A stretch of 45,474 nucleotides of DNA, taken from NCBI GenBank assembly GCA_017519185.1, contig JAFWSX010000015.1, positions 1 to 45,474 on the forward strand. The letters are read 5' to 3'. How positions within the stretch are numbered: the stretch's first letter is position 1; each line of letters opens with the position of its first letter. The stretch comes from Bacteroidales bacterium (GTDB taxonomy: Bacteria > Bacteroidota > Bacteroidia > Bacteroidales > UBA932). The position numbers and the translations under genes were made by a program. Shown here in pieces: positions 1-45,474 of this stretch. The notes under the pieces are model-generated. The model worked only from the letters and a program-made list of their open reading frames with translations, had not been told where the DNA came from and did no database searches.

Positions 1-1034
1 AGGAGCTGCCGATGACTGTCGGAGAATACTTCACATTGGGGGCTACAGTAAAGCCCGACGATGCCACGGATCCCACTGTCACCTGGAGCAGCTCCGACGA
101 AAGTGTTGCCACAGTCACGGAAATCGGTACAGTACACGCCGTAGGAGCCGGACAGGCAACGATCATCGCCAAGGCCGGCGACAAGGAAGCAACCTGCACC
201 GTGACTGTCAGTGAGATAGTCATACCTGTAACTGAAATAACCATCAATGTGAAGGAGCTGCCGATGACTGTCGGCGAGTACTTCACATTGGGTGCTACAG
301 TCAAGCCGGACGATGCCACGGATCCCACTGTCATCTGGAGCAGCTCCGACGAGAGCGTTGCCACAGTCACTGAGATTGGTACAGTACACGCCGTAGCTGC
401 CGGAAAAGCGACGATTACCGCCAAGGCCGGCGACAAGGAAGCAACCTGCAAGGTTACTGTCACCGAACCTGTCATCGAAGTGGAGTCAATAGAACTTGAC
501 GCGAGTGAAGTGACTCTGGAAACCGGCAACAGCATGACCCTGACCGCCACCGTCAATCCTGACGACGCCACCGACCCGACAGTCACCTGGAGCAGCTCCG
601 ACGAAAACGTTGCTGCCGTTGACGCCAACGGCAAAGTCACCGCAGTCGGAGCAGGCGAAGCAACCATCACCGCCACGGCCGGCGACAAGGAAGCCACCTG
701 CAAGGTCACAGTGGAAGAGTACATATTCAAGCTATCCCCCTCTACGGTGGCCATTGCCGAAAAGGGAGGTGAAATCAGCATAGAGGTTCAGAGCACCCTG
801 CCTTTCGAACTCAGTTCTATGCCTCAGTGGATAAGTTTGAAAGAAAAGGACGGCAATGTGTTCCGTTTCTCTGTCGCGCCCAATAAAGAAACCGTGCAGA
901 GAAGCGGTGATGTCACGTTCACCGACGAAAGGGAGAACTGCATCTCCTGTACTGTCACGCAGGAAAAGCACGAACCCGAGCATACCGAGGGTGGCAACGA
1001 AGACGTAGAAGATGGTGAAGATATAAACTGGTAA
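1..1034 (+). CDS. Ig-like (Big_2) repeat surface protein with C-terminal BACON-like domain, 5' partial
   Basis: The reading frame is open to the left edge: codons before the first ATG at 12 continue the same repeat (E-L-P before M), so the true start lies outside the window. Three bacterial Ig-like type 2 units are seen, each with a P-D-D-A-T-D-P-T-V core, W-S-S-S-D-E and a closing A-T-C-x-V-T-V strand. The first two are nearly identical at DNA level with an 84-residue period; the third has diverged. Residues about 240-320 (counted from 12) look like a BACON domain (L-S-P-S-T-V start, W-I-S core), and the end is acidic (E/D-rich) and low complexity. Such proteins usually sit on the surface and bind glycans or other proteins; that role is inferred. 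It lies 5 bp before the next lipoprotein gene and is probably cotranscribed with it. Confidence 0.85.
   Translation, partial: ELPMTVGEYFTLGATVKPDDATDPTVTWSSSDESVATVTEIGTVHAVGAGQATIIAKAGDKEATCTVTVSEIVIPVTEITINVKELPMTVGEYFTLGATVKPDDATDPTVIWSSSDESVATVTEIGTVHAVAAGKATITAKAGDKEATCKVTVTEPVIEVESIELDASEVTLETGNSMTLTATVNPDDATDPTVTWSSSDENVAAVDANGKVTAVGAGEATITATAGDKEATCKVTVEEYIFKLSPSTVAIAEKGGEISIEVQSTLPFELSSMPQWISLKEKDGNVFRFSVAPNKETVQRSGDVTFTDERENCISCTVTQEKHEPEHTEGGNEDVEDGEDINW
3..506 (+). repeat. Two 252-bp tandem DNA repeats encoding Ig-like units
   Basis: The stretch starting at 3 recurs at 255, giving a 252-bp (84-codon) period. The two copies are near-identical at nucleotide level, including at third codon positions, while a third copy (about 480-720) shares protein pattern but not close DNA identity. 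This implies recent duplication or gene conversion of the first two units. More copies may lie left of the window. Confidence 0.85.
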
Positions 1035-1039
1035 GCCCT

Positions 1040-4000
1040 ATGAAAAAGAATATATACCTTGTTTTAGGCGTTCTCGCCTTCGTTCTGGCCGGATGCCAGA
1101 CTATCGATCAATTATCTCCATACAGAGGGCTTATCGCAGTCATAGAAGGGGCTCAGGATACAAAGACAAGCATCTTCCCTTCCAACCTCTCAAGTTCCGA
1201 CGTCCTGTGGTCCGACGGTGACGAGATCGGCGTCTTCATAGACGATTCATTGGAGCCCGCCACCTTCACCCTTGCTACTGGAGCCGGATCCAAGGTTGCC
1301 ACTTTCACTGGTGAAGGCAACGGCGACAGCTACATTGCGTTCTATCCTCAGTCAATGCTCGATTCCCGCTGGAACAATACTATCAACTTTGACCTTCCGG
1401 CCGAACAGGAGTATGTTCTCGGGACCTTTGCGGACAATGCATTCCCTATGATTGCCGCAAGCAATTCTTCACAGCTGCAGTTCAAGAATCTCTGCTCAGT
1501 CGTCCGCATATCTATGGTCGGCTCTCAGACCATCAGCAAGATTGTCTTCACCGCCAACGATCCTTCCGTAAAGGTCAGCGGCCCGGCGAGCGTGGATGTC
1601 TCTGCCTCCGGCGAGCCTAAGCTCGTGATGGACAGCGATGCCTCCAACAGCGTGACGCTCAACACCGGCAATGTCCAGCTCAGCGAGACCAGCCCCACCG
1701 AATTCTACTTCGTACTCCCGCCCCAAACCTATAAGGGCGGCTTCACCGTAAGTATTTACTCAGGCGACGTATGTATGGAGAAGAAATACGAATCAGATTT
1801 CACGATGGTACGCTCAAGGCTCCACAAAGCCGATCTCTTTGGTTTCGAAGAGCCTGAAGTGATAGAAGGAATAGAGAAATACCTGACTTTCACTTCTGAA
1901 GGCACTTCAACCATAACCCTGGTCAATGAATATGGAGACACTCCCGTGCTATATTACTCATTTGACGGAGAGAACTGGGCCGAGTGGGATTATTCGGAAC
2001 TCAGCTTCTCAACCCTCTACCTCAGTGGAGACAACCCCGGTGGATTCAACACAAATGAATCTCTCAACAGGTTTTCTACAGGAGGGAGCAAATTCAGTGT
2101 ATCTGGTGATATAATGTCCTTGATAGACAATGTGAACGATGTGACTGAGATTCCTTCCCGCAACTGCTTCGCTCAATTGTTCCTGGATTGCTCGAACCTC
2201 ACTGAAGCCCCTGAACTTCCTGCTACTGAACTGAAATCTGGCTGCTATATGTCAATGTTCTCAGGTTGTTCAAGCCTTGTCTCCGCTCCTGTACTTCCTG
2301 CCACTTCCTTGGGTGATGCTTGCTACAATGCAATGTTCCAATGGTGCACAAGCCTCACTGAAGCCCCTGAACTTCCTGCGACCGAAGTCCCGTGGAATGC
2401 TTATGGCTTTATGTTCGAAGGCTGTTCAAGCCTCAGGACCGCACCTGAGCTGCCTGCTACAGACATAGAAAGCTTAGCTTACGAAGTAATGTTCAGGGAT
2501 TGCTCAAGTTTAACGGCTGCGCCTGCCCTTCCTGCGATGACAATTCCTTCTATGGCATACTCGTCAATGTTCGAAGGATGCACCAGCCTGACAGAAGCCC
2601 CGGCGCTTCCGGCAACGACTTTAGGCTCGCAGTGCTACGGCAATATGTTCAAAGGTTGCACAAGTTTGAGGACTGCGCCCGAACTCCCTGCAACAGATAT
2701 CTCATCGTACAGCTACTATGCTATGTTCAGCGGTTGCACCAGCCTGACTGAAGCTCCTGAACTGCCGGCGACTATATTGGCGAAGGGTTGCTACAACTGG
2801 ATGTTCTACAACTGCACCAGCCTGGACGAAGCCCCTGCGCTTCCAGCCACCAAACTGGCTGAAGGTTGCTATATGTGCATGTTCCAGGGTTGTTCAAGTA
2901 TGACAACAGCCCCGGCGCTTCCGGCAACTGATCTGGAGAAGCAATGCTATCAGCAGATGTTCTATGGCTGCACCAGCCTGACCGAAGCCCCGGCGCTTCC
3001 AGCCACCGATTTGGCAGAACGCTGCTATGCTCATATGTTCAACGGCTGCACCAGTCTGACCGAAGCTCCCAAACTTCCCGCAACCGTGATGGTTCCAAAC
3101 TGCTACGGCAGTATGTTCGATGGGTGTACAAGCCTGTCTAAAGCGCCTGAACTCCCGGCAACGACTCTGGCGAACTATTGCTATATGGATATGTTCGGTA
3201 ACTGCACAAGTCTTACCGAGGCCCCGGAACTTCCTGCCACCGAACTGGCAGAAGGTTGCTATTATACGATGTTCTGGAATTGCTCTAACCTCACTACTGC
3301 TCCTGACCTGCCTGCCGAAGAACTGGAACCCTACTGCTATCGCTGGATGTTCGAGGACTGCACAAACCTTAACTATGTGAAGTGCCTTGCCACCGATATA
3401 AGCGCAGAAAACTGTACTGAGGATTGGCTGAACGGCGTTGCATCTTCCGGCACCTTCGTGAAAGCCGCTGGAATGAAAGACTGGACTACCGGCACCAGCG
3501 GCATTCCGGCAGGATGGCAAGTACAAAACGAAGGCGCTATGCCTGAACCCACTCTCGAAGCCATAGATCTGGGACTATCAGTAAAATGGGCCAACTTCAA
3601 TGTAGGGGCAGCAAGTCCTGAAGATTTTGGAGATTACTTTGCCTGGGGTGAAACTTCAACTAAGGCTTCCTACGGTTCATGGTCAAACTACTCCTATGGC
3701 AATGGTTCTAATGACCTTACAAAATACTGCGAATCCGACGGCAAAACTGTTTTGGAAGCGAGTGATGATGCTGCTACTGCAGAATTAGGAAGCTCTTGGC
3801 GTATGCCAACCCACGACGAACTGCAAGAGTTGGTGGATGAATGCACTTGGACTTGGCAATCGAGCGGCGTGCCCGGTTATACGGTAACAGGGCCTAACGG
3901 CAATTCCATTTTTCTGCCAGCGGCTGCACACTCAGCAGGAACTGATGGATTTGGGAATACTGTATTTGGCTTCTATTGGGCCTCAGACATCAACGATGCT

Positions 4001-4117
4001 GAAGGAGGAAAATACAGGCCCTATTATCTCCATTTCACTTCCGATGAATCCAGCATCACTGTCTACAATAATGGATTTCGTCCACAGGGCTCACCTGTAA
4101 GAGCTGTCTGTGACTGA
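1040..4117 (+). CDS. Surface lipoprotein: fimbrillin-like N-terminus, 26-residue leucine-rich repeats, FISUMP-type C-terminus
   Basis: The 1025-aa product starts with a lipoprotein signal peptide (lipobox L-A-G-C, Cys19). Residues about 30-280 resemble the fimbrillin/Mfa families of Bacteroidales (T-K-T-S then V-L-W-S-D-G-D-E-I-G-V-F). Residues 384-799 hold sixteen tandem 26-residue units of the BspA/DUF285-like pattern C-[ST]-[SN]-L-x-x-A-P-x-L-P-A-T, ending near C-Y-x-x-M-F; the last is degenerate. From about residue 833 to the end lies a FISUMP-like domain (D-L-G-L-S-V-K-W-A-N, F-A-W-G-E-T, S-W-R-M-P-T). A lipid-anchored, cell-surface adhesin or ligand-binding role is inferred. It follows the Ig-like gene by 5 bp and is closed by the terminator at 4141. 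Confidence 0.88.
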   Translation: MKKNIYLVLGVLAFVLAGCQTIDQLSPYRGLIAVIEGAQDTKTSIFPSNLSSSDVLWSDGDEIGVFIDDSLEPATFTLATGAGSKVATFTGEGNGDSYIAFYPQSMLDSRWNNTINFDLPAEQEYVLGTFADNAFPMIAASNSSQLQFKNLCSVVRISMVGSQTISKIVFTANDPSVKVSGPASVDVSASGEPKLVMDSDASNSVTLNTGNVQLSETSPTEFYFVLPPQTYKGGFTVSIYSGDVCMEKKYESDFTMVRSRLHKADLFGFEEPEVIEGIEKYLTFTSEGTSTITLVNEYGDTPVLYYSFDGENWAEWDYSELSFSTLYLSGDNPGGFNTNESLNRFSTGGSKFSVSGDIMSLIDNVNDVTEIPSRNCFAQLFLDCSNLTEAPELPATELKSGCYMSMFSGCSSLVSAPVLPATSLGDACYNAMFQWCTSLTEAPELPATEVPWNAYGFMFEGCSSLRTAPELPATDIESLAYEVMFRDCSSLTAAPALPAMTIPSMAYSSMFEGCTSLTEAPALPATTLGSQCYGNMFKGCTSLRTAPELPATDISSYSYYAMFSGCTSLTEAPELPATILAKGCYNWMFYNCTSLDEAPALPATKLAEGCYMCMFQGCSSMTTAPALPATDLEKQCYQQMFYGCTSLTEAPALPATDLAERCYAHMFNGCTSLTEAPKLPATVMVPNCYGSMFDGCTSLSKAPELPATTLANYCYMDMFGNCTSLTEAPELPATELAEGCYYTMFWNCSNLTTAPDLPAEELEPYCYRWMFEDCTNLNYVKCLATDISAENCTEDWLNGVASSGTFVKAAGMKDWTTGTSGIPAGWQVQNEGAMPEPTLEAIDLGLSVKWANFNVGAASPEDFGDYFAWGETSTKASYGSWSNYSYGNGSNDLTKYCESDGKTVLEASDDAATAELGSSWRMPTHDELQELVDECTWTWQSSGVPGYTVTGPNGNSIFLPAAAHSAGTDGFGNTVFGFYWASDINDAEGGKYRPYYLHFTSDESSITVYNNGFRPQGSPVRAVCD
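2189..3436 (+). repeat. Sixteen tandem 78-bp repeats encoding leucine-rich units
   Basis: Units begin at a TGC codon every 78 bp from 2189; the fifteenth ends at 3358 and a degenerate sixteenth ends at about 3436. Every unit is exactly 26 codons with no indels. Conserved codons encode A-P-x-L-P-A-T and M-F; variable positions follow T/D and C-Y. Confidence 0.9.
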
Positions 4118-4140
4118 TTTTTCCGATTGACATATCGACA

Positions 4141-4170
4141 GAAGGTGGCCTCTCCGGTCACCTTCTTTTT
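4141..4170 (+). terminator. Intrinsic terminator after the surface-lipoprotein gene
   Basis: GAAGGTGGCC (4141-4150) pairs with GGTCACCTTC (4156-4165) across a TCTCC loop, a 10-bp stem with one G-U pair, followed by TTTTT (4166-4170). It lies 24 bp after the stop at 4117 and its U-tract touches the 3' end of the convergent CPBP gene. Confidence 0.85.
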
Positions 4171-4984
4171 ATGTCCTTCTGCAGACTATCACTATGAACC
4201 ACACCGAGAGTGCGAGGCCGATTGCGACGGTGATGACGGAGGCTTCGGCACCGAAGGCGCCGCCGGTGAGGATGTCCGGGCCGCTCACCGCAGGATGGAT
4301 CAGAGAGTCGCCGGCATCTGCCCCTGAGACTTCGAAACCGTATATGTTGCCCTGGGTGAAGTTCCAGGCCCAGTGGATGCCTATCGGAAGCCACAGTGTT
4401 CCGGAGTACTTATAGGCTGCACCAAGCAGCAGGCCTGCTTCAACTGCGATGGCGAACGAAGACCAGAGCGTAGCTCCCGGCTGCGGCAGGTGCATCAGGC
4501 CGAACAGCAGGGCCGAAACAGTCAGCGCTACTGCAAAGCCCCATTTCTCGTCTATCCAGCGGAAGAGCACGCCCCTGAAGATGATCTCCTCTCCTACTGC
4601 CACAAGCAGGAACATCAGGAATGCTCCGACCAGCTCCACCGGCCTGTCCATCCCAACCCCTTCGAACCTGTAGATTCCGAAAACGGTCATCACAAGCACG
4701 ACGGCCACGAAGAAACAGAAGCCGATGGCAAGTCCCTTGAGTGTATCACCTGCCAGCCGCTGAAACGGGATGTCACGGGCAGGATGCTTCTCGAACCATT
4801 TCACGAACAGCGCATAGAGGGCAACCATAGCCGCAGAGGCGATCACGGCCAAAGGCATCCTGAGCCATTCGGAACTCACAAGCTCCTGCGAAGCCTGCGC
4901 CAACGCATACATCAGGAAGGCGAGGACGAAGCTCGCAAGCAGCAGCAACGCCCACTGCCATATCTTCATAGTTTTAATAGACAT
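4169..4984 (-). CDS. CPBP family intramembrane metalloprotease
   Basis: The 271-aa protein is strongly hydrophobic with about seven to eight predicted membrane segments. It carries the CPBP (Abi, Rce1-like) motifs: E-E-x-x-x-R at residues 132-137 inside G-E-E-I-I-F-R-G, a second-motif histidine at 165 (G-L-M-H) and H-x-x-x-N at 204-208 (H-W-A-W-N). These are the residues that bind metal and catalyse cleavage in this family. Substrate is unknown; relatives process prenylated proteins, protect against bacteriocins or act in maturation. A second in-frame ATG five codons in is an alternative start. It is monocistronic, convergent with the upstream surface gene, and about 105 bp downstream of gnd's end. 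Confidence 0.9.
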   Translation of the reverse strand: MSIKTMKIWQWALLLLASFVLAFLMYALAQASQELVSSEWLRMPLAVIASAAMVALYALFVKWFEKHPARDIPFQRLAGDTLKGLAIGFCFFVAVVLVMTVFGIYRFEGVGMDRPVELVGAFLMFLLVAVGEEIIFRGVLFRWIDEKWGFAVALTVSALLFGLMHLPQPGATLWSSFAIAVEAGLLLGAAYKYSGTLWLPIGIHWAWNFTQGNIYGFEVSGADAGDSLIHPAVSGPDILTGGAFGAEASVITVAIGLALSVWFIVIVCRRT

Positions 4985-5018
4985 ACCGGTTCATTTGACA
5001 ATTACTGGACAAATATAG

Positions 5019-5054
5019 AAAAAAGAAGGACGGCTGACAGCAGCCATCCTTCTT
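5019..5054 (-). terminator. Intrinsic terminator of the kinase-racemase-gnd operon
   Basis: On the minus strand a stem of about 14 bp (arms 5041-5054 and 5023-5036, one G-U pair) with a 4-nt loop is followed by a run of six T (5019-5024). It begins 36 bp after the gnd stop. Confidence 0.88.
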
Positions 5055-5089
5055 CATTACCCGGAATGAGCCGGGTCTCAATGCAGACA

Positions 5090-6541
5090 CTACGCGGTGT
5101 AGGTACCAGAGATGGTGTCTCCGCCGTGGCCAGTCCAGTTGGTGTGGAAGAATTCTCCGCGCGGACGGTCGGTGCGCTCGTAGGTGTGTGCGCCGAAGTA
5201 GTCACGCTGAGCCTGGAGCAGGTTGGCAGGAACGCGGTCGCGACGATATCCGTCATAGTAGGTAAGAGCTGCGGTAAGAGCCGGAACCGGGATACCGTTG
5301 GTGAGAGCTGTAGCCAGCACGTTGCGCCAGCCTTCCTGAGCCTCCTCGAGTTTCTTGCAGAAGAACGGGTCGACCATAAGGTTCTCGAGAGCGGGATTGT
5401 TGGTGAACGCATCCTTGATCTTGCCGAGGAAGACAGAGCGGATGATGCAACCGCCACGCCACATCAGGGCGATTCCGCCGTAGTTGAGATCCCAGCCATA
5501 CTCCTTGGCAGCGGCGCGCATCAGAGTGTAACCCTGTGCGTAAGAGATGATCTTGGCTGCGAAGAGAGCTTTCTGGAGGTCTGCCAGGAATGCTTTCTTG
5601 TCACCCTTGAATGCGGGTTTCGGACCTGCAAGAACCTTGGATGCCTTAACCCTCTCGTCCTTCTGGGCTGATAGGCAGCGTGCGAACACGGCCTCAGAGA
5701 TCAGAGTCAACGGAACACCCTGGTCGAGAGCTGAGATGGCAGTCCATTTGCCGGTACCCTTCTGACCTGCGGTGTCGAGGATGAAGTCGACAACTGCTTC
5801 GCCTTCCGGAGTCTTGTATGCGAGAATGTCGCGGGTGATCTCGATAAGATAGCTGTCGAGGTCGCCTTTGTTCCACTCGGTGAACACTTCGCTCATTTCC
5901 TCGTTGCTCATCCCGAGCAGATCCTTCATAATCTGATAGCACTCGCAGATGAGCTGCATGTCGCCGTACTCAATACCGTTGTGGACCATCTTTACGAAGT
6001 GACCTGCACCGTTCTCGCCTACCCAGTCGCAGCAAGGGCCGTCAGCCACCTGTGCGCAGATCTTCTGGAAGATGGGGGCTACGATGGGCCAGGCAGCCTT
6101 CGAACCGCCGGGCATAAGTGACGGACCCTTGAGGGCACCCTCTTCTCCGCCTGAAACGCCGGTACCGATGTAGAGAAGGCCTTTGCTCTCTACGTATGCG
6201 GTACGACGGTTGGTGTCGGGATAGTGGGTGTTACCGCCGTCGATGATGATGTCACCGGGCTCCAGCAGCGGGATGAGCTTCTCGATGAAGTCGTCCACAG
6301 CCTGGCCGGCCTTCACCATCAGCATCACCTTGCGGGGACGCTCGAGTGAAGCCACGAGGTCTTCGAGTGACATTGCGCCGTAGATGTTCTTACCCTTGGC
6401 GCGGGCATTCATGAAATTTTCAACTTTAGATACGGTACGGTTGAAGACGCTTACGCGGAAACCCTTGCTCTCCATATTGAGCACCAGGTTCTCACCCATC
6501 ACCGCCAGGCCGATAAGGCCAATGTCTGATTTTTTCTCCAT
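5090..6541 (-). CDS. gnd: 6-phosphogluconate dehydrogenase, decarboxylating
   Basis: This enzyme oxidises 6-phosphogluconate to ribulose 5-phosphate and CO2 in the cytosolic pentose phosphate pathway. At 483 aa it has the usual length. Visible marks are the N-terminal Rossmann G-L-A-V-M-G-E-N, N-R-T after the second strand (the pattern that favours NADP), the substrate site G-x-G-A-G-H-F-V-K-M-V-H-N-G-I-E-Y, and the C-terminal helical dimer domain ending in a G-T-Y motif. It is last in a three-gene minus-strand unit, 31 bp after the LarA-type gene, and is followed by a strong terminator. The context suggests it consumes 6-phosphogluconate made from an imported or epimerised aldonate rather than only from glucose. 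Confidence 0.97.
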   Translation of the reverse strand: MEKKSDIGLIGLAVMGENLVLNMESKGFRVSVFNRTVSKVENFMNARAKGKNIYGAMSLEDLVASLERPRKVMLMVKAGQAVDDFIEKLIPLLEPGDIIIDGGNTHYPDTNRRTAYVESKGLLYIGTGVSGGEEGALKGPSLMPGGSKAAWPIVAPIFQKICAQVADGPCCDWVGENGAGHFVKMVHNGIEYGDMQLICECYQIMKDLLGMSNEEMSEVFTEWNKGDLDSYLIEITRDILAYKTPEGEAVVDFILDTAGQKGTGKWTAISALDQGVPLTLISEAVFARCLSAQKDERVKASKVLAGPKPAFKGDKKAFLADLQKALFAAKIISYAQGYTLMRAAAKEYGWDLNYGGIALMWRGGCIIRSVFLGKIKDAFTNNPALENLMVDPFFCKKLEEAQEGWRNVLATALTNGIPVPALTAALTYYDGYRRDRVPANLLQAQRDYFGAHTYERTDRPRGEFFHTNWTGHGGDTISGTYTA

Positions 6542-6572
6542 TAGTATTTGATATTTTTATTTTTGAAATTGG

Positions 6573-7853
6573 TTAGTCCTTGAATCTGTCGGGGTGCGCC
6601 CAGAGTCCCAGCGCCGGGTTAGAAATGTAGTATATCTCCTCACCGTCCGGCATAGTGTTCCAGCCATCCTTGAGGGTTTCGAGAGGATAGCGGGCCACCA
6701 TATCGTTGTAATGGCAGTAGCGGAAGCCGACACCTTCTATCTCCTCGCGGGTCATACCGTCGCCGGGGCAGTAGGTGATGTTGAAGCGTCCCTCTGACGA
6801 ACCGTGGATGAGGTGTGCCGAGGCTCCAAGGTTGTCCTGGAGATCCTGGTTGGCATCGGTGCATTCCAGGGTGTGCGGAGTACCTTTGTATCCGTATTTG
6901 CGGATGAGGCCGTCGATGGTCTTGTCCTCGCCGAACTCCTTGAGTGCGGGAGCCAGGATGATCAGGTCGGCACCGTCGGCAAGAGCCATACGGGTACGGT
7001 ATACAGCCTTGTTGCCCAGCCATGTGCTCTTGAACTCCTCGGGATCGAGGTAGACGATGCACTTCTTGATGGGCTTGTCGAGCATAATGAAGTTGGTCTC
7101 CATCGACAGCTCGCAGGCTTTGCGGAAGCACTCTGCATCGTCGCCGATGAAGAGGCCCTTGAGCTCCATCTTGCCGGTCTCGTTGTTCTTGGCGAGAACG
7201 GTCTGGATGTAGACTATCGGGAGCTGGGGAATGAAATGCTGCCTTGCATACTCGAATACGGCACGCACGGGACCGCCGGGACGGCCCATAAGGCGTTCCA
7301 TACCGTATGAAGAACCGATGAAGTGGCTCTTGTTGATGCCTTCGCTGCCGCCCACACCGACGAACAGGTTCTTGGTGTAGTTGGCCATTCCGACAACCTC
7401 GTGAGGCACGACCTGTCCGATTGAAAGGATAAGGTCGATGTCATCCTCGAGCAGAAGCTTGTTGACCTGTGCGGGCCAGTCGTAGTGAAGCTTGCCTTCA
7501 GACACTTCCTCTACGTATGAAGCAGGCACGCGGCCTACGGTCACAACGTCGCTGCGCCAGTCGTGCACGCGGAACAGCTCGCGGGGAGTGTGGCCGAACA
7601 TAGTCTTGATCTGCTCCTCTGTCATTGCGGTGTGGGTGCCAAGGGCAGGCATCACGTCGGTAAGCTTGTCCTGGTAGTAGTCATAGACCATCTCCGTGAT
7701 GGGGCCAGCGTAAGAATTGAACCTGGTGAAATCAGGCGGCAGGGCGACTACCCTGTTCTTCGGTCCCATAGCGTCGAACACCTGCTTGAGAGCAGCGCGC
7801 ACTTCATCGGGGGTTATACAATCGTTCTTTGAACCTCTTGCGTAGTAAAGCAT
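6573..7853 (-). CDS. LarA-superfamily nickel-dependent hydroxyacid racemase/epimerase (candidate D-gluconate 2-epimerase)
   Basis: The 426-aa protein belongs to the lactate racemase (LarA/DUF2088) superfamily. It shows D-x-T-R at 41-44, G-x-H at 72-74, P-H-E at 150-152, K161 and H177. The spacings His151-Lys161 (10) and Lys161-His177 (16) equal those of His174, Lys184 and His200 in LarA, the residues that hold the nickel-pincer cofactor. That fit makes an active, cofactor-bearing enzyme likely. A gluconate 2-epimerase (GntE) is, to my knowledge, one described activity of LarA homologues; its position between a PfkB sugar kinase (12 bp upstream) and gnd (31 bp downstream) makes a C6 aldonate the best substrate guess. 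The cofactor genes larB, larC and larE are not in the window. Exact substrate is inference. Confidence 0.82.
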   Translation of the reverse strand: MLYYARGSKNDCITPDEVRAALKQVFDAMGPKNRVVALPPDFTRFNSYAGPITEMVYDYYQDKLTDVMPALGTHTAMTEEQIKTMFGHTPRELFRVHDWRSDVVTVGRVPASYVEEVSEGKLHYDWPAQVNKLLLEDDIDLILSIGQVVPHEVVGMANYTKNLFVGVGGSEGINKSHFIGSSYGMERLMGRPGGPVRAVFEYARQHFIPQLPIVYIQTVLAKNNETGKMELKGLFIGDDAECFRKACELSMETNFIMLDKPIKKCIVYLDPEEFKSTWLGNKAVYRTRMALADGADLIILAPALKEFGEDKTIDGLIRKYGYKGTPHTLECTDANQDLQDNLGASAHLIHGSSEGRFNITYCPGDGMTREEIEGVGFRYCHYNDMVARYPLETLKDGWNTMPDGEEIYYISNPALGLWAHPDRFKD

Positions 7854-7865
7854 AGTGCAGGTGGA

Positions 7866-8948
7866 TTAACGTTTTACACGAGCGTTGCCTTTCCAGATGC
7901 TCCAAACCTGGTCCTCGTCGGCAGGCTGGCCATAGTCGGTGAGCATAGTGGTAGCGAGAGCTCCGGTAGCCCAGCCGAACTGGATCCATTTCTCAGGCTC
8001 CCAGCCTCTGAGCATAGCATAGAGCAGACCGCCTACGAAACCGTCGCCGCCGCCGATGCGGTCGAGAACGTGGATCTCGCGAGGTTCAACTACGTGCCAG
8101 TTGCCATCCTCAAACATAATGGCGCCCCAGTTGTGGCTGTTGGTGTGGTTAACCTGACGGAGAGTGGTTGCATAAACCTGTGCGTTGGGATATTCCTTGC
8201 GCACGCGGTTGATCATCTCCTTGAAGCCTTCGATCTTGGCTGCGATGTCCTTACCGCCGGCCTCAGGGCCTTCAATGCCGAGGCAGAGCTGGAAGTCTTC
8301 CTCGTTGCCGATGAGAACGTCGGCAATAGAGCAGATCTCACTGAATGCGTCGTGGAGTTCTTTCTCACGGCCGATCCAGAAAGATGCCCTGTAGTTAAGG
8401 TCGAAGCTGACCTTCGAGCCATATTTCTTGGCAGCCCTTGCAATCTCGAGGCAGAACTTGGTTGTCTCGGGGCTGAGAGCGGCGATAAGGCCTGAGAGGT
8501 GGACGATCTGCACGCCTTCCTGGCCGAAGATGCGGTCGAGGTCGAAATCCTTAGCATTGAGGGTACGGCCTACTTCACCGGCACGGTCGTTCCATACGCG
8601 CGGTCCGCGTGAGCCGAAACCGCTGTCAGCAACGTTGATCTGATGACGATAGCCCCAAGGACCGCCCTGAGGAACTTCGACTCCTTCGAAATCCATTCCG
8701 CGGCTGCGGAGATTGGCCTTGATGAAAGATGCGAAAGGACTGCCTTCAACGAAGGTTGTGAGCACTTTCACCGGGAGACCCAGGTAAGATGACACACTGG
8801 CCACATTTGTCTCGGCACTTGTAGCATAAAGTTTAAACACGTCGCTGCACTGAACGGGCTGGCCGTCACCGGGAGTAATGCGCAATCCCATACTTGTAGG
8901 GACCAGCATGGCATACTTGCATCCCTGTTTGAATTCGAATTTTGTCAT
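7866..8948 (-). CDS. PfkB-family sugar/aldonate kinase
   Basis: The 360-aa protein is a ribokinase-fold kinase. The second PfkB signature D-R-I-G-G-G-D-G-F lies at 296-304, with the catalytic aspartate at 302; most relatives have G-A-G-D there. The mid-region S-F-D-L-N-Y-R and N-E-E-D-F patterns fit KDG-kinase-like members. Automated annotation would likely say 2-dehydro-3-deoxygluconokinase, but no KDPG aldolase or dehydratase is near. With gnd and a LarA-type epimerase behind it, phosphorylation of gluconate to 6-phosphogluconate is an equally good reading. It is the first gene of the operon, with a leader of about 80 bp carrying an inverted repeat. Confidence 0.85.
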   Translation of the reverse strand: MTKFEFKQGCKYAMLVPTSMGLRITPGDGQPVQCSDVFKLYATSAETNVASVSSYLGLPVKVLTTFVEGSPFASFIKANLRSRGMDFEGVEVPQGGPWGYRHQINVADSGFGSRGPRVWNDRAGEVGRTLNAKDFDLDRIFGQEGVQIVHLSGLIAALSPETTKFCLEIARAAKKYGSKVSFDLNYRASFWIGREKELHDAFSEICSIADVLIGNEEDFQLCLGIEGPEAGGKDIAAKIEGFKEMINRVRKEYPNAQVYATTLRQVNHTNSHNWGAIMFEDGNWHVVEPREIHVLDRIGGGDGFVGGLLYAMLRGWEPEKWIQFGWATGALATTMLTDYGQPADEDQVWSIWKGNARVKR

Positions 8949-8991
8949 AATAAATTATTGATTTACAATTGTTTATAATTATTTAAAAGAG

Positions 8992-9006
8992 TATTGGCAA
9001 CCAATA
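8992..9006. promoter_or_regulatory. Inverted repeat upstream of the aldonate operon (possible operator)
   Basis: TATTGG and CCAATA form perfect 6-bp arms around a 3-bp centre, 44 bp upstream of the kinase start and downstream of the candidate -7 box. A repressor site or a small leader hairpin are both possible. Confidence 0.4.
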
Positions 9007-9032
9007 AACCGCTTTGGGGCATTTAATCTTTG

Positions 9033-9063
9033 TAAAGTTATAAAAAAAGAATCTGTAATGAAA
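9033..9063 (-). promoter_or_regulatory. Candidate promoter of the aldonate operon
   Basis: On the minus strand TAACTTTA (9040-9033) matches the Bacteroidota -7 box TAnnTTTG at all but the last base, with TTTC (9063-9060) 19 bp upstream in place of TTTG. It overlaps the terminator stem of the preceding unit, so it is only a candidate. Confidence 0.35.
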
Positions 9064-9093
9064 TGTTACAAAACAAAAATCATTACAGATTCT
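9042..9093 (-). terminator. Intrinsic terminator after the TerB/DnaJ gene
   Basis: Perfect 13-bp arms at 9048-9060 and 9081-9093 enclose a 20-nt A-rich loop. On the minus strand the stem is followed by seven T (9042-9048). It starts 25 bp after the stop at 9118. Confidence 0.85.
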
Positions 9094-9117
9094 ATTTTAT
9101 GCAGGAAAAATGCGTTT

Positions 9118-9891
9118 CTACGACATTCCCCTCGACTTCTTGATCTTCTCGTAAGCTTCCTGGACGTTCTTGAACTTTTCCTCTGCGGCCTTCTGGACGT
9201 CTTCGCCAAGGGTGGAAACCTTGTCGGGATGATATTTCAGCGCCATCCTCTTGTAGGCCTTGCGCACTTCGTCGTCAGTAGCCGAAGAATCAATCTCAAG
9301 CACCCTGTAGGCTGACTCGAGGTCGTTCTTGAACATCGACATTATCGACTCAGTGTCGGCTGAAGACAGTCCGATGGAAGAAGCTATGACTCCGAGCACG
9401 TCTATCTCTTCCTGGGTGACGCGATGGTCGCTCTGGGCGAGGGCCACCAGGTAGTGGAAGAGCTGCAGGCGCTGGGAGTAGTTCATATACATACGGATCT
9501 GCGAGCCTACTTCGTAAATATTGATGTCTTTCTCCATCAGGCCCTTGATGATGTCCTTGGCCTGCTCGGCAGCCTCCTCTCCGAAATTCTGGCGGAGGAA
9601 GGACTTGACATATTCAAGTTCCGATTTGACGAAATGCCCGTCGGCCTTGATGACGGCCGTGGAGAGGACGAGCAGGCTCATCAGGAAGCTGTTGCGCTGC
9701 CCGGTGCGCTGCTGCTCGCGGGTATAGCCCCCGCCCGTCCCCGTGCCGTAGGGGGGATTGCCGGTGCCCTGCTCTATCTGGATGAAGGATCCTTTCTCTA
9801 CCAGCGTCCCGAGGAAAAAGCCCACAAGGCCGCCTATGGGGCCGAACATCATCCAGCCCAGGAATCCTGATATCCACTTGCCGACACCCAT
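9118..9891 (-). CDS. TerB-like and DnaJ domain protein (DjlA-like co-chaperone)
   Basis: The 257-aa protein has an N-terminal glycine-rich hydrophobic stretch (residues 6-30) that may anchor it to the membrane, a TerB-like helical domain at about 70-185 (D-G-H-F and D-H-R-V-T repeats), and a J domain at about 193-257 with the essential H-P-D at 221-223. J domains stimulate the ATPase of DnaK-type Hsp70s. This order matches DjlA. It is the last gene of the tsaB-nfnA-nfnB unit, 9 bp after nfnB, and is followed by a terminator. Its client is unknown. Confidence 0.88.
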   Translation of the reverse strand: MGVGKWISGFLGWMMFGPIGGLVGFFLGTLVEKGSFIQIEQGTGNPPYGTGTGGGYTREQQRTGQRNSFLMSLLVLSTAVIKADGHFVKSELEYVKSFLRQNFGEEAAEQAKDIIKGLMEKDINIYEVGSQIRMYMNYSQRLQLFHYLVALAQSDHRVTQEEIDVLGVIASSIGLSSADTESIMSMFKNDLESAYRVLEIDSSATDDEVRKAYKRMALKYHPDKVSTLGEDVQKAAEEKFKNVQEAYEKIKKSRGMS

Positions 9892-9900
9892 CGTTTTCCG

Positions 9901-11289
9901 CTATTCTTCCGGAAGGAGGTCTCTCATTATGGCGGCGGCAGCCTTTCGGCCGGCACCCATTGCGAGAATCACGGTCGCTGCTCCGGTGACCACGTCACCG
10001 CCGGCATATACGTGCTTGCGGCTGGTCTGGTCCTGCTCGTTGAGGACGACGCAGCCGTGGCGGTTGGTCTCGAGGCCGGGAGTAGTAGATGCGATCAGAG
10101 GGTTGGGAGAAGTACCGAGGGCCATAATCACCACGTCGCACTCCACGTCGAACTCAGAGCCGGGAACGGGGATGGGCGAACGGCGACCGCTGGCATCAGG
10201 CTCGCCGAGCTCCATACGGATGCAGCGGACTCCCCTTACCCAGCCTTTCTCGTCGCCGAGCACCTCGACAGGGTTCGAAAGCATACTGAAGACGATGCCT
10301 TCTTCCTTGGCGTGATGCACCTCTTCGCGGCGGGCCGGAAGCTCGGTCTCGGTACGGCGGTATACTATGGTGACTTCGGCTCCGAGACGCAGGGCGGTGC
10401 GGGCGGCGTCCATTGCGACGTTACCTCCGCCGACCACTACGCATTTCGCTCCGGCGTAGATGGGAGTCTCGTAACCTTCTTCGTATGCGTGCATAAGGTT
10501 GTTGCGGGTGAGGAACTCGTTGGCCGAAACCACTCCGTTCAGGTTCTCGCCCGGAATGTTCATGAATCTCGGAAGACCGGCTCCGGTGCCGATGAACACG
10601 GCATCGTAGCCTTCCTTGTCCATCAGGTCGTCGACAGTGACTGTACGGCCCACGATGACGTCGGTCTCAAACTCGACTCCAAGGTCCTTGAGGGCCTCGA
10701 CCTCGCGGCTTACAACCCTGTCCTTCGGGAGACGGAACTCAGGAATACCATACTGCAGCACTCCTCCGACCTTGTGAAGGACTTCGAAGACGTGAACCTT
10801 GAAACCGGCTTTTGCAAGGTCGGTTGCGCAGGCAAGGCCTGAAGGGCCGCTGCCGACTATGGCAACCTTCTTGCCGTTGGCGGGCTTGCATTCGTTGAAC
10901 TTGATGCCGTTCTCGCGTGACCAGTCGGCCACGAACCTCTCGAGCTTGCCGATGGCTACGGCTTCACCCTTGTTGCCGAGGATGCATTTGCCTTCGCACT
11001 GTGTCTCCTGGGGGCATACACGGCCGCAGATGGCGGGCAGCGAACTGTCGCGGGCGATGACTTCGGCAGCAGCGGCGAAATCGCCGTTCTTGACCTGCTC
11101 GATGAAATCGGGGATCTGGATATTGACCGGGCAGGCCCCTACGCACATAGGCTTCTTGCAATGCAGGCAGCGGCTGGCTTCGAGCATAGCCTCTTCCTTG
11201 TCATAGCCCAGACATACTTCGTCGAAATTGTGAGCCCTGACCTTGGGGTCCTGCTCTCTGACTTTAACTCTGGTGAAACGGTCTTGCAT
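9901..11289 (-). CDS. NfnB/GltD-like NADPH-dependent iron-sulfur flavoprotein subunit
   Basis: The 462-aa protein has the N-terminal cysteine clusters C-L-H-C-K-K-P-M-C and C-G-R-V-C-P of the GltD/NfnB/SudA family, which bind two [4Fe-4S] clusters, followed by two dinucleotide folds (G-S-G-P-S-G near 152 and G-G-G-N-V-A-M-D near 289). Often labelled glutamate synthase small subunit, but no large GltB subunit lies here. It is 2 bp downstream of a ferredoxin-NADP reductase-like partner, the arrangement of NfnAB, an electron-bifurcating NADH-dependent reduced ferredoxin:NADP oxidoreductase, or of sulfide dehydrogenase SudAB. That fits an anaerobe; the exact activity is inferred. Confidence 0.88.
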   Translation of the reverse strand: MQDRFTRVKVREQDPKVRAHNFDEVCLGYDKEEAMLEASRCLHCKKPMCVGACPVNIQIPDFIEQVKNGDFAAAAEVIARDSSLPAICGRVCPQETQCEGKCILGNKGEAVAIGKLERFVADWSRENGIKFNECKPANGKKVAIVGSGPSGLACATDLAKAGFKVHVFEVLHKVGGVLQYGIPEFRLPKDRVVSREVEALKDLGVEFETDVIVGRTVTVDDLMDKEGYDAVFIGTGAGLPRFMNIPGENLNGVVSANEFLTRNNLMHAYEEGYETPIYAGAKCVVVGGGNVAMDAARTALRLGAEVTIVYRRTETELPARREEVHHAKEEGIVFSMLSNPVEVLGDEKGWVRGVRCIRMELGEPDASGRRSPIPVPGSEFDVECDVVIMALGTSPNPLIASTTPGLETNRHGCVVLNEQDQTSRKHVYAGGDVVTGAATVILAMGAGRKAAAAIMRDLLPEE

Positions 11290-11291
11290 TG

Positions 11292-12146
11292 TTAATTCCT
11301 CCCGATTTTACATTTATGAGTGTGAGAAACGACTTTTTCGGCATTGTACATACCCTGGCGGCGCATAGCCTCGTCGAAATCGACCTGGTAAGCATCGAAC
11401 TCCGGTCCTTCCACGCAGGCGAAACGGGTCTTGCCTCCTACGGTCACACGGCAGGCGCCGCACATTCCGGTGGCGTCCACCATAAGGGTGTTGAGGCTGA
11501 CAGTCAGAGGAATGCCTGAAGGCTGAAGGGTCTTCGTCACGAATTTCATCATTATCATAGGGCCGATGGCAACTGCCTGGTCATAGGTCTTGCCCTGGCT
11601 GAGCAGGTCCTCGATCTTCTTGGTCACAAGACCTCCGAAACCATAGGAACCGTCGTCAGTGCAGACATAGAGGTTGGTGCAGACCTTGCTCATAGGCTCT
11701 TCGTAAATCAGAAGGTCCTTGGTCTTGGCGCCGATGATGACATCCACGATGGCACCTTTCTCGTGCAGGTACTTGGCCTGGGGATATACAGGGGCGGTGC
11801 CCACACCTCCGGCAACGAACAGATACCTGCGGCCCTTGAGCTCTTCGTCGCTCATCTTCACGAAGTCCGAAGGAACTCCGAGGGGGCCGAGAACGCTTGC
11901 GTAGCACTCTCCTACTTCACGGGAGCAGAGCAGCCTTGTCGACACGCCGATCTGCTGGATTACCATGTCTACGGTGCCGGCTTCCTTGTCGTAATCACTG
12001 ATTGTAAGCGGGATCCTTTCTCCTTTGGCATCATTGATGACCACCAGGAACTGTCCCGGCAGTGCCGATGCCGCTATGCGCGGAGCCTCTACCCTGACAA
12101 GGTAGATGTTCTGAGCAAGCAGTTTCTTTTCGATAATTCTGTTCAT
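11292..12146 (-). CDS. NfnA/SudB-like FAD/NAD-binding subunit with a [2Fe-2S] centre
   Basis: The 284-aa protein has the ferredoxin-NADP reductase fold seen in the dihydroorotate dehydrogenase electron-transfer subunit and NfnA: an FAD-binding barrel (S-T-R-L-L near 82), a G-G-V-G-T-A-P nucleotide-binding loop near 122, and a C-terminal cysteine group C-G-A-C with a further Cys 12-13 residues later for a [2Fe-2S] cluster. The partner subunit follows after 2 bp. Together they should move electrons between NAD(H), NADP(H) and ferredoxin in the cytosol. The gene is 31 bp downstream of tsaB. Confidence 0.87.
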   Translation of the reverse strand: MNRIIEKKLLAQNIYLVRVEAPRIAASALPGQFLVVINDAKGERIPLTISDYDKEAGTVDMVIQQIGVSTRLLCSREVGECYASVLGPLGVPSDFVKMSDEELKGRRYLFVAGGVGTAPVYPQAKYLHEKGAIVDVIIGAKTKDLLIYEEPMSKVCTNLYVCTDDGSYGFGGLVTKKIEDLLSQGKTYDQAVAIGPMIMMKFVTKTLQPSGIPLTVSLNTLMVDATGMCGACRVTVGGKTRFACVEGPEFDAYQVDFDEAMRRQGMYNAEKVVSHTHKCKIGRN

Positions 12147-12177
12147 ATTGCGGTTATGTGACTTAAATCGCGTAAAG

Positions 12178-12879
12178 TTATGAAATATTAATTGGATTTT
12201 TCTTGACTATGGCGACAAACTCCTTGAGATAGAAGGGTTCGAAATATGCCACGTCCTCGAACCTTCCGGCGTCGAAGGCAGCCTGGGCGGCAGAGGCCAT
12301 AAAACCTGCCTTCGGCACGCTGGGCACATAGATGCCGTTGGGATGAGGGAATGCATCGGAATACTTTTGGGCACCTGTGCCTATGAAGGCCACCTTCCCG
12401 GCCGAGAGCAGTCCGGCGTAACTTCCGGCATCCAGAATTTTCGCCGAGACCTCTTCCACACACTTGCCAGATGCATCATACACAGCCTGATATACCTCCA
12501 TACGGCGCGCATCAAGCATAGGGACGAAATAGTCCGCACCGGAGCACTGCTCCATCGACATCGCTTCGGCCAGCAGGATTTCCAGGGTCGGAACAGCTAT
12601 GAGCGGCTTGCCGAGGCCGTAGCAGAGTCCTTTGGCAGTCGAAACGCCTACTCGCAGGCCGGTATATGAACCCGGGCCGCTGCTCACCGCGACGGCGTCA
12701 CATTCTTGCATCTGCGCCGAGCATTGTTTAAAAAGCGATTCTATGGCAGGCACCAGCATCGAAGACTGGCGGTTGCTGTCGTCAATGGCAACGGTTCCGA
12801 CCACCTGGCCGTCCTTCGACAAGGCCACTGAGCAGGCCGCGCCGCTGGTTTCTATCGACAATATCAAACTCTGTTTCAT
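12178..12879 (-). CDS. tsaB: tRNA threonylcarbamoyladenosine biosynthesis protein TsaB
   Basis: TsaB is the dimerisation partner of TsaD in making t6A37 of ANN-decoding tRNAs. The 233-aa protein shows the N-terminal L-S-I-E-T-S-G strand and the family signature S-S-G-P-G-S-Y-T-G-L-R-V-G near 70-82. The frame is open 99 bp upstream, but start 12879 (M-K-Q-S-L-I-L) aligns with the family and sits 10 bp downstream of a perfect -7 box; the longer form would run through that promoter. First gene of the tsaB-nfnA-nfnB-djlA unit. Confidence 0.93.
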   Translation of the reverse strand: MKQSLILSIETSGAACSVALSKDGQVVGTVAIDDSNRQSSMLVPAIESLFKQCSAQMQECDAVAVSSGPGSYTGLRVGVSTAKGLCYGLGKPLIAVPTLEILLAEAMSMEQCSGADYFVPMLDARRMEVYQAVYDASGKCVEEVSAKILDAGSYAGLLSAGKVAFIGTGAQKYSDAFPHPNGIYVPSVPKAGFMASAAQAAFDAGRFEDVAYFEPFYLKEFVAIVKKNPINIS

Positions 12880-12888
12880 TACGAGCCT

Positions 12889-12896
12889 CAAAAATA
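12889..12896 (-). promoter_or_regulatory. -7 box of tsaB
   Basis: TATTTTTG on the minus strand fits TAnnTTTG exactly. The G is 10 bp from the A of the tsaB ATG, implying a leader of only a few nucleotides. No clear TTTG -33 element is seen. Confidence 0.55.
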
Positions 12897-12920
12897 AGGT
12901 TTTTTGACCGAATAATCGAT

Positions 12921-12957
12921 AAAAAAGCAGCGGATCCCGCAACCGGAATCCGCCGCT
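12921..12957 (-). terminator. Intrinsic terminator of the double-glycine peptide operon
   Basis: Arms 12945-12957 and 12926-12938 form a 13-bp GC-rich stem (two G-U pairs) with the loop GGTTGC; six T follow on the minus strand (12921-12926). It begins 20 bp after the stop of the 53-aa peptide gene and isolates the locus from tsaB. Confidence 0.88.
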
Positions 12958-12977
12958 GGCTGGGGAGAAAACTGTCA

Positions 12978-13139
12978 TCAGGCAACAGGCACCTTAGGAC
13001 CGAATATAAGTCTTACGACCCTCCCCACGAAAAAAGCGAGATTGTAGAGCAACTCCTTGAGACTGCCGTCCACACCTCCTACAACAAGCACCGCCTCCCC
13101 GGCGCTTATTTCTGCGAAACAATCTTTCCAGGTCTTCAT
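12978..13139 (-). CDS. Small double-glycine leader peptide A (53 aa), putative exported peptide
   Basis: A 53-aa frame from ATG at 13139 to TGA at 12978-12980. Residues 11-22 read I-S-A-G-E-A-V-L-V-V-G-G, matching the double-glycine leader pattern L-S-x-x-E-L-x-x-I-x-G-G cut by C39 peptidases. Cleavage after Gly22 would release a 31-residue peptide starting V-D-G-S-L-K-E-L-L, with an amphipathic helix, basic residues (K28, R40, R43) and a hydrophobic tail ending P-V-A. No cysteine or obvious modification site lies in the mature part. It follows peptide B by 16 bp and is last before the terminator; the C39 transporter is in the same unit. A bacteriocin-like or signalling peptide is inferred. 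No homologue is recognised by eye. Confidence 0.72.
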   Translation of the reverse strand: MKTWKDCFAEISAGEAVLVVGGVDGSLKELLYNLAFFVGRVVRLIFGPKVPVA

Positions 13140-13155
13140 AATACGGTTCTCCCTT

Positions 13156-13347
13156 CTAGTAGCCGTAAGTGTAACCGTCGTGATAGCCTTTCACGATAGA
13201 CGACCAGTAATTTTTCACAAAGGCGCATACCGCCACCGTGATCTCCAGGATTTTCCTGAGCATTTCACCGGTGGAACCGCCCCTGATACCAAGCTCGGAA
13301 GAAGATATCAACTCCAGTCCGATCTCATTCATTCTTTTTTCTTCCAT
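13156..13347 (-). CDS. Small double-glycine leader peptide B (63 aa), putative exported peptide
   Basis: From ATG at 13347, 63 aa. The leader ends S-S-S-E-L-G-I-R-G-G at Gly24; the mature 39 residues would begin S-T-G-E-M-L-R-K-I-L, form an amphipathic helix, hold one cysteine (C41) and end in an aromatic tail (H-D-G-Y-T-Y-G-Y). An upstream in-frame start at 13419 would overlap the transporter gene and gives residues unlike a leader, so it was not used; ATG at 13332 is a second possibility. The gene lies 58 bp downstream of the C39 transporter and 16 bp before peptide A. Function as a bacteriocin or signal is inferred from leader and context. Confidence 0.75.
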   Translation of the reverse strand: MEEKRMNEIGLELISSSELGIRGGSTGEMLRKILEITVAVCAFVKNYWSSIVKGYHDGYTYGY

Positions 13348-13372
13348 GGTAATTGTATAGGTTAAGTTTTCC

Positions 13373-13399
13373 GCCTGCAAGTTCAAGGGGTGTGCAGGC
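13373..13399 (-). other. Intercistronic stem-loop between transporter and peptide genes
   Basis: Perfect 7-bp arms GCCTGCA and TGCAGGC enclose a 13-nt loop in the 58-bp gap before peptide B. There is no U-run after it, so it is not a terminator; mRNA processing or protection of the peptide message is possible. Confidence 0.5.
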
Positions 13400-13405
13400 C
13401 TCACC

Positions 13406-15496
13406 CTATGAGCGCGCACTCATTTCTATGACTTTATCGGCCATTGCCAGATTGTCCTTCTTGTGGGTGATCATCACCACTGTCATCCCATCATCGGCAA
13501 GACGGCGCACGGAATTGAGGATGACCGCCTCGCTCGCGCTGTCGAGCGATGAAGTCGCTTCATCCAGGACAAGGATTCGGGGCCTGCGGTAGAGCGCCCT
13601 TGCAAGGGCTATGCGCTGCTTCTGCCCGCCCGAAAGGGAAGAGCCCCGTTCCCCCACCCTGGTCATCAGTCCCATCGGGAGCGACGCCACGAAATCCTGC
13701 ATCCCGAGCGTGACGACAAGCTGCGCGATGCGCTCCAGATCGGGGTCTTTCTCCCCTCCCGTGATGTTGTCCATCACAGTGGCGTTCAGCAACACGCAGT
13801 CCTGCGGCACCAGGGCGGTCCTGTTCCTCCACTGCCTCAAGCCGTAAAGCGAGACATCGACTCCATCCAGGGTTATGCTGCCTTTCAGAGGCTTGTATCC
13901 GCGCATCATCAGCGCGGCCAGGGTGCTTTTGCCGCAGCCGCTGTCACCGGTCACAGCCGTAATCCTTCCGGGCTCGAAAGTGGCGCTGAAATGCTCGATG
14001 AGGGAGTTGCAGCCAGGATAGGAGAAACTGACGTCGCTGAAGGCAAGGTTTCCTGCAATGTCCGGCACATCCGCCCCCTGCTCGTCCTCCCCTTCGAAGT
14101 CCATTATCTCGAAGAGCCTCCCGGCCGAAACCTTCGCCTCGGTGTAACTGTTGTTGAGTTCCACGATCTGCCCCATCGGCGCCGAGAACAGGGTGACCAT
14201 AGAGTAAAACGACACCAGTTCTCCCACGCTGAGTTCTCCGCCGAAAACGAACATCGACCCGGCGCAGAGCAGAGTTATGGTGAGCGCCTTTGAGACTGTC
14301 TCGGTAGTCTCGGAAAATATTCCGGCCCAGCGTCCTCCCTTCAGCATCCGCCCGCAGAGCTTGGCGTATCGCCGGTCTATACCTGTGATGACGGCCTTTT
14401 CGGCGCACATATACTTTATTGTACCGATCGCCGCTATTCCTTCGACTGTCTTCTCCTCGAACGCCGCAGAAGCCTCGATGATGTCTCTGTTCGCCTTTTT
14501 GTTCACCTTGTTGGAAACAATGTACACGGCGGCGTACAGTGGGATAAACATCAGCATCAATAAGGCAAGTTTCCAATAATATGTGAACATCAAGGCGAAT
14601 GAGACTGCAAGAGTGCATACGCTGAGCATCAGCGTGGTAAGTCCGGTGACTATGAAAGAACGTATCTTCATCGCATCGTAGACCCTCGAGGCCAGCTCGC
14701 CGCTGCCGCGGAGTGTGAAAAAGCCGGCCGGCAGGGTAAAAAGATGATGCAGGTAGTCCGTCACGAGAGAATAGTCTATGCCTAAGGATGCCTGCAGGGC
14801 CGACATCACCCTTCCGTAGCCGCAGGCGAAAGCAAGGACGGCGAGCAGCGCCATAACTGCCGACAGCACTGCCAGGGATGAAACCGACCCGGACGGAATC
14901 ACGTCATCGACTATCCGCTGCAGGAATATCGAGGTGCTGAGGGATATAATTATATACAGCATCGACGCCGCAAGCGTGAGGGCGAGCTGCCTGCCGTAGA
15001 TTCTCGTGACGCCTGCCAGCCTGCGGACCGGACTTACAGTGCGGTCTCCCTTCTCGAACTTGTCTCCCGGTTCGCACAGGACCACATATCCGCTCCACTG
15101 ACGGCCGATCCACTCTTCAGTCACCGTTTCCAGTTTCCCCTTTGCAGGATCCATTATCACAAAGCCTTTATGGCTGACAGCGCTCAGGACCACGAAATGG
15201 AGCCATCCTTCGTCTGTCTCAAGATGGAGGATGGCAGGCCTGGGCACGTGAGCCAGCGCCCCTATGTCCCTCGCAGCCGATTTGTAGGCCTTCGCTTCCA
15301 GACCGATGGCGCCGCATCCGTCAAGGACTCCTTTTATGGAAGTGCCCTGCGACGTCGCCCCGCACATCTGCCTTAAGGTCACGAGAGGCAGGCTGAGGCC
15401 GTACCATCTCGCCACCCACGCGATGCAGGCGACTGCACAGTCTGCAGCGTCGTGCTGCCTGATTCCCTTTACCGATATATCCTTTCTGCTTTTCAT
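13406..15496 (-). CDS. C39-peptidase-containing ABC transporter (peptide processing and export)
   Basis: This 696-aa protein joins three parts on one chain. Residues 1-130 are a C39 cysteine peptidase with Q14, C20 (Q-H-D-A-A-D-C), H100 (L-H-F-V-V) and D116 (M-D-P-A-K-G), all catalytic positions present. Residues about 155-440 are a six-helix ABC membrane domain. Residues about 480-696 are the ATPase: Walker A G-C-G-K-S-T with K523, signature L-S-G-G-Q-K-Q-R and Walker B L-V-L-D-E-A-T-S-S-L-D. Such proteins cut double-glycine leaders and export the core. The start ATG at 15496 was preferred over GTG at 15538 because C39 domains begin close to the cysteine and a -7-like box sits just upstream. 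Two double-glycine peptides follow. No HlyD-type adaptor is adjacent, unusual for export from a diderm. Confidence 0.93.
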   Translation of the reverse strand: MKSRKDISVKGIRQHDAADCAVACIAWVARWYGLSLPLVTLRQMCGATSQGTSIKGVLDGCGAIGLEAKAYKSAARDIGALAHVPRPAILHLETDEGWLHFVVLSAVSHKGFVIMDPAKGKLETVTEEWIGRQWSGYVVLCEPGDKFEKGDRTVSPVRRLAGVTRIYGRQLALTLAASMLYIIISLSTSIFLQRIVDDVIPSGSVSSLAVLSAVMALLAVLAFACGYGRVMSALQASLGIDYSLVTDYLHHLFTLPAGFFTLRGSGELASRVYDAMKIRSFIVTGLTTLMLSVCTLAVSFALMFTYYWKLALLMLMFIPLYAAVYIVSNKVNKKANRDIIEASAAFEEKTVEGIAAIGTIKYMCAEKAVITGIDRRYAKLCGRMLKGGRWAGIFSETTETVSKALTITLLCAGSMFVFGGELSVGELVSFYSMVTLFSAPMGQIVELNNSYTEAKVSAGRLFEIMDFEGEDEQGADVPDIAGNLAFSDVSFSYPGCNSLIEHFSATFEPGRITAVTGDSGCGKSTLAALMMRGYKPLKGSITLDGVDVSLYGLRQWRNRTALVPQDCVLLNATVMDNITGGEKDPDLERIAQLVVTLGMQDFVASLPMGLMTRVGERGSSLSGGQKQRIALARALYRRPRILVLDEATSSLDSASEAVILNSVRRLADDGMTVVMITHKKDNLAMADKVIEMSARS

Positions 15497-15504
15497 TGTC
15501 TCCA

Positions 15505-15512
15505 CAAAGAAA
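15505..15512 (-). promoter_or_regulatory. Weak -7-like box before the C39 transporter
   Basis: TTTCTTTG on the minus strand differs from TAnnTTTG at one position and ends 9 bp before the ATG at 15496. No convincing -33 element. The 147-bp gap 15497-15643 back to cvpA holds no gene; a T-rich stretch at 15610-15630 could help end cvpA transcription. Confidence 0.3.
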
Positions 15513-15643
15513 CGGGAGTCTTCCGTCCCTGCGGGCACCGCTTCTCCCCCTCCGTCAAGAAGCCGGCGCAGTCATCCCCGCGCTCCCGTTTGCAGGAGCA
15601 AAATAGGGCAATAAAAACAGAAAAAAAGAGAGCCTAGCGACAA

Positions 15644-16168
15644 TTATGCAGCTATTGTCGGAGCAGGCGCAGTTTGCTGTTGTTGGATTATCGACTTCAA
15701 AGCTGGAAATACCTTGTCGGCAAAATCCAGAAGTGGCTTGAAAAAATTGGAATTCGCAAGATCGTCCTCGCTGATGAACTCGAGAAGCTCGTTTGCAGAG
15801 TTCAGGAAGTATGCCAGCAGGCTCAGAACCACGGCAACCTTGAGCATAGAGAAGACGATGCCGAGCAGACGGTCGAGCCATCCGAGCATAGTGACCTTGA
15901 TGACCACGCTGAGCAGTTTCTCGACCAGCGCCCCAACCAGCGCCACGGCTATGAAAACCACTGCGAAGCTAATGACCGAAATCCAGACCGGCTGGAGCTC
16001 TACGCGGCTCTGCAGCCATTCGGCGACGTGGGCACTCAGGGAGATGGAAAGCTTGATGCCCAGAACTATGATTATGAGGGAAATTACCTGCTTTATGAAA
16101 CCGTTTTTAGCCCCGAAGTAAAGCGAAGGCAGAAAACAGCAGATTATGACGATGTCTATTATGCCCAT
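15644..16168 (-). CDS. cvpA: CvpA family membrane protein
   Basis: The 174-aa protein has four hydrophobic segments (about 5-25, 28-50, 62-85, 100-122), the start I-D-I-V-I-I near residues 4-9 and the G-x-x-x-G-F-I-K-Q-V turn near 19-27 typical of CvpA. The C-terminus is a Q- and P/A-rich tail. CvpA was named for its need in colicin V production in E. coli, and is otherwise linked to envelope stress and bile tolerance; its biochemical role is unclear. Here it is the gene just upstream, on the same strand, of a CvaB-type C39 transporter, though 147 bp apart. It has its own good promoter overlapping that of ileS. Confidence 0.85.
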   Translation of the reverse strand: MGIIDIVIICCFLPSLYFGAKNGFIKQVISLIIIVLGIKLSISLSAHVAEWLQSRVELQPVWISVISFAVVFIAVALVGALVEKLLSVVIKVTMLGWLDRLLGIVFSMLKVAVVLSLLAYFLNSANELLEFISEDDLANSNFFKPLLDFADKVFPALKSIIQQQQTAPAPTIAA

Positions 16169-16189
16169 TGTGTCGACGGCTCAAAAACC

Positions 16190-16221
16190 TTGCGCAAAAT
16201 TAACGAATTATAGTATCTTTG
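16190..16221 (+). promoter_or_regulatory. ileS promoter
   Basis: TTG (16190-16192), a 21-bp spacer and TATCTTTG (16214-16221), exact for TAnnTTTG. The ileS ATG follows 18 bp later, which rules out starts further upstream. Confidence 0.65.
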
Positions 16222-16224
16222 CAA
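16195..16224 (-). promoter_or_regulatory. cvpA promoter
   Basis: On the minus strand TTG (16224-16222), a 19-bp spacer and TAATTTTG (16202-16195), an exact TAnnTTTG. The start codon is 27 bp downstream. It is interleaved with the ileS promoter. Confidence 0.6.
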
Positions 16225-16238
16225 CTTCTAAAATTTGG

Positions 16239-19200
16239 ATGATGAGTTTTACCGAGTACAAGCAGCTCGACCTCGTAGAGGTCAACCGCAGCATATTGGA
16301 GAAATGGCGCAAGCAGAACGCCTTCCGCAACACCCTTGAACTGCGCAAAGGACAGCCCAGGTTCGTATTCCACGAAGGTCCCCCTTCAGCCAACGGAATG
16401 CCCGGCATCCACCACGTGATGGCACGTTCCATCAAGGATGCCATCTGCCGCTACAAGACGCAGACAGGCTATCTGGTCGAAAGGAAGGCCGGATGGGACA
16501 CCCACGGACTGCCCGTGGAGCTTGGCGTCGAGAAGAAGCTCGGTATTACCAAGGAGGACATCGGCAAGACCATTTCGGTGGAGGAGTACAACCGCACCTG
16601 CCGCAAGGAGGTGATGAAGTACACCGACCAGTGGGTGGACCTCACTGAGAAGATCGGCTACTGGGTGGACACCGACAACCCCTACGTGACCTACGACAAC
16701 AGCTACATCGAGACTCTGTGGTACCTTCTGAAGGACATCTACAAGAAAGGCTATCTCTACAAGGGTTACTCGATCCAGCCTTATTCGCCTGCTGCCGGCA
16801 CCGGCCTCAGCACCCACGAGCTGAACCAGCCGGGATGTTACCGCGACGTCAAGGACACCACCTGCGTCGTGCAGTTCCAGGTCATCAAGAACAGCATTTC
16901 GCAGCCCCTCTTCGGCGACAGCCAGCTGCCCGTGTTCATTCTTGCCTGGACCACCACGCCCTGGACCCTTCCTTCAAACACGGCACTCTGCGTAGGCCCG
17001 AACATCGATTATGTACGCGTAGAAAGCGTCAATCCATACACCAAGGAACCCGCCATCTATGTTGTGGCCAGGGCCCTCGTTCCCACCCTCTTCAACGACA
17101 AGAACCCCTTCACCGTGCTCGAAGGCTCGTTCAAGGGTTCACAGCTGAAGGACATCAGCTATGAGCAGCTCATCCCGTGGGTGAAATGTGCTGAAGGCGG
17201 CCTGAGGGTCATCTGCGGTGACTTCGTCTCAACAGAGGAAGGTACCGGCATCGTGCACATCGCCCCGACATTCGGTGCCGACGACAACAAGGTCGCCAAG
17301 CAGTCCGGCGTTCCGGCAATGCTGCTCACTGACATCAACGGAGTGCAGCAGCCGATGGTTGACCGCAGCGGAAGGCTCTACCGCCTCGAAGACCTCGACA
17401 AGGACTTCATCCGCGAGCGCGTCGACGTGGAAAGCTACGGCAAGTATGCCGGCAGATATGTCAAAAACGCATACGACGACACCCTCGGTCCGGACGACCC
17501 CACCCTCGACATCGACCTCTGCGTCGAACTCAAGCAGGAGGGCAAGGCCTTCAAGATCGAGAAACACGTCCACAGCTATCCCCACTGCTGGAGGACCGAC
17601 AAGCCCGTGCTCTACTATCCTCTCGACTCCTGGTTCATCCGCACCACCGCGGTACAGCCGAGGATGATAGAACTCAACAAGACCATTCGCTGGAAACCCG
17701 AGTCCACAGGCACCGGACGTTTCGGCAAATGGCTGGAGAACCTCCAGGACTGGAACCTTTCAAGGAGCCGTTTCTGGGGCACTCCGCTTCCCATCTGGCG
17801 CACTGAGGACGGCAAGGAAGAGAAATGCATAGGCTCTCTCGCTGAGCTTTACGACGAACTCGAGAAAGCAGTAGCCGCCGGCGTGGCCGAGTCGAACTAC
17901 CTCAAGGACAAAGGTTTCGTGCCGGGCGACTTCTCAAAGGAGAACTACGACCGCATCGACCTCCACCGCCCCATCGCCGACAATCTGTTCCTGGTTTCGG
18001 ACAGCGGCCGCAAGATGGTCCGCGAGACCGACCTCATCGACGTCTGGTTCGATTCGGGAGCGATGCCTTATGCCCAGCAGGGCCTCAAGGACCTCGGAAA
18101 GCCCAGCTTCGGCCAGACCGCCGACTTCATCGCAGAAGGCGTCGACCAGACCCGCGGATGGTTCTTCACCCTGCACGCCATCAACACGATGGTAAGCAAT
18201 AAATGCGCATTCAAGAGCGTCATATCCAACGGACTTGTCCTCGACAAGAACGGCAACAAGATGAGCAAGCGTCTCGGCAACGCAGTCAACCCCTTCGAGG
18301 CTCTTGACAAATACGGAGCCGACGCACTCCGCTGGTATATGCTCACCAACGCCCAGCCCTGGGACAACCTCCGCTTCGACGAGGAAGGCGTGGATGAAAT
18401 CCGCCGCAAGTTCTTCGGAACGCTCTACAACACATATTCGTTCTTCGCCCTCTACGCCAACGTGGACGGTTTCGACCCGCGCTCCGACAAGGGAGAGGCC
18501 GAACTCACCGAGATAGACAAATGGCTGGTATCGCTCGAAAACAGCCTCATCAGGGACGTGCGCGCCTGCTACGAGGACTTCGACCTCACGACCGCAGGAA
18601 GGCTCATCCAGAGCTTCGTCTGCGACAACCTCAGCAACTGGTATGTGCGTCTCAACCGCAAGCGTTTCTGGGGCGGCGGAATGACCGCTTCGAAACTCGG
18701 AGCCTACAGGACTCTCTATCACTGCCTCAGGACCGTTGCCCTGCTGGCCGCTCCCATCGCTCCGTTCTTTATGGACCGCCTGTGGTGCGACCTCGTGGAC
18801 GGCGCCGAGAACGTGCATTACGAGATGATGCCTGACTTCGACGAGTCCCTCATCGACCCCGACCTGGAATACAGGATGCAGCTGGCCCAGAGATGCTCGT
18901 CTATGGTCCTGGCCCTGCGCCGCAAGGTCAACATCAAGGTCCGCCAGCCGCTGGCCAAGATTATGGTTCCGGTTCTCGACAACCATTTCAAGGAGCAGTT
19001 CGAGAAGGTCAGCAACCTCGTTTCAAGCGAAGTCAACGTAAAGGAAGTAGAATTCATCTACGACACCACGGGACTCATCACCAAGAAGATAAAACCCAAC
19101 TTCAAGACCCTCGGCAAGAAATACGGCAAGCAGATGAAAGACATCGCAGCCGCTTTCGCACAGATGGGACAGCAGCAGATCTCCGACATTGAGAAGAGCG

Positions 19201-19598
19201 AAGCTTACACCCTGAGCCTCGCCTCCGGCGACGTGCTGCTTGAAAAGGAAGACTACAGCATAAGCTCTGAGGATATGCCTGGCTGGCTCGTCGCCAGCGA
19301 CAGCGACCTCACCGTAGCTCTCGACATCACCGTCACCGACCAGCTGCGCCGCGAAGGCATCGCAAGAGAGCTGATCAACCGTATCCAGAACCTGCGCAAG
19401 GACAACGGCTTCGAGGTAACCGACCGCATTGCCCTGACCGTGGAAGACCTTCCTGAGGTGCGCGACGCCCTCCAGGACTACGGCAAGTATGTCTGCGAGC
19501 AGACTCTCGCCGTATCTCTGGACTTCGGCAAGAACTTCGGAGGAGCCCAGGTTGAGTGGGACGATGCGACCATCGAGCTCAAGGCGGACAAGGCGTGA
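16239..19598 (+). CDS. ileS: Isoleucyl-tRNA synthetase
   Basis: Charges tRNA-Ile. The 1119-aa class I synthetase carries the HIGH-equivalent P-S-A-N-G-M-P-G-I-H-H near the N-terminus, an editing (CP1) insertion with T-T-P-W-T-L-P-S-N and G-T-G-I-V-H-I-A-P, K-M-S-K-R for KMSKS, an anticodon-binding domain and a long C-terminal extension, as in the longer IleRS form. The frame is open back to 16146, but that stretch contains the promoter; start 16239 (or the next codon, 16242, M-S-F-T-E-Y) follows it by 18 bp. The C-terminal part beyond the anticodon-binding domain lacks an obvious zinc cysteine set. Confidence 0.98.
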   Translation: MMSFTEYKQLDLVEVNRSILEKWRKQNAFRNTLELRKGQPRFVFHEGPPSANGMPGIHHVMARSIKDAICRYKTQTGYLVERKAGWDTHGLPVELGVEKKLGITKEDIGKTISVEEYNRTCRKEVMKYTDQWVDLTEKIGYWVDTDNPYVTYDNSYIETLWYLLKDIYKKGYLYKGYSIQPYSPAAGTGLSTHELNQPGCYRDVKDTTCVVQFQVIKNSISQPLFGDSQLPVFILAWTTTPWTLPSNTALCVGPNIDYVRVESVNPYTKEPAIYVVARALVPTLFNDKNPFTVLEGSFKGSQLKDISYEQLIPWVKCAEGGLRVICGDFVSTEEGTGIVHIAPTFGADDNKVAKQSGVPAMLLTDINGVQQPMVDRSGRLYRLEDLDKDFIRERVDVESYGKYAGRYVKNAYDDTLGPDDPTLDIDLCVELKQEGKAFKIEKHVHSYPHCWRTDKPVLYYPLDSWFIRTTAVQPRMIELNKTIRWKPESTGTGRFGKWLENLQDWNLSRSRFWGTPLPIWRTEDGKEEKCIGSLAELYDELEKAVAAGVAESNYLKDKGFVPGDFSKENYDRIDLHRPIADNLFLVSDSGRKMVRETDLIDVWFDSGAMPYAQQGLKDLGKPSFGQTADFIAEGVDQTRGWFFTLHAINTMVSNKCAFKSVISNGLVLDKNGNKMSKRLGNAVNPFEALDKYGADALRWYMLTNAQPWDNLRFDEEGVDEIRRKFFGTLYNTYSFFALYANVDGFDPRSDKGEAELTEIDKWLVSLENSLIRDVRACYEDFDLTTAGRLIQSFVCDNLSNWYVRLNRKRFWGGGMTASKLGAYRTLYHCLRTVALLAAPIAPFFMDRLWCDLVDGAENVHYEMMPDFDESLIDPDLEYRMQLAQRCSSMVLALRRKVNIKVRQPLAKIMVPVLDNHFKEQFEKVSNLVSSEVNVKEVEFIYDTTGLITKKIKPNFKTLGKKYGKQMKDIAAAFAQMGQQQISDIEKSEAYTLSLASGDVLLEKEDYSISSEDMPGWLVASDSDLTVALDITVTDQLRREGIARELINRIQNLRKDNGFEVTDRIALTVEDLPEVRDALQDYGKYVCEQTLAVSLDFGKNFGGAQVEWDDATIELKADKA

Positions 19599-19646
19599 TG
19601 TTCATAAAAACGGGCTGTTGTGGATAATTATCCGAAGCCTTTTGAT

Positions 19647-19654
19647 TATCTTTG
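19647..19654 (+). promoter_or_regulatory. -7 box of the DksA-like gene
   Basis: TATCTTTG matches TAnnTTTG exactly, 29 bp before the chosen ATG at 19683. The nearest TTG (19618) is 26 bp upstream, too far for a standard spacer. Confidence 0.5.
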
Positions 19655-19682
19655 TAGAACACCAGTTAATCTCCGTACAGAT

Positions 19683-20090
19683 ATGGCAAAGACTAAAACA
19701 GAAAAAGCCCCTGTAGTCGAGAAGGTCAGGTACAGCGACGAAGAACTTCAGGAATTCAAGGCCTTGATACTTCAGAAGCTTGAAGCTGCCAAGAAGGAGT
19801 ATGAGGAGCTCAAGGGTTCCGTAGACCTCAGCGCCAGCAACGATACAGAAGACACTTCTCCTACCTTCCAGATGGAAGAGGGCGCATCTTCTCTTTCAAA
19901 AGAAGAAGTGAGCAGACTGGCTGCACGCCAGTACAAATTCATCCGGAGCCTGGAAGCCGCTCTGGTGCGCATAGAAAACAAGACTTACGGCATCTGCCGT
20001 GAGACTGGAAAACTCATACCCAAAGAGCGTCTCAGACTTGTACCTCACGCCACATTGAGCGTCGAAGCCAAAAACGACAAGAACAAATAA
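19683..20090 (+). CDS. DksA/TraR-family transcription regulator, zinc-site cysteines lost
   Basis: The 135-aa product has the DksA layout: a helical, probably coiled-coil first half (about 10-85) with an acidic segment, and a C-terminal segment Y-G-I-C-R-E-T-G-K-L-I-P-K-E-R-L matching the DksA zinc-finger region. Only one cysteine remains of the usual four, so zinc binding is unlikely; Bacteroidota members commonly lack it. Members bind RNA polymerase's secondary channel, often with ppGpp. A GTG start at 19620 would include the promoter and was rejected. The stop overlaps the lspA start by one base, suggesting coupled translation. Confidence 0.9.
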   Translation: MAKTKTEKAPVVEKVRYSDEELQEFKALILQKLEAAKKEYEELKGSVDLSASNDTEDTSPTFQMEEGASSLSKEEVSRLAARQYKFIRSLEAALVRIENKTYGICRETGKLIPKERLRLVPHATLSVEAKNDKNK

Positions 20091-20716
20091 TGGCGCTGTC
20101 GAAAGGCAAGAAACTTACAATATTCGTCATTGCACTGCTGATCATTGACCAGGTTTCCAAAATCCTGGTCAAGACCAACATGACATTGGGGCAAAGCATC
20201 AATGTCTTAGGAGACTGGTTTCAGATCTATTTCGTGGAGAACGTCGGAATGGCGTTCGGAATGGCGTTCGGCGGCAATGTGGGGAAACTGCTGCTCACGG
20301 TTTTCCGCATTGCGCTCGGAATCGCAATGTTCATCTACATCCGGAAACTCCTCAAGAGGGACGACGTCCCCACCGGAGTTCTCTATGGCCTTGCAGCCAT
20401 AATGTGCGGAGCTGTCGGCAACATCTTCGACTCCCTGTTCTACGGAATGATATTCAGCGAAAGCGGGTTCACCCAGGTGGCCACGATGTTTCCCGAAGGA
20501 GGCGGCTATGCAGGGCCGTTCTTCGGCAAGGTGGTCGATATGCTCTACTTCCCCATCATCGACACCACGCTGCCCGACTGGTTCCCCATCTGGGGCGGCA
20601 AACCTTTCCGTTTTTTCAGCGCGATCTTCAATTTCGCTGACAGTTGCATCACCGTAGGTGCATTTTATCTGGTCATCTTCCAGTGGCGGTTCTTTTCAGG
20701 TAAAGAAATCGCTTAA
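20090..20716 (+). CDS. lspA: Lipoprotein signal peptidase (signal peptidase II)
   Basis: Cleaves the signal peptide of diacylglyceryl-modified prolipoproteins in the inner membrane. The 208-aa protein has four membrane segments and the two catalytic aspartates, in G-N-I-F-D (about residue 121) and F-N-F-A-D-S (about 183). It is longer than most LspA because of a loop between these motifs rich in Gly, Pro and aromatic residues, a form common in Bacteroidota. ATG at 20090 overlaps the stop of the DksA-like gene by one base. The window's own lipoproteins (genes at 1040, 31579, 43853) are its kind of substrate. Confidence 0.95.
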   Translation: MALSKGKKLTIFVIALLIIDQVSKILVKTNMTLGQSINVLGDWFQIYFVENVGMAFGMAFGGNVGKLLLTVFRIALGIAMFIYIRKLLKRDDVPTGVLYGLAAIMCGAVGNIFDSLFYGMIFSESGFTQVATMFPEGGGYAGPFFGKVVDMLYFPIIDTTLPDWFPIWGGKPFRFFSAIFNFADSCITVGAFYLVIFQWRFFSGKEIA

Positions 20717-20731
20717 TTTACTAAGTAAATT
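20715..20731. promoter_or_regulatory. Perfect inverted repeat at the -33 region of the glycogen operon (candidate operator)
   Basis: AATTTACT and AGTAAATT form perfect 8-bp arms around one central base, starting inside the lspA stop codon. Its centre (20723) lies about 36 bp before the predicted start of transcription of the glycogen operon. Confidence 0.5.
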
Positions 20732-20744
20732 ACGCTGATTTTTA

Positions 20745-20752
20745 TATCTTTG
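20745..20752 (+). promoter_or_regulatory. -7 box of the glycogen operon
   Basis: TATCTTTG, exact for TAnnTTTG, 28 bp before the ATG at 20780. It overlaps an upstream in-frame TTG at 20750, so that start cannot be used. Confidence 0.6.
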
Positions 20753-20779
20753 CGGTTTGATTCCAAACTGCAACAATAT

Positions 20780-22714
20780 ATGGCTTATCTGAAATTCAAC
20801 AAAGCTGAGCTTGTAAACCTCGAATACTCTCTCAAAAGGGAGCTTATCGCAACGAACCGTACCGGCGCCTACGCCAATATGACCATCGTCTGCTGCAACA
20901 CCCGCAAGTACCATTGCCTGCTTGCCGTTCCCATCGAGAAGATGAACTGGCGCAGGCACGCTCTGCTTTCAAGTCTGGATGAAACGCTCATCCAGCACGG
21001 AAAGATGTTCAATCTTGGCATCCACTGCTACGGTGAGGTGTTCGAGCCCAGAGGACACAAATACATTGTCGACTACGAGAACGACCCGGTTCCCACCATC
21101 ACCTACAGTGTCGGTGGAATGAAGTTCCAGAAACAGATCCTGATGGTCCGCGACCAGGACAGGGTCCTCATCAAGTACACCCTTCTGGACGCACATTCCG
21201 ACACCACCCTGCGTCTGACTCCGTATCTCTCGTTCAGGAGCATACACGAGCTCACCCACAGCAACATCGGTGCGAACACCCATTACACCGAAATTCCCAA
21301 CGGCAAGGCATTCAAGCTTTACGACTCGCTGCCCACCCTCAACATGCAGCTCTCCAAGAAGTCTGAATATGTGGCCAACCCCGACTGGTATTACGGCATC
21401 GTATATCCCGAGGAGAGAAGGCGCGGCTACGATTTCAAGGAAGACCTCTTCGTTCCGGGATTCTTCGAGATGCCCATCAAGAAAGGTGAGAGCATAGTAT
21501 TCTCCGCTTCGACCGAGACCTGCGAACCCGCAAGCTTCAAGCGTACCTTCAATTCAGAGATAGCCAAAGCAGGTACCTGCGAAGATTTCGAATCGTGCCT
21601 CCGCAGCGCAGCGTCTAGACTGTTCTTCGAGCGCGCCGGCAGGCTTGAGATATGCTCCGGTTTCCCGTGGCTGGGAGTAGGACAGCTCCGCGACACCACG
21701 ATGACCGCTGCAGGCCTCACCCTCTACAACAACGGTGACACCAAGGCTTACCTGCGTGTGATCGACGGAATGATCGACAAGTGGAAAGAGGACCTGTTCA
21801 CCTCTTCACGTCAGGTCGAGGCTCCGCTCCGAATGGCTCTGCTTATGCAGAAATACATCGAATTTACAGGTGACCGCAAAGGCATTTGGAACAAATACGG
21901 AAAGACACTCAAACAGATCATAAAGAGCTTCATCGCCGGCAGGCCCGAAGTCCATATGCAAGACAACGGACTGCTCTGGGCCCAAATGGACGGTGTGGCG
22001 CTCACCTGGATGGACACCTACGACAACGGACATCCCGTGGTTGAAAGGGCCGGCTACCAGGTTGAGACCAACGCATTGTGGTACAATGCCCTGCGCTTCT
22101 GCAGCGAAATGTGCTACACCTACGATTCCGACAAGAAGTTCGCCCGCAAGCTCGAAGAAATCGCCGCCAAAATCGATATGGTGTTCTTCGATATGTTCTG
22201 GGTTGCAGACCGCAAGCACCTGGCTGACTATGTTGACGGACGTGGACAGAACGTCTTCACCCGCCCCAACCAGCTGTTCGCCTGCGCTCTGCCCTACAGC
22301 CCTATCAGCGAGGTTGCCCAGAACGAAATCCTCAAGGCTGCCAAGCGCGAACTTGTGACTCCGCGCGGCATCAGGACACTGGCTCCCAAGAATCCTTTCT
22401 ACAAGGATACCTATGACGGAGACCACCATGCACGCGACCTCGCTTCTCACAACGGTTCCACCAGGCCGTGGCTGCTTGGCCTCTACACAGTGGCAAGTTT
22501 CAAGCTCCACGGAGCAGCGTTCGTCCACGAAGCCGAGTCACTGATCAAGGGCTTCGAGGAAGATATGACGATTCACGGCATCGGCGCAGTTGCCGAGCTC
22601 TATGACGGCAACCCGCCGTTCATCCCTCACGGAGCCATCAACTCCGCGCTCAGCACGGCTGAGATACTGACAGTTATCTATATGATCAAAAAATTCAAGG
22701 AGACCAACAAATGA
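20780..22714 (+). CDS. Glycogen debranching enzyme (amylo-alpha-1,6-glucosidase family)
   Basis: The 644-aa protein matches the GDE family of bacterial debranching enzymes: N-terminal beta domain with K-R-E-L-I-A-T-N-R-T-G-A-Y, and a C-terminal (alpha/alpha)6 glucosidase domain from about residue 270 with S-G-F-P-W-L-G and Q-L-R-D-T, the conserved catalytic region, and a later H-N-G-S-T-R-P-W motif. It removes alpha-1,6 branches left after phosphorolysis. First gene of the glycogen operon; its last four bases overlap the next gene (ATGA). Start 20780 (M-A-Y-L-K-F) is set by the promoter. Confidence 0.93.
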   Translation: MAYLKFNKAELVNLEYSLKRELIATNRTGAYANMTIVCCNTRKYHCLLAVPIEKMNWRRHALLSSLDETLIQHGKMFNLGIHCYGEVFEPRGHKYIVDYENDPVPTITYSVGGMKFQKQILMVRDQDRVLIKYTLLDAHSDTTLRLTPYLSFRSIHELTHSNIGANTHYTEIPNGKAFKLYDSLPTLNMQLSKKSEYVANPDWYYGIVYPEERRRGYDFKEDLFVPGFFEMPIKKGESIVFSASTETCEPASFKRTFNSEIAKAGTCEDFESCLRSAASRLFFERAGRLEICSGFPWLGVGQLRDTTMTAAGLTLYNNGDTKAYLRVIDGMIDKWKEDLFTSSRQVEAPLRMALLMQKYIEFTGDRKGIWNKYGKTLKQIIKSFIAGRPEVHMQDNGLLWAQMDGVALTWMDTYDNGHPVVERAGYQVETNALWYNALRFCSEMCYTYDSDKKFARKLEEIAAKIDMVFFDMFWVADRKHLADYVDGRGQNVFTRPNQLFACALPYSPISEVAQNEILKAAKRELVTPRGIRTLAPKNPFYKDTYDGDHHARDLASHNGSTRPWLLGLYTVASFKLHGAAFVHEAESLIKGFEEDMTIHGIGAVAELYDGNPPFIPHGAINSALSTAEILTVIYMIKKFKETNK

Positions 22715-23997
22715 GAGTTTTGATGTTTGGATGGGAGTTTCCCCCGCATATCTCAGGCGGACTGGGCACAGCCTGCTACGGCATGACCAAGGGTCTTGCA
22801 CACAACGGCGTGGACGTGCTGTTCGTGATGCCTTCTGCCAGCGGAGATGAAGACCAGAGCGATGTAAAGATCATCAATGCCAGCGATGTCGCCACAATCG
22901 ACACTGCGATGAACATCGATGAATTCCTCGGCAAGGTAGAGTTCCTCAGGGTCGGCAGCAACATCATGCCCTATGTTGATCCCGAAGACTATTCCAAGCT
23001 TTCAGTCGAAGAGCGCCTGATGCAGACAGAAGAGTTCAAATACCACTTCCACAGCAAATACAAGTTCTCCGGCAAATACGGAGCCAACCTGATGGAAGAG
23101 GTCGTACGCTACTCAATGATCGGCGGTACGCTGGCTCTCCACAACGATTTCGACGTAATCCACGCCCACGACTGGCTCACCTACCTCGCCGGCATCGCCG
23201 CCAAGCGCGTGAGCGGCAAGCCGCTGGTCATCCACGTCCACGCGACTGAGTTCGACCGTACCGGCGAAAACGTCAATACCCAGGTATATGCCATCGAGCA
23301 GATGGGTATGCGCGAGGCCGACAAGGTCATCACCGTCAGCGACTGGACAAGGAACATAGTCATAAACAAATACGGCATCGACCCGTCAAAGGTCATTACC
23401 GTCCACAATGCAGTGGACTTCTCCAACAGGGAGACACTCGTGGCCAAGCGCGGCGTTCCTGAGAAGACCGTCACGTTCCTGGGCCGAATCACCTTCCAGA
23501 AAGGTCCCGAATACTTCATCGAGGCCGCCTGCAAGGTGCTCCAGAAAACCGACAACGTGCGTTTCGTGATGGCCGGCAGCGGAGACCTGCTGAACCGTTC
23601 CATCAGGCGTGTAGCCCAGATGGGCATTGCCGACAAGTTCCATTTCACCGGCTTCCTCCGCGGGGCTGACGTGCAGAAGATGTTTGCACTCAGCGACGTG
23701 TATGTAATGCCTTCGGTTTCCGAACCCTTCGGAATCTCACCCCTGGAAGCCATGCAGAGCAATGTACCTACCATCATTTCCAAGCAGAGCGGCGTAGCCG
23801 AAGTCCTGAAATACGCCATCAAGGTGGACTTCTGGGACATCGACGCCCTCGCTGATGCGATATACGGTCTCGTCACCTACCCCGCCATCGCCAAGATGGC
23901 AGGCGAGAAAGGATACGACGAGGTCAATTCTCTCAAATGGGACCATGCGGCAGCCAAGGTCAGAGATGTGTATCAGGCTGCAATGAATTTGAAATAG
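22711..23997 (+). CDS. GT4 glycosyltransferase, glycogen synthase-like
   Basis: A GT-B fold glycosyltransferase of 428 aa. The N-terminal half has F-G-W-E-F-P-P-H-I-S-G-G-L-G, the loop that binds the acceptor/donor phosphates in starch-synthase-like enzymes, and H-A-H-D-W-L-T; the C-terminal half has the nucleotide-sugar site with S-E-P-F-G-I-S-P-L-E (E-x7-E). It sits between debranching enzyme (4-bp overlap) and GH57 amylase (15-bp gap), so alpha-glucan synthesis is likely. A second, GT3-type synthase is in the same operon, so the split of work between the two is open; priming or maltose-1-phosphate-type synthesis are possibilities. Confidence 0.88.
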   Translation: MRVLMFGWEFPPHISGGLGTACYGMTKGLAHNGVDVLFVMPSASGDEDQSDVKIINASDVATIDTAMNIDEFLGKVEFLRVGSNIMPYVDPEDYSKLSVEERLMQTEEFKYHFHSKYKFSGKYGANLMEEVVRYSMIGGTLALHNDFDVIHAHDWLTYLAGIAAKRVSGKPLVIHVHATEFDRTGENVNTQVYAIEQMGMREADKVITVSDWTRNIVINKYGIDPSKVITVHNAVDFSNRETLVAKRGVPEKTVTFLGRITFQKGPEYFIEAACKVLQKTDNVRFVMAGSGDLLNRSIRRVAQMGIADKFHFTGFLRGADVQKMFALSDVYVMPSVSEPFGISPLEAMQSNVPTIISKQSGVAEVLKYAIKVDFWDIDALADAIYGLVTYPAIAKMAGEKGYDEVNSLKWDHAAAKVRDVYQAAMNLK

Positions 23998-24012
23998 TAA
24001 GATTATCATATT

Positions 24013-25227
24013 ATGGCAACAAAAAGTATTTGCTTTTACTTTCAGGTTCATCAACCTGACAGACTGAGACAGTACCGGTTCTTCGATATCGGGAATGACG
24101 ACAATTATTGCGATGACTTCACCAACAAAGTCATTATGCGCAGGGTAGCACAGAAATGCTATCTCCCCGTGAATGCAATCCTCCTTGACCTCATCAAGAA
24201 GAACGGCAAGAAGTTCAAGGTGGCCTTCTCAATTTCAGGAGTGGCCATCGACCAGTTCCACCGCTTCGCCCCCGAAGTGATCGACAGCTTCAAGGCTCTC
24301 GCCGACACAGGCTGCGTGGAGTTTCTCGCCGAGACTTATGCACATTCCCTTGCATCGGTAGCCAGCGAGGCTGAATTCAAGCAGCAGGTCAAAGACCACG
24401 CGAAGCTCATCGAAAGCACCTTCGGAGTGAAACCCGTGACTTTCCGCAACACTGAGCTCATCTATTCAGACGCAATCGGCGCCACCGTAGCTTCGCTGGG
24501 ATATACCACGATGCTGACAGAAGGTGCAAAACACATCCTCGGATGGAAGAGTCCGAACTTCGTATATACCAACGCCATCAACCCCAGGCTGAAACTCCTG
24601 CTCAAGAACAGCGCAATGAGCGACGACATCGCTTTCCGCTTCTCTGACAAGAGCTGGAGCGGATGGCCCCTCACTGCAGAGAAATACGCAGACTGGGTAG
24701 AGTCAGCACTCGCAAACGAAGACACTCTCAACCTGTTTATGGACTATGAGACCTTCGGAGAGCACCAGCAGAGCGACAGCGGAATCTTCGAATTCCTCAA
24801 GGCCCTTCCCGCCACTATGCTAGCAAGAGGCTTCAGCTTTAACACTCCCGCAGAGGTTGCCAAACTCCATCAGCCGGTAGCTCCGCTCCACGTTCCGGAC
24901 CCGATTTCGTGGGCAGACGAGGAAAGAGACCTCAGCGCCTGGCTCGGCAACGAGCTCCAGAACGAGGCATTCCACAAAGTCTATGCACTCGGCAACAAGG
25001 TCAAGAGGGCTAAGGACGAGAAACTGGGCAAGACCTACAGGATGCTTCAGGAAAGCGACCACTTCTACTATATGTGCACGAAGTTCTTCTCAGACGGCGC
25101 TGTCCACAGCTATTTCAACCCCTACGACACACCGTATGAAGCTTTCATAAACTATATGAACGTATTGAGCGATTTCGAACTCCGCCTCGACGCGTTCCTG
25201 AACAACAAGAAGAAGACCAATGCCTGA
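24013..25227 (+). CDS. GH57 family alpha-amylase/glucanotransferase
   Basis: The 404-aa protein has the five-motif GH57 arrangement: F-Q-V-H-Q-P-D near the start, A-I-D-Q-F (motif 2 region), E in F-R-N-T-E-L-I-Y as likely nucleophile, and D in F-M-D-Y-E-T-F-G-E-H as likely acid/base. No signal peptide is seen, so it acts in the cytosol on alpha-glucan, probably in glycogen or maltodextrin turnover. It lies 15 bp after GT4 and its last 8 bases overlap the synthase-phosphorylase gene. Confidence 0.9.
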   Translation: MATKSICFYFQVHQPDRLRQYRFFDIGNDDNYCDDFTNKVIMRRVAQKCYLPVNAILLDLIKKNGKKFKVAFSISGVAIDQFHRFAPEVIDSFKALADTGCVEFLAETYAHSLASVASEAEFKQQVKDHAKLIESTFGVKPVTFRNTELIYSDAIGATVASLGYTTMLTEGAKHILGWKSPNFVYTNAINPRLKLLLKNSAMSDDIAFRFSDKSWSGWPLTAEKYADWVESALANEDTLNLFMDYETFGEHQQSDSGIFEFLKALPATMLARGFSFNTPAEVAKLHQPVAPLHVPDPISWADEERDLSAWLGNELQNEAFHKVYALGNKVKRAKDEKLGKTYRMLQESDHFYYMCTKFFSDGAVHSYFNPYDTPYEAFINYMNVLSDFELRLDAFLNNKKKTNA

Positions 25228-28200
25228 TTATCTTTTTGAAGTCAGCTGGGAGGTCTGCAACAAGATAGGCGGCATACATACCGTCCTTGCAACCAAGGCC
25301 CTCCATCTGGCCGGAGAACTGAAGAAACACCATATACACATCGGGCCTGACGTATGGAGGAATACCGAGCAGAACCCCGAATTCACAGAAGACCCGTCAT
25401 TGTTCAAGTCTTGGCGGAAGGCTGCTGAGAATGAGGGCCTGCGCGTACGTGTCGGCCACTGGAACGTCCCGGGCAGCCCCATCGCGTTCCTGGTGGACTA
25501 CACCCATCTGATCGCCCGCAAGAACGACATCCTCACAGGGCTCTGGAACAAATTCGGAGTCGACTCTCTCACCGGCGACTGGGACTACGTTGAATCTGCC
25601 CTGTTCGGCTATGCAGCAGGTGAAGTGATCCAGAGTTTCGCCAAATACAGGATCGCCACCGGCAGGAAGGTTGTCGCCCAGTTCCACGAATGGATGACCG
25701 GAGCCGGCCTGCTCTATCTCAAGGCAGCCCAGATGCCCATCGGAACCGTGTTCACTACTCACGCCACCGTCATCGGGCGCTGCATCAGCTCCAACAATCT
25801 TCCGATCTATGACGAACTCGAGAAACTGGATGCCGAGAAACTGGCCGTCGAATACGGCGCAAAGGCACGCCACTCGCTAGAGAAGGCCGCTGCCCAGCAG
25901 GCTGACGTGTTCACCACGGTCAGCGACCTGACTGCCGTCGAGTGCAGGCAGTTCCTCGGAAGGCAGGTCGACATTGTGACCCCTAACGGATTTGAGGAGA
26001 CGATAGCCCCTTCTCCTGAAGATATGCCCGCGGCTCGTGCCGCAGCCCGCGCAAAACTGCTCGAGGTGGCGCATCTGATGAGCGGAAAAGACTATGACGA
26101 CTCCACGATGCTTGTGTCTACCGGCGGCCGCTACGAATATGCCAACAAGGGTCTGGACGTTGTGATAGACGCTCTTGGCAAGCTCAGCAAGATATGCATC
26201 AAAGGCCGCCAGGTGGCAGCGTTCATAATGGTTCCCAGCGGCAACCACGGTCCCGACAAGGCTCTGCTCGAGAAGATGCAGAATCCCGGAATGGACTACA
26301 CGACCGCCGTATCTCACTACCTGATGGACGACCACGACATCATAAGCAGGCGGATGAGGGAACTTGAGCTAAACAATGGCAAGGACACCTGCGTGGACGT
26401 ATTCTTCATCCCCAGCTACCTCAACGGCAACGACGGAATATTCAATATGACCTACTACGACCTCCTGGCCGGAATGGACCTTTCGATATTCCCGTCATAT
26501 TACGAGCCGTGGGGATACACTCCGCTGGAGTCGCTCGCCTTTATGGTTCCTACCGTAACGACGACCACGGCCGGCTTCGGCCTCTGGGTAAACGACCACT
26601 ACCCTGCCGACAAGCCGAAAAACGGCATCTGCATCGTCAAACGCACCGACAGCAATTACGACGAAGTGGTCGACCGCGTCTGCGAACGCATCTTTGAAAT
26701 CGCAGCGCTCGACAAGAAAGAATCTGCCGCATATCGCGACAACGCCAGGGAAATCTCAAGGATAGCCCTCTGGCAGAACAATATATCATATTACAAAGAA
26801 GCATATGCTCTGGCTCTCGACAAGATCGAAGCCAAGTATGGCAAAAATCCCGTTTTCAGGGAAGATACAGACAACTCTTACACAAAAATGACTACAAACA
26901 CCCCCTCTTGGACCCGAATGATCATCACAAGGCAGCTGCCTGAGAGACTGAGACCGTTGGAAGAACTTGCGAAGAATCTGTGGTGGTGCTGGAATCAGGA
27001 AGCGTCAGAGCTTTTTGAATCGATTGACAGCAAGCTGTGGAAAGACTCGAAGGGCAATCCGCTCGAAATGCTTGACCGAATCAAACTTTCTAAATATAAG
27101 GAGTTGACCAAAGACACTGCCTTCCTAACCCGTCTTGACGGAGTGTATTCCCATTTCAAGGAATATATGAAGGAGAAGGACAACAGGCCCGGACCGTCGA
27201 TTGCATATTTCTGTATGGAATATGGCATCGACACCTCACTGAAGATCTATTCAGGCGGCCTCGGAATCCTCGCCGGCGACTATCTGAAGGAAGCCAGCGA
27301 TATGAAAGTCAATATGACCGCAGTCGGTCTGCTCTATAAATACGGCTATTTCACCCAGAAGCTTTCCGCCCAGGGAGACCAGGTCAGCACCTACGAGCCT
27401 CAGGATTTCTCCAAGGCTCCCGTGACCCCTATCCGCGACAATGAAGGCAAATGGCTGACAGTCAGCATCGCATTCCCTGGCCGCACAATGTATGCAAGGC
27501 TCTGGAAGGCCGAAGTAGGCCGCACTGACCTCATCCTTCTCGACACTGACTTCGAAGACAACCACGACGAAGACCGCCACGTGACCCACCAGCTCTACGG
27601 AGGTGACTGGGAGAACCGCCTCAAGCAGGAAATCCTGCTCGGAATGGGTGGCGTCAGGGCGCTCAGGATCCTCGGCCTCAATCCTGAAGTATACCACTGC
27701 AATGAAGGCCACGCAGCATTTATGGGCATCGAGAGGATGCGCGAATACGTGAACGACTCCAACCTCTCATATCTGGAGGCTCTGGAAATGGTGCGCAGTT
27801 CATCACTGTTCACCACCCACACTCCCGTCCCTGCAGGCCACGACGCATTCACCGAGGATATGCTCCGCGTCTATATGTCACAGGTGAGCGATTACCTGAA
27901 GGCCGACTGGGGTGCATTCATGCAGCTCGGCAAAATCCATCCGGAAGATCCGGGCGAGAAATTCTCCATGAGCGTGCTTGCTGCAAACCTGTCACAGGAA
28001 GTCAATGGAGTAAGCTGGCTGCACGGCAAGGTAAGCCAGAAGATCCTGTCAAATATGTGGCCCGGCTATCTGCCTGAGGAGCTCCACGTGAGCTACGTCA
28101 CCAACGGTGTGCACTATCCCACCTGGACCGCTCCCGAATGGAAGAAGATCCACGAAGGTGTGTTCGGTCCTCAGTTCCAGACTCACCACTATGACAAATC

Positions 28201-29437
28201 TTGCTTCAACGGCATCCACAGGATTTCTGACGAGCAGATATGGAAGACCCGCAACCTGCTTCGCAAGAGACTGATCGACGCTGTCAAGAACATTCTTTCA
28301 GACACATCTGCCACTGCACACTATTCACCGCAACAGATAGTCAAGATCAAGGATACCCTCAGGGACGACATCCTTACCATAGGTTTCGCACGCCGCTTCG
28401 CTACTTACAAGCGCGCCACCCTGCTGTTCCGCAACCTCGACCGTCTGAGCCAGATACTCAACAACCCGAAACGTCCGGTTCAGTTCCTGTTTGCAGGCAA
28501 GGCTCACCCTGCCGACCGTGCAGGCCAGGACCTCATCAAGCGCATCGTCGAAATCTCCAAGATGCCCCAGTTCATCGGCAAGGTTGTCTTCATCCCCAAC
28601 TACGACATTACGATAGCCAAGCTGCTCGTGCAGGGCGTAGACGTTTGGATGAACAACCCGACCCGTCCGCAGGAAGCATCCGGAACCAGCGGCGAGAAAG
28701 CCGTTATGAACGGTGTGATGCACTTCAGCGTGCTTGACGGATGGTGGGTTGAAGGTTACAAACCCGGCGCAGGCTGGGCCCTTCCGATGGAACGCACCTA
28801 CGCCAACCAGGATTTCCAGGACGAGCTCGACTCCGCCACCATATACAACATCCTCGAGACTGAAATCGCCAGGTCGTTCTACGACAAGGACAGCAACGGA
28901 ATGTCATACAACTGGATAGCCACCATCAAGAACACCATCAGCGAGGTTGCCTGCAACTTCACTACCAACAGGATGATGGAAGACTATCTCAGGCAGTTCT
29001 ACGTTCCTCTTGCAGAGCGCACCGCCAAGCTTGGCGCCGACGATTTCCAGGAAGCCCGCGAGATTGCCCTTTGGAAAAAGGATATGCGCCGCGAGTGGAA
29101 CAACATCGAGATCATCTCCAACTCGAAGAACGAGGCTGTCGCCAATCCGATGGTACTCGGTCAGGAGAGAATCTCCGAGATTGTCGTCAACCTTGGTGAC
29201 GTAGCTCCCGAGGACATCGGTTTCGAGATGGTCATCGCAGAGCAGGATCTCAACGGTGAGTATCACGTAAGGGAGATCCACCCCTATCATCTTGCAGCAT
29301 ACAAGGACGGTGTGGCAACATTCAACGCCAATATCACTCCTGAAATGACGGGCAGCTGCGACATTGCGGCCCGTATGTATGCCAAGAACGACAAAATGCC
29401 TCATCGCCAGGACTTTGAACTTGTGAAATGGTTGTAG
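25220..29437 (+). CDS. Fused GT3 glycogen synthase and GT35 alpha-glucan phosphorylase
   Basis: The 1405-aa protein carries two opposing activities. Residues 1-540 are a GT3 (eukaryote-type) glycogen synthase: F-E-V-S-W-E-V-C-N-K-I-G-G near the start and E429/E437 in Y-E-P-W-G-Y-T-P-L-E (E-x7-E), using a nucleotide-glucose donor. Residues 557-1405 are an alpha-glucan phosphorylase of the DUF3417-containing type, with G-G-L-G-I-L-A-G-D and E-A-S-G-T-S-G-E-K, whose Lys1160 should hold PLP. The linker (about 541-560) is short and polar, and an in-frame ATG at 26888 sits exactly at the domain boundary. Similar fusions are known in Bacteroidota. Overlaps GH57 by 8 bp and ribF by 10 bp. Confidence 0.92.
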   Translation: MPDYLFEVSWEVCNKIGGIHTVLATKALHLAGELKKHHIHIGPDVWRNTEQNPEFTEDPSLFKSWRKAAENEGLRVRVGHWNVPGSPIAFLVDYTHLIARKNDILTGLWNKFGVDSLTGDWDYVESALFGYAAGEVIQSFAKYRIATGRKVVAQFHEWMTGAGLLYLKAAQMPIGTVFTTHATVIGRCISSNNLPIYDELEKLDAEKLAVEYGAKARHSLEKAAAQQADVFTTVSDLTAVECRQFLGRQVDIVTPNGFEETIAPSPEDMPAARAAARAKLLEVAHLMSGKDYDDSTMLVSTGGRYEYANKGLDVVIDALGKLSKICIKGRQVAAFIMVPSGNHGPDKALLEKMQNPGMDYTTAVSHYLMDDHDIISRRMRELELNNGKDTCVDVFFIPSYLNGNDGIFNMTYYDLLAGMDLSIFPSYYEPWGYTPLESLAFMVPTVTTTTAGFGLWVNDHYPADKPKNGICIVKRTDSNYDEVVDRVCERIFEIAALDKKESAAYRDNAREISRIALWQNNISYYKEAYALALDKIEAKYGKNPVFREDTDNSYTKMTTNTPSWTRMIITRQLPERLRPLEELAKNLWWCWNQEASELFESIDSKLWKDSKGNPLEMLDRIKLSKYKELTKDTAFLTRLDGVYSHFKEYMKEKDNRPGPSIAYFCMEYGIDTSLKIYSGGLGILAGDYLKEASDMKVNMTAVGLLYKYGYFTQKLSAQGDQVSTYEPQDFSKAPVTPIRDNEGKWLTVSIAFPGRTMYARLWKAEVGRTDLILLDTDFEDNHDEDRHVTHQLYGGDWENRLKQEILLGMGGVRALRILGLNPEVYHCNEGHAAFMGIERMREYVNDSNLSYLEALEMVRSSSLFTTHTPVPAGHDAFTEDMLRVYMSQVSDYLKADWGAFMQLGKIHPEDPGEKFSMSVLAANLSQEVNGVSWLHGKVSQKILSNMWPGYLPEELHVSYVTNGVHYPTWTAPEWKKIHEGVFGPQFQTHHYDKSCFNGIHRISDEQIWKTRNLLRKRLIDAVKNILSDTSATAHYSPQQIVKIKDTLRDDILTIGFARRFATYKRATLLFRNLDRLSQILNNPKRPVQFLFAGKAHPADRAGQDLIKRIVEISKMPQFIGKVVFIPNYDITIAKLLVQGVDVWMNNPTRPQEASGTSGEKAVMNGVMHFSVLDGWWVEGYKPGAGWALPMERTYANQDFQDELDSATIYNILETEIARSFYDKDSNGMSYNWIATIKNTISEVACNFTTNRMMEDYLRQFYVPLAERTAKLGADDFQEAREIALWKKDMRREWNNIEIISNSKNEAVANPMVLGQERISEIVVNLGDVAPEDIGFEMVIAEQDLNGEYHVREIHPYHLAAYKDGVATFNANITPEMTGSCDIAARMYAKNDKMPHRQDFELVKWL

Positions 29438-30312
29438 CAGCTACAGGTTTCTTCGATGGAGTCCACCTGGGCCACGCCAAGGTGATAGAGCATCTCTGCG
29501 CAACGGCGAAAGCCAAGGGCTGCAAGAGTGCAGTGATCACTTTCTGGCCCCATCCCAGGAGCATCCTGAGACAGGATGCCGGCAAGCTTCGCCTGCTCAA
29601 CTCCCTCGAAGAAAAAAAGCAGCTGTTCAAGAATCTAGGAGTCGACGAGGTCCACGTCGTGGAATTCACCCGGGAGCTCAGCAAGATGACTGCCGAGCAG
29701 TTCATCCGCAGCTGGCTCATCGACCGCTTCGGCGTCTCGACGCTCATCGTGGGTTACGACCATACGCTCGGATGCAAGAAGACCGGAAGCGAGGATATCG
29801 TCAAGATAGCACGACAATGCGGCATCGAGGCTGAACGGGTCGGAGCGATAAGCGACTCGTACAACACGATAAGCAGCACATACATCCGGAATCTCATTGA
29901 GACCGGAGGAATAGAACGGGCCAACGCACTGCTCGGGTACGAATACACTCTGAAGGGAGTAGTCGTCCCGGGCTGCGGCAAAGGCCGTCAGATCAACTTC
30001 AGGACTGCTAATATGAGCCTTTACGACCCGCTGAAGCTCATCCCCTACAACGGAGTGTACGCCGTGCGGGCCACAGTCGAGGGCAAGACATACAAGGGAG
30101 TGTGCAACATAGGCTTCAGGCCGACCACGGAAGACGGTCGCGGACTGACAGTCGAGACCCACCTGCTTGACTTCGACGACGACATCTACGGCCTGGACCT
30201 TACAGTACAGTTCGTGGAATTCATAAGGGAAGAGCAGCGCTTCGACTCGATGGAACTGCTGAAGGAACAGCTGCTCAAGGATGCTGAAGAAGCAAGACAA
30301 ATATTGAAGTAA
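29428..30312 (+). CDS. ribF: Bifunctional riboflavin kinase / FAD synthetase
   Basis: Makes FMN from riboflavin and FAD from FMN. The 294-aa protein has the adenylyltransferase motif G-F-F-D-G-V-H-L-G-H at residues 7-16, a mid S-S-T-Y-I-R, and the C-terminal kinase domain with E-T-H-L-L-D-F. The kinase loop reads G-R-Q-I-N-F-R-T-A-N where most relatives have G-R-x-I-G-F-P-T-A-N: glycine and proline are replaced but the metal/nucleotide-binding Thr and Asn remain. The N-terminus is very short because the ATG at 29428 lies inside the preceding gene (10-bp overlap), implying coupling to the glycogen operon. Confidence 0.95.
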   Translation: MVVAATGFFDGVHLGHAKVIEHLCATAKAKGCKSAVITFWPHPRSILRQDAGKLRLLNSLEEKKQLFKNLGVDEVHVVEFTRELSKMTAEQFIRSWLIDRFGVSTLIVGYDHTLGCKKTGSEDIVKIARQCGIEAERVGAISDSYNTISSTYIRNLIETGGIERANALLGYEYTLKGVVVPGCGKGRQINFRTANMSLYDPLKLIPYNGVYAVRATVEGKTYKGVCNIGFRPTTEDGRGLTVETHLLDFDDDIYGLDLTVQFVEFIREEQRFDSMELLKEQLLKDAEEARQILK

Positions 30313-30318
30313 AGCGAT

Positions 30319-30630
30319 ATGGAAGTTTTTTTCGCCCTTTTCCTGATGTTCATCGTGTTCTCCATCATCAAGAGCGAGAGCGACAGGCGCAAACGCGCCG
30401 CGCAGAGGCGAGCCCAGTTCCCGCCGCGGATGGAAGAAGCCCCTGCTGAGCGGGATTTCACCGTCCCTGAACCAACCACGGTTGCTCCCGACAGCAACTA
30501 CTATGGAGAGGATGTTCCCCGCACTACGGAAACTGCTTTCCAGGAGGAGAAGAAAGACTCCGGAAAGAAACTTGACTTCGATCCCGAAGAGATGATTATC
30601 TATTCAGAGATACTTAAACCGAAGTTTTAG
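30319..30630 (+). CDS. Small membrane-anchored protein of unknown function (103 aa)
   Basis: Residues 2-18 are one hydrophobic segment, then a basic stretch (R-R-K-R), so the rest faces the cytosol by the positive-inside rule. The middle is disordered, Pro/Glu-rich; the C-terminal D-P-E-E-M-I-I-Y-S-E-I-L-K-P-K-F motif looks conserved-type and may be an interaction peptide. It follows ribF by 6 bp and is probably last in the long glycogen-ribF transcript. No function is recognised. Confidence 0.75.
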   Translation: MEVFFALFLMFIVFSIIKSESDRRKRAAQRRAQFPPRMEEAPAERDFTVPEPTTVAPDSNYYGEDVPRTTETAFQEEKKDSGKKLDFDPEEMIIYSEILKPKF

Positions 30631-30652
30631 AGTCATATTCTAAATAATTTTA

Positions 30653-30660
30653 TAACTTTG
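30653..30660 (+). promoter_or_regulatory. -7 box of greA
   Basis: TAACTTTG is exact for TAnnTTTG, 58 bp before the greA ATG. A TTTAG 22 bp upstream is a weak -33 candidate. The predicted transcript would include the hairpin at 30676-30700. Confidence 0.55.
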
Positions 30661-30675
30661 GTTCCGATTTAACGA

Positions 30676-30710
30676 AAGGGTCCCGTTTTACGGGATTCTT
30701 TTAATTTTTG
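30676..30710 (+). terminator. Terminator-like hairpin in the greA leader
   Basis: Arms 30676-30686 and 30690-30700 form an 11-bp stem (two G-U pairs, loop TTT) followed by a T-rich stretch TTAATTTTT. It lies between the greA -7 box and the ATG at 30718, so it could act as an attenuator; it could also stop transcripts arriving from upstream. Confidence 0.6.
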
Positions 30711-30717
30711 TCAATTC

Positions 30718-31188
30718 ATGTCACAGATTCACTATCTAACTCAAAAGGGACTGGACGACCTTAAAGCCGAGCTCGATGCTCTCATTGCCCAGCGCCCGGT
30801 CATATCAAGAGCAATCGCAGAAGCCAGGGACAAGGGAGACCTGTCCGAAAATGCAGAGTATGACGCTGCCCGCGAAGCACAGGGCATGCTTGAACTCAAG
30901 ATCACCAAACTCCAGGATTCTATAGCCAACGCACGTGTCATCGACGAGTCGCGCCTCAATACCGACAGCGTCCAGATGCTGACCAAGGTAAAGATCAAGA
31001 ACGTCAAGACAGGTGCAGTCGTGGAATATCAGCTCGTGGGTGAAAGCGAAGCCAACTTCAAGGAAGGCAAGCTCGCAGCCACCACGCCTATAGGAAGAGC
31101 CCTGATGGGTCACAAGAAAGGCGAAATAGTCGAAGTACACGTTCCTTCAGGCACACTCCAGTTCGAAATAATAGACATCACACTGTAA
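30718..31188 (+). CDS. greA: Transcript cleavage/elongation factor GreA
   Basis: GreA rescues backtracked RNA polymerase by stimulating transcript cleavage. The 156-aa protein has the N-terminal coiled coil with its tip D-L-S-E-N-A-E-Y-D-A-A (acidic residues that reach the active site) and the C-terminal FKBP-like domain with P-I-G-R-A-L-M-G-H-K-K-G. Length is normal. It is followed after one base by the HIT gene. The leader hairpin suggests expression could respond to termination efficiency. Confidence 0.97.
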   Translation: MSQIHYLTQKGLDDLKAELDALIAQRPVISRAIAEARDKGDLSENAEYDAAREAQGMLELKITKLQDSIANARVIDESRLNTDSVQMLTKVKIKNVKTGAVVEYQLVGESEANFKEGKLAATTPIGRALMGHKKGEIVEVHVPSGTLQFEIIDITL

Positions 31189-31189
31189 A

Positions 31190-31582
31190 ATGGCAAGTAT
31201 CTTCTCTCTCATCGCCGCAGGGCAGATTCCGTCTTACAAGGTAGCCGAAGACGAGAACTATTACGCATTCCTTGACATCAACCCCCTTGCAAAGGGCCAC
31301 ACGCTTGTCATCCCCAAGAAGGAAGTCGATTATATCTTCGACCTTGACGACGAGACTTATGCAGGTCTCTGCGCATTTGCCAAGAAGGTTGCCGTCGCTC
31401 TCAAGGAAGCCATCCCCTGCAAGCGCATCGGCGTGGCAGTTCTCGGAATGGAAGTTCCCCACACACACATCCATCTGGTGCCGCTGCAGACCGAGGCCGA
31501 CCTCGATTTCCGCAAGAAGAAGCTCGAGCTGACACCCGAAGAATTCCAGGAGATCGCATCCAAAATCGCAGCAGCCTTATGA
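31190..31582 (+). CDS. HIT family protein (histidine triad nucleotide hydrolase)
   Basis: The 130-aa protein has the triad H91-T-H93-I-H95-L-V, and the N-terminal I-P-S-Y-K-V-A-E-D strand with F-L-D-I-N-P found in HINT-type members, which hydrolyse nucleoside phosphoramidates and acyl-adenylates. Cytosolic. It starts 1 bp after greA and its last four bases overlap the start of the lipoprotein gene (ATGA), so the three are one unit. Confidence 0.93.
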   Translation: MASIFSLIAAGQIPSYKVAEDENYYAFLDINPLAKGHTLVIPKKEVDYIFDLDDETYAGLCAFAKKVAVALKEAIPCKRIGVAVLGMEVPHTHIHLVPLQTEADLDFRKKKLELTPEEFQEIASKIAAAL

Positions 31583-32688
31583 AAAAGACTCTGATGCTCG
31601 CAGTGATGCTCATCGCTGCCGTTTCCTGCACCAAATACTCTGCTACCGTGTCCGGCAACATCGCCGGTCTCGACCGCTCGCAGATAGTCTTTGAGAAGCT
31701 CAACCTCAACTGGCTCACCCCTGTCGACACCGTCACCACGAAAGCGAACGGAGACTTCAGCTACAAGGTCACCCTTAAAAACGACGATCCCGCCTTCTAT
31801 TATATCTACCGCAACGGCGTGAAGCTGGCCGGTCTCGTTCTCCGCAACGGAGACAAAGTCACCGTCAATGCCGACACCCTCGGCAACTATACCGTGGAAG
31901 GCTCACCCGAGAGCAGCAACCTGAAGTATGTGGACGACGCTTTCGCAAAGGCCGCATCGGAAATGGTTTCCATCCTGGATGCAGCGCCCGAAGATGTCAA
32001 TGCACAGCTGAGCAGGGTGTACATAAACCACAAAAGGGATATGCTGAAGCAGATAATGAGCAATCCCCGCTCCATAACCTCTGCCACCACCCTTTTCCAG
32101 AAGTTCAACGACGAACTGCCGCTGTTCGGCGAAGCCACTGACATCGTTATCTTCCGCAGCATCTACGACTCTCTGGCAACTGTCTATCCGAACAGCGAAT
32201 TCGTGCTTGCCCTCAAGAACGAAATCTCCCGCCGCGAGAACGAATCAGGGCTCAACGCCAAGCTCGATGAGCTTACCCAGCAGTCTTTCCCCAACATCAG
32301 GATGAAGGACACAGCCGGCAAGGAGCATTCCCTGCTGGACCTGGAAGGCAAGGTCATCATTCTGTCGTTCTGGAGCATCGCCCAGGACGTGCATAAGGCA
32401 TTCAATCAGGAGCTGACAGAGCTTTATTCCAAATATCACGAAAACGGCCTTGAGATATATCAGGTTTCCCTCGACGTCGACAAGCCCGCCTGGGCTGCTA
32501 CGGTGCGCTCGCAGAAGCTTCCGTGGATTAGCGTCAACGACGGCCAGGGCATCAACTCACCAGCCATCGTGGCCTACAACCTGGTGCAGATTCCCACTAT
32601 GTTCGTAATCGGGCGTGACGGGTCGATCCTCGCCAAGGACGTATACGAGGTCGCAAGCCTCGAACCGATAATCAGGAAGGCTTTATAA
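31579..32688 (+). CDS. DUF4369/thioredoxin-fold lipoprotein without the CxxC active site
   Basis: The 369-aa product has a lipoprotein signal (A-V-S-C, Cys17), an N-terminal beta-rich DUF4369-like domain (G-N-I-A-G-L, then G-D-K-V-T-V near 95), a helical linker, and a C-terminal AhpC/TSA-TlpA-like thioredoxin fold from about residue 230 (P-N-I-R-M-K-D, then I-I-L-S-F-W-S). Where thiol oxidoreductases have W-C-x-x-C, this one reads F-W-S-I-A-Q-D-V, with no cysteine at all after the lipidated Cys. It cannot do normal disulfide chemistry; a structural or binding role is inferred. Cis-Pro region Q-I-P-T-M-F is kept. Confidence 0.88.
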   Translation: MKKTLMLAVMLIAAVSCTKYSATVSGNIAGLDRSQIVFEKLNLNWLTPVDTVTTKANGDFSYKVTLKNDDPAFYYIYRNGVKLAGLVLRNGDKVTVNADTLGNYTVEGSPESSNLKYVDDAFAKAASEMVSILDAAPEDVNAQLSRVYINHKRDMLKQIMSNPRSITSATTLFQKFNDELPLFGEATDIVIFRSIYDSLATVYPNSEFVLALKNEISRRENESGLNAKLDELTQQSFPNIRMKDTAGKEHSLLDLEGKVIILSFWSIAQDVHKAFNQELTELYSKYHENGLEIYQVSLDVDKPAWAATVRSQKLPWISVNDGQGINSPAIVAYNLVQIPTMFVIGRDGSILAKDVYEVASLEPIIRKAL

Positions 32689-32707
32689 GCGTTTCTCGAA
32701 ACTTAAG

Positions 32708-32956
32708 CTAAATTCCTATCTGGCAGCCACCGCAGGCAGTACAGCCGAGGTCCGCGCAGGTAGGATTTTTTTTGCCGTGATCCTTGCCCCACAGCCGGAG
32801 TTCCTCCTCCTTGGCGCAGACTATTCCGCGCTTGCGAAGCTCCTTGTTTCGGGAAATCTCACCGTCGGGAAATGGTTTCTTGCGGAATATGATGTTGAAG
32901 CACATTCCGAAGACGCAGAGGCCGACAATCGCTATGGCAAACAGGAATATTTTCAT
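32708..32956 (-). CDS. Small single-pass membrane protein with C-terminal Cys motif (82 aa)
   Basis: Residues 3-22 are hydrophobic with two cysteines (C14, C19), followed by a basic region. The C-terminus has C-A-D-L-G-C-T-A-C-G-G-C, four closely spaced cysteines that could bind a metal or an iron-sulfur cluster. The middle K-R-G-I-V-C-A-K-E-E-E resembles a conserved Bacteroidota 'membrane or secreted protein'. It abuts nadE (no gap) and is last in the engB-prs-nadE unit, ending 19 bp from the convergent thioredoxin-fold gene. Function unknown. Confidence 0.75.
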   Translation of the reverse strand: MKIFLFAIAIVGLCVFGMCFNIIFRKKPFPDGEISRNKELRKRGIVCAKEEELRLWGKDHGKKNPTCADLGCTACGGCQIGI

Positions 32957-33796
32957 CTACAGACACTTGAAATCGGGCAGCAGAGGCTTTCCGGCAACTG
33001 TGAACACGGGCGGAACCTGCATCACCTTGAATGCAGCGCCGTTGCGCAGCTTCACTATGCGCTCTACAAGCGCCCTGTCGACACCAGATGCCACCAGGTC
33101 ATCCAGGCTGAGTCCTTCGTCGTTGAGCTTGTGCAGGACGGGATCGAGGTCTTCGTAAGGAGGCAGGCTGTCGCTGTCCTTCTGGCCGGGACGGAGCTCG
33201 GCAGAGGGAGCCTTGTGGATGATGGAAGAAGGAATGCGCTCGCATTCCCTGTTGATATAGTCCGCCATTTCGTAGACCTGAAGCTTGTACAGGTCACCTA
33301 TCACCATAACTGCACCGGCCAGGTCTCCGTACAGAGTGCCATAGCCCACCGACAGCTCGCTCTTGTTGGAAGTGTTGAGCACGAGGGCGCCGTAACGGTT
33401 TGAATAGGCCATAAGCAGCGTGCCCCTGATGCGGGCCTGTATGTTCTCGAGCGCCACGTGCCACTCCACATCTGAGAAGTAGCTGTCGAGCTGCTTGACA
33501 TACTGGTCGTATATGTCGCCTATGGGAACTATGTCATAGCTCATTCCGAGCCTTTCGGACAGGTCGACCGAGTCTTTCACGGAATGGAGAGTCGAGAAGG
33601 CGGAAGGCATAAGTATGCCGTGGACATTGTCGGCGCCCAGGGCATCGACGGCAAGTGCGGCCACAAGGGCCGAATCCATACCGCCTGACAGACCCAGGAC
33701 GGCCTTTTCCATACGGGCACCCTGGAAGTACTTCCTTATCTTGCCCAGCAGCAGGTCATAGGCCTGCCCTATCTCAATTTCCGGAAAGAATAACAT
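32957..33796 (-). CDS. nadE: NAD synthetase, stand-alone synthetase domain
   Basis: Makes NAD from nicotinate adenine dinucleotide and ATP. The 279-aa protein has the P-loop S-G-G-M-D-S at 37-42, N-T-S-N-K-S-E and G-D-L-A-G-A mid-protein, and A-E-L-R-P-G-Q-K-D-S-D-S-L-P-P-Y. The last motif is typical of the synthetase half of glutamine-dependent enzymes, yet the nitrilase-like glutaminase domain is absent, and the gene starts 1 bp after prs with no room for it. Ammonia would then be the direct nitrogen source, or a glutaminase acts in trans. PRPP from the adjacent prs feeds NAD precursors, a sensible pairing. Confidence 0.93.
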   Translation of the reverse strand: MLFFPEIEIGQAYDLLLGKIRKYFQGARMEKAVLGLSGGMDSALVAALAVDALGADNVHGILMPSAFSTLHSVKDSVDLSERLGMSYDIVPIGDIYDQYVKQLDSYFSDVEWHVALENIQARIRGTLLMAYSNRYGALVLNTSNKSELSVGYGTLYGDLAGAVMVIGDLYKLQVYEMADYINRECERIPSSIIHKAPSAELRPGQKDSDSLPPYEDLDPVLHKLNDEGLSLDDLVASGVDRALVERIVKLRNGAAFKVMQVPPVFTVAGKPLLPDFKCL

Positions 33797-33797
33797 A

Positions 33798-34754
<957 letters not shown>

Positions 34755-34761
34755 TTCAATT

Positions 34762-35367
34762 TCAGTTTATCGTTGTAGTTTTTAGGATGTTGTCAATATA
34801 GTCCAGGATCTCGTCCCTGCCGGTTCCGTCGACGGTAGATGTAGTGAAGACGGGCGGAAGATCCTCCCAGTATTCCAGAAGGGCCTGTTTGTTCTTCTCA
34901 ACCTGAACTGCGAGGGCGTTGGTGCCGAGTTTGTCGCACTTGGTGAAAACTATTGAGAACGGAACGCCTTCGTTGCCTAGCTTGATGAGGAAATCCAGAT
35001 CGTTGCGAAGGATGTCGTGCCTGCTGTCGAGCAGCACGAAAAGAAGCATCATCTCCTGGCTGTTCAGCACATAGTCGTCTATCATCGCTTCTATCTTCTC
35101 CCTTGTGTCCTTGGACACTCTCGCATAGCCATATCCGGGCAGGTCCACGAGGTACCAGCTGTCGTTGATGATGAAATGGTTTATGCTGAGTGTCTTGCCC
35201 GGACGTGAAGAAGTGTGGGCAAGGGCCTTCTGGCCTGTGAGACTGTTGATGAGGGATGATTTGCCTACGTTGGACCGTCCTATGAAGGCGAATTCGGGCA
35301 ATGCGCGCTTGGGCTTTTCAGCTACTGAGCTGCAACTTGCTACGAACCTGGCCTCCGTTATCCTCAT
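34762..35367 (-). CDS. engB: Ribosome biogenesis GTP-binding protein EngB (YsxC/YihA)
   Basis: A GTPase used in large ribosomal subunit assembly. The 201-aa protein has G1 G-R-S-N-V-G-K-S-S at 30-38, a T in S-R-P-G-K-T, G3 D-L-P-G-Y-G-Y-A and G4 T-K-C-D-K. Length is typical. It is the first gene of a minus-strand unit with prs and nadE and is divergent from xseA; the promoter lies about 30 bp upstream, where an inverted repeat overlaps the -7 box. Confidence 0.96.
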   Translation of the reverse strand: MRITEARFVASCSSVAEKPKRALPEFAFIGRSNVGKSSLINSLTGQKALAHTSSRPGKTLSINHFIINDSWYLVDLPGYGYARVSKDTREKIEAMIDDYVLNSQEMMLLFVLLDSRHDILRNDLDFLIKLGNEGVPFSIVFTKCDKLGTNALAVQVEKNKQALLEYWEDLPPVFTTSTVDGTGRDEILDYIDNILKTTTIN

Positions 35368-35388
35368 GGTGATTTTGACGTGTTATCG

Positions 35389-35406
35389 GCTATCGACAAA
35401 GATAGC
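35389..35406. promoter_or_regulatory. Inverted repeat overlapping the engB -7 box
   Basis: GCTATC and GATAGC form perfect 6-bp arms around GACAAA. The right arm covers most of the engB -7 box. A repressor site or chance are both possible. Confidence 0.35.
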
Positions 35407-35427
35407 AGAATCCACTGAAAGAGTAAA
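35397..35427 (-). promoter_or_regulatory. engB promoter
   Basis: Minus strand TATCTTTG (35404-35397), exact for TAnnTTTG, with TTTA (35427-35424) 19 bp upstream at the -33 position. The ATG at 35367 follows after 29 bp. Confidence 0.55.
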
Positions 35428-35447
35428 ATAAAAGTCAGACTTTTGCT

Positions 35448-35455
35448 TAACTTTG
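35448..35455 (+). promoter_or_regulatory. -7 box of xseA
   Basis: TAACTTTG is exact for TAnnTTTG, 19 bp before the ATG at 35474. Its -33 position (about 35424-35428) is the same A/T-rich stretch used by the divergent engB promoter. Confidence 0.55.
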
Positions 35456-35473
35456 TATAAAGCGCGGAACGAT

Positions 35474-36793
35474 ATGGACAACAACGGACAAATCAGCCTT
35501 CTGCTGCTCCAGGAGCTCATCAAGGAGCGCCTGGAGGACGAATTCGAGCGCCAGCTGTGGGTCCGTGCCGAGATATGGGATATGTCGGTCAACGCAAGCG
35601 GCCACTGCTATCTCACTCTCGTCGAGAAGGACGAATCGACATCCAGCATCGTCGCCAAGGCGCAGGCCATAATATGGGCATCGGCGTTCCGTGCGATCAG
35701 GCCGTTTTTCGAAACATCCACAGGAGAGAAACTGCAGGCCGGAATGAAGGTCCTGCTCCAGGTAAGAGTCCAGTATTCGCTGCTCTACGGCCTGTCGCTG
35801 ATCGTGTCGAACATCGACCCCAGCTACACCATCGGCAGCACAGCCCTCGAAAGGCAGAAGATCCTTGACCGCCTGGAGAAGGAAGGGATGTTGGAAATGA
35901 ACCGTACCCTCCCCCTCCCCGACCTGCCCAGGCGTTTCGCCGTCATTTCCGCCGAGACTGCTGCCGGCTACGGTGATTTTATGCGTCACCTGCACGACAA
36001 CGGGCTCGGATATAAGTTCAGCACAGAGCTGTTCCCGGCTCCTATGCAGGGTGCGGACGCTCCGCAAGGCATTATAGCCGCTCTCGACAGGATTGCTGGG
36101 CGCGCCGCCGACTTCGACGCCGTGCTCATCATCAGGGGCGGAGGCAGCAACTTCGACCTTGCCTGCTTCGATGACTATGACCTGGGTGTCAACATAGCCC
36201 AGTTCCCCCTGCCCGTCCTCACCGCTATAGGTCACGAGAGAGACTGCCACGTGGCGGACCTTGTAGCCCACACCTACCTCAAGACACCCACTGCCCTCGC
36301 CGATTTCTTCGTTGACATTTTCGCTGCAGAGGAGCAGCAGGTCGACTCGCTTGCCACAAGGATGCTGATGGCCCTCAGAAGCAAGCGTGCCGACGCTTCC
36401 GCGACAGTCGACAGGCTGTTCAGCAGGGCTGCCAACAGCGTCCTGCTCAGACTTCAGCACGAGAAACGCTCCGTCGAGATGCTGTTGTCACGGGCCGCTG
36501 CAGGGATACTCTCCGAGCTGCACGTAGCCCGCAGCCGCATAGATATGCTGCTCGTGCGTGCCGGCAATTCGGCTTCAGGCAAACTGCAGGCCGAGAGCCA
36601 CAAGATCCAGATGCTCGAGCTCAGGCTGTCAGCCCTCAACCCTATGAGCATCCTCGAGAAAGGATTCGCCATCCCGGTCAAAAACGGCCAGAAAGTCACT
36701 TCAGCCGCAGGCCTCGCCACCGGAGACAGCATCACTGTCATCCTCAAGGACGGCAAGGCAGATTGCGACGTCAAATCAGTAAAAAAATCGTAG
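35474..36793 (+). CDS. xseA: Exodeoxyribonuclease VII large subunit
   Basis: Catalytic subunit of the single-strand-specific exonuclease VII. The 439-aa protein has an N-terminal OB fold (A-E-I-W-D-M-S-V-N-A-S-G-H-C-Y), the nuclease core with I-R-G-G-G-S and T-A-I-G-H-E-R-D, then T-P-T-A-L-A-D, and a long coiled coil (about 295-400). An upstream TTG start at 35453 lies in the -7 box and was rejected in favour of ATG 35474 (M-D-N-N-G-Q). xseB follows 2 bp later. Confidence 0.95.
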   Translation: MDNNGQISLLLLQELIKERLEDEFERQLWVRAEIWDMSVNASGHCYLTLVEKDESTSSIVAKAQAIIWASAFRAIRPFFETSTGEKLQAGMKVLLQVRVQYSLLYGLSLIVSNIDPSYTIGSTALERQKILDRLEKEGMLEMNRTLPLPDLPRRFAVISAETAAGYGDFMRHLHDNGLGYKFSTELFPAPMQGADAPQGIIAALDRIAGRAADFDAVLIIRGGGSNFDLACFDDYDLGVNIAQFPLPVLTAIGHERDCHVADLVAHTYLKTPTALADFFVDIFAAEEQQVDSLATRMLMALRSKRADASATVDRLFSRAANSVLLRLQHEKRSVEMLLSRAAAGILSELHVARSRIDMLLVRAGNSASGKLQAESHKIQMLELRLSALNPMSILEKGFAIPVKNGQKVTSAAGLATGDSITVILKDGKADCDVKSVKKS

Positions 36794-36795
36794 CC

Positions 36796-36993
36796 ATGAA
36801 AGATAAAATGACTTATAAACAAGCGCTCGAAGAGCTGCAGAAACTCGTTGAAAGCATCGAGGATCCCAAACGAGACCTCACCACGCTCACCGACGACGTG
36901 AAGAAGGCCAGCGAACTGGCCCGCTACTGCAAAGAGTGCCTCAAGAAAAGTGAAGACGACATAAACAAGATAATCAATGGGCAGGAAGATTAA
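36796..36993 (+). CDS. xseB: Exodeoxyribonuclease VII small subunit
   Basis: The 65-aa, charged, helical protein M-T-Y-K-Q-A-L-E-E-L-Q-K-L-V-E-S-I-E matches XseB, which binds the XseA coiled coil. An upstream start at 36763 would overlap xseA by 31 bp and adds non-conserved residues; ATG 36796, 2 bp after xseA, is preferred. The last 17 bases overlap the glgB start in another frame, so all three genes should be cotranscribed. Confidence 0.93.
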   Translation: MKDKMTYKQALEELQKLVESIEDPKRDLTTLTDDVKKASELARYCKECLKKSEDDINKIINGQED

Positions 36994-38968
36994 AAAGATT
37001 TACGACACCGACCCGTGGCTGGAGCCTTTCAAGGAGGCCATCGACGCCCGGCACGAGAGAATCATCGCCGCACGCGACAGCATCAAGGGCGAACACGCCA
37101 CACTTCACGATGCAGTCAACAACCACCTCTTCTACGGGCTGCACAAGGAGGGCTCGCACTGGGCTTTCCGCGAATGGGCGCCGAACGCTAACCGCATCTA
37201 TGTGACAGGTGACTTCAACAACTGGCGCAAGAGTCCGGAGTATGAGATGAAGCCGATAGGCGGCGGCAACTGGGAACTTCTGGTTCCGGTGGACGAGCTG
37301 CATCACGGCGACAAGTTCAAATGGTTCGTGGAATGGCCCGGAGGCGGCGGGGAAAGGCTTCCCGCCTATGCCTACAGGTGTGTCCAGGATCCGGAGACGA
37401 AAATCTTCGCCGCAGAAGTCTGGGATCCCCAAAAGCCCTATGTCTGGAAACACCGCCGGCACGTCAGGGTGGATAATCCCCTGATCTACGAAGTCCACAT
37501 TGGTATGAGTTCCGAAGAGGAAAAGGTGTCCACATTCGACGAGTTCCGACGCAACGTCCTGCCCCACGTCATCGAGCTTGGATACAACACCATCCAGATA
37601 ATGGCCCTCCAGGAGCACCCTTACTACGGCTCGTTCGGCTACCAGGTTTCGAATTTCTTCGCCCTGAGCAGCCGCTTCGGCACTCCCGAGGACTTCAAGA
37701 AGCTGGTGGACGAGGCACACAGGAACGGCATAGCCGTGATTATGGACCTGGTGCATTCCCACGCAGTCAAGAACGAAGTGGAAGGGCTCAGCCGCCTGGA
37801 CGGCTCACTGACTACATATTTCCACGAAGGGCCGAAGGGTGAGCATCCGGCCTGGAACAGCCGCTGTTTCGACTACGGAAAGAGCGAAACCCGCTACTTC
37901 CTGCTGTCGAACTGCAAGTTCTGGATGGAGGAATACCGCCTCGACGGTTTCCGCTTCGACGGAGTCACCAGCATGCTCTATTTCGACCACGGCCTGGGCC
38001 GCGACTTCAGCGGCTACGGCAGCTATTTCGACGGCGGAGTGGACGAAGATGCAGTGACCTACCTCGCCCTGGCCAACATCATCATCAGGGATGTGTTCAA
38101 GGATGCCATAACCATTGCCGAAGATATGTCCGGAATGGCAGGACTTGCCGCTCCCCTCGAGCGGGGCGGAGTGGGCTTCGGCTACCGTATGAGCATGGGA
38201 GTCCCCGATATGTGGATCAAGTGGATCAAGGAGCGCAGCGACTGGGACTGGAGTATGGGAGGCCTGTGGTACGAACTGACCAACAAGCGTGCCGATGAAA
38301 AGACCATAAGCTACGCCGAGTGCCACGACCAGGCCCTGGTGGGAGACAAGACCATCATATTCCGCCTCATCGACAAGGAGATGTACTTCTCGATGGACAA
38401 GCAGTCACAGAACCTCATAGTGGACCGCGGAATAGCACTTCACAAGATGATAAGGCTGGTGACGCTGGCTACCGCAGGCAACGGATATCTGACCTTTATG
38501 GGCAACGAATACGGACAGCCAGAGTGGATAGACTTCCCGAGGGAAGGCAACGGCTGGTCTTACAAACACGCCCGCAGGCAGTGGAGCCTCATCGAGGACG
38601 ACAACCTGCGCTTCCGCGGGCTCAACGACTTCGACGCGGCTATGATACACCTCTTCGCAAAGGAGAAGCTGCTCGCCAAGCCTCACTACTGCTACCTTGC
38701 CCACGAGACAGACAAAATCCTCTGCTTCACCCGCGGCGAGTGCATGTTCGCATTCAACTTCAATCCTGAGAAATCATTCACTGACTACCAGATTGAAGCC
38801 CCTGAAGGCACTTGGGATGTGCTCTTCAGCAGCGACCGCGAGCAATTCGGAGGATTCGGCCGTATTGACGAAAACGTCAGTCACGTCACAATCCCCAGCG
38901 ACGGTAAGCACTACGTGAAGCTTTATCTGCCTTCGCGCACCGTTACCGTGCTGAAGCTGCGACAATAA
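36977..38968 (+). CDS. glgB: 1,4-alpha-glucan branching enzyme (GH13_8 type)
   Basis: Creates alpha-1,6 branches in glycogen. The 663-aa protein has a CBM48 domain (about 50-145, F-R-E-W-A-P-N-A) and a GH13 barrel: nucleophile D328 in F-R-F-D-G-V-T-S, acid/base E382 in I-A-E-D-M-S-G, and H450-D451 (C-H-D-Q-A). Sequence style (S-Y-A-E-C-H-D-Q-A-L-V-G-D-K-T) is the eukaryote-like GH13_8 form. It completes the set of glycogen enzymes at 20780-29437 but sits 7.5 kb away behind xseAB, with a 17-bp overlap. It ends 3 bp before the convergent mscL gene. Confidence 0.95.
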   Translation: MGRKIKKIYDTDPWLEPFKEAIDARHERIIAARDSIKGEHATLHDAVNNHLFYGLHKEGSHWAFREWAPNANRIYVTGDFNNWRKSPEYEMKPIGGGNWELLVPVDELHHGDKFKWFVEWPGGGGERLPAYAYRCVQDPETKIFAAEVWDPQKPYVWKHRRHVRVDNPLIYEVHIGMSSEEEKVSTFDEFRRNVLPHVIELGYNTIQIMALQEHPYYGSFGYQVSNFFALSSRFGTPEDFKKLVDEAHRNGIAVIMDLVHSHAVKNEVEGLSRLDGSLTTYFHEGPKGEHPAWNSRCFDYGKSETRYFLLSNCKFWMEEYRLDGFRFDGVTSMLYFDHGLGRDFSGYGSYFDGGVDEDAVTYLALANIIIRDVFKDAITIAEDMSGMAGLAAPLERGGVGFGYRMSMGVPDMWIKWIKERSDWDWSMGGLWYELTNKRADEKTISYAECHDQALVGDKTIIFRLIDKEMYFSMDKQSQNLIVDRGIALHKMIRLVTLATAGNGYLTFMGNEYGQPEWIDFPREGNGWSYKHARRQWSLIEDDNLRFRGLNDFDAAMIHLFAKEKLLAKPHYCYLAHETDKILCFTRGECMFAFNFNPEKSFTDYQIEAPEGTWDVLFSSDREQFGGFGRIDENVSHVTIPSDGKHYVKLYLPSRTVTVLKLRQ

Positions 38969-38971
38969 AGA

Positions 38972-39376
38972 TTATTTCTTGAGGGAATCGCGGATTTCGC
39001 GAAGAAGAACGATCTCTTCCGGGGTCGGAGCGGGCTCTGCTGCCTTCTCTTCTTCTTTCTTTGCGCTGAGTTTGTTGATGCCCTTGATCACCATGAAGAT
39101 AACCCAGGCGAGGATGATGAAGTCAAAGATGACCTGGATGAAGTTACCATAGGTGATGGCGACTTCAGCCTTGTCTGCGGTAGCCTGTGAAAGGACGATC
39201 TTCCACTGAGTGAAATCGACTCCGCCTACGAGCAGGCCGATGAGCGGCATAAAGATGTCAGACACAAGTGATGTCACGATCTTGCCGAATGCACCGCCGA
39301 TGATAACGCCGACAGCCATATCGACTACGTTGCCCTTCATTGCGAAGGTCTTGAATTCCTGAAGAAGCTTTTTCAT
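38972..39376 (-). CDS. mscL: Large-conductance mechanosensitive channel MscL
   Basis: Releases solutes on hypo-osmotic shock. The 134-aa protein has the N-terminal amphipathic F-K[18 protein letters not shown] entering TM1, TM2 at about 78-98, and a charged C-terminal bundle with an A/P/E-rich linker. Its start overlaps the lptB stop (39373-39376). It is the last gene of the dnaX-lptB-mscL unit. Confidence 0.96.
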
Positions 39377-40143
39377 ATTGTATCAGTTGTTTTAGGGTTG
39401 TTGCGTTTATGGAGCACCGCCTTGCGCAGCTCGAAGTTCTGGCCCAGATATTTGCGGCGCACCTCGGGGTTGGCAGCCAGCTGCTCGGGGGTGCCGCTCT
39501 CGAGGATGGAACCGTCATAGAGCAGATAGGCACGGTCGGTGATGGCCAGTGTCTCGTGGACGTTGTGGTCGGTGATTATTATGCCGATGTTCTTGGTCTT
39601 GAGGTTCGCAATGATGTGCTGGATGTCCTCAACGGCGATGGGGTCGACTCCGGCGAACGGCTCGTCAAGCAGGATGAACTTAGGGTCTATGGCAAGGCAG
39701 CGGGCTATCTCGCAACGGCGTCTCTCACCTCCTGAGAGCTGGATACCGAGGCTCTTGCGCACCTTCTGGAGTCCGAACTCGTCGAGCAGTTCCTCAAGCC
39801 TTTCCTTGCGCTGCTCCCTTGTCAGGTTTCCGAATTCCATCACAGACATTATGTTGTTCTCCACGCTCATCTTCCTGAACACGGATGCCTCCTGAGCCAG
39901 ATATCCCAGACCTTTCTGGGCACGTTTGTACATCGGAAGGGTCGTTATCTCCTCTTCGTCAAGGAATATCCTGCCTTCGTTGGGCTTGATCAGACCCGAT
40001 ATCATATAGAAACTGGTGGTCTTGCCGGCTCCGTTGGGGCCGAGCAGTCCCACGATCTCGCCTTGTTCGACCTCGATCGAAACGCCTTTCACGACGGTCC
40101 TGACGCCGTATTTCTTGACAAGGTTTGTGCAGAATAGCTTCAT
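39373..40143 (-). CDS. lptB: LPS export ABC transporter ATP-binding protein
   Basis: LptB powers transfer of lipopolysaccharide from the inner membrane to the Lpt bridge. The 256-aa protein has Walker [10 protein letters not shown], the Q-loop Y-L-A-Q-E-A-S-V-F, signature [13 protein letters not shown], Walker [14 protein letters not shown] and H-loop D-H-N-V-H-E-T. These LptB-specific strings separate it from amino-acid ABC proteins. It lies 13 bp downstream of dnaX. LptFG are not in the window. Confidence 0.94.
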
Positions 40144-40156
40144 TGGCTTTCGTCAG

Positions 40157-41953
40157 TTATTTGATTTCCAGGTCCAGGCCGATCTCCATCTGGGTCAGAT
40201 CCCTGTTCTTCGCACGCATCGCCTCGGCCACCTCGCGGGTGGTATACGGCTTGCGGGCATCGTCGGCCCCTTCATCTTCCTTGAAATCCACTTTAAGAGA
40301 AATGTCTTTGCTGTCAAGCTCCTTCTGCAGGTCAGACTGCAGCTGAACCAGCAGGTTGCGCTCTATCCACTCCTTCTGGGCGGCGTTCAGCACATACTGG
40401 GTGACTGTGGAAGTATCCTCGTCATATACGGGGCTGAACTTTGTCAAGCCGGAGCGTACACGGGGATTGGCAACCTTGTCTGTCACCTTCTTCCACGCCT
40501 CTGCAAGGGTTTCCGCATTGATCTCGCGGCTTTCCGGAGCTGCATCTTCTATCAGTTCTATCGCCGGCTCGGGCTCAGGCTCGGGAGCCTGCACTGTCTG
40601 CATTGCCTTCTTAAGAAGATTGGAGATGGATGACGCGCTCTTTTCTTTCTCGGGGACGGGCTCGGCGGGAGCCTTGGGCTTTTCAGGTTCTGCCGCCACG
40701 GGAGCCGGAGCAGGTGCCGCGGCCGGGGCGGGTGCCGGAGCAGGGGCTGCCTTGGGGGCAGGAACTGCTGCGGGAGCCTGTGCCGCCACGGGTGCAGGAG
40801 CTGCCACTGGAGCCTGAACTGCGGCAGGTGCCGTGCCCTGCAGGTCTCCCTGTGGAAGTTCGCCGCGCAGCGCGCAGAGTTTCATCAGGGCGAATTCGAT
40901 CAGCAGACGGCCGTTGCCGCTCGACTTGTAGGCCGCTTCACAGGCAGTGGTGATGCCCAGCGCCTCATAGAGGAACTTGATGCTGCACTTGCGGCTGTAC
41001 TCGTCATATTTCGCCACGATGGTCGGGGCTAGCTCGGCGAGCACGCGCGAAGCGCTGTTGCTGCACACTATCATATCCCTGAAGTGGGAACTCAGGCCTG
41101 AGATGAAATGCAGCGAATTGAAACCCTTCGAGAGGATCTCGTCGAAGAGCAGCAGGCTTGAAGGATAATCTCCCGCCAGGAAGAAATCGGTGAGCCTGAA
41201 ATAGTATTCGTAGTCAAGAACGTTCAGGTTCTTGATCACCATGTCGTATGTAATGTCGTTGCCGCAGAACGCCACCGTCTGGTCGAACAGGGTCAGCGCG
41301 TCGCGCATCGCGCCGTCGGCCTTCTGGGCTATGATGTGCAGGGCATCGTCGCTGATGCTTATGTTTTCTGCAGCGGCTATATCCTTCATATTGCGGACCA
41401 TGTCAGCGACCGAGATGCGGTTGAAATCGTAGGTCTGGCAGCGCGACAGGATGGTGGGCAGGATCTTGTGTTTCTCGGTGGTGGCGAGGATGAAGATGGC
41501 GTGTGCCGGCGGCTCCTCGAGCGTCTTGAGGAATGCGTTGAACGCAGCCTGGCTGAGCATATGCACCTCGTCGATGATGTAGACGCTGTAGCGGCCTATC
41601 TGGGGAGGGATGCGCACCTGCTCGGTGAGGTTGCGGATGTCGTCGACGGAGTTGTTGCTGGCAGCGTCAAGCTCGTGGATGCAGTAGGAACGTCCCTCTG
41701 CGAAAGAACGGCAGGACTCGCACTCGCCGCAAGGCTCCATATCCGGGCCGGGATTCATACAGTTGATCGTCTTGGCGAAGATGCGCGCCGTACTGGTCTT
41801 GCCGACCCCTCGGGGTCCGCAGAAAAGGTATGAATGGGCCAGCTGTCCGGTCAAGATGGAATTCTTGAGAGTCCTGGCTATGTTGTCCTGTCCGATGAGC
41901 CCCGTGAAGCTGGAAGGGCGATACTTTCTTGCTGATACGATGAACTGCGGCAT
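40157..41953 (-). CDS. dnaX: DNA polymerase III subunit gamma/tau
   Basis: Clamp-loader ATPase. The 598-aa protein has Walker A G-P-R-G-V-G-K-T-S near 46-54, the zinc module with C-x-x-C-x-x-C, D-E-V-H-M-L and S-R-C (the arginine finger). Residues about 378-430 are a low-complexity A/P repeat linker, then a C-terminal tau-like region with a coil. No A-rich slippery heptamer for a gamma frameshift was seen. An exact -7 box (TATATTTG) ends 6 bp before the ATG, implying a leaderless message. Confidence 0.95.
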   Translation of the reverse strand: MPQFIVSARKYRPSSFTGLIGQDNIARTLKNSILTGQLAHSYLFCGPRGVGKTSTARIFAKTINCMNPGPDMEPCGECESCRSFAEGRSYCIHELDAASNNSVDDIRNLTEQVRIPPQIGRYSVYIIDEVHMLSQAAFNAFLKTLEEPPAHAIFILATTEKHKILPTILSRCQTYDFNRISVADMVRNMKDIAAAENISISDDALHIIAQKADGAMRDALTLFDQTVAFCGNDITYDMVIKNLNVLDYEYYFRLTDFFLAGDYPSSLLLFDEILSKGFNSLHFISGLSSHFRDMIVCSNSASRVLAELAPTIVAKYDEYSRKCSIKFLYEALGITTACEAAYKSSGNGRLLIEFALMKLCALRGELPQGDLQGTAPAAVQAPVAAPAPVAAQAPAAVPAPKAAPAPAPAPAAAPAPAPVAAEPEKPKAPAEPVPEKEKSASSISNLLKKAMQTVQAPEPEPEPAIELIEDAAPESREINAETLAEAWKKVTDKVANPRVRSGLTKFSPVYDEDTSTVTQYVLNAAQKEWIERNLLVQLQSDLQKELDSKDISLKVDFKEDEGADDARKPYTTREVAEAMRAKNRDLTQMEIGLDLEIK

Positions 41954-41958
41954 AATGA

Positions 41959-41966
41959 CAAATATA
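41959..41966 (-). promoter_or_regulatory. -7 box of dnaX
   Basis: Minus-strand TATATTTG, exact for TAnnTTTG. Its G is 6 bp from the A of the dnaX ATG, so transcription should begin at or next to the start codon. No good -33 element at 19-21 bp. Confidence 0.5.
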
Positions 41967-41991
41967 CTAACTTTTACTCAAATCTTTTATC

Positions 41992-41999
41992 TATTTTTG
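41992..41999 (+). promoter_or_regulatory. -7 box of the M16 peptidase gene
   Basis: TATTTTTG, exact for TAnnTTTG, 9 bp before the ATG at 42008; a leader of 0-4 nt is predicted. Divergent from dnaX, with the two boxes 25 bp apart. Confidence 0.5.
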
Positions 42000-42007
42000 C
42001 TGCCGCT

Positions 42008-43246
42008 ATGGAAAAGAATGACGGTAAGGAAATAAGGACTTTCAGCAACGGATTGCGCTTCGCGCTCAAGCGCAGCAACTCCCAGGTGGCATACTGTGCA
42101 CTGAGCATAAGATGCGGCACCTCGGTGGAGCCGGAAGCTCTCTGCGGGCTTGCCCACCTTACCGAGCATATGCTTTTCAAAGGCACTTCGCGCCGCAGTT
42201 CCGCCTCGATAAACGACAGGCTGGAAAGGCTCGGCGGAGAGCTCAACGCCTACACCACCAAGGAAGAGATAGTTATCTACTCGACCACCCTCAAGGAAGA
42301 TGTGACGAAGGCCATCGACCTGTTGTTCGAGCTCGCTTTCGACCCGGCCTTCTCGCCCAAAGAACTTGAGAAGGAGAAAAGTGTGGTAGTCGACGAGATC
42401 AACCTCTACAAGGACTCTCCCTCCGACTACATCTTCGATGATTTCGAGCAGTACCTCTACGAGGGAAGTCCCCTCTCCCGCCACATCCTCGGCACCGCGA
42501 AGTCGCTCAAGCGCATCACGTCGGAAGACCTGAAAAGCTTCACCGACACCTGCTTCCTGCCCTGCAATATGAGTTTCACGGTAGTGGGCGACTTCGATTT
42601 CGGCAAGATTGCCGACTCCGTGGAGAAGCATATGCTGAAGTACGCGCCCGCACAGGACAGCGCTTCGCCCGTGGAAGCTCCCGAGGTCAAGGTCAACGTA
42701 TTCCACAAGGATGAAAACAAGAAGCATCACCAGAGCAACTGCATCATAGGGGCTCCTGCATATTCTCTCTACGACAGCCGGCGCATTCCCCTCGTGCTGC
42801 TGATGAACATTCTTGGAGGCCCTTCGTGCAACTCCAGGCTGAACAGCCTGCTGAGAGAGCGCAAGGCACTGGTTTACAACATAGAAGCTTCCTATACGCC
42901 CTATGCCCGGACAGGCTGCGCGCTGGTCTATTTCGGCTGCGAAAAGGAGAATGTCGACAAATGCATACGGCTGGTGCTCGGCGAGCTGGCCAAAGTCAGG
43001 ACCGCTCCGCTGAGCAGCACTGCTCTCCGGTATGCGAAGAAGCAGCTCCTGGCCCAGAACGCCATTTCGTCGGAGAACGGAGAAGCCCAGGCCCTCGCCA
43101 TCGGCAGAAGCCTGATGAACTTCGGTGACTATATGAGCGACGCCCAGGTCCGCACCCGGGTCGAGGCCATCACCGCAGAAGACCTGCAGGCGGTTGCAAG
43201 CGACGTTTTTGCAGAAGACAAACTCTCATTCCTGATATACCGATGA
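42008..43246 (+). CDS. M16 family zinc peptidase (processing-peptidase-like)
   Basis: The 412-aa protein has the inverted zinc motif H50-L-T-E53-H54 and the third ligand E130 (V-V-D-E-I-N-L-Y-K-D), 76 residues after H54 as usual for M16. The second half is the catalytically inactive lobe with R-x-x-x-Y-positions (A-L-V-Y-N-I-E-A) seen in active M16B members. No signal peptide is seen, so it is cytosolic or non-classically placed. Substrate unknown. Its last four bases overlap the methyltransferase start. Confidence 0.93.
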   Translation: MEKNDGKEIRTFSNGLRFALKRSNSQVAYCALSIRCGTSVEPEALCGLAHLTEHMLFKGTSRRSSASINDRLERLGGELNAYTTKEEIVIYSTTLKEDVTKAIDLLFELAFDPAFSPKELEKEKSVVVDEINLYKDSPSDYIFDDFEQYLYEGSPLSRHILGTAKSLKRITSEDLKSFTDTCFLPCNMSFTVVGDFDFGKIADSVEKHMLKYAPAQDSASPVEAPEVKVNVFHKDENKKHHQSNCIIGAPAYSLYDSRRIPLVLLMNILGGPSCNSRLNSLLRERKALVYNIEASYTPYARTGCALVYFGCEKENVDKCIRLVLGELAKVRTAPLSSTALRYAKKQLLAQNAISSENGEAQALAIGRSLMNFGDYMSDAQVRTRVEAITAEDLQAVASDVFAEDKLSFLIYR

Positions 43247-43872
43247 CCGAGAAAGAATATCTGCACAGCCACTCGACACCTATGTCCGACGCCCTGCAAT
43301 GGCTGGAGAGGGAAACCCACATCCGCACCAACCACGCCCGGATGCTGAGCGGCCGCGAACAGGGCAGCCTGCTGTCCCTCATATCGGAGCTTGCAAGGCC
43401 GTCGAGCATCCTCGAGCTGGGAGTCTTCACCGGTTATTCCACCATCTGTCTTGCCAAAGGCCTTGCCGAAGGCGGCACGATCCACGCCGTCGAGATCAAC
43501 GACGAGCTTGAAGACCTCATCAGGGAAGGTTACTGCAGAGCCGGCATCGAAGACCGTGTGCAGCTTCATTTCGGAGATGCGAAACAGATCATACCGCAGC
43601 TCAACTGCAGCTTCGACCTGGTGTACATAGATGCAAACAAGCGCGAATACCCGGACTACTACAGGCTTGTGTTCGACAAGGTTACCCCCGGCGGCCTCAT
43701 ACTGGCCGACAACGTGCTCTGGGACGGCAAGGTGCTGCAGGAACCTATGCCTGAAGACGCCCAGACCAGAGGCATTGCCGCATTCAACGACATGGTCGCC
43801 GCCGATGAAAGGGTTGAGAATTTCATACTGCCCCTGAGGGACGGGCTGAACATTATTCGGAAGCTTTCCTGA
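43243..43872 (+). CDS. Class I SAM-dependent O-methyltransferase (caffeoyl-CoA OMT/TrmR-like)
   Basis: The 209-aa protein has the SAM site L-E-L-G-V-F-T-G-Y-S-T, acidic E in H-A-V-E-I-N, D-L-V-Y-I-D-A-N-K and A-D-N-V-L-W-D-G, the metal-binding pattern of the catechol/CCoA-OMT family. Bacterial relatives include TrmR, which methylates 5-hydroxyuridine in tRNA; small phenolics are another option. It overlaps the M16 gene by 4 bp, and its 3' end overlaps the convergent M23 gene by 20 bp. Confidence 0.9.
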   Translation: MTEKEYLHSHSTPMSDALQWLERETHIRTNHARMLSGREQGSLLSLISELARPSSILELGVFTGYSTICLAKGLAEGGTIHAVEINDELEDLIREGYCRAGIEDRVQLHFGDAKQIIPQLNCSFDLVYIDANKREYPDYYRLVFDKVTPGGLILADNVLWDGKVLQEPMPEDAQTRGIAAFNDMVAADERVENFILPLRDGLNIIRKLS

Positions 43873-45121
43873 GAGGATCCAGGACCATCTGTTCGTAAAT
43901 CCTGTACATCACGATAGAATCCCTTTTCGCGAGGGAGCGTGCCTTTGCTGCCTCGAACTCAGGCATCTTTTCGGCCGGAACCGGATCTGCCGGCGGTGAA
44001 TCCATCGTGACGGGGTTGATAGGTGTACCGTTCTTCCATACCCTGAAATCCAGATGCGGGCCGGTTGCGCTGCCGGTAGCTCCCACATAGCCGATAACCT
44101 GTCCCTGAGTCACTCTCACTCCGGCCTTGATGCCGGGACCGTATTTCGAAAGATGCAGGTAAGCAGTCTTATAAACAGAATTGTGGGTGATGCGGACAGT
44201 GTTTCCGCCTGCACCCTCATATTTTACGGAAGTCACCACTCCGTCTCCGATGGACATCACTGGAGTGCCCTTCGGAGCCGCATAATCGACACCTGTATGT
44301 GCCTTCACCTGATGGGTGATGGGATGCCTGCGGGCATATGAGAATCCGGAGCTGATGCGCGAATAACTCAAAGGCGCCTTGAGGAAAGCCTTGCGCAGAC
44401 TCTCTCCGTCCCTGCTCCAGTATTTATCGCCGGACTCGTTTCCGTTCTCGAAATAGTACGCTTCGTAGCTCTTGCCGGCGTGGTTGAAATCGACGTAATA
44501 GATATTCCCGATGTCGACGAAGCTGCCATCGCACTCATATTCATCGTAGACGGCTTTGAAGGAATCTCCCTTCTGCAGTCCGAAGAAGTTGATGGTCCAG
44601 GCATATATGTCTGAAAGCTTGAGAGCCAGCAGCGGCGAAGCGCCTGCCTTCTGGATGTCAGCCCAGAGGGAATTCTGGATCTCGACTTCGGTATATTTCG
44701 TCTTCACGTCCAGGTCCTTCTCGATGAGGGAGGCCCCCAGAGTGTCGAGCAGCGAGAAGACTACGCTCTTGCGGTCGGTAGCTTCGTAGACCAGATAGGC
44801 CAGGTCGCCGGTGGTGTCAAAATAGGCGTGATAGTCGCGCCCCACCTGCAGGTTCCGCACGTCGAAGACATCCTTGGAAATCTCTGCGAGCTCATAGGAC
44901 TTCTGCTGCGGCACGCCATAGCGGTCGAGTATGGTGGAAAAGACGTCTCCCTTGCCGACACTTCCCTCCTCGGTGGAATAGAGGTCTACCGGGATTCCAT
45001 AGACGTAGGTGTGACCATCGTCAACAGGCGTAAGAAGGGCCTGGACGCTTTCCTGCGGCGCTTCCTGGCGGCCGCACGCTGCAATCAGCAGGATCGGGAG
45101 GAGTAGGGCGATTCTTTTCAT
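43853..45121 (-). CDS. M23 family metallopeptidase lipoprotein (murein endopeptidase)
   Basis: The 422-aa product has a lipoprotein signal (I-A-A-C, Cys16), a helical/beta N-terminal part with two LysM-like or opacity-type segments (about 50-230), and a C-terminal LytM domain with H275-x-x-x-D279 (H-T-G-V-D) and H356-L-D. All zinc residues are present, so it probably cuts peptidoglycan cross-links. The frame is open 51 bp further upstream, but ATG 45121 starts the signal peptide and lies 6 bp past an exact -7 box. It is divergent from mraZ, a fitting cell-wall neighbour. Confidence 0.92.
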   Translation of the reverse strand: MKRIALLLPILLIAACGRQEAPQESVQALLTPVDDGHTYVYGIPVDLYSTEEGSVGKGDVFSTILDRYGVPQQKSYELAEISKDVFDVRNLQVGRDYHAYFDTTGDLAYLVYEATDRKSVVFSLLDTLGASLIEKDLDVKTKYTEVEIQNSLWADIQKAGASPLLALKLSDIYAWTINFFGLQKGDSFKAVYDEYECDGSFVDIGNIYYVDFNHAGKSYEAYYFENGNESGDKYWSRDGESLRKAFLKAPLSYSRISSGFSYARRHPITHQVKAHTGVDYAAPKGTPVMSIGDGVVTSVKYEGAGGNTVRITHNSVYKTAYLHLSKYGPGIKAGVRVTQGQVIGYVGATGSATGPHLDFRVWKNGTPINPVTMDSPPADPVPAEKMPEFEAAKARSLAKRDSIVMYRIYEQMVLDPLRKASE

Positions 45122-45126
45122 GTCAA

Positions 45127-45134
45127 CAAAGTTA
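45127..45134 (-). promoter_or_regulatory. -7 box of the M23 lipoprotein gene
   Basis: Minus-strand TAACTTTG, exact for TAnnTTTG. The G is 6 bp from the ATG, again implying a leaderless message. The -33 position (about 45154-45158) abuts the mraZ repeats. Confidence 0.55.
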
Positions 45135-45162
45135 GTATTTGTTAATAAAAAAGTGTAAAAAA

Positions 45163-45188
45163 ATGGAAACATATGGAAGAAAATGGAA
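45163..45188. promoter_or_regulatory. Three ATGGAA direct repeats, 10-bp period (candidate MraZ operator)
   Basis: ATGGAA occurs at 45163, 45173 and 45183 with 4-bp spacers, and a degenerate copy (GTGTAA) at 45153 keeps the phase. The array ends 10 bp before the mraZ -7 box and covers its -33 position. Confidence 0.65.
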
Positions 45189-45198
45189 AATTTATTTT

Positions 45199-45206
45199 TA
45201 CTTTTG
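45199..45206 (+). promoter_or_regulatory. -7 box of mraZ
   Basis: TACTTTTG, exact for TAnnTTTG, 28 bp before the mraZ ATG at 45234. Confidence 0.6.
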
Positions 45207-45233
45207 CATTACACATTACTCATCATATTGTTT

Positions 45234-45474
45234 ATGGCAAGTTTTATCGGCGAATACAAGGCGAAAGTTGACGACAGGGGGAGGTTGGTTTTCCCCGCTG
45301 CCTTCAAGGAACTTTGCGCCGACACCCTGTCCCAGGGGTTCGTCGTTAAAAAGAGCCTGTTTGCTGACTGTCTTGAGATGTTCGCGTATTCCGAGTGGGA
45401 ACGCGACTCTCAGGAGGTCAGAAGCCGCCTGAATCTGTTCAACAAAGAGCATGACCGTTTCTGGAGAGCGTACA
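45234..45474 (+). CDS. mraZ: Transcriptional regulator MraZ, 3' partial
   Basis: The frame from ATG 45234 runs open to the window end (80 codons seen). It reads M-A-S-F-I-G-E-Y-K-A-K-V-D-D-R-G-R-L-V-F then P-A-A-F, the first AbrB-like D-x-x-G-R half of MraZ. MraZ binds repeated sites in front of its own gene and controls the division and cell-wall (dcw) cluster, in which it is normally first; mraW and later genes should follow outside the window. A promoter and repeat array lie just upstream. Confidence 0.93.
   Translation, partial: MASFIGEYKAKVDDRGRLVFPAAFKELCADTLSQGFVVKKSLFADCLEMFAYSEWERDSQEVRSRLNLFNKEHDRFWRAY

Follow-up and report, generated by a model that had tools for sequence, protein, structure and literature searches.

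Class IIb bacteriocins consist of two peptides with double-glycine (GG) leaders together with a C39 exporter. Their cores, as in plantaricin S and lactococcin G, are helical and carry GxxxG or GxxxG-like motifs, according to the available text of PMC6382864. Within the Bacteroidales, bacteroidetocins are described in the available text of PMC6671954 as single peptides possessing four cysteines and a leader of 15-16 aa; the locus comprises four genes, including a transmembrane (TM) protein and mostly a thiol oxidoreductase, and that text names neither HlyD/TolC nor an immunity gene. The colicin V system is presented in the available text of PMC10352776 as a C39 transporter, a membrane fusion protein and TolC.

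The locus described here lies on the minus strand of a 45,474-nucleotide stretch of Bacteroidales DNA (the window, meaning the whole stretch analysed). Its features are as follows.

15644..16168, minus strand: CvpA-like gene upstream of the transporter (Pfam, PF02674)
13406..15496, minus strand: C39 peptidase-containing ABC transporter (PCAT) of 696 aa, identified by Pfam domains and catalytic residues
13408..13423, minus strand: hairpin ATGAGTGCGCGCTCAT with a 6-bp stem, one G-U pair and a GCGC tip; its arms covary between lineages
13373..13406, minus strand: H-type pseudoknot, identified by covariation, shuffles and a start-codon scan
13402-13406 with 13388-13392, minus strand: pseudoknot stem S1 (GGGTG/CACCC)
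13393-13399 with 13373-13379, minus strand: pseudoknot stem S2 (GCCTGCA/TGCAGGC)
13156..13347, minus strand: peptide A precursor of 63 aa (24-aa leader ending in GG at 23-24, 39-aa core), identified as an ORF and in relatives
12978..13139, minus strand: peptide B precursor of 53 aa (22-aa leader ending in GG at 21-22, 31-aa core), identified as an ORF and in relatives
12926..12957, minus strand: terminator-like hairpin 3' of peptide B, with 14 pairs (9 G-C) and then a T run
12178..12879, minus strand: TsaB-like gene, next after B, putatively named from its PF00814 match and gene size

The transporter carries Peptidase_C39, ABC_membrane and ABC_tran in one chain, each over the Pfam cut-off, and possesses the catalytic residues Q14, C20, H100 and D116 that the original prediction had assigned to it. 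Across 106 loci (L012 and L041 being left out as duplicates), the catalytic columns hold Q in 105 (one gap), C in 105 (one gap), H in 106 and D in 105 (one N); the gap in the C column belongs to L009, the contig of which begins at residue 25. It is the single C39 match (PF03412) in the whole genome at an E threshold of 0.001, and the closest solved PCAT is 4ry2 with its sister entries (E 5e-111). Scores against NCBIfam models TIGR01193 (bacteriocin_ABC; 364.1, curated cut-off 523.85) and TIGR03796 (NHLM_micro_ABC1; 388.2, curated cut-off 853.3) were both below cut-off. The viral collection, searched with the transporter alone, yielded no close relatives, and the best 5000 matches among plasmid records were all under 60% identity. 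Selenocysteine or other recoding within the transporter was considered and rejected. One internal TGA had been listed for twelve rows with loci (L010 and L012-L022), but in L012-L022 this codon is simply where the gene terminates, the alignment running on for a few residues beyond it. Of the twelve, only L010 (a locus also listed as L039) has a TGA within the gene; it replaces the Walker A cysteine codon and is probably a mutation or an assembly error. Further transporter stops are listed in other loci.

Relatives have both small frames in the matching position, as had been predicted for a pair of GG-leader peptides. A and B lie directly 3' of the transporter at 95 of the 106 loci (92 by profile; three where the profile reached B and A was recognised by eye), while the remaining 11 have neither. 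Among the eight loci of the clade to which the window belongs, mean pN/pS is 0.27 for A, 0.29 for B and 0.23 for the transporter, and all three genes are thus under purifying selection. This selection, taken with the family-wide pairing, strongly supports the predicted partnership between the C39 transporter and the two double-glycine peptides; both were points on which the original prediction could have failed. The family is made up of uncultured Bacteroidales, many from rumen samples; within the genus of the window its locus keeps the same gene neighbours, and a transporter tree of 44 hand-picked loci separates the clades cleanly. A profile of B run against 393 genomes of the order matched the window and one other family member, with two weak matches elsewhere; these figures are underestimates, as G035 and G078, at the least, escaped the profile although locus comparison shows B in both.

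As in class IIb systems, two adjacent GG-leader peptides accompany a C39 exporter, and the cores are predicted to be helical, AlphaFold giving a single long helix in each at a modest mean confidence of 67-68. GxxxG or GxxxG-like motifs were found in both peptides in alignments of 24 rows each, picked from 30 loci. GxxxG is present in all 24 A cores (4.8 expected), the window's included, with G54 and G58 invariant. The window's B core holds AxxxG; GxxxG-like motifs are present in all 24 B cores (11.1 expected) and strict GxxxG in 18 (4.2 expected), with G39 invariant. Searches of Pfam, NCBIfam and PADLOC gave no convincing match to the peptide pair. Unlike class IIb systems, the host is Gram-negative, the chromosomal place is conserved, there is an extra pseudoknot leader and no dedicated immunity gene is present at the locus. 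With bacteroidetocins, as far as the available text describes them, the locus shares its taxonomic order, a C39 transporter and the lack of HlyD, TolC and an immunity gene. It differs in having two peptides with leaders of 22-24 aa in place of a cysteine-rich single peptide with a 15-16 aa leader, no core column of either alignment having a conserved cysteine, and no gene for a TM protein or thiol oxidoreductase adjoins the unit.

The genes adjoining the unit are CvpA-, IleS- and TsaB-like, and the CvpA-like neighbour is also found in those loci of the genus having enough flank. The predicted lack of a modification enzyme and of an immunity gene holds for these immediate surroundings, where the spacers, about 100 nt between B and TsaB and about 150 nt between CvpA and the transporter, are too short to hold an immunity gene. 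The hairpin after the peptides, which had been called a strong terminator, is terminator-like; across the whole 4.5-kb stretch three such sites were found against 4.2 expected, which is no excess.

In the family the usual gene order is transporter, A, B, TolC, HlyD, TsaB, so that the locus, like that of colicin V export, holds all three parts of the machinery. Of the 78 loci where A or B is present and the downstream sequence extends for 4.1 kb or more, 76 have HlyD and TolC beside the transporter. In one clade of eight loci, including that of the window, TolC and HlyD are gone from the locus and TsaB follows B. The missing HlyD at the window locus, correctly noted in the original prediction, is a secondary, derived loss. 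Likewise, the two peptides and transporter do form a unit, but the self-contained state ascribed to it is not how the system was first built, since in most relatives the unit runs on into TolC and HlyD. The window genome holds four HlyD_3 matches elsewhere, with OEP matches beside each, and the clade may borrow another HlyD and TolC of the genome; the best match there to the HlyD adaptor of relative L125 is 28% identical. A TolC-HlyD-TsaB trio without a C39 gene in that stretch was seen in the four other Bacteroidales families examined. It is very improbable, and largely refuted, that the clade is a decaying relic of the complete system: TolC and HlyD are missing at the locus in eight of eight members, and no adaptor match above 30% identity was found in nine genomes of the genus (that of the window among them) that carry a close transporter, but A and B frames are intact in all eight, the transporters possess no internal stop (L009 being cut by its contig end) and the pN/pS values above indicate constraint.

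A structured RNA leader, newly described here and absent from the original prediction, occupies the stretch between the transporter and A. The hairpin overlaps the 3' end of the transporter gene, and the pseudoknot ends about 21 nt before the start codon of A (25 nt in the window). Among 213 ATG codons (window ORFs of at least 40 aa), a score of 28 or more was reached only at A. All 91 distinct leaders were used for start distances and pseudoknot counts: a pseudoknot lies 14-29 nt before the ATG in 83, where chance would give about 2-3 of 91 (50 of 1820 dinucleotide shuffles), and eight lack one by the rule used. Five leaders (L120, L184, L185, L197, L201) were left out before the alignment list, and of the other 86, alignment A1 retained 61 after 25 near-alike sequences were removed by hand. 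In these 61, paired cells amount to 76.6% against 62.0% when shuffled and covariation to 0.405 against 0.174, values reached by none of 500 shuffles, although kinship alone can let sequences beat such shuffles without structure. Within the genus (21 sequences), paired cells amount to 93.8% against 85.8%. Pairs changed on both sides were equalled by 17 of 500 shuffles in the 61-sequence set and 5 of 500 in the genus set; for further pair types the genus set was equalled by 18 of 500.

In the window stretch 12800-15700 no Rfam family reached its gathering score; four sub-threshold matches (up to E 10) all lay off the element, and 11 relatives gave one tRNA only. The folding energy of the window leader is ordinary (z -0.44) in a program that cannot score the pseudoknot. 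RNA model R1 gave no second strong match per genome in 41 genomes; as 20 of its 21 strong matches are its own training sequences, this shows only the absence of extra copies. At candidate GG-peptide starts in distant Bacteroidota (L044-L111), two isolated matches were found, which look chance-like, as judged by eye alone. H-type pseudoknot regulators such as preQ1-I likewise place a small pseudoknot in the 5' leader by the start codon. Unlike in preQ1-I, S2 is variable here, taking many sequences across leaders, which leaves no evident fixed core for binding a ligand. A role as a frameshift or stop-codon element was ruled out: from transporter stop to A start the distance varies from 4 to 258 nt (89 of 91 loci, where placed) and the frame of A relative to the transporter is spread as 32, 29 and 28. 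The element thus goes with the A start codon rather than with any recoding event.

The centre of the hairpin is mostly palindromic across the family. Perfect palindromes of at least eight bases occur in 60 of the 83 leaders with a pseudoknot, their centres being TGCGCA (44), ACCGGT (6), CGCGCG (5), TGTACA (2) and others (3). A centre so varied yet symmetric would suit a dimeric DNA-binding protein, and the palindrome, alone or with the pseudoknot, could be an operator or other protein site in DNA. This is unlikely, as the pseudoknot is not symmetric as DNA, both of its crossing stems covary and it holds its distance to the start codon. The varied symmetric centre also fits an RNA tip pairing with another copy.

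The most likely reading, drawn from sequence comparison, is a two-peptide unit that is exported and carries an RNA leader acting in cis. We infer that the C39 domain would cut A after Gly24 and B after Gly22, that the transporter would export both cores and that these would join as a membrane-helix pair, as in class IIb two-peptide systems. The hairpin and pseudoknot would act in cis, setting the amount of peptide relative to transporter, most likely through translation start or mRNA stability. For this model as a whole, comprising cleavage, export, joint helix action and RNA dosage control, a rough probability of 0.6 seems appropriate. As the clade has kept peptides and transporter after losing TolC and HlyD, its adjacent exit through the outer membrane, the site of action is probably the periplasm or the inner membrane, unless the product gets out by some other path.

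What the exported peptides do can be read in several ways. That A and B are released and jointly kill competitors is plausible, at somewhat under even odds: GG-leader peptides side by side, a GxxxG-type motif in each core and a C39 exporter all suit a two-peptide bacteriocin, but no immunity gene is present, the cores evolve slowly and the window's clade has lost the neighbouring outer-membrane exit. Moreover, an accessory bacteriocin would not be expected to show the fixed genus neighbourhood and cleanly separated transporter clades seen here. On the question of immunity, bacteroidetocins also lack such a gene and inhibit their own producers, as stated in the available text of PMC6671954. Rather less probable is a signalling role, in which cells of the same species or the envelope of the producer itself would sense the peptides; the fixed neighbourhood, strongly constrained cores and a locus without an immunity gene would agree with this, but no sensor gene was recognised among the annotated neighbours in the loci, and two co-conserved helical peptides with GxxxG would be unusual for pheromones. 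Doubtful, and offered tentatively, is a wider proposal in which a new cis-acting RNA class (a palindrome-tipped hairpin and a pseudoknot with near-free S2) would be dedicated to two-peptide export as a core function in a single Bacteroidales family. The peptides would spare rivals and act on the producer's envelope, which would explain why one clade was able to give up the way out through the outer membrane while retaining the rest, and the tip, self-complementary in most leaders, may pair two transcripts.

The locus thus provides, from uncultured Bacteroidales, a peptide pair co-conserved across a family and lacking a convincing match in the libraries searched, with a strongly covarying RNA pseudoknot, outside Rfam, placed where a gene for a predicted exported peptide begins. 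The clade devoid of TolC and HlyD at this locus constitutes a natural experiment on whether Gram-negative double-glycine peptides are of use only once outside the cell.

On the minus strand of the window, a CvpA-like gene is followed by the C39 ABC transporter, two small double-glycine-leader peptide frames (A and B), a terminator-like hairpin and a TsaB-like gene. The central features are as follows:

13406-15496, minus strand, C39 ABC transporter (696 aa)
13156-13347, minus strand, frame A (63 aa)
12978-13139, minus strand, frame B (53 aa)
12957-12926, minus strand, terminator-like hairpin

The C39, ABC membrane and ATPase domains of the transporter exceed their Pfam cut-offs, and the four residues on which the original prediction had based an intact peptidase are present. 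It is the sole C39 match of its genome (2.2 Mb, 37 contigs). Searches of Pfam, NCBIfam and PADLOC gave no convincing family for A or B. Single relatives of B showed weak NCBIfam matches, two of which were to models of bacteriocin type (E 0.008 for the CTB family and E 0.05 for the lichenicidin A2 family).

Nine of the first 12 matches in a named genome collection were metagenome-assembled genomes of Bacteroidales recovered from yak, water buffalo and goat (rumen, reticulum or omasum). With a threshold of E 1e-60, 46 of 60 genomes matched the transporter, every one of the 25 further genomes of the genus among them; at 1e-100, 157 of 249 family genomes did so (own genome counted in both). From these relatives a set of 106 loci was obtained after removal of two duplicates, with one locus from another family and three from one genome. 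Profile searches located A and B directly 3' of the transporter in 92 of the 106, and B alone in three, where an A frame is visible by eye. Neither was found by profile after the transporter in the remaining 11; five of these entered a tree of 44 loci, where they form a single group, and three of the five possess an adaptor-like gene upstream of the transporter (cluster c3). In relatives L012-L022 the GG of A is immediately preceded by a cysteine (CGG), and the B leader mostly has ECC; neither place shows a cysteine in the window's clade (the window's locus and L003-L009). In L010 (the same locus in L039), from one metagenome-assembled genome, an in-frame TGA lies in the Walker A motif at a codon aligned with cysteine, probably a mutation or an assembly error.

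Averaged over all pairs among the eight window-clade loci, pN/pS was 0.23 for the transporter, 0.27 for A and 0.29 for B. The cores of the peptides are under tighter constraint than their leaders (0.25 versus 0.34 for A; 0.23 versus 0.40 for B), these ratios being approximate as some synonymous distances are saturated.

Two common elements occur between transporter and A in close relatives, namely a hairpin followed by an H-type pseudoknot. The hairpin arms co-vary (ATGAGTGCGC[AG]CTCAT, GTGAATGCGCATTCAC, TCCGTGCGCACGGA, CTGATGCGCATCAG and others), and the window's own hairpin requires one G-U pair. Of the 83 RNA leaders with a pseudoknot, 42 carry a perfect palindrome of 12 or more bases upstream of it (against 10 of 1660 shuffles); in 23 of the 83 no perfect palindrome reaches 8 bases. 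The window's pseudoknot reads GGGTG-AG-GCCTGCA-CACCC-CTTGAACT-TGCAGGC. A geometry search placed a pseudoknot ending 14-29 nt upstream of the start codon in 83 of 91 distinct leaders compared with 50 of 1820 dinucleotide shuffles, eight leaders failing the rule; a position-free rule with shorter loops gave 62 of 91 against 10 of 1820. A score of 28 or more was reached by the start of A alone among the window's 213 ORF starts.

The second stem of the pseudoknot occurs as 44 different sequence pairs among the 67 leaders scoring 24 or more. In a plain alignment of 61 leaders, which is out of register in some groups and so lowers the pairing and covariation figures, 76.6% of cells pair compared with 62.0% when shuffled, and covariation is 0.405 versus 0.174 (0 of 500 shuffles as high); sliding the partners by one to three columns reduces pairing to 33-46%. 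Within the genus only, 93.8% of cells pair against 85.8% shuffled. Weaker and less clear-cut measures were the number of pairs in which both partners changed (reached by 17 of 500 shuffles for the 61 leaders and by 5 of 500 for the genus) and further pair types (18 of 500, genus). Counting against the element, the leader in the window has an unremarkable folding energy (z -0.44). Rfam returned no match to the element. In L119/L028 (genome G028), near-identical ATTATGAG repeats form a long array between the transporter stop and the pseudoknot.

Of the 78 loci that possess A or B and whose downstream sequence spans 4.1 kb or more, 76 have a TolC-like outer-membrane efflux protein and an HlyD-like adaptor (names from Pfam) after B; TsaB was found in 74. 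This TolC-HlyD pair is missing from two, the window's locus and L191, the latter with a different neighbourhood. In the window's clade, B is directly followed by the TsaB match, which starts approximately 490-550 nt past the point where the transporter match ends. As these eight loci form one clade (support 100/99) nested among TolC/HlyD-bearing loci in the 44-locus tree, a single loss of both genes is the simplest reading. With the adaptor of relative L125 as query, 13 of 23 genus genomes matched at 38-100% identity. In nine, namely the window's own and eight others with close transporters, no match exceeded 30%, and G007 (73% complete) gave no match at all. The window's genome contains four HlyD_3 matches with TolC-like matches near each, which, judged by the surrounding reading frames, look like separate efflux operons. 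In this genome (L233, G000:C27, approximately 2459-3829), a TolC-like gene that precedes an HlyD-like gene is itself interrupted by a TAG. L191 encodes A and a weak B frame after its transporter, with none of TolC, HlyD or TsaB there, and is perhaps a second, independent detachment from the exit genes. Among five stretches chosen for matching the adaptor, four (L217, L218, L220 and L221), in four other Bacteroidales families, carry the TolC-HlyD-TsaB trio but nothing that matches the transporter, and L219 carries TolC and HlyD with TsaB absent. The C39-A-B unit may thus be a later addition upstream of a TolC-HlyD pair that already existed.

A GxxxG-type motif is commoner in the cores of A and B than in shuffled cores, and structure models of modest confidence show one long helix per core. 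Such motifs and helical cores are features of two-peptide bacteriocins (PMC6382864). On the other hand, locus neighbours are constant in the genus, with different upstream neighbours in some other genera, and no immunity gene was identified beside the locus. Bacteroidetocins, double-glycine toxins of Bacteroidales, can be without an immunity gene and perhaps without active outer-membrane release (PMC6671954); by this precedent, the missing immunity and exit genes are compatible with a toxin. Among the matches listed for open-access PubMed Central (title and start of abstract), no paper concerned the A/B pair or double-glycine peptides behind a pseudoknot leader. We consider transporter, A and B to form a putative export unit for two peptides that would act on a membrane, whether in competitors, in sister cells or in the producer itself.
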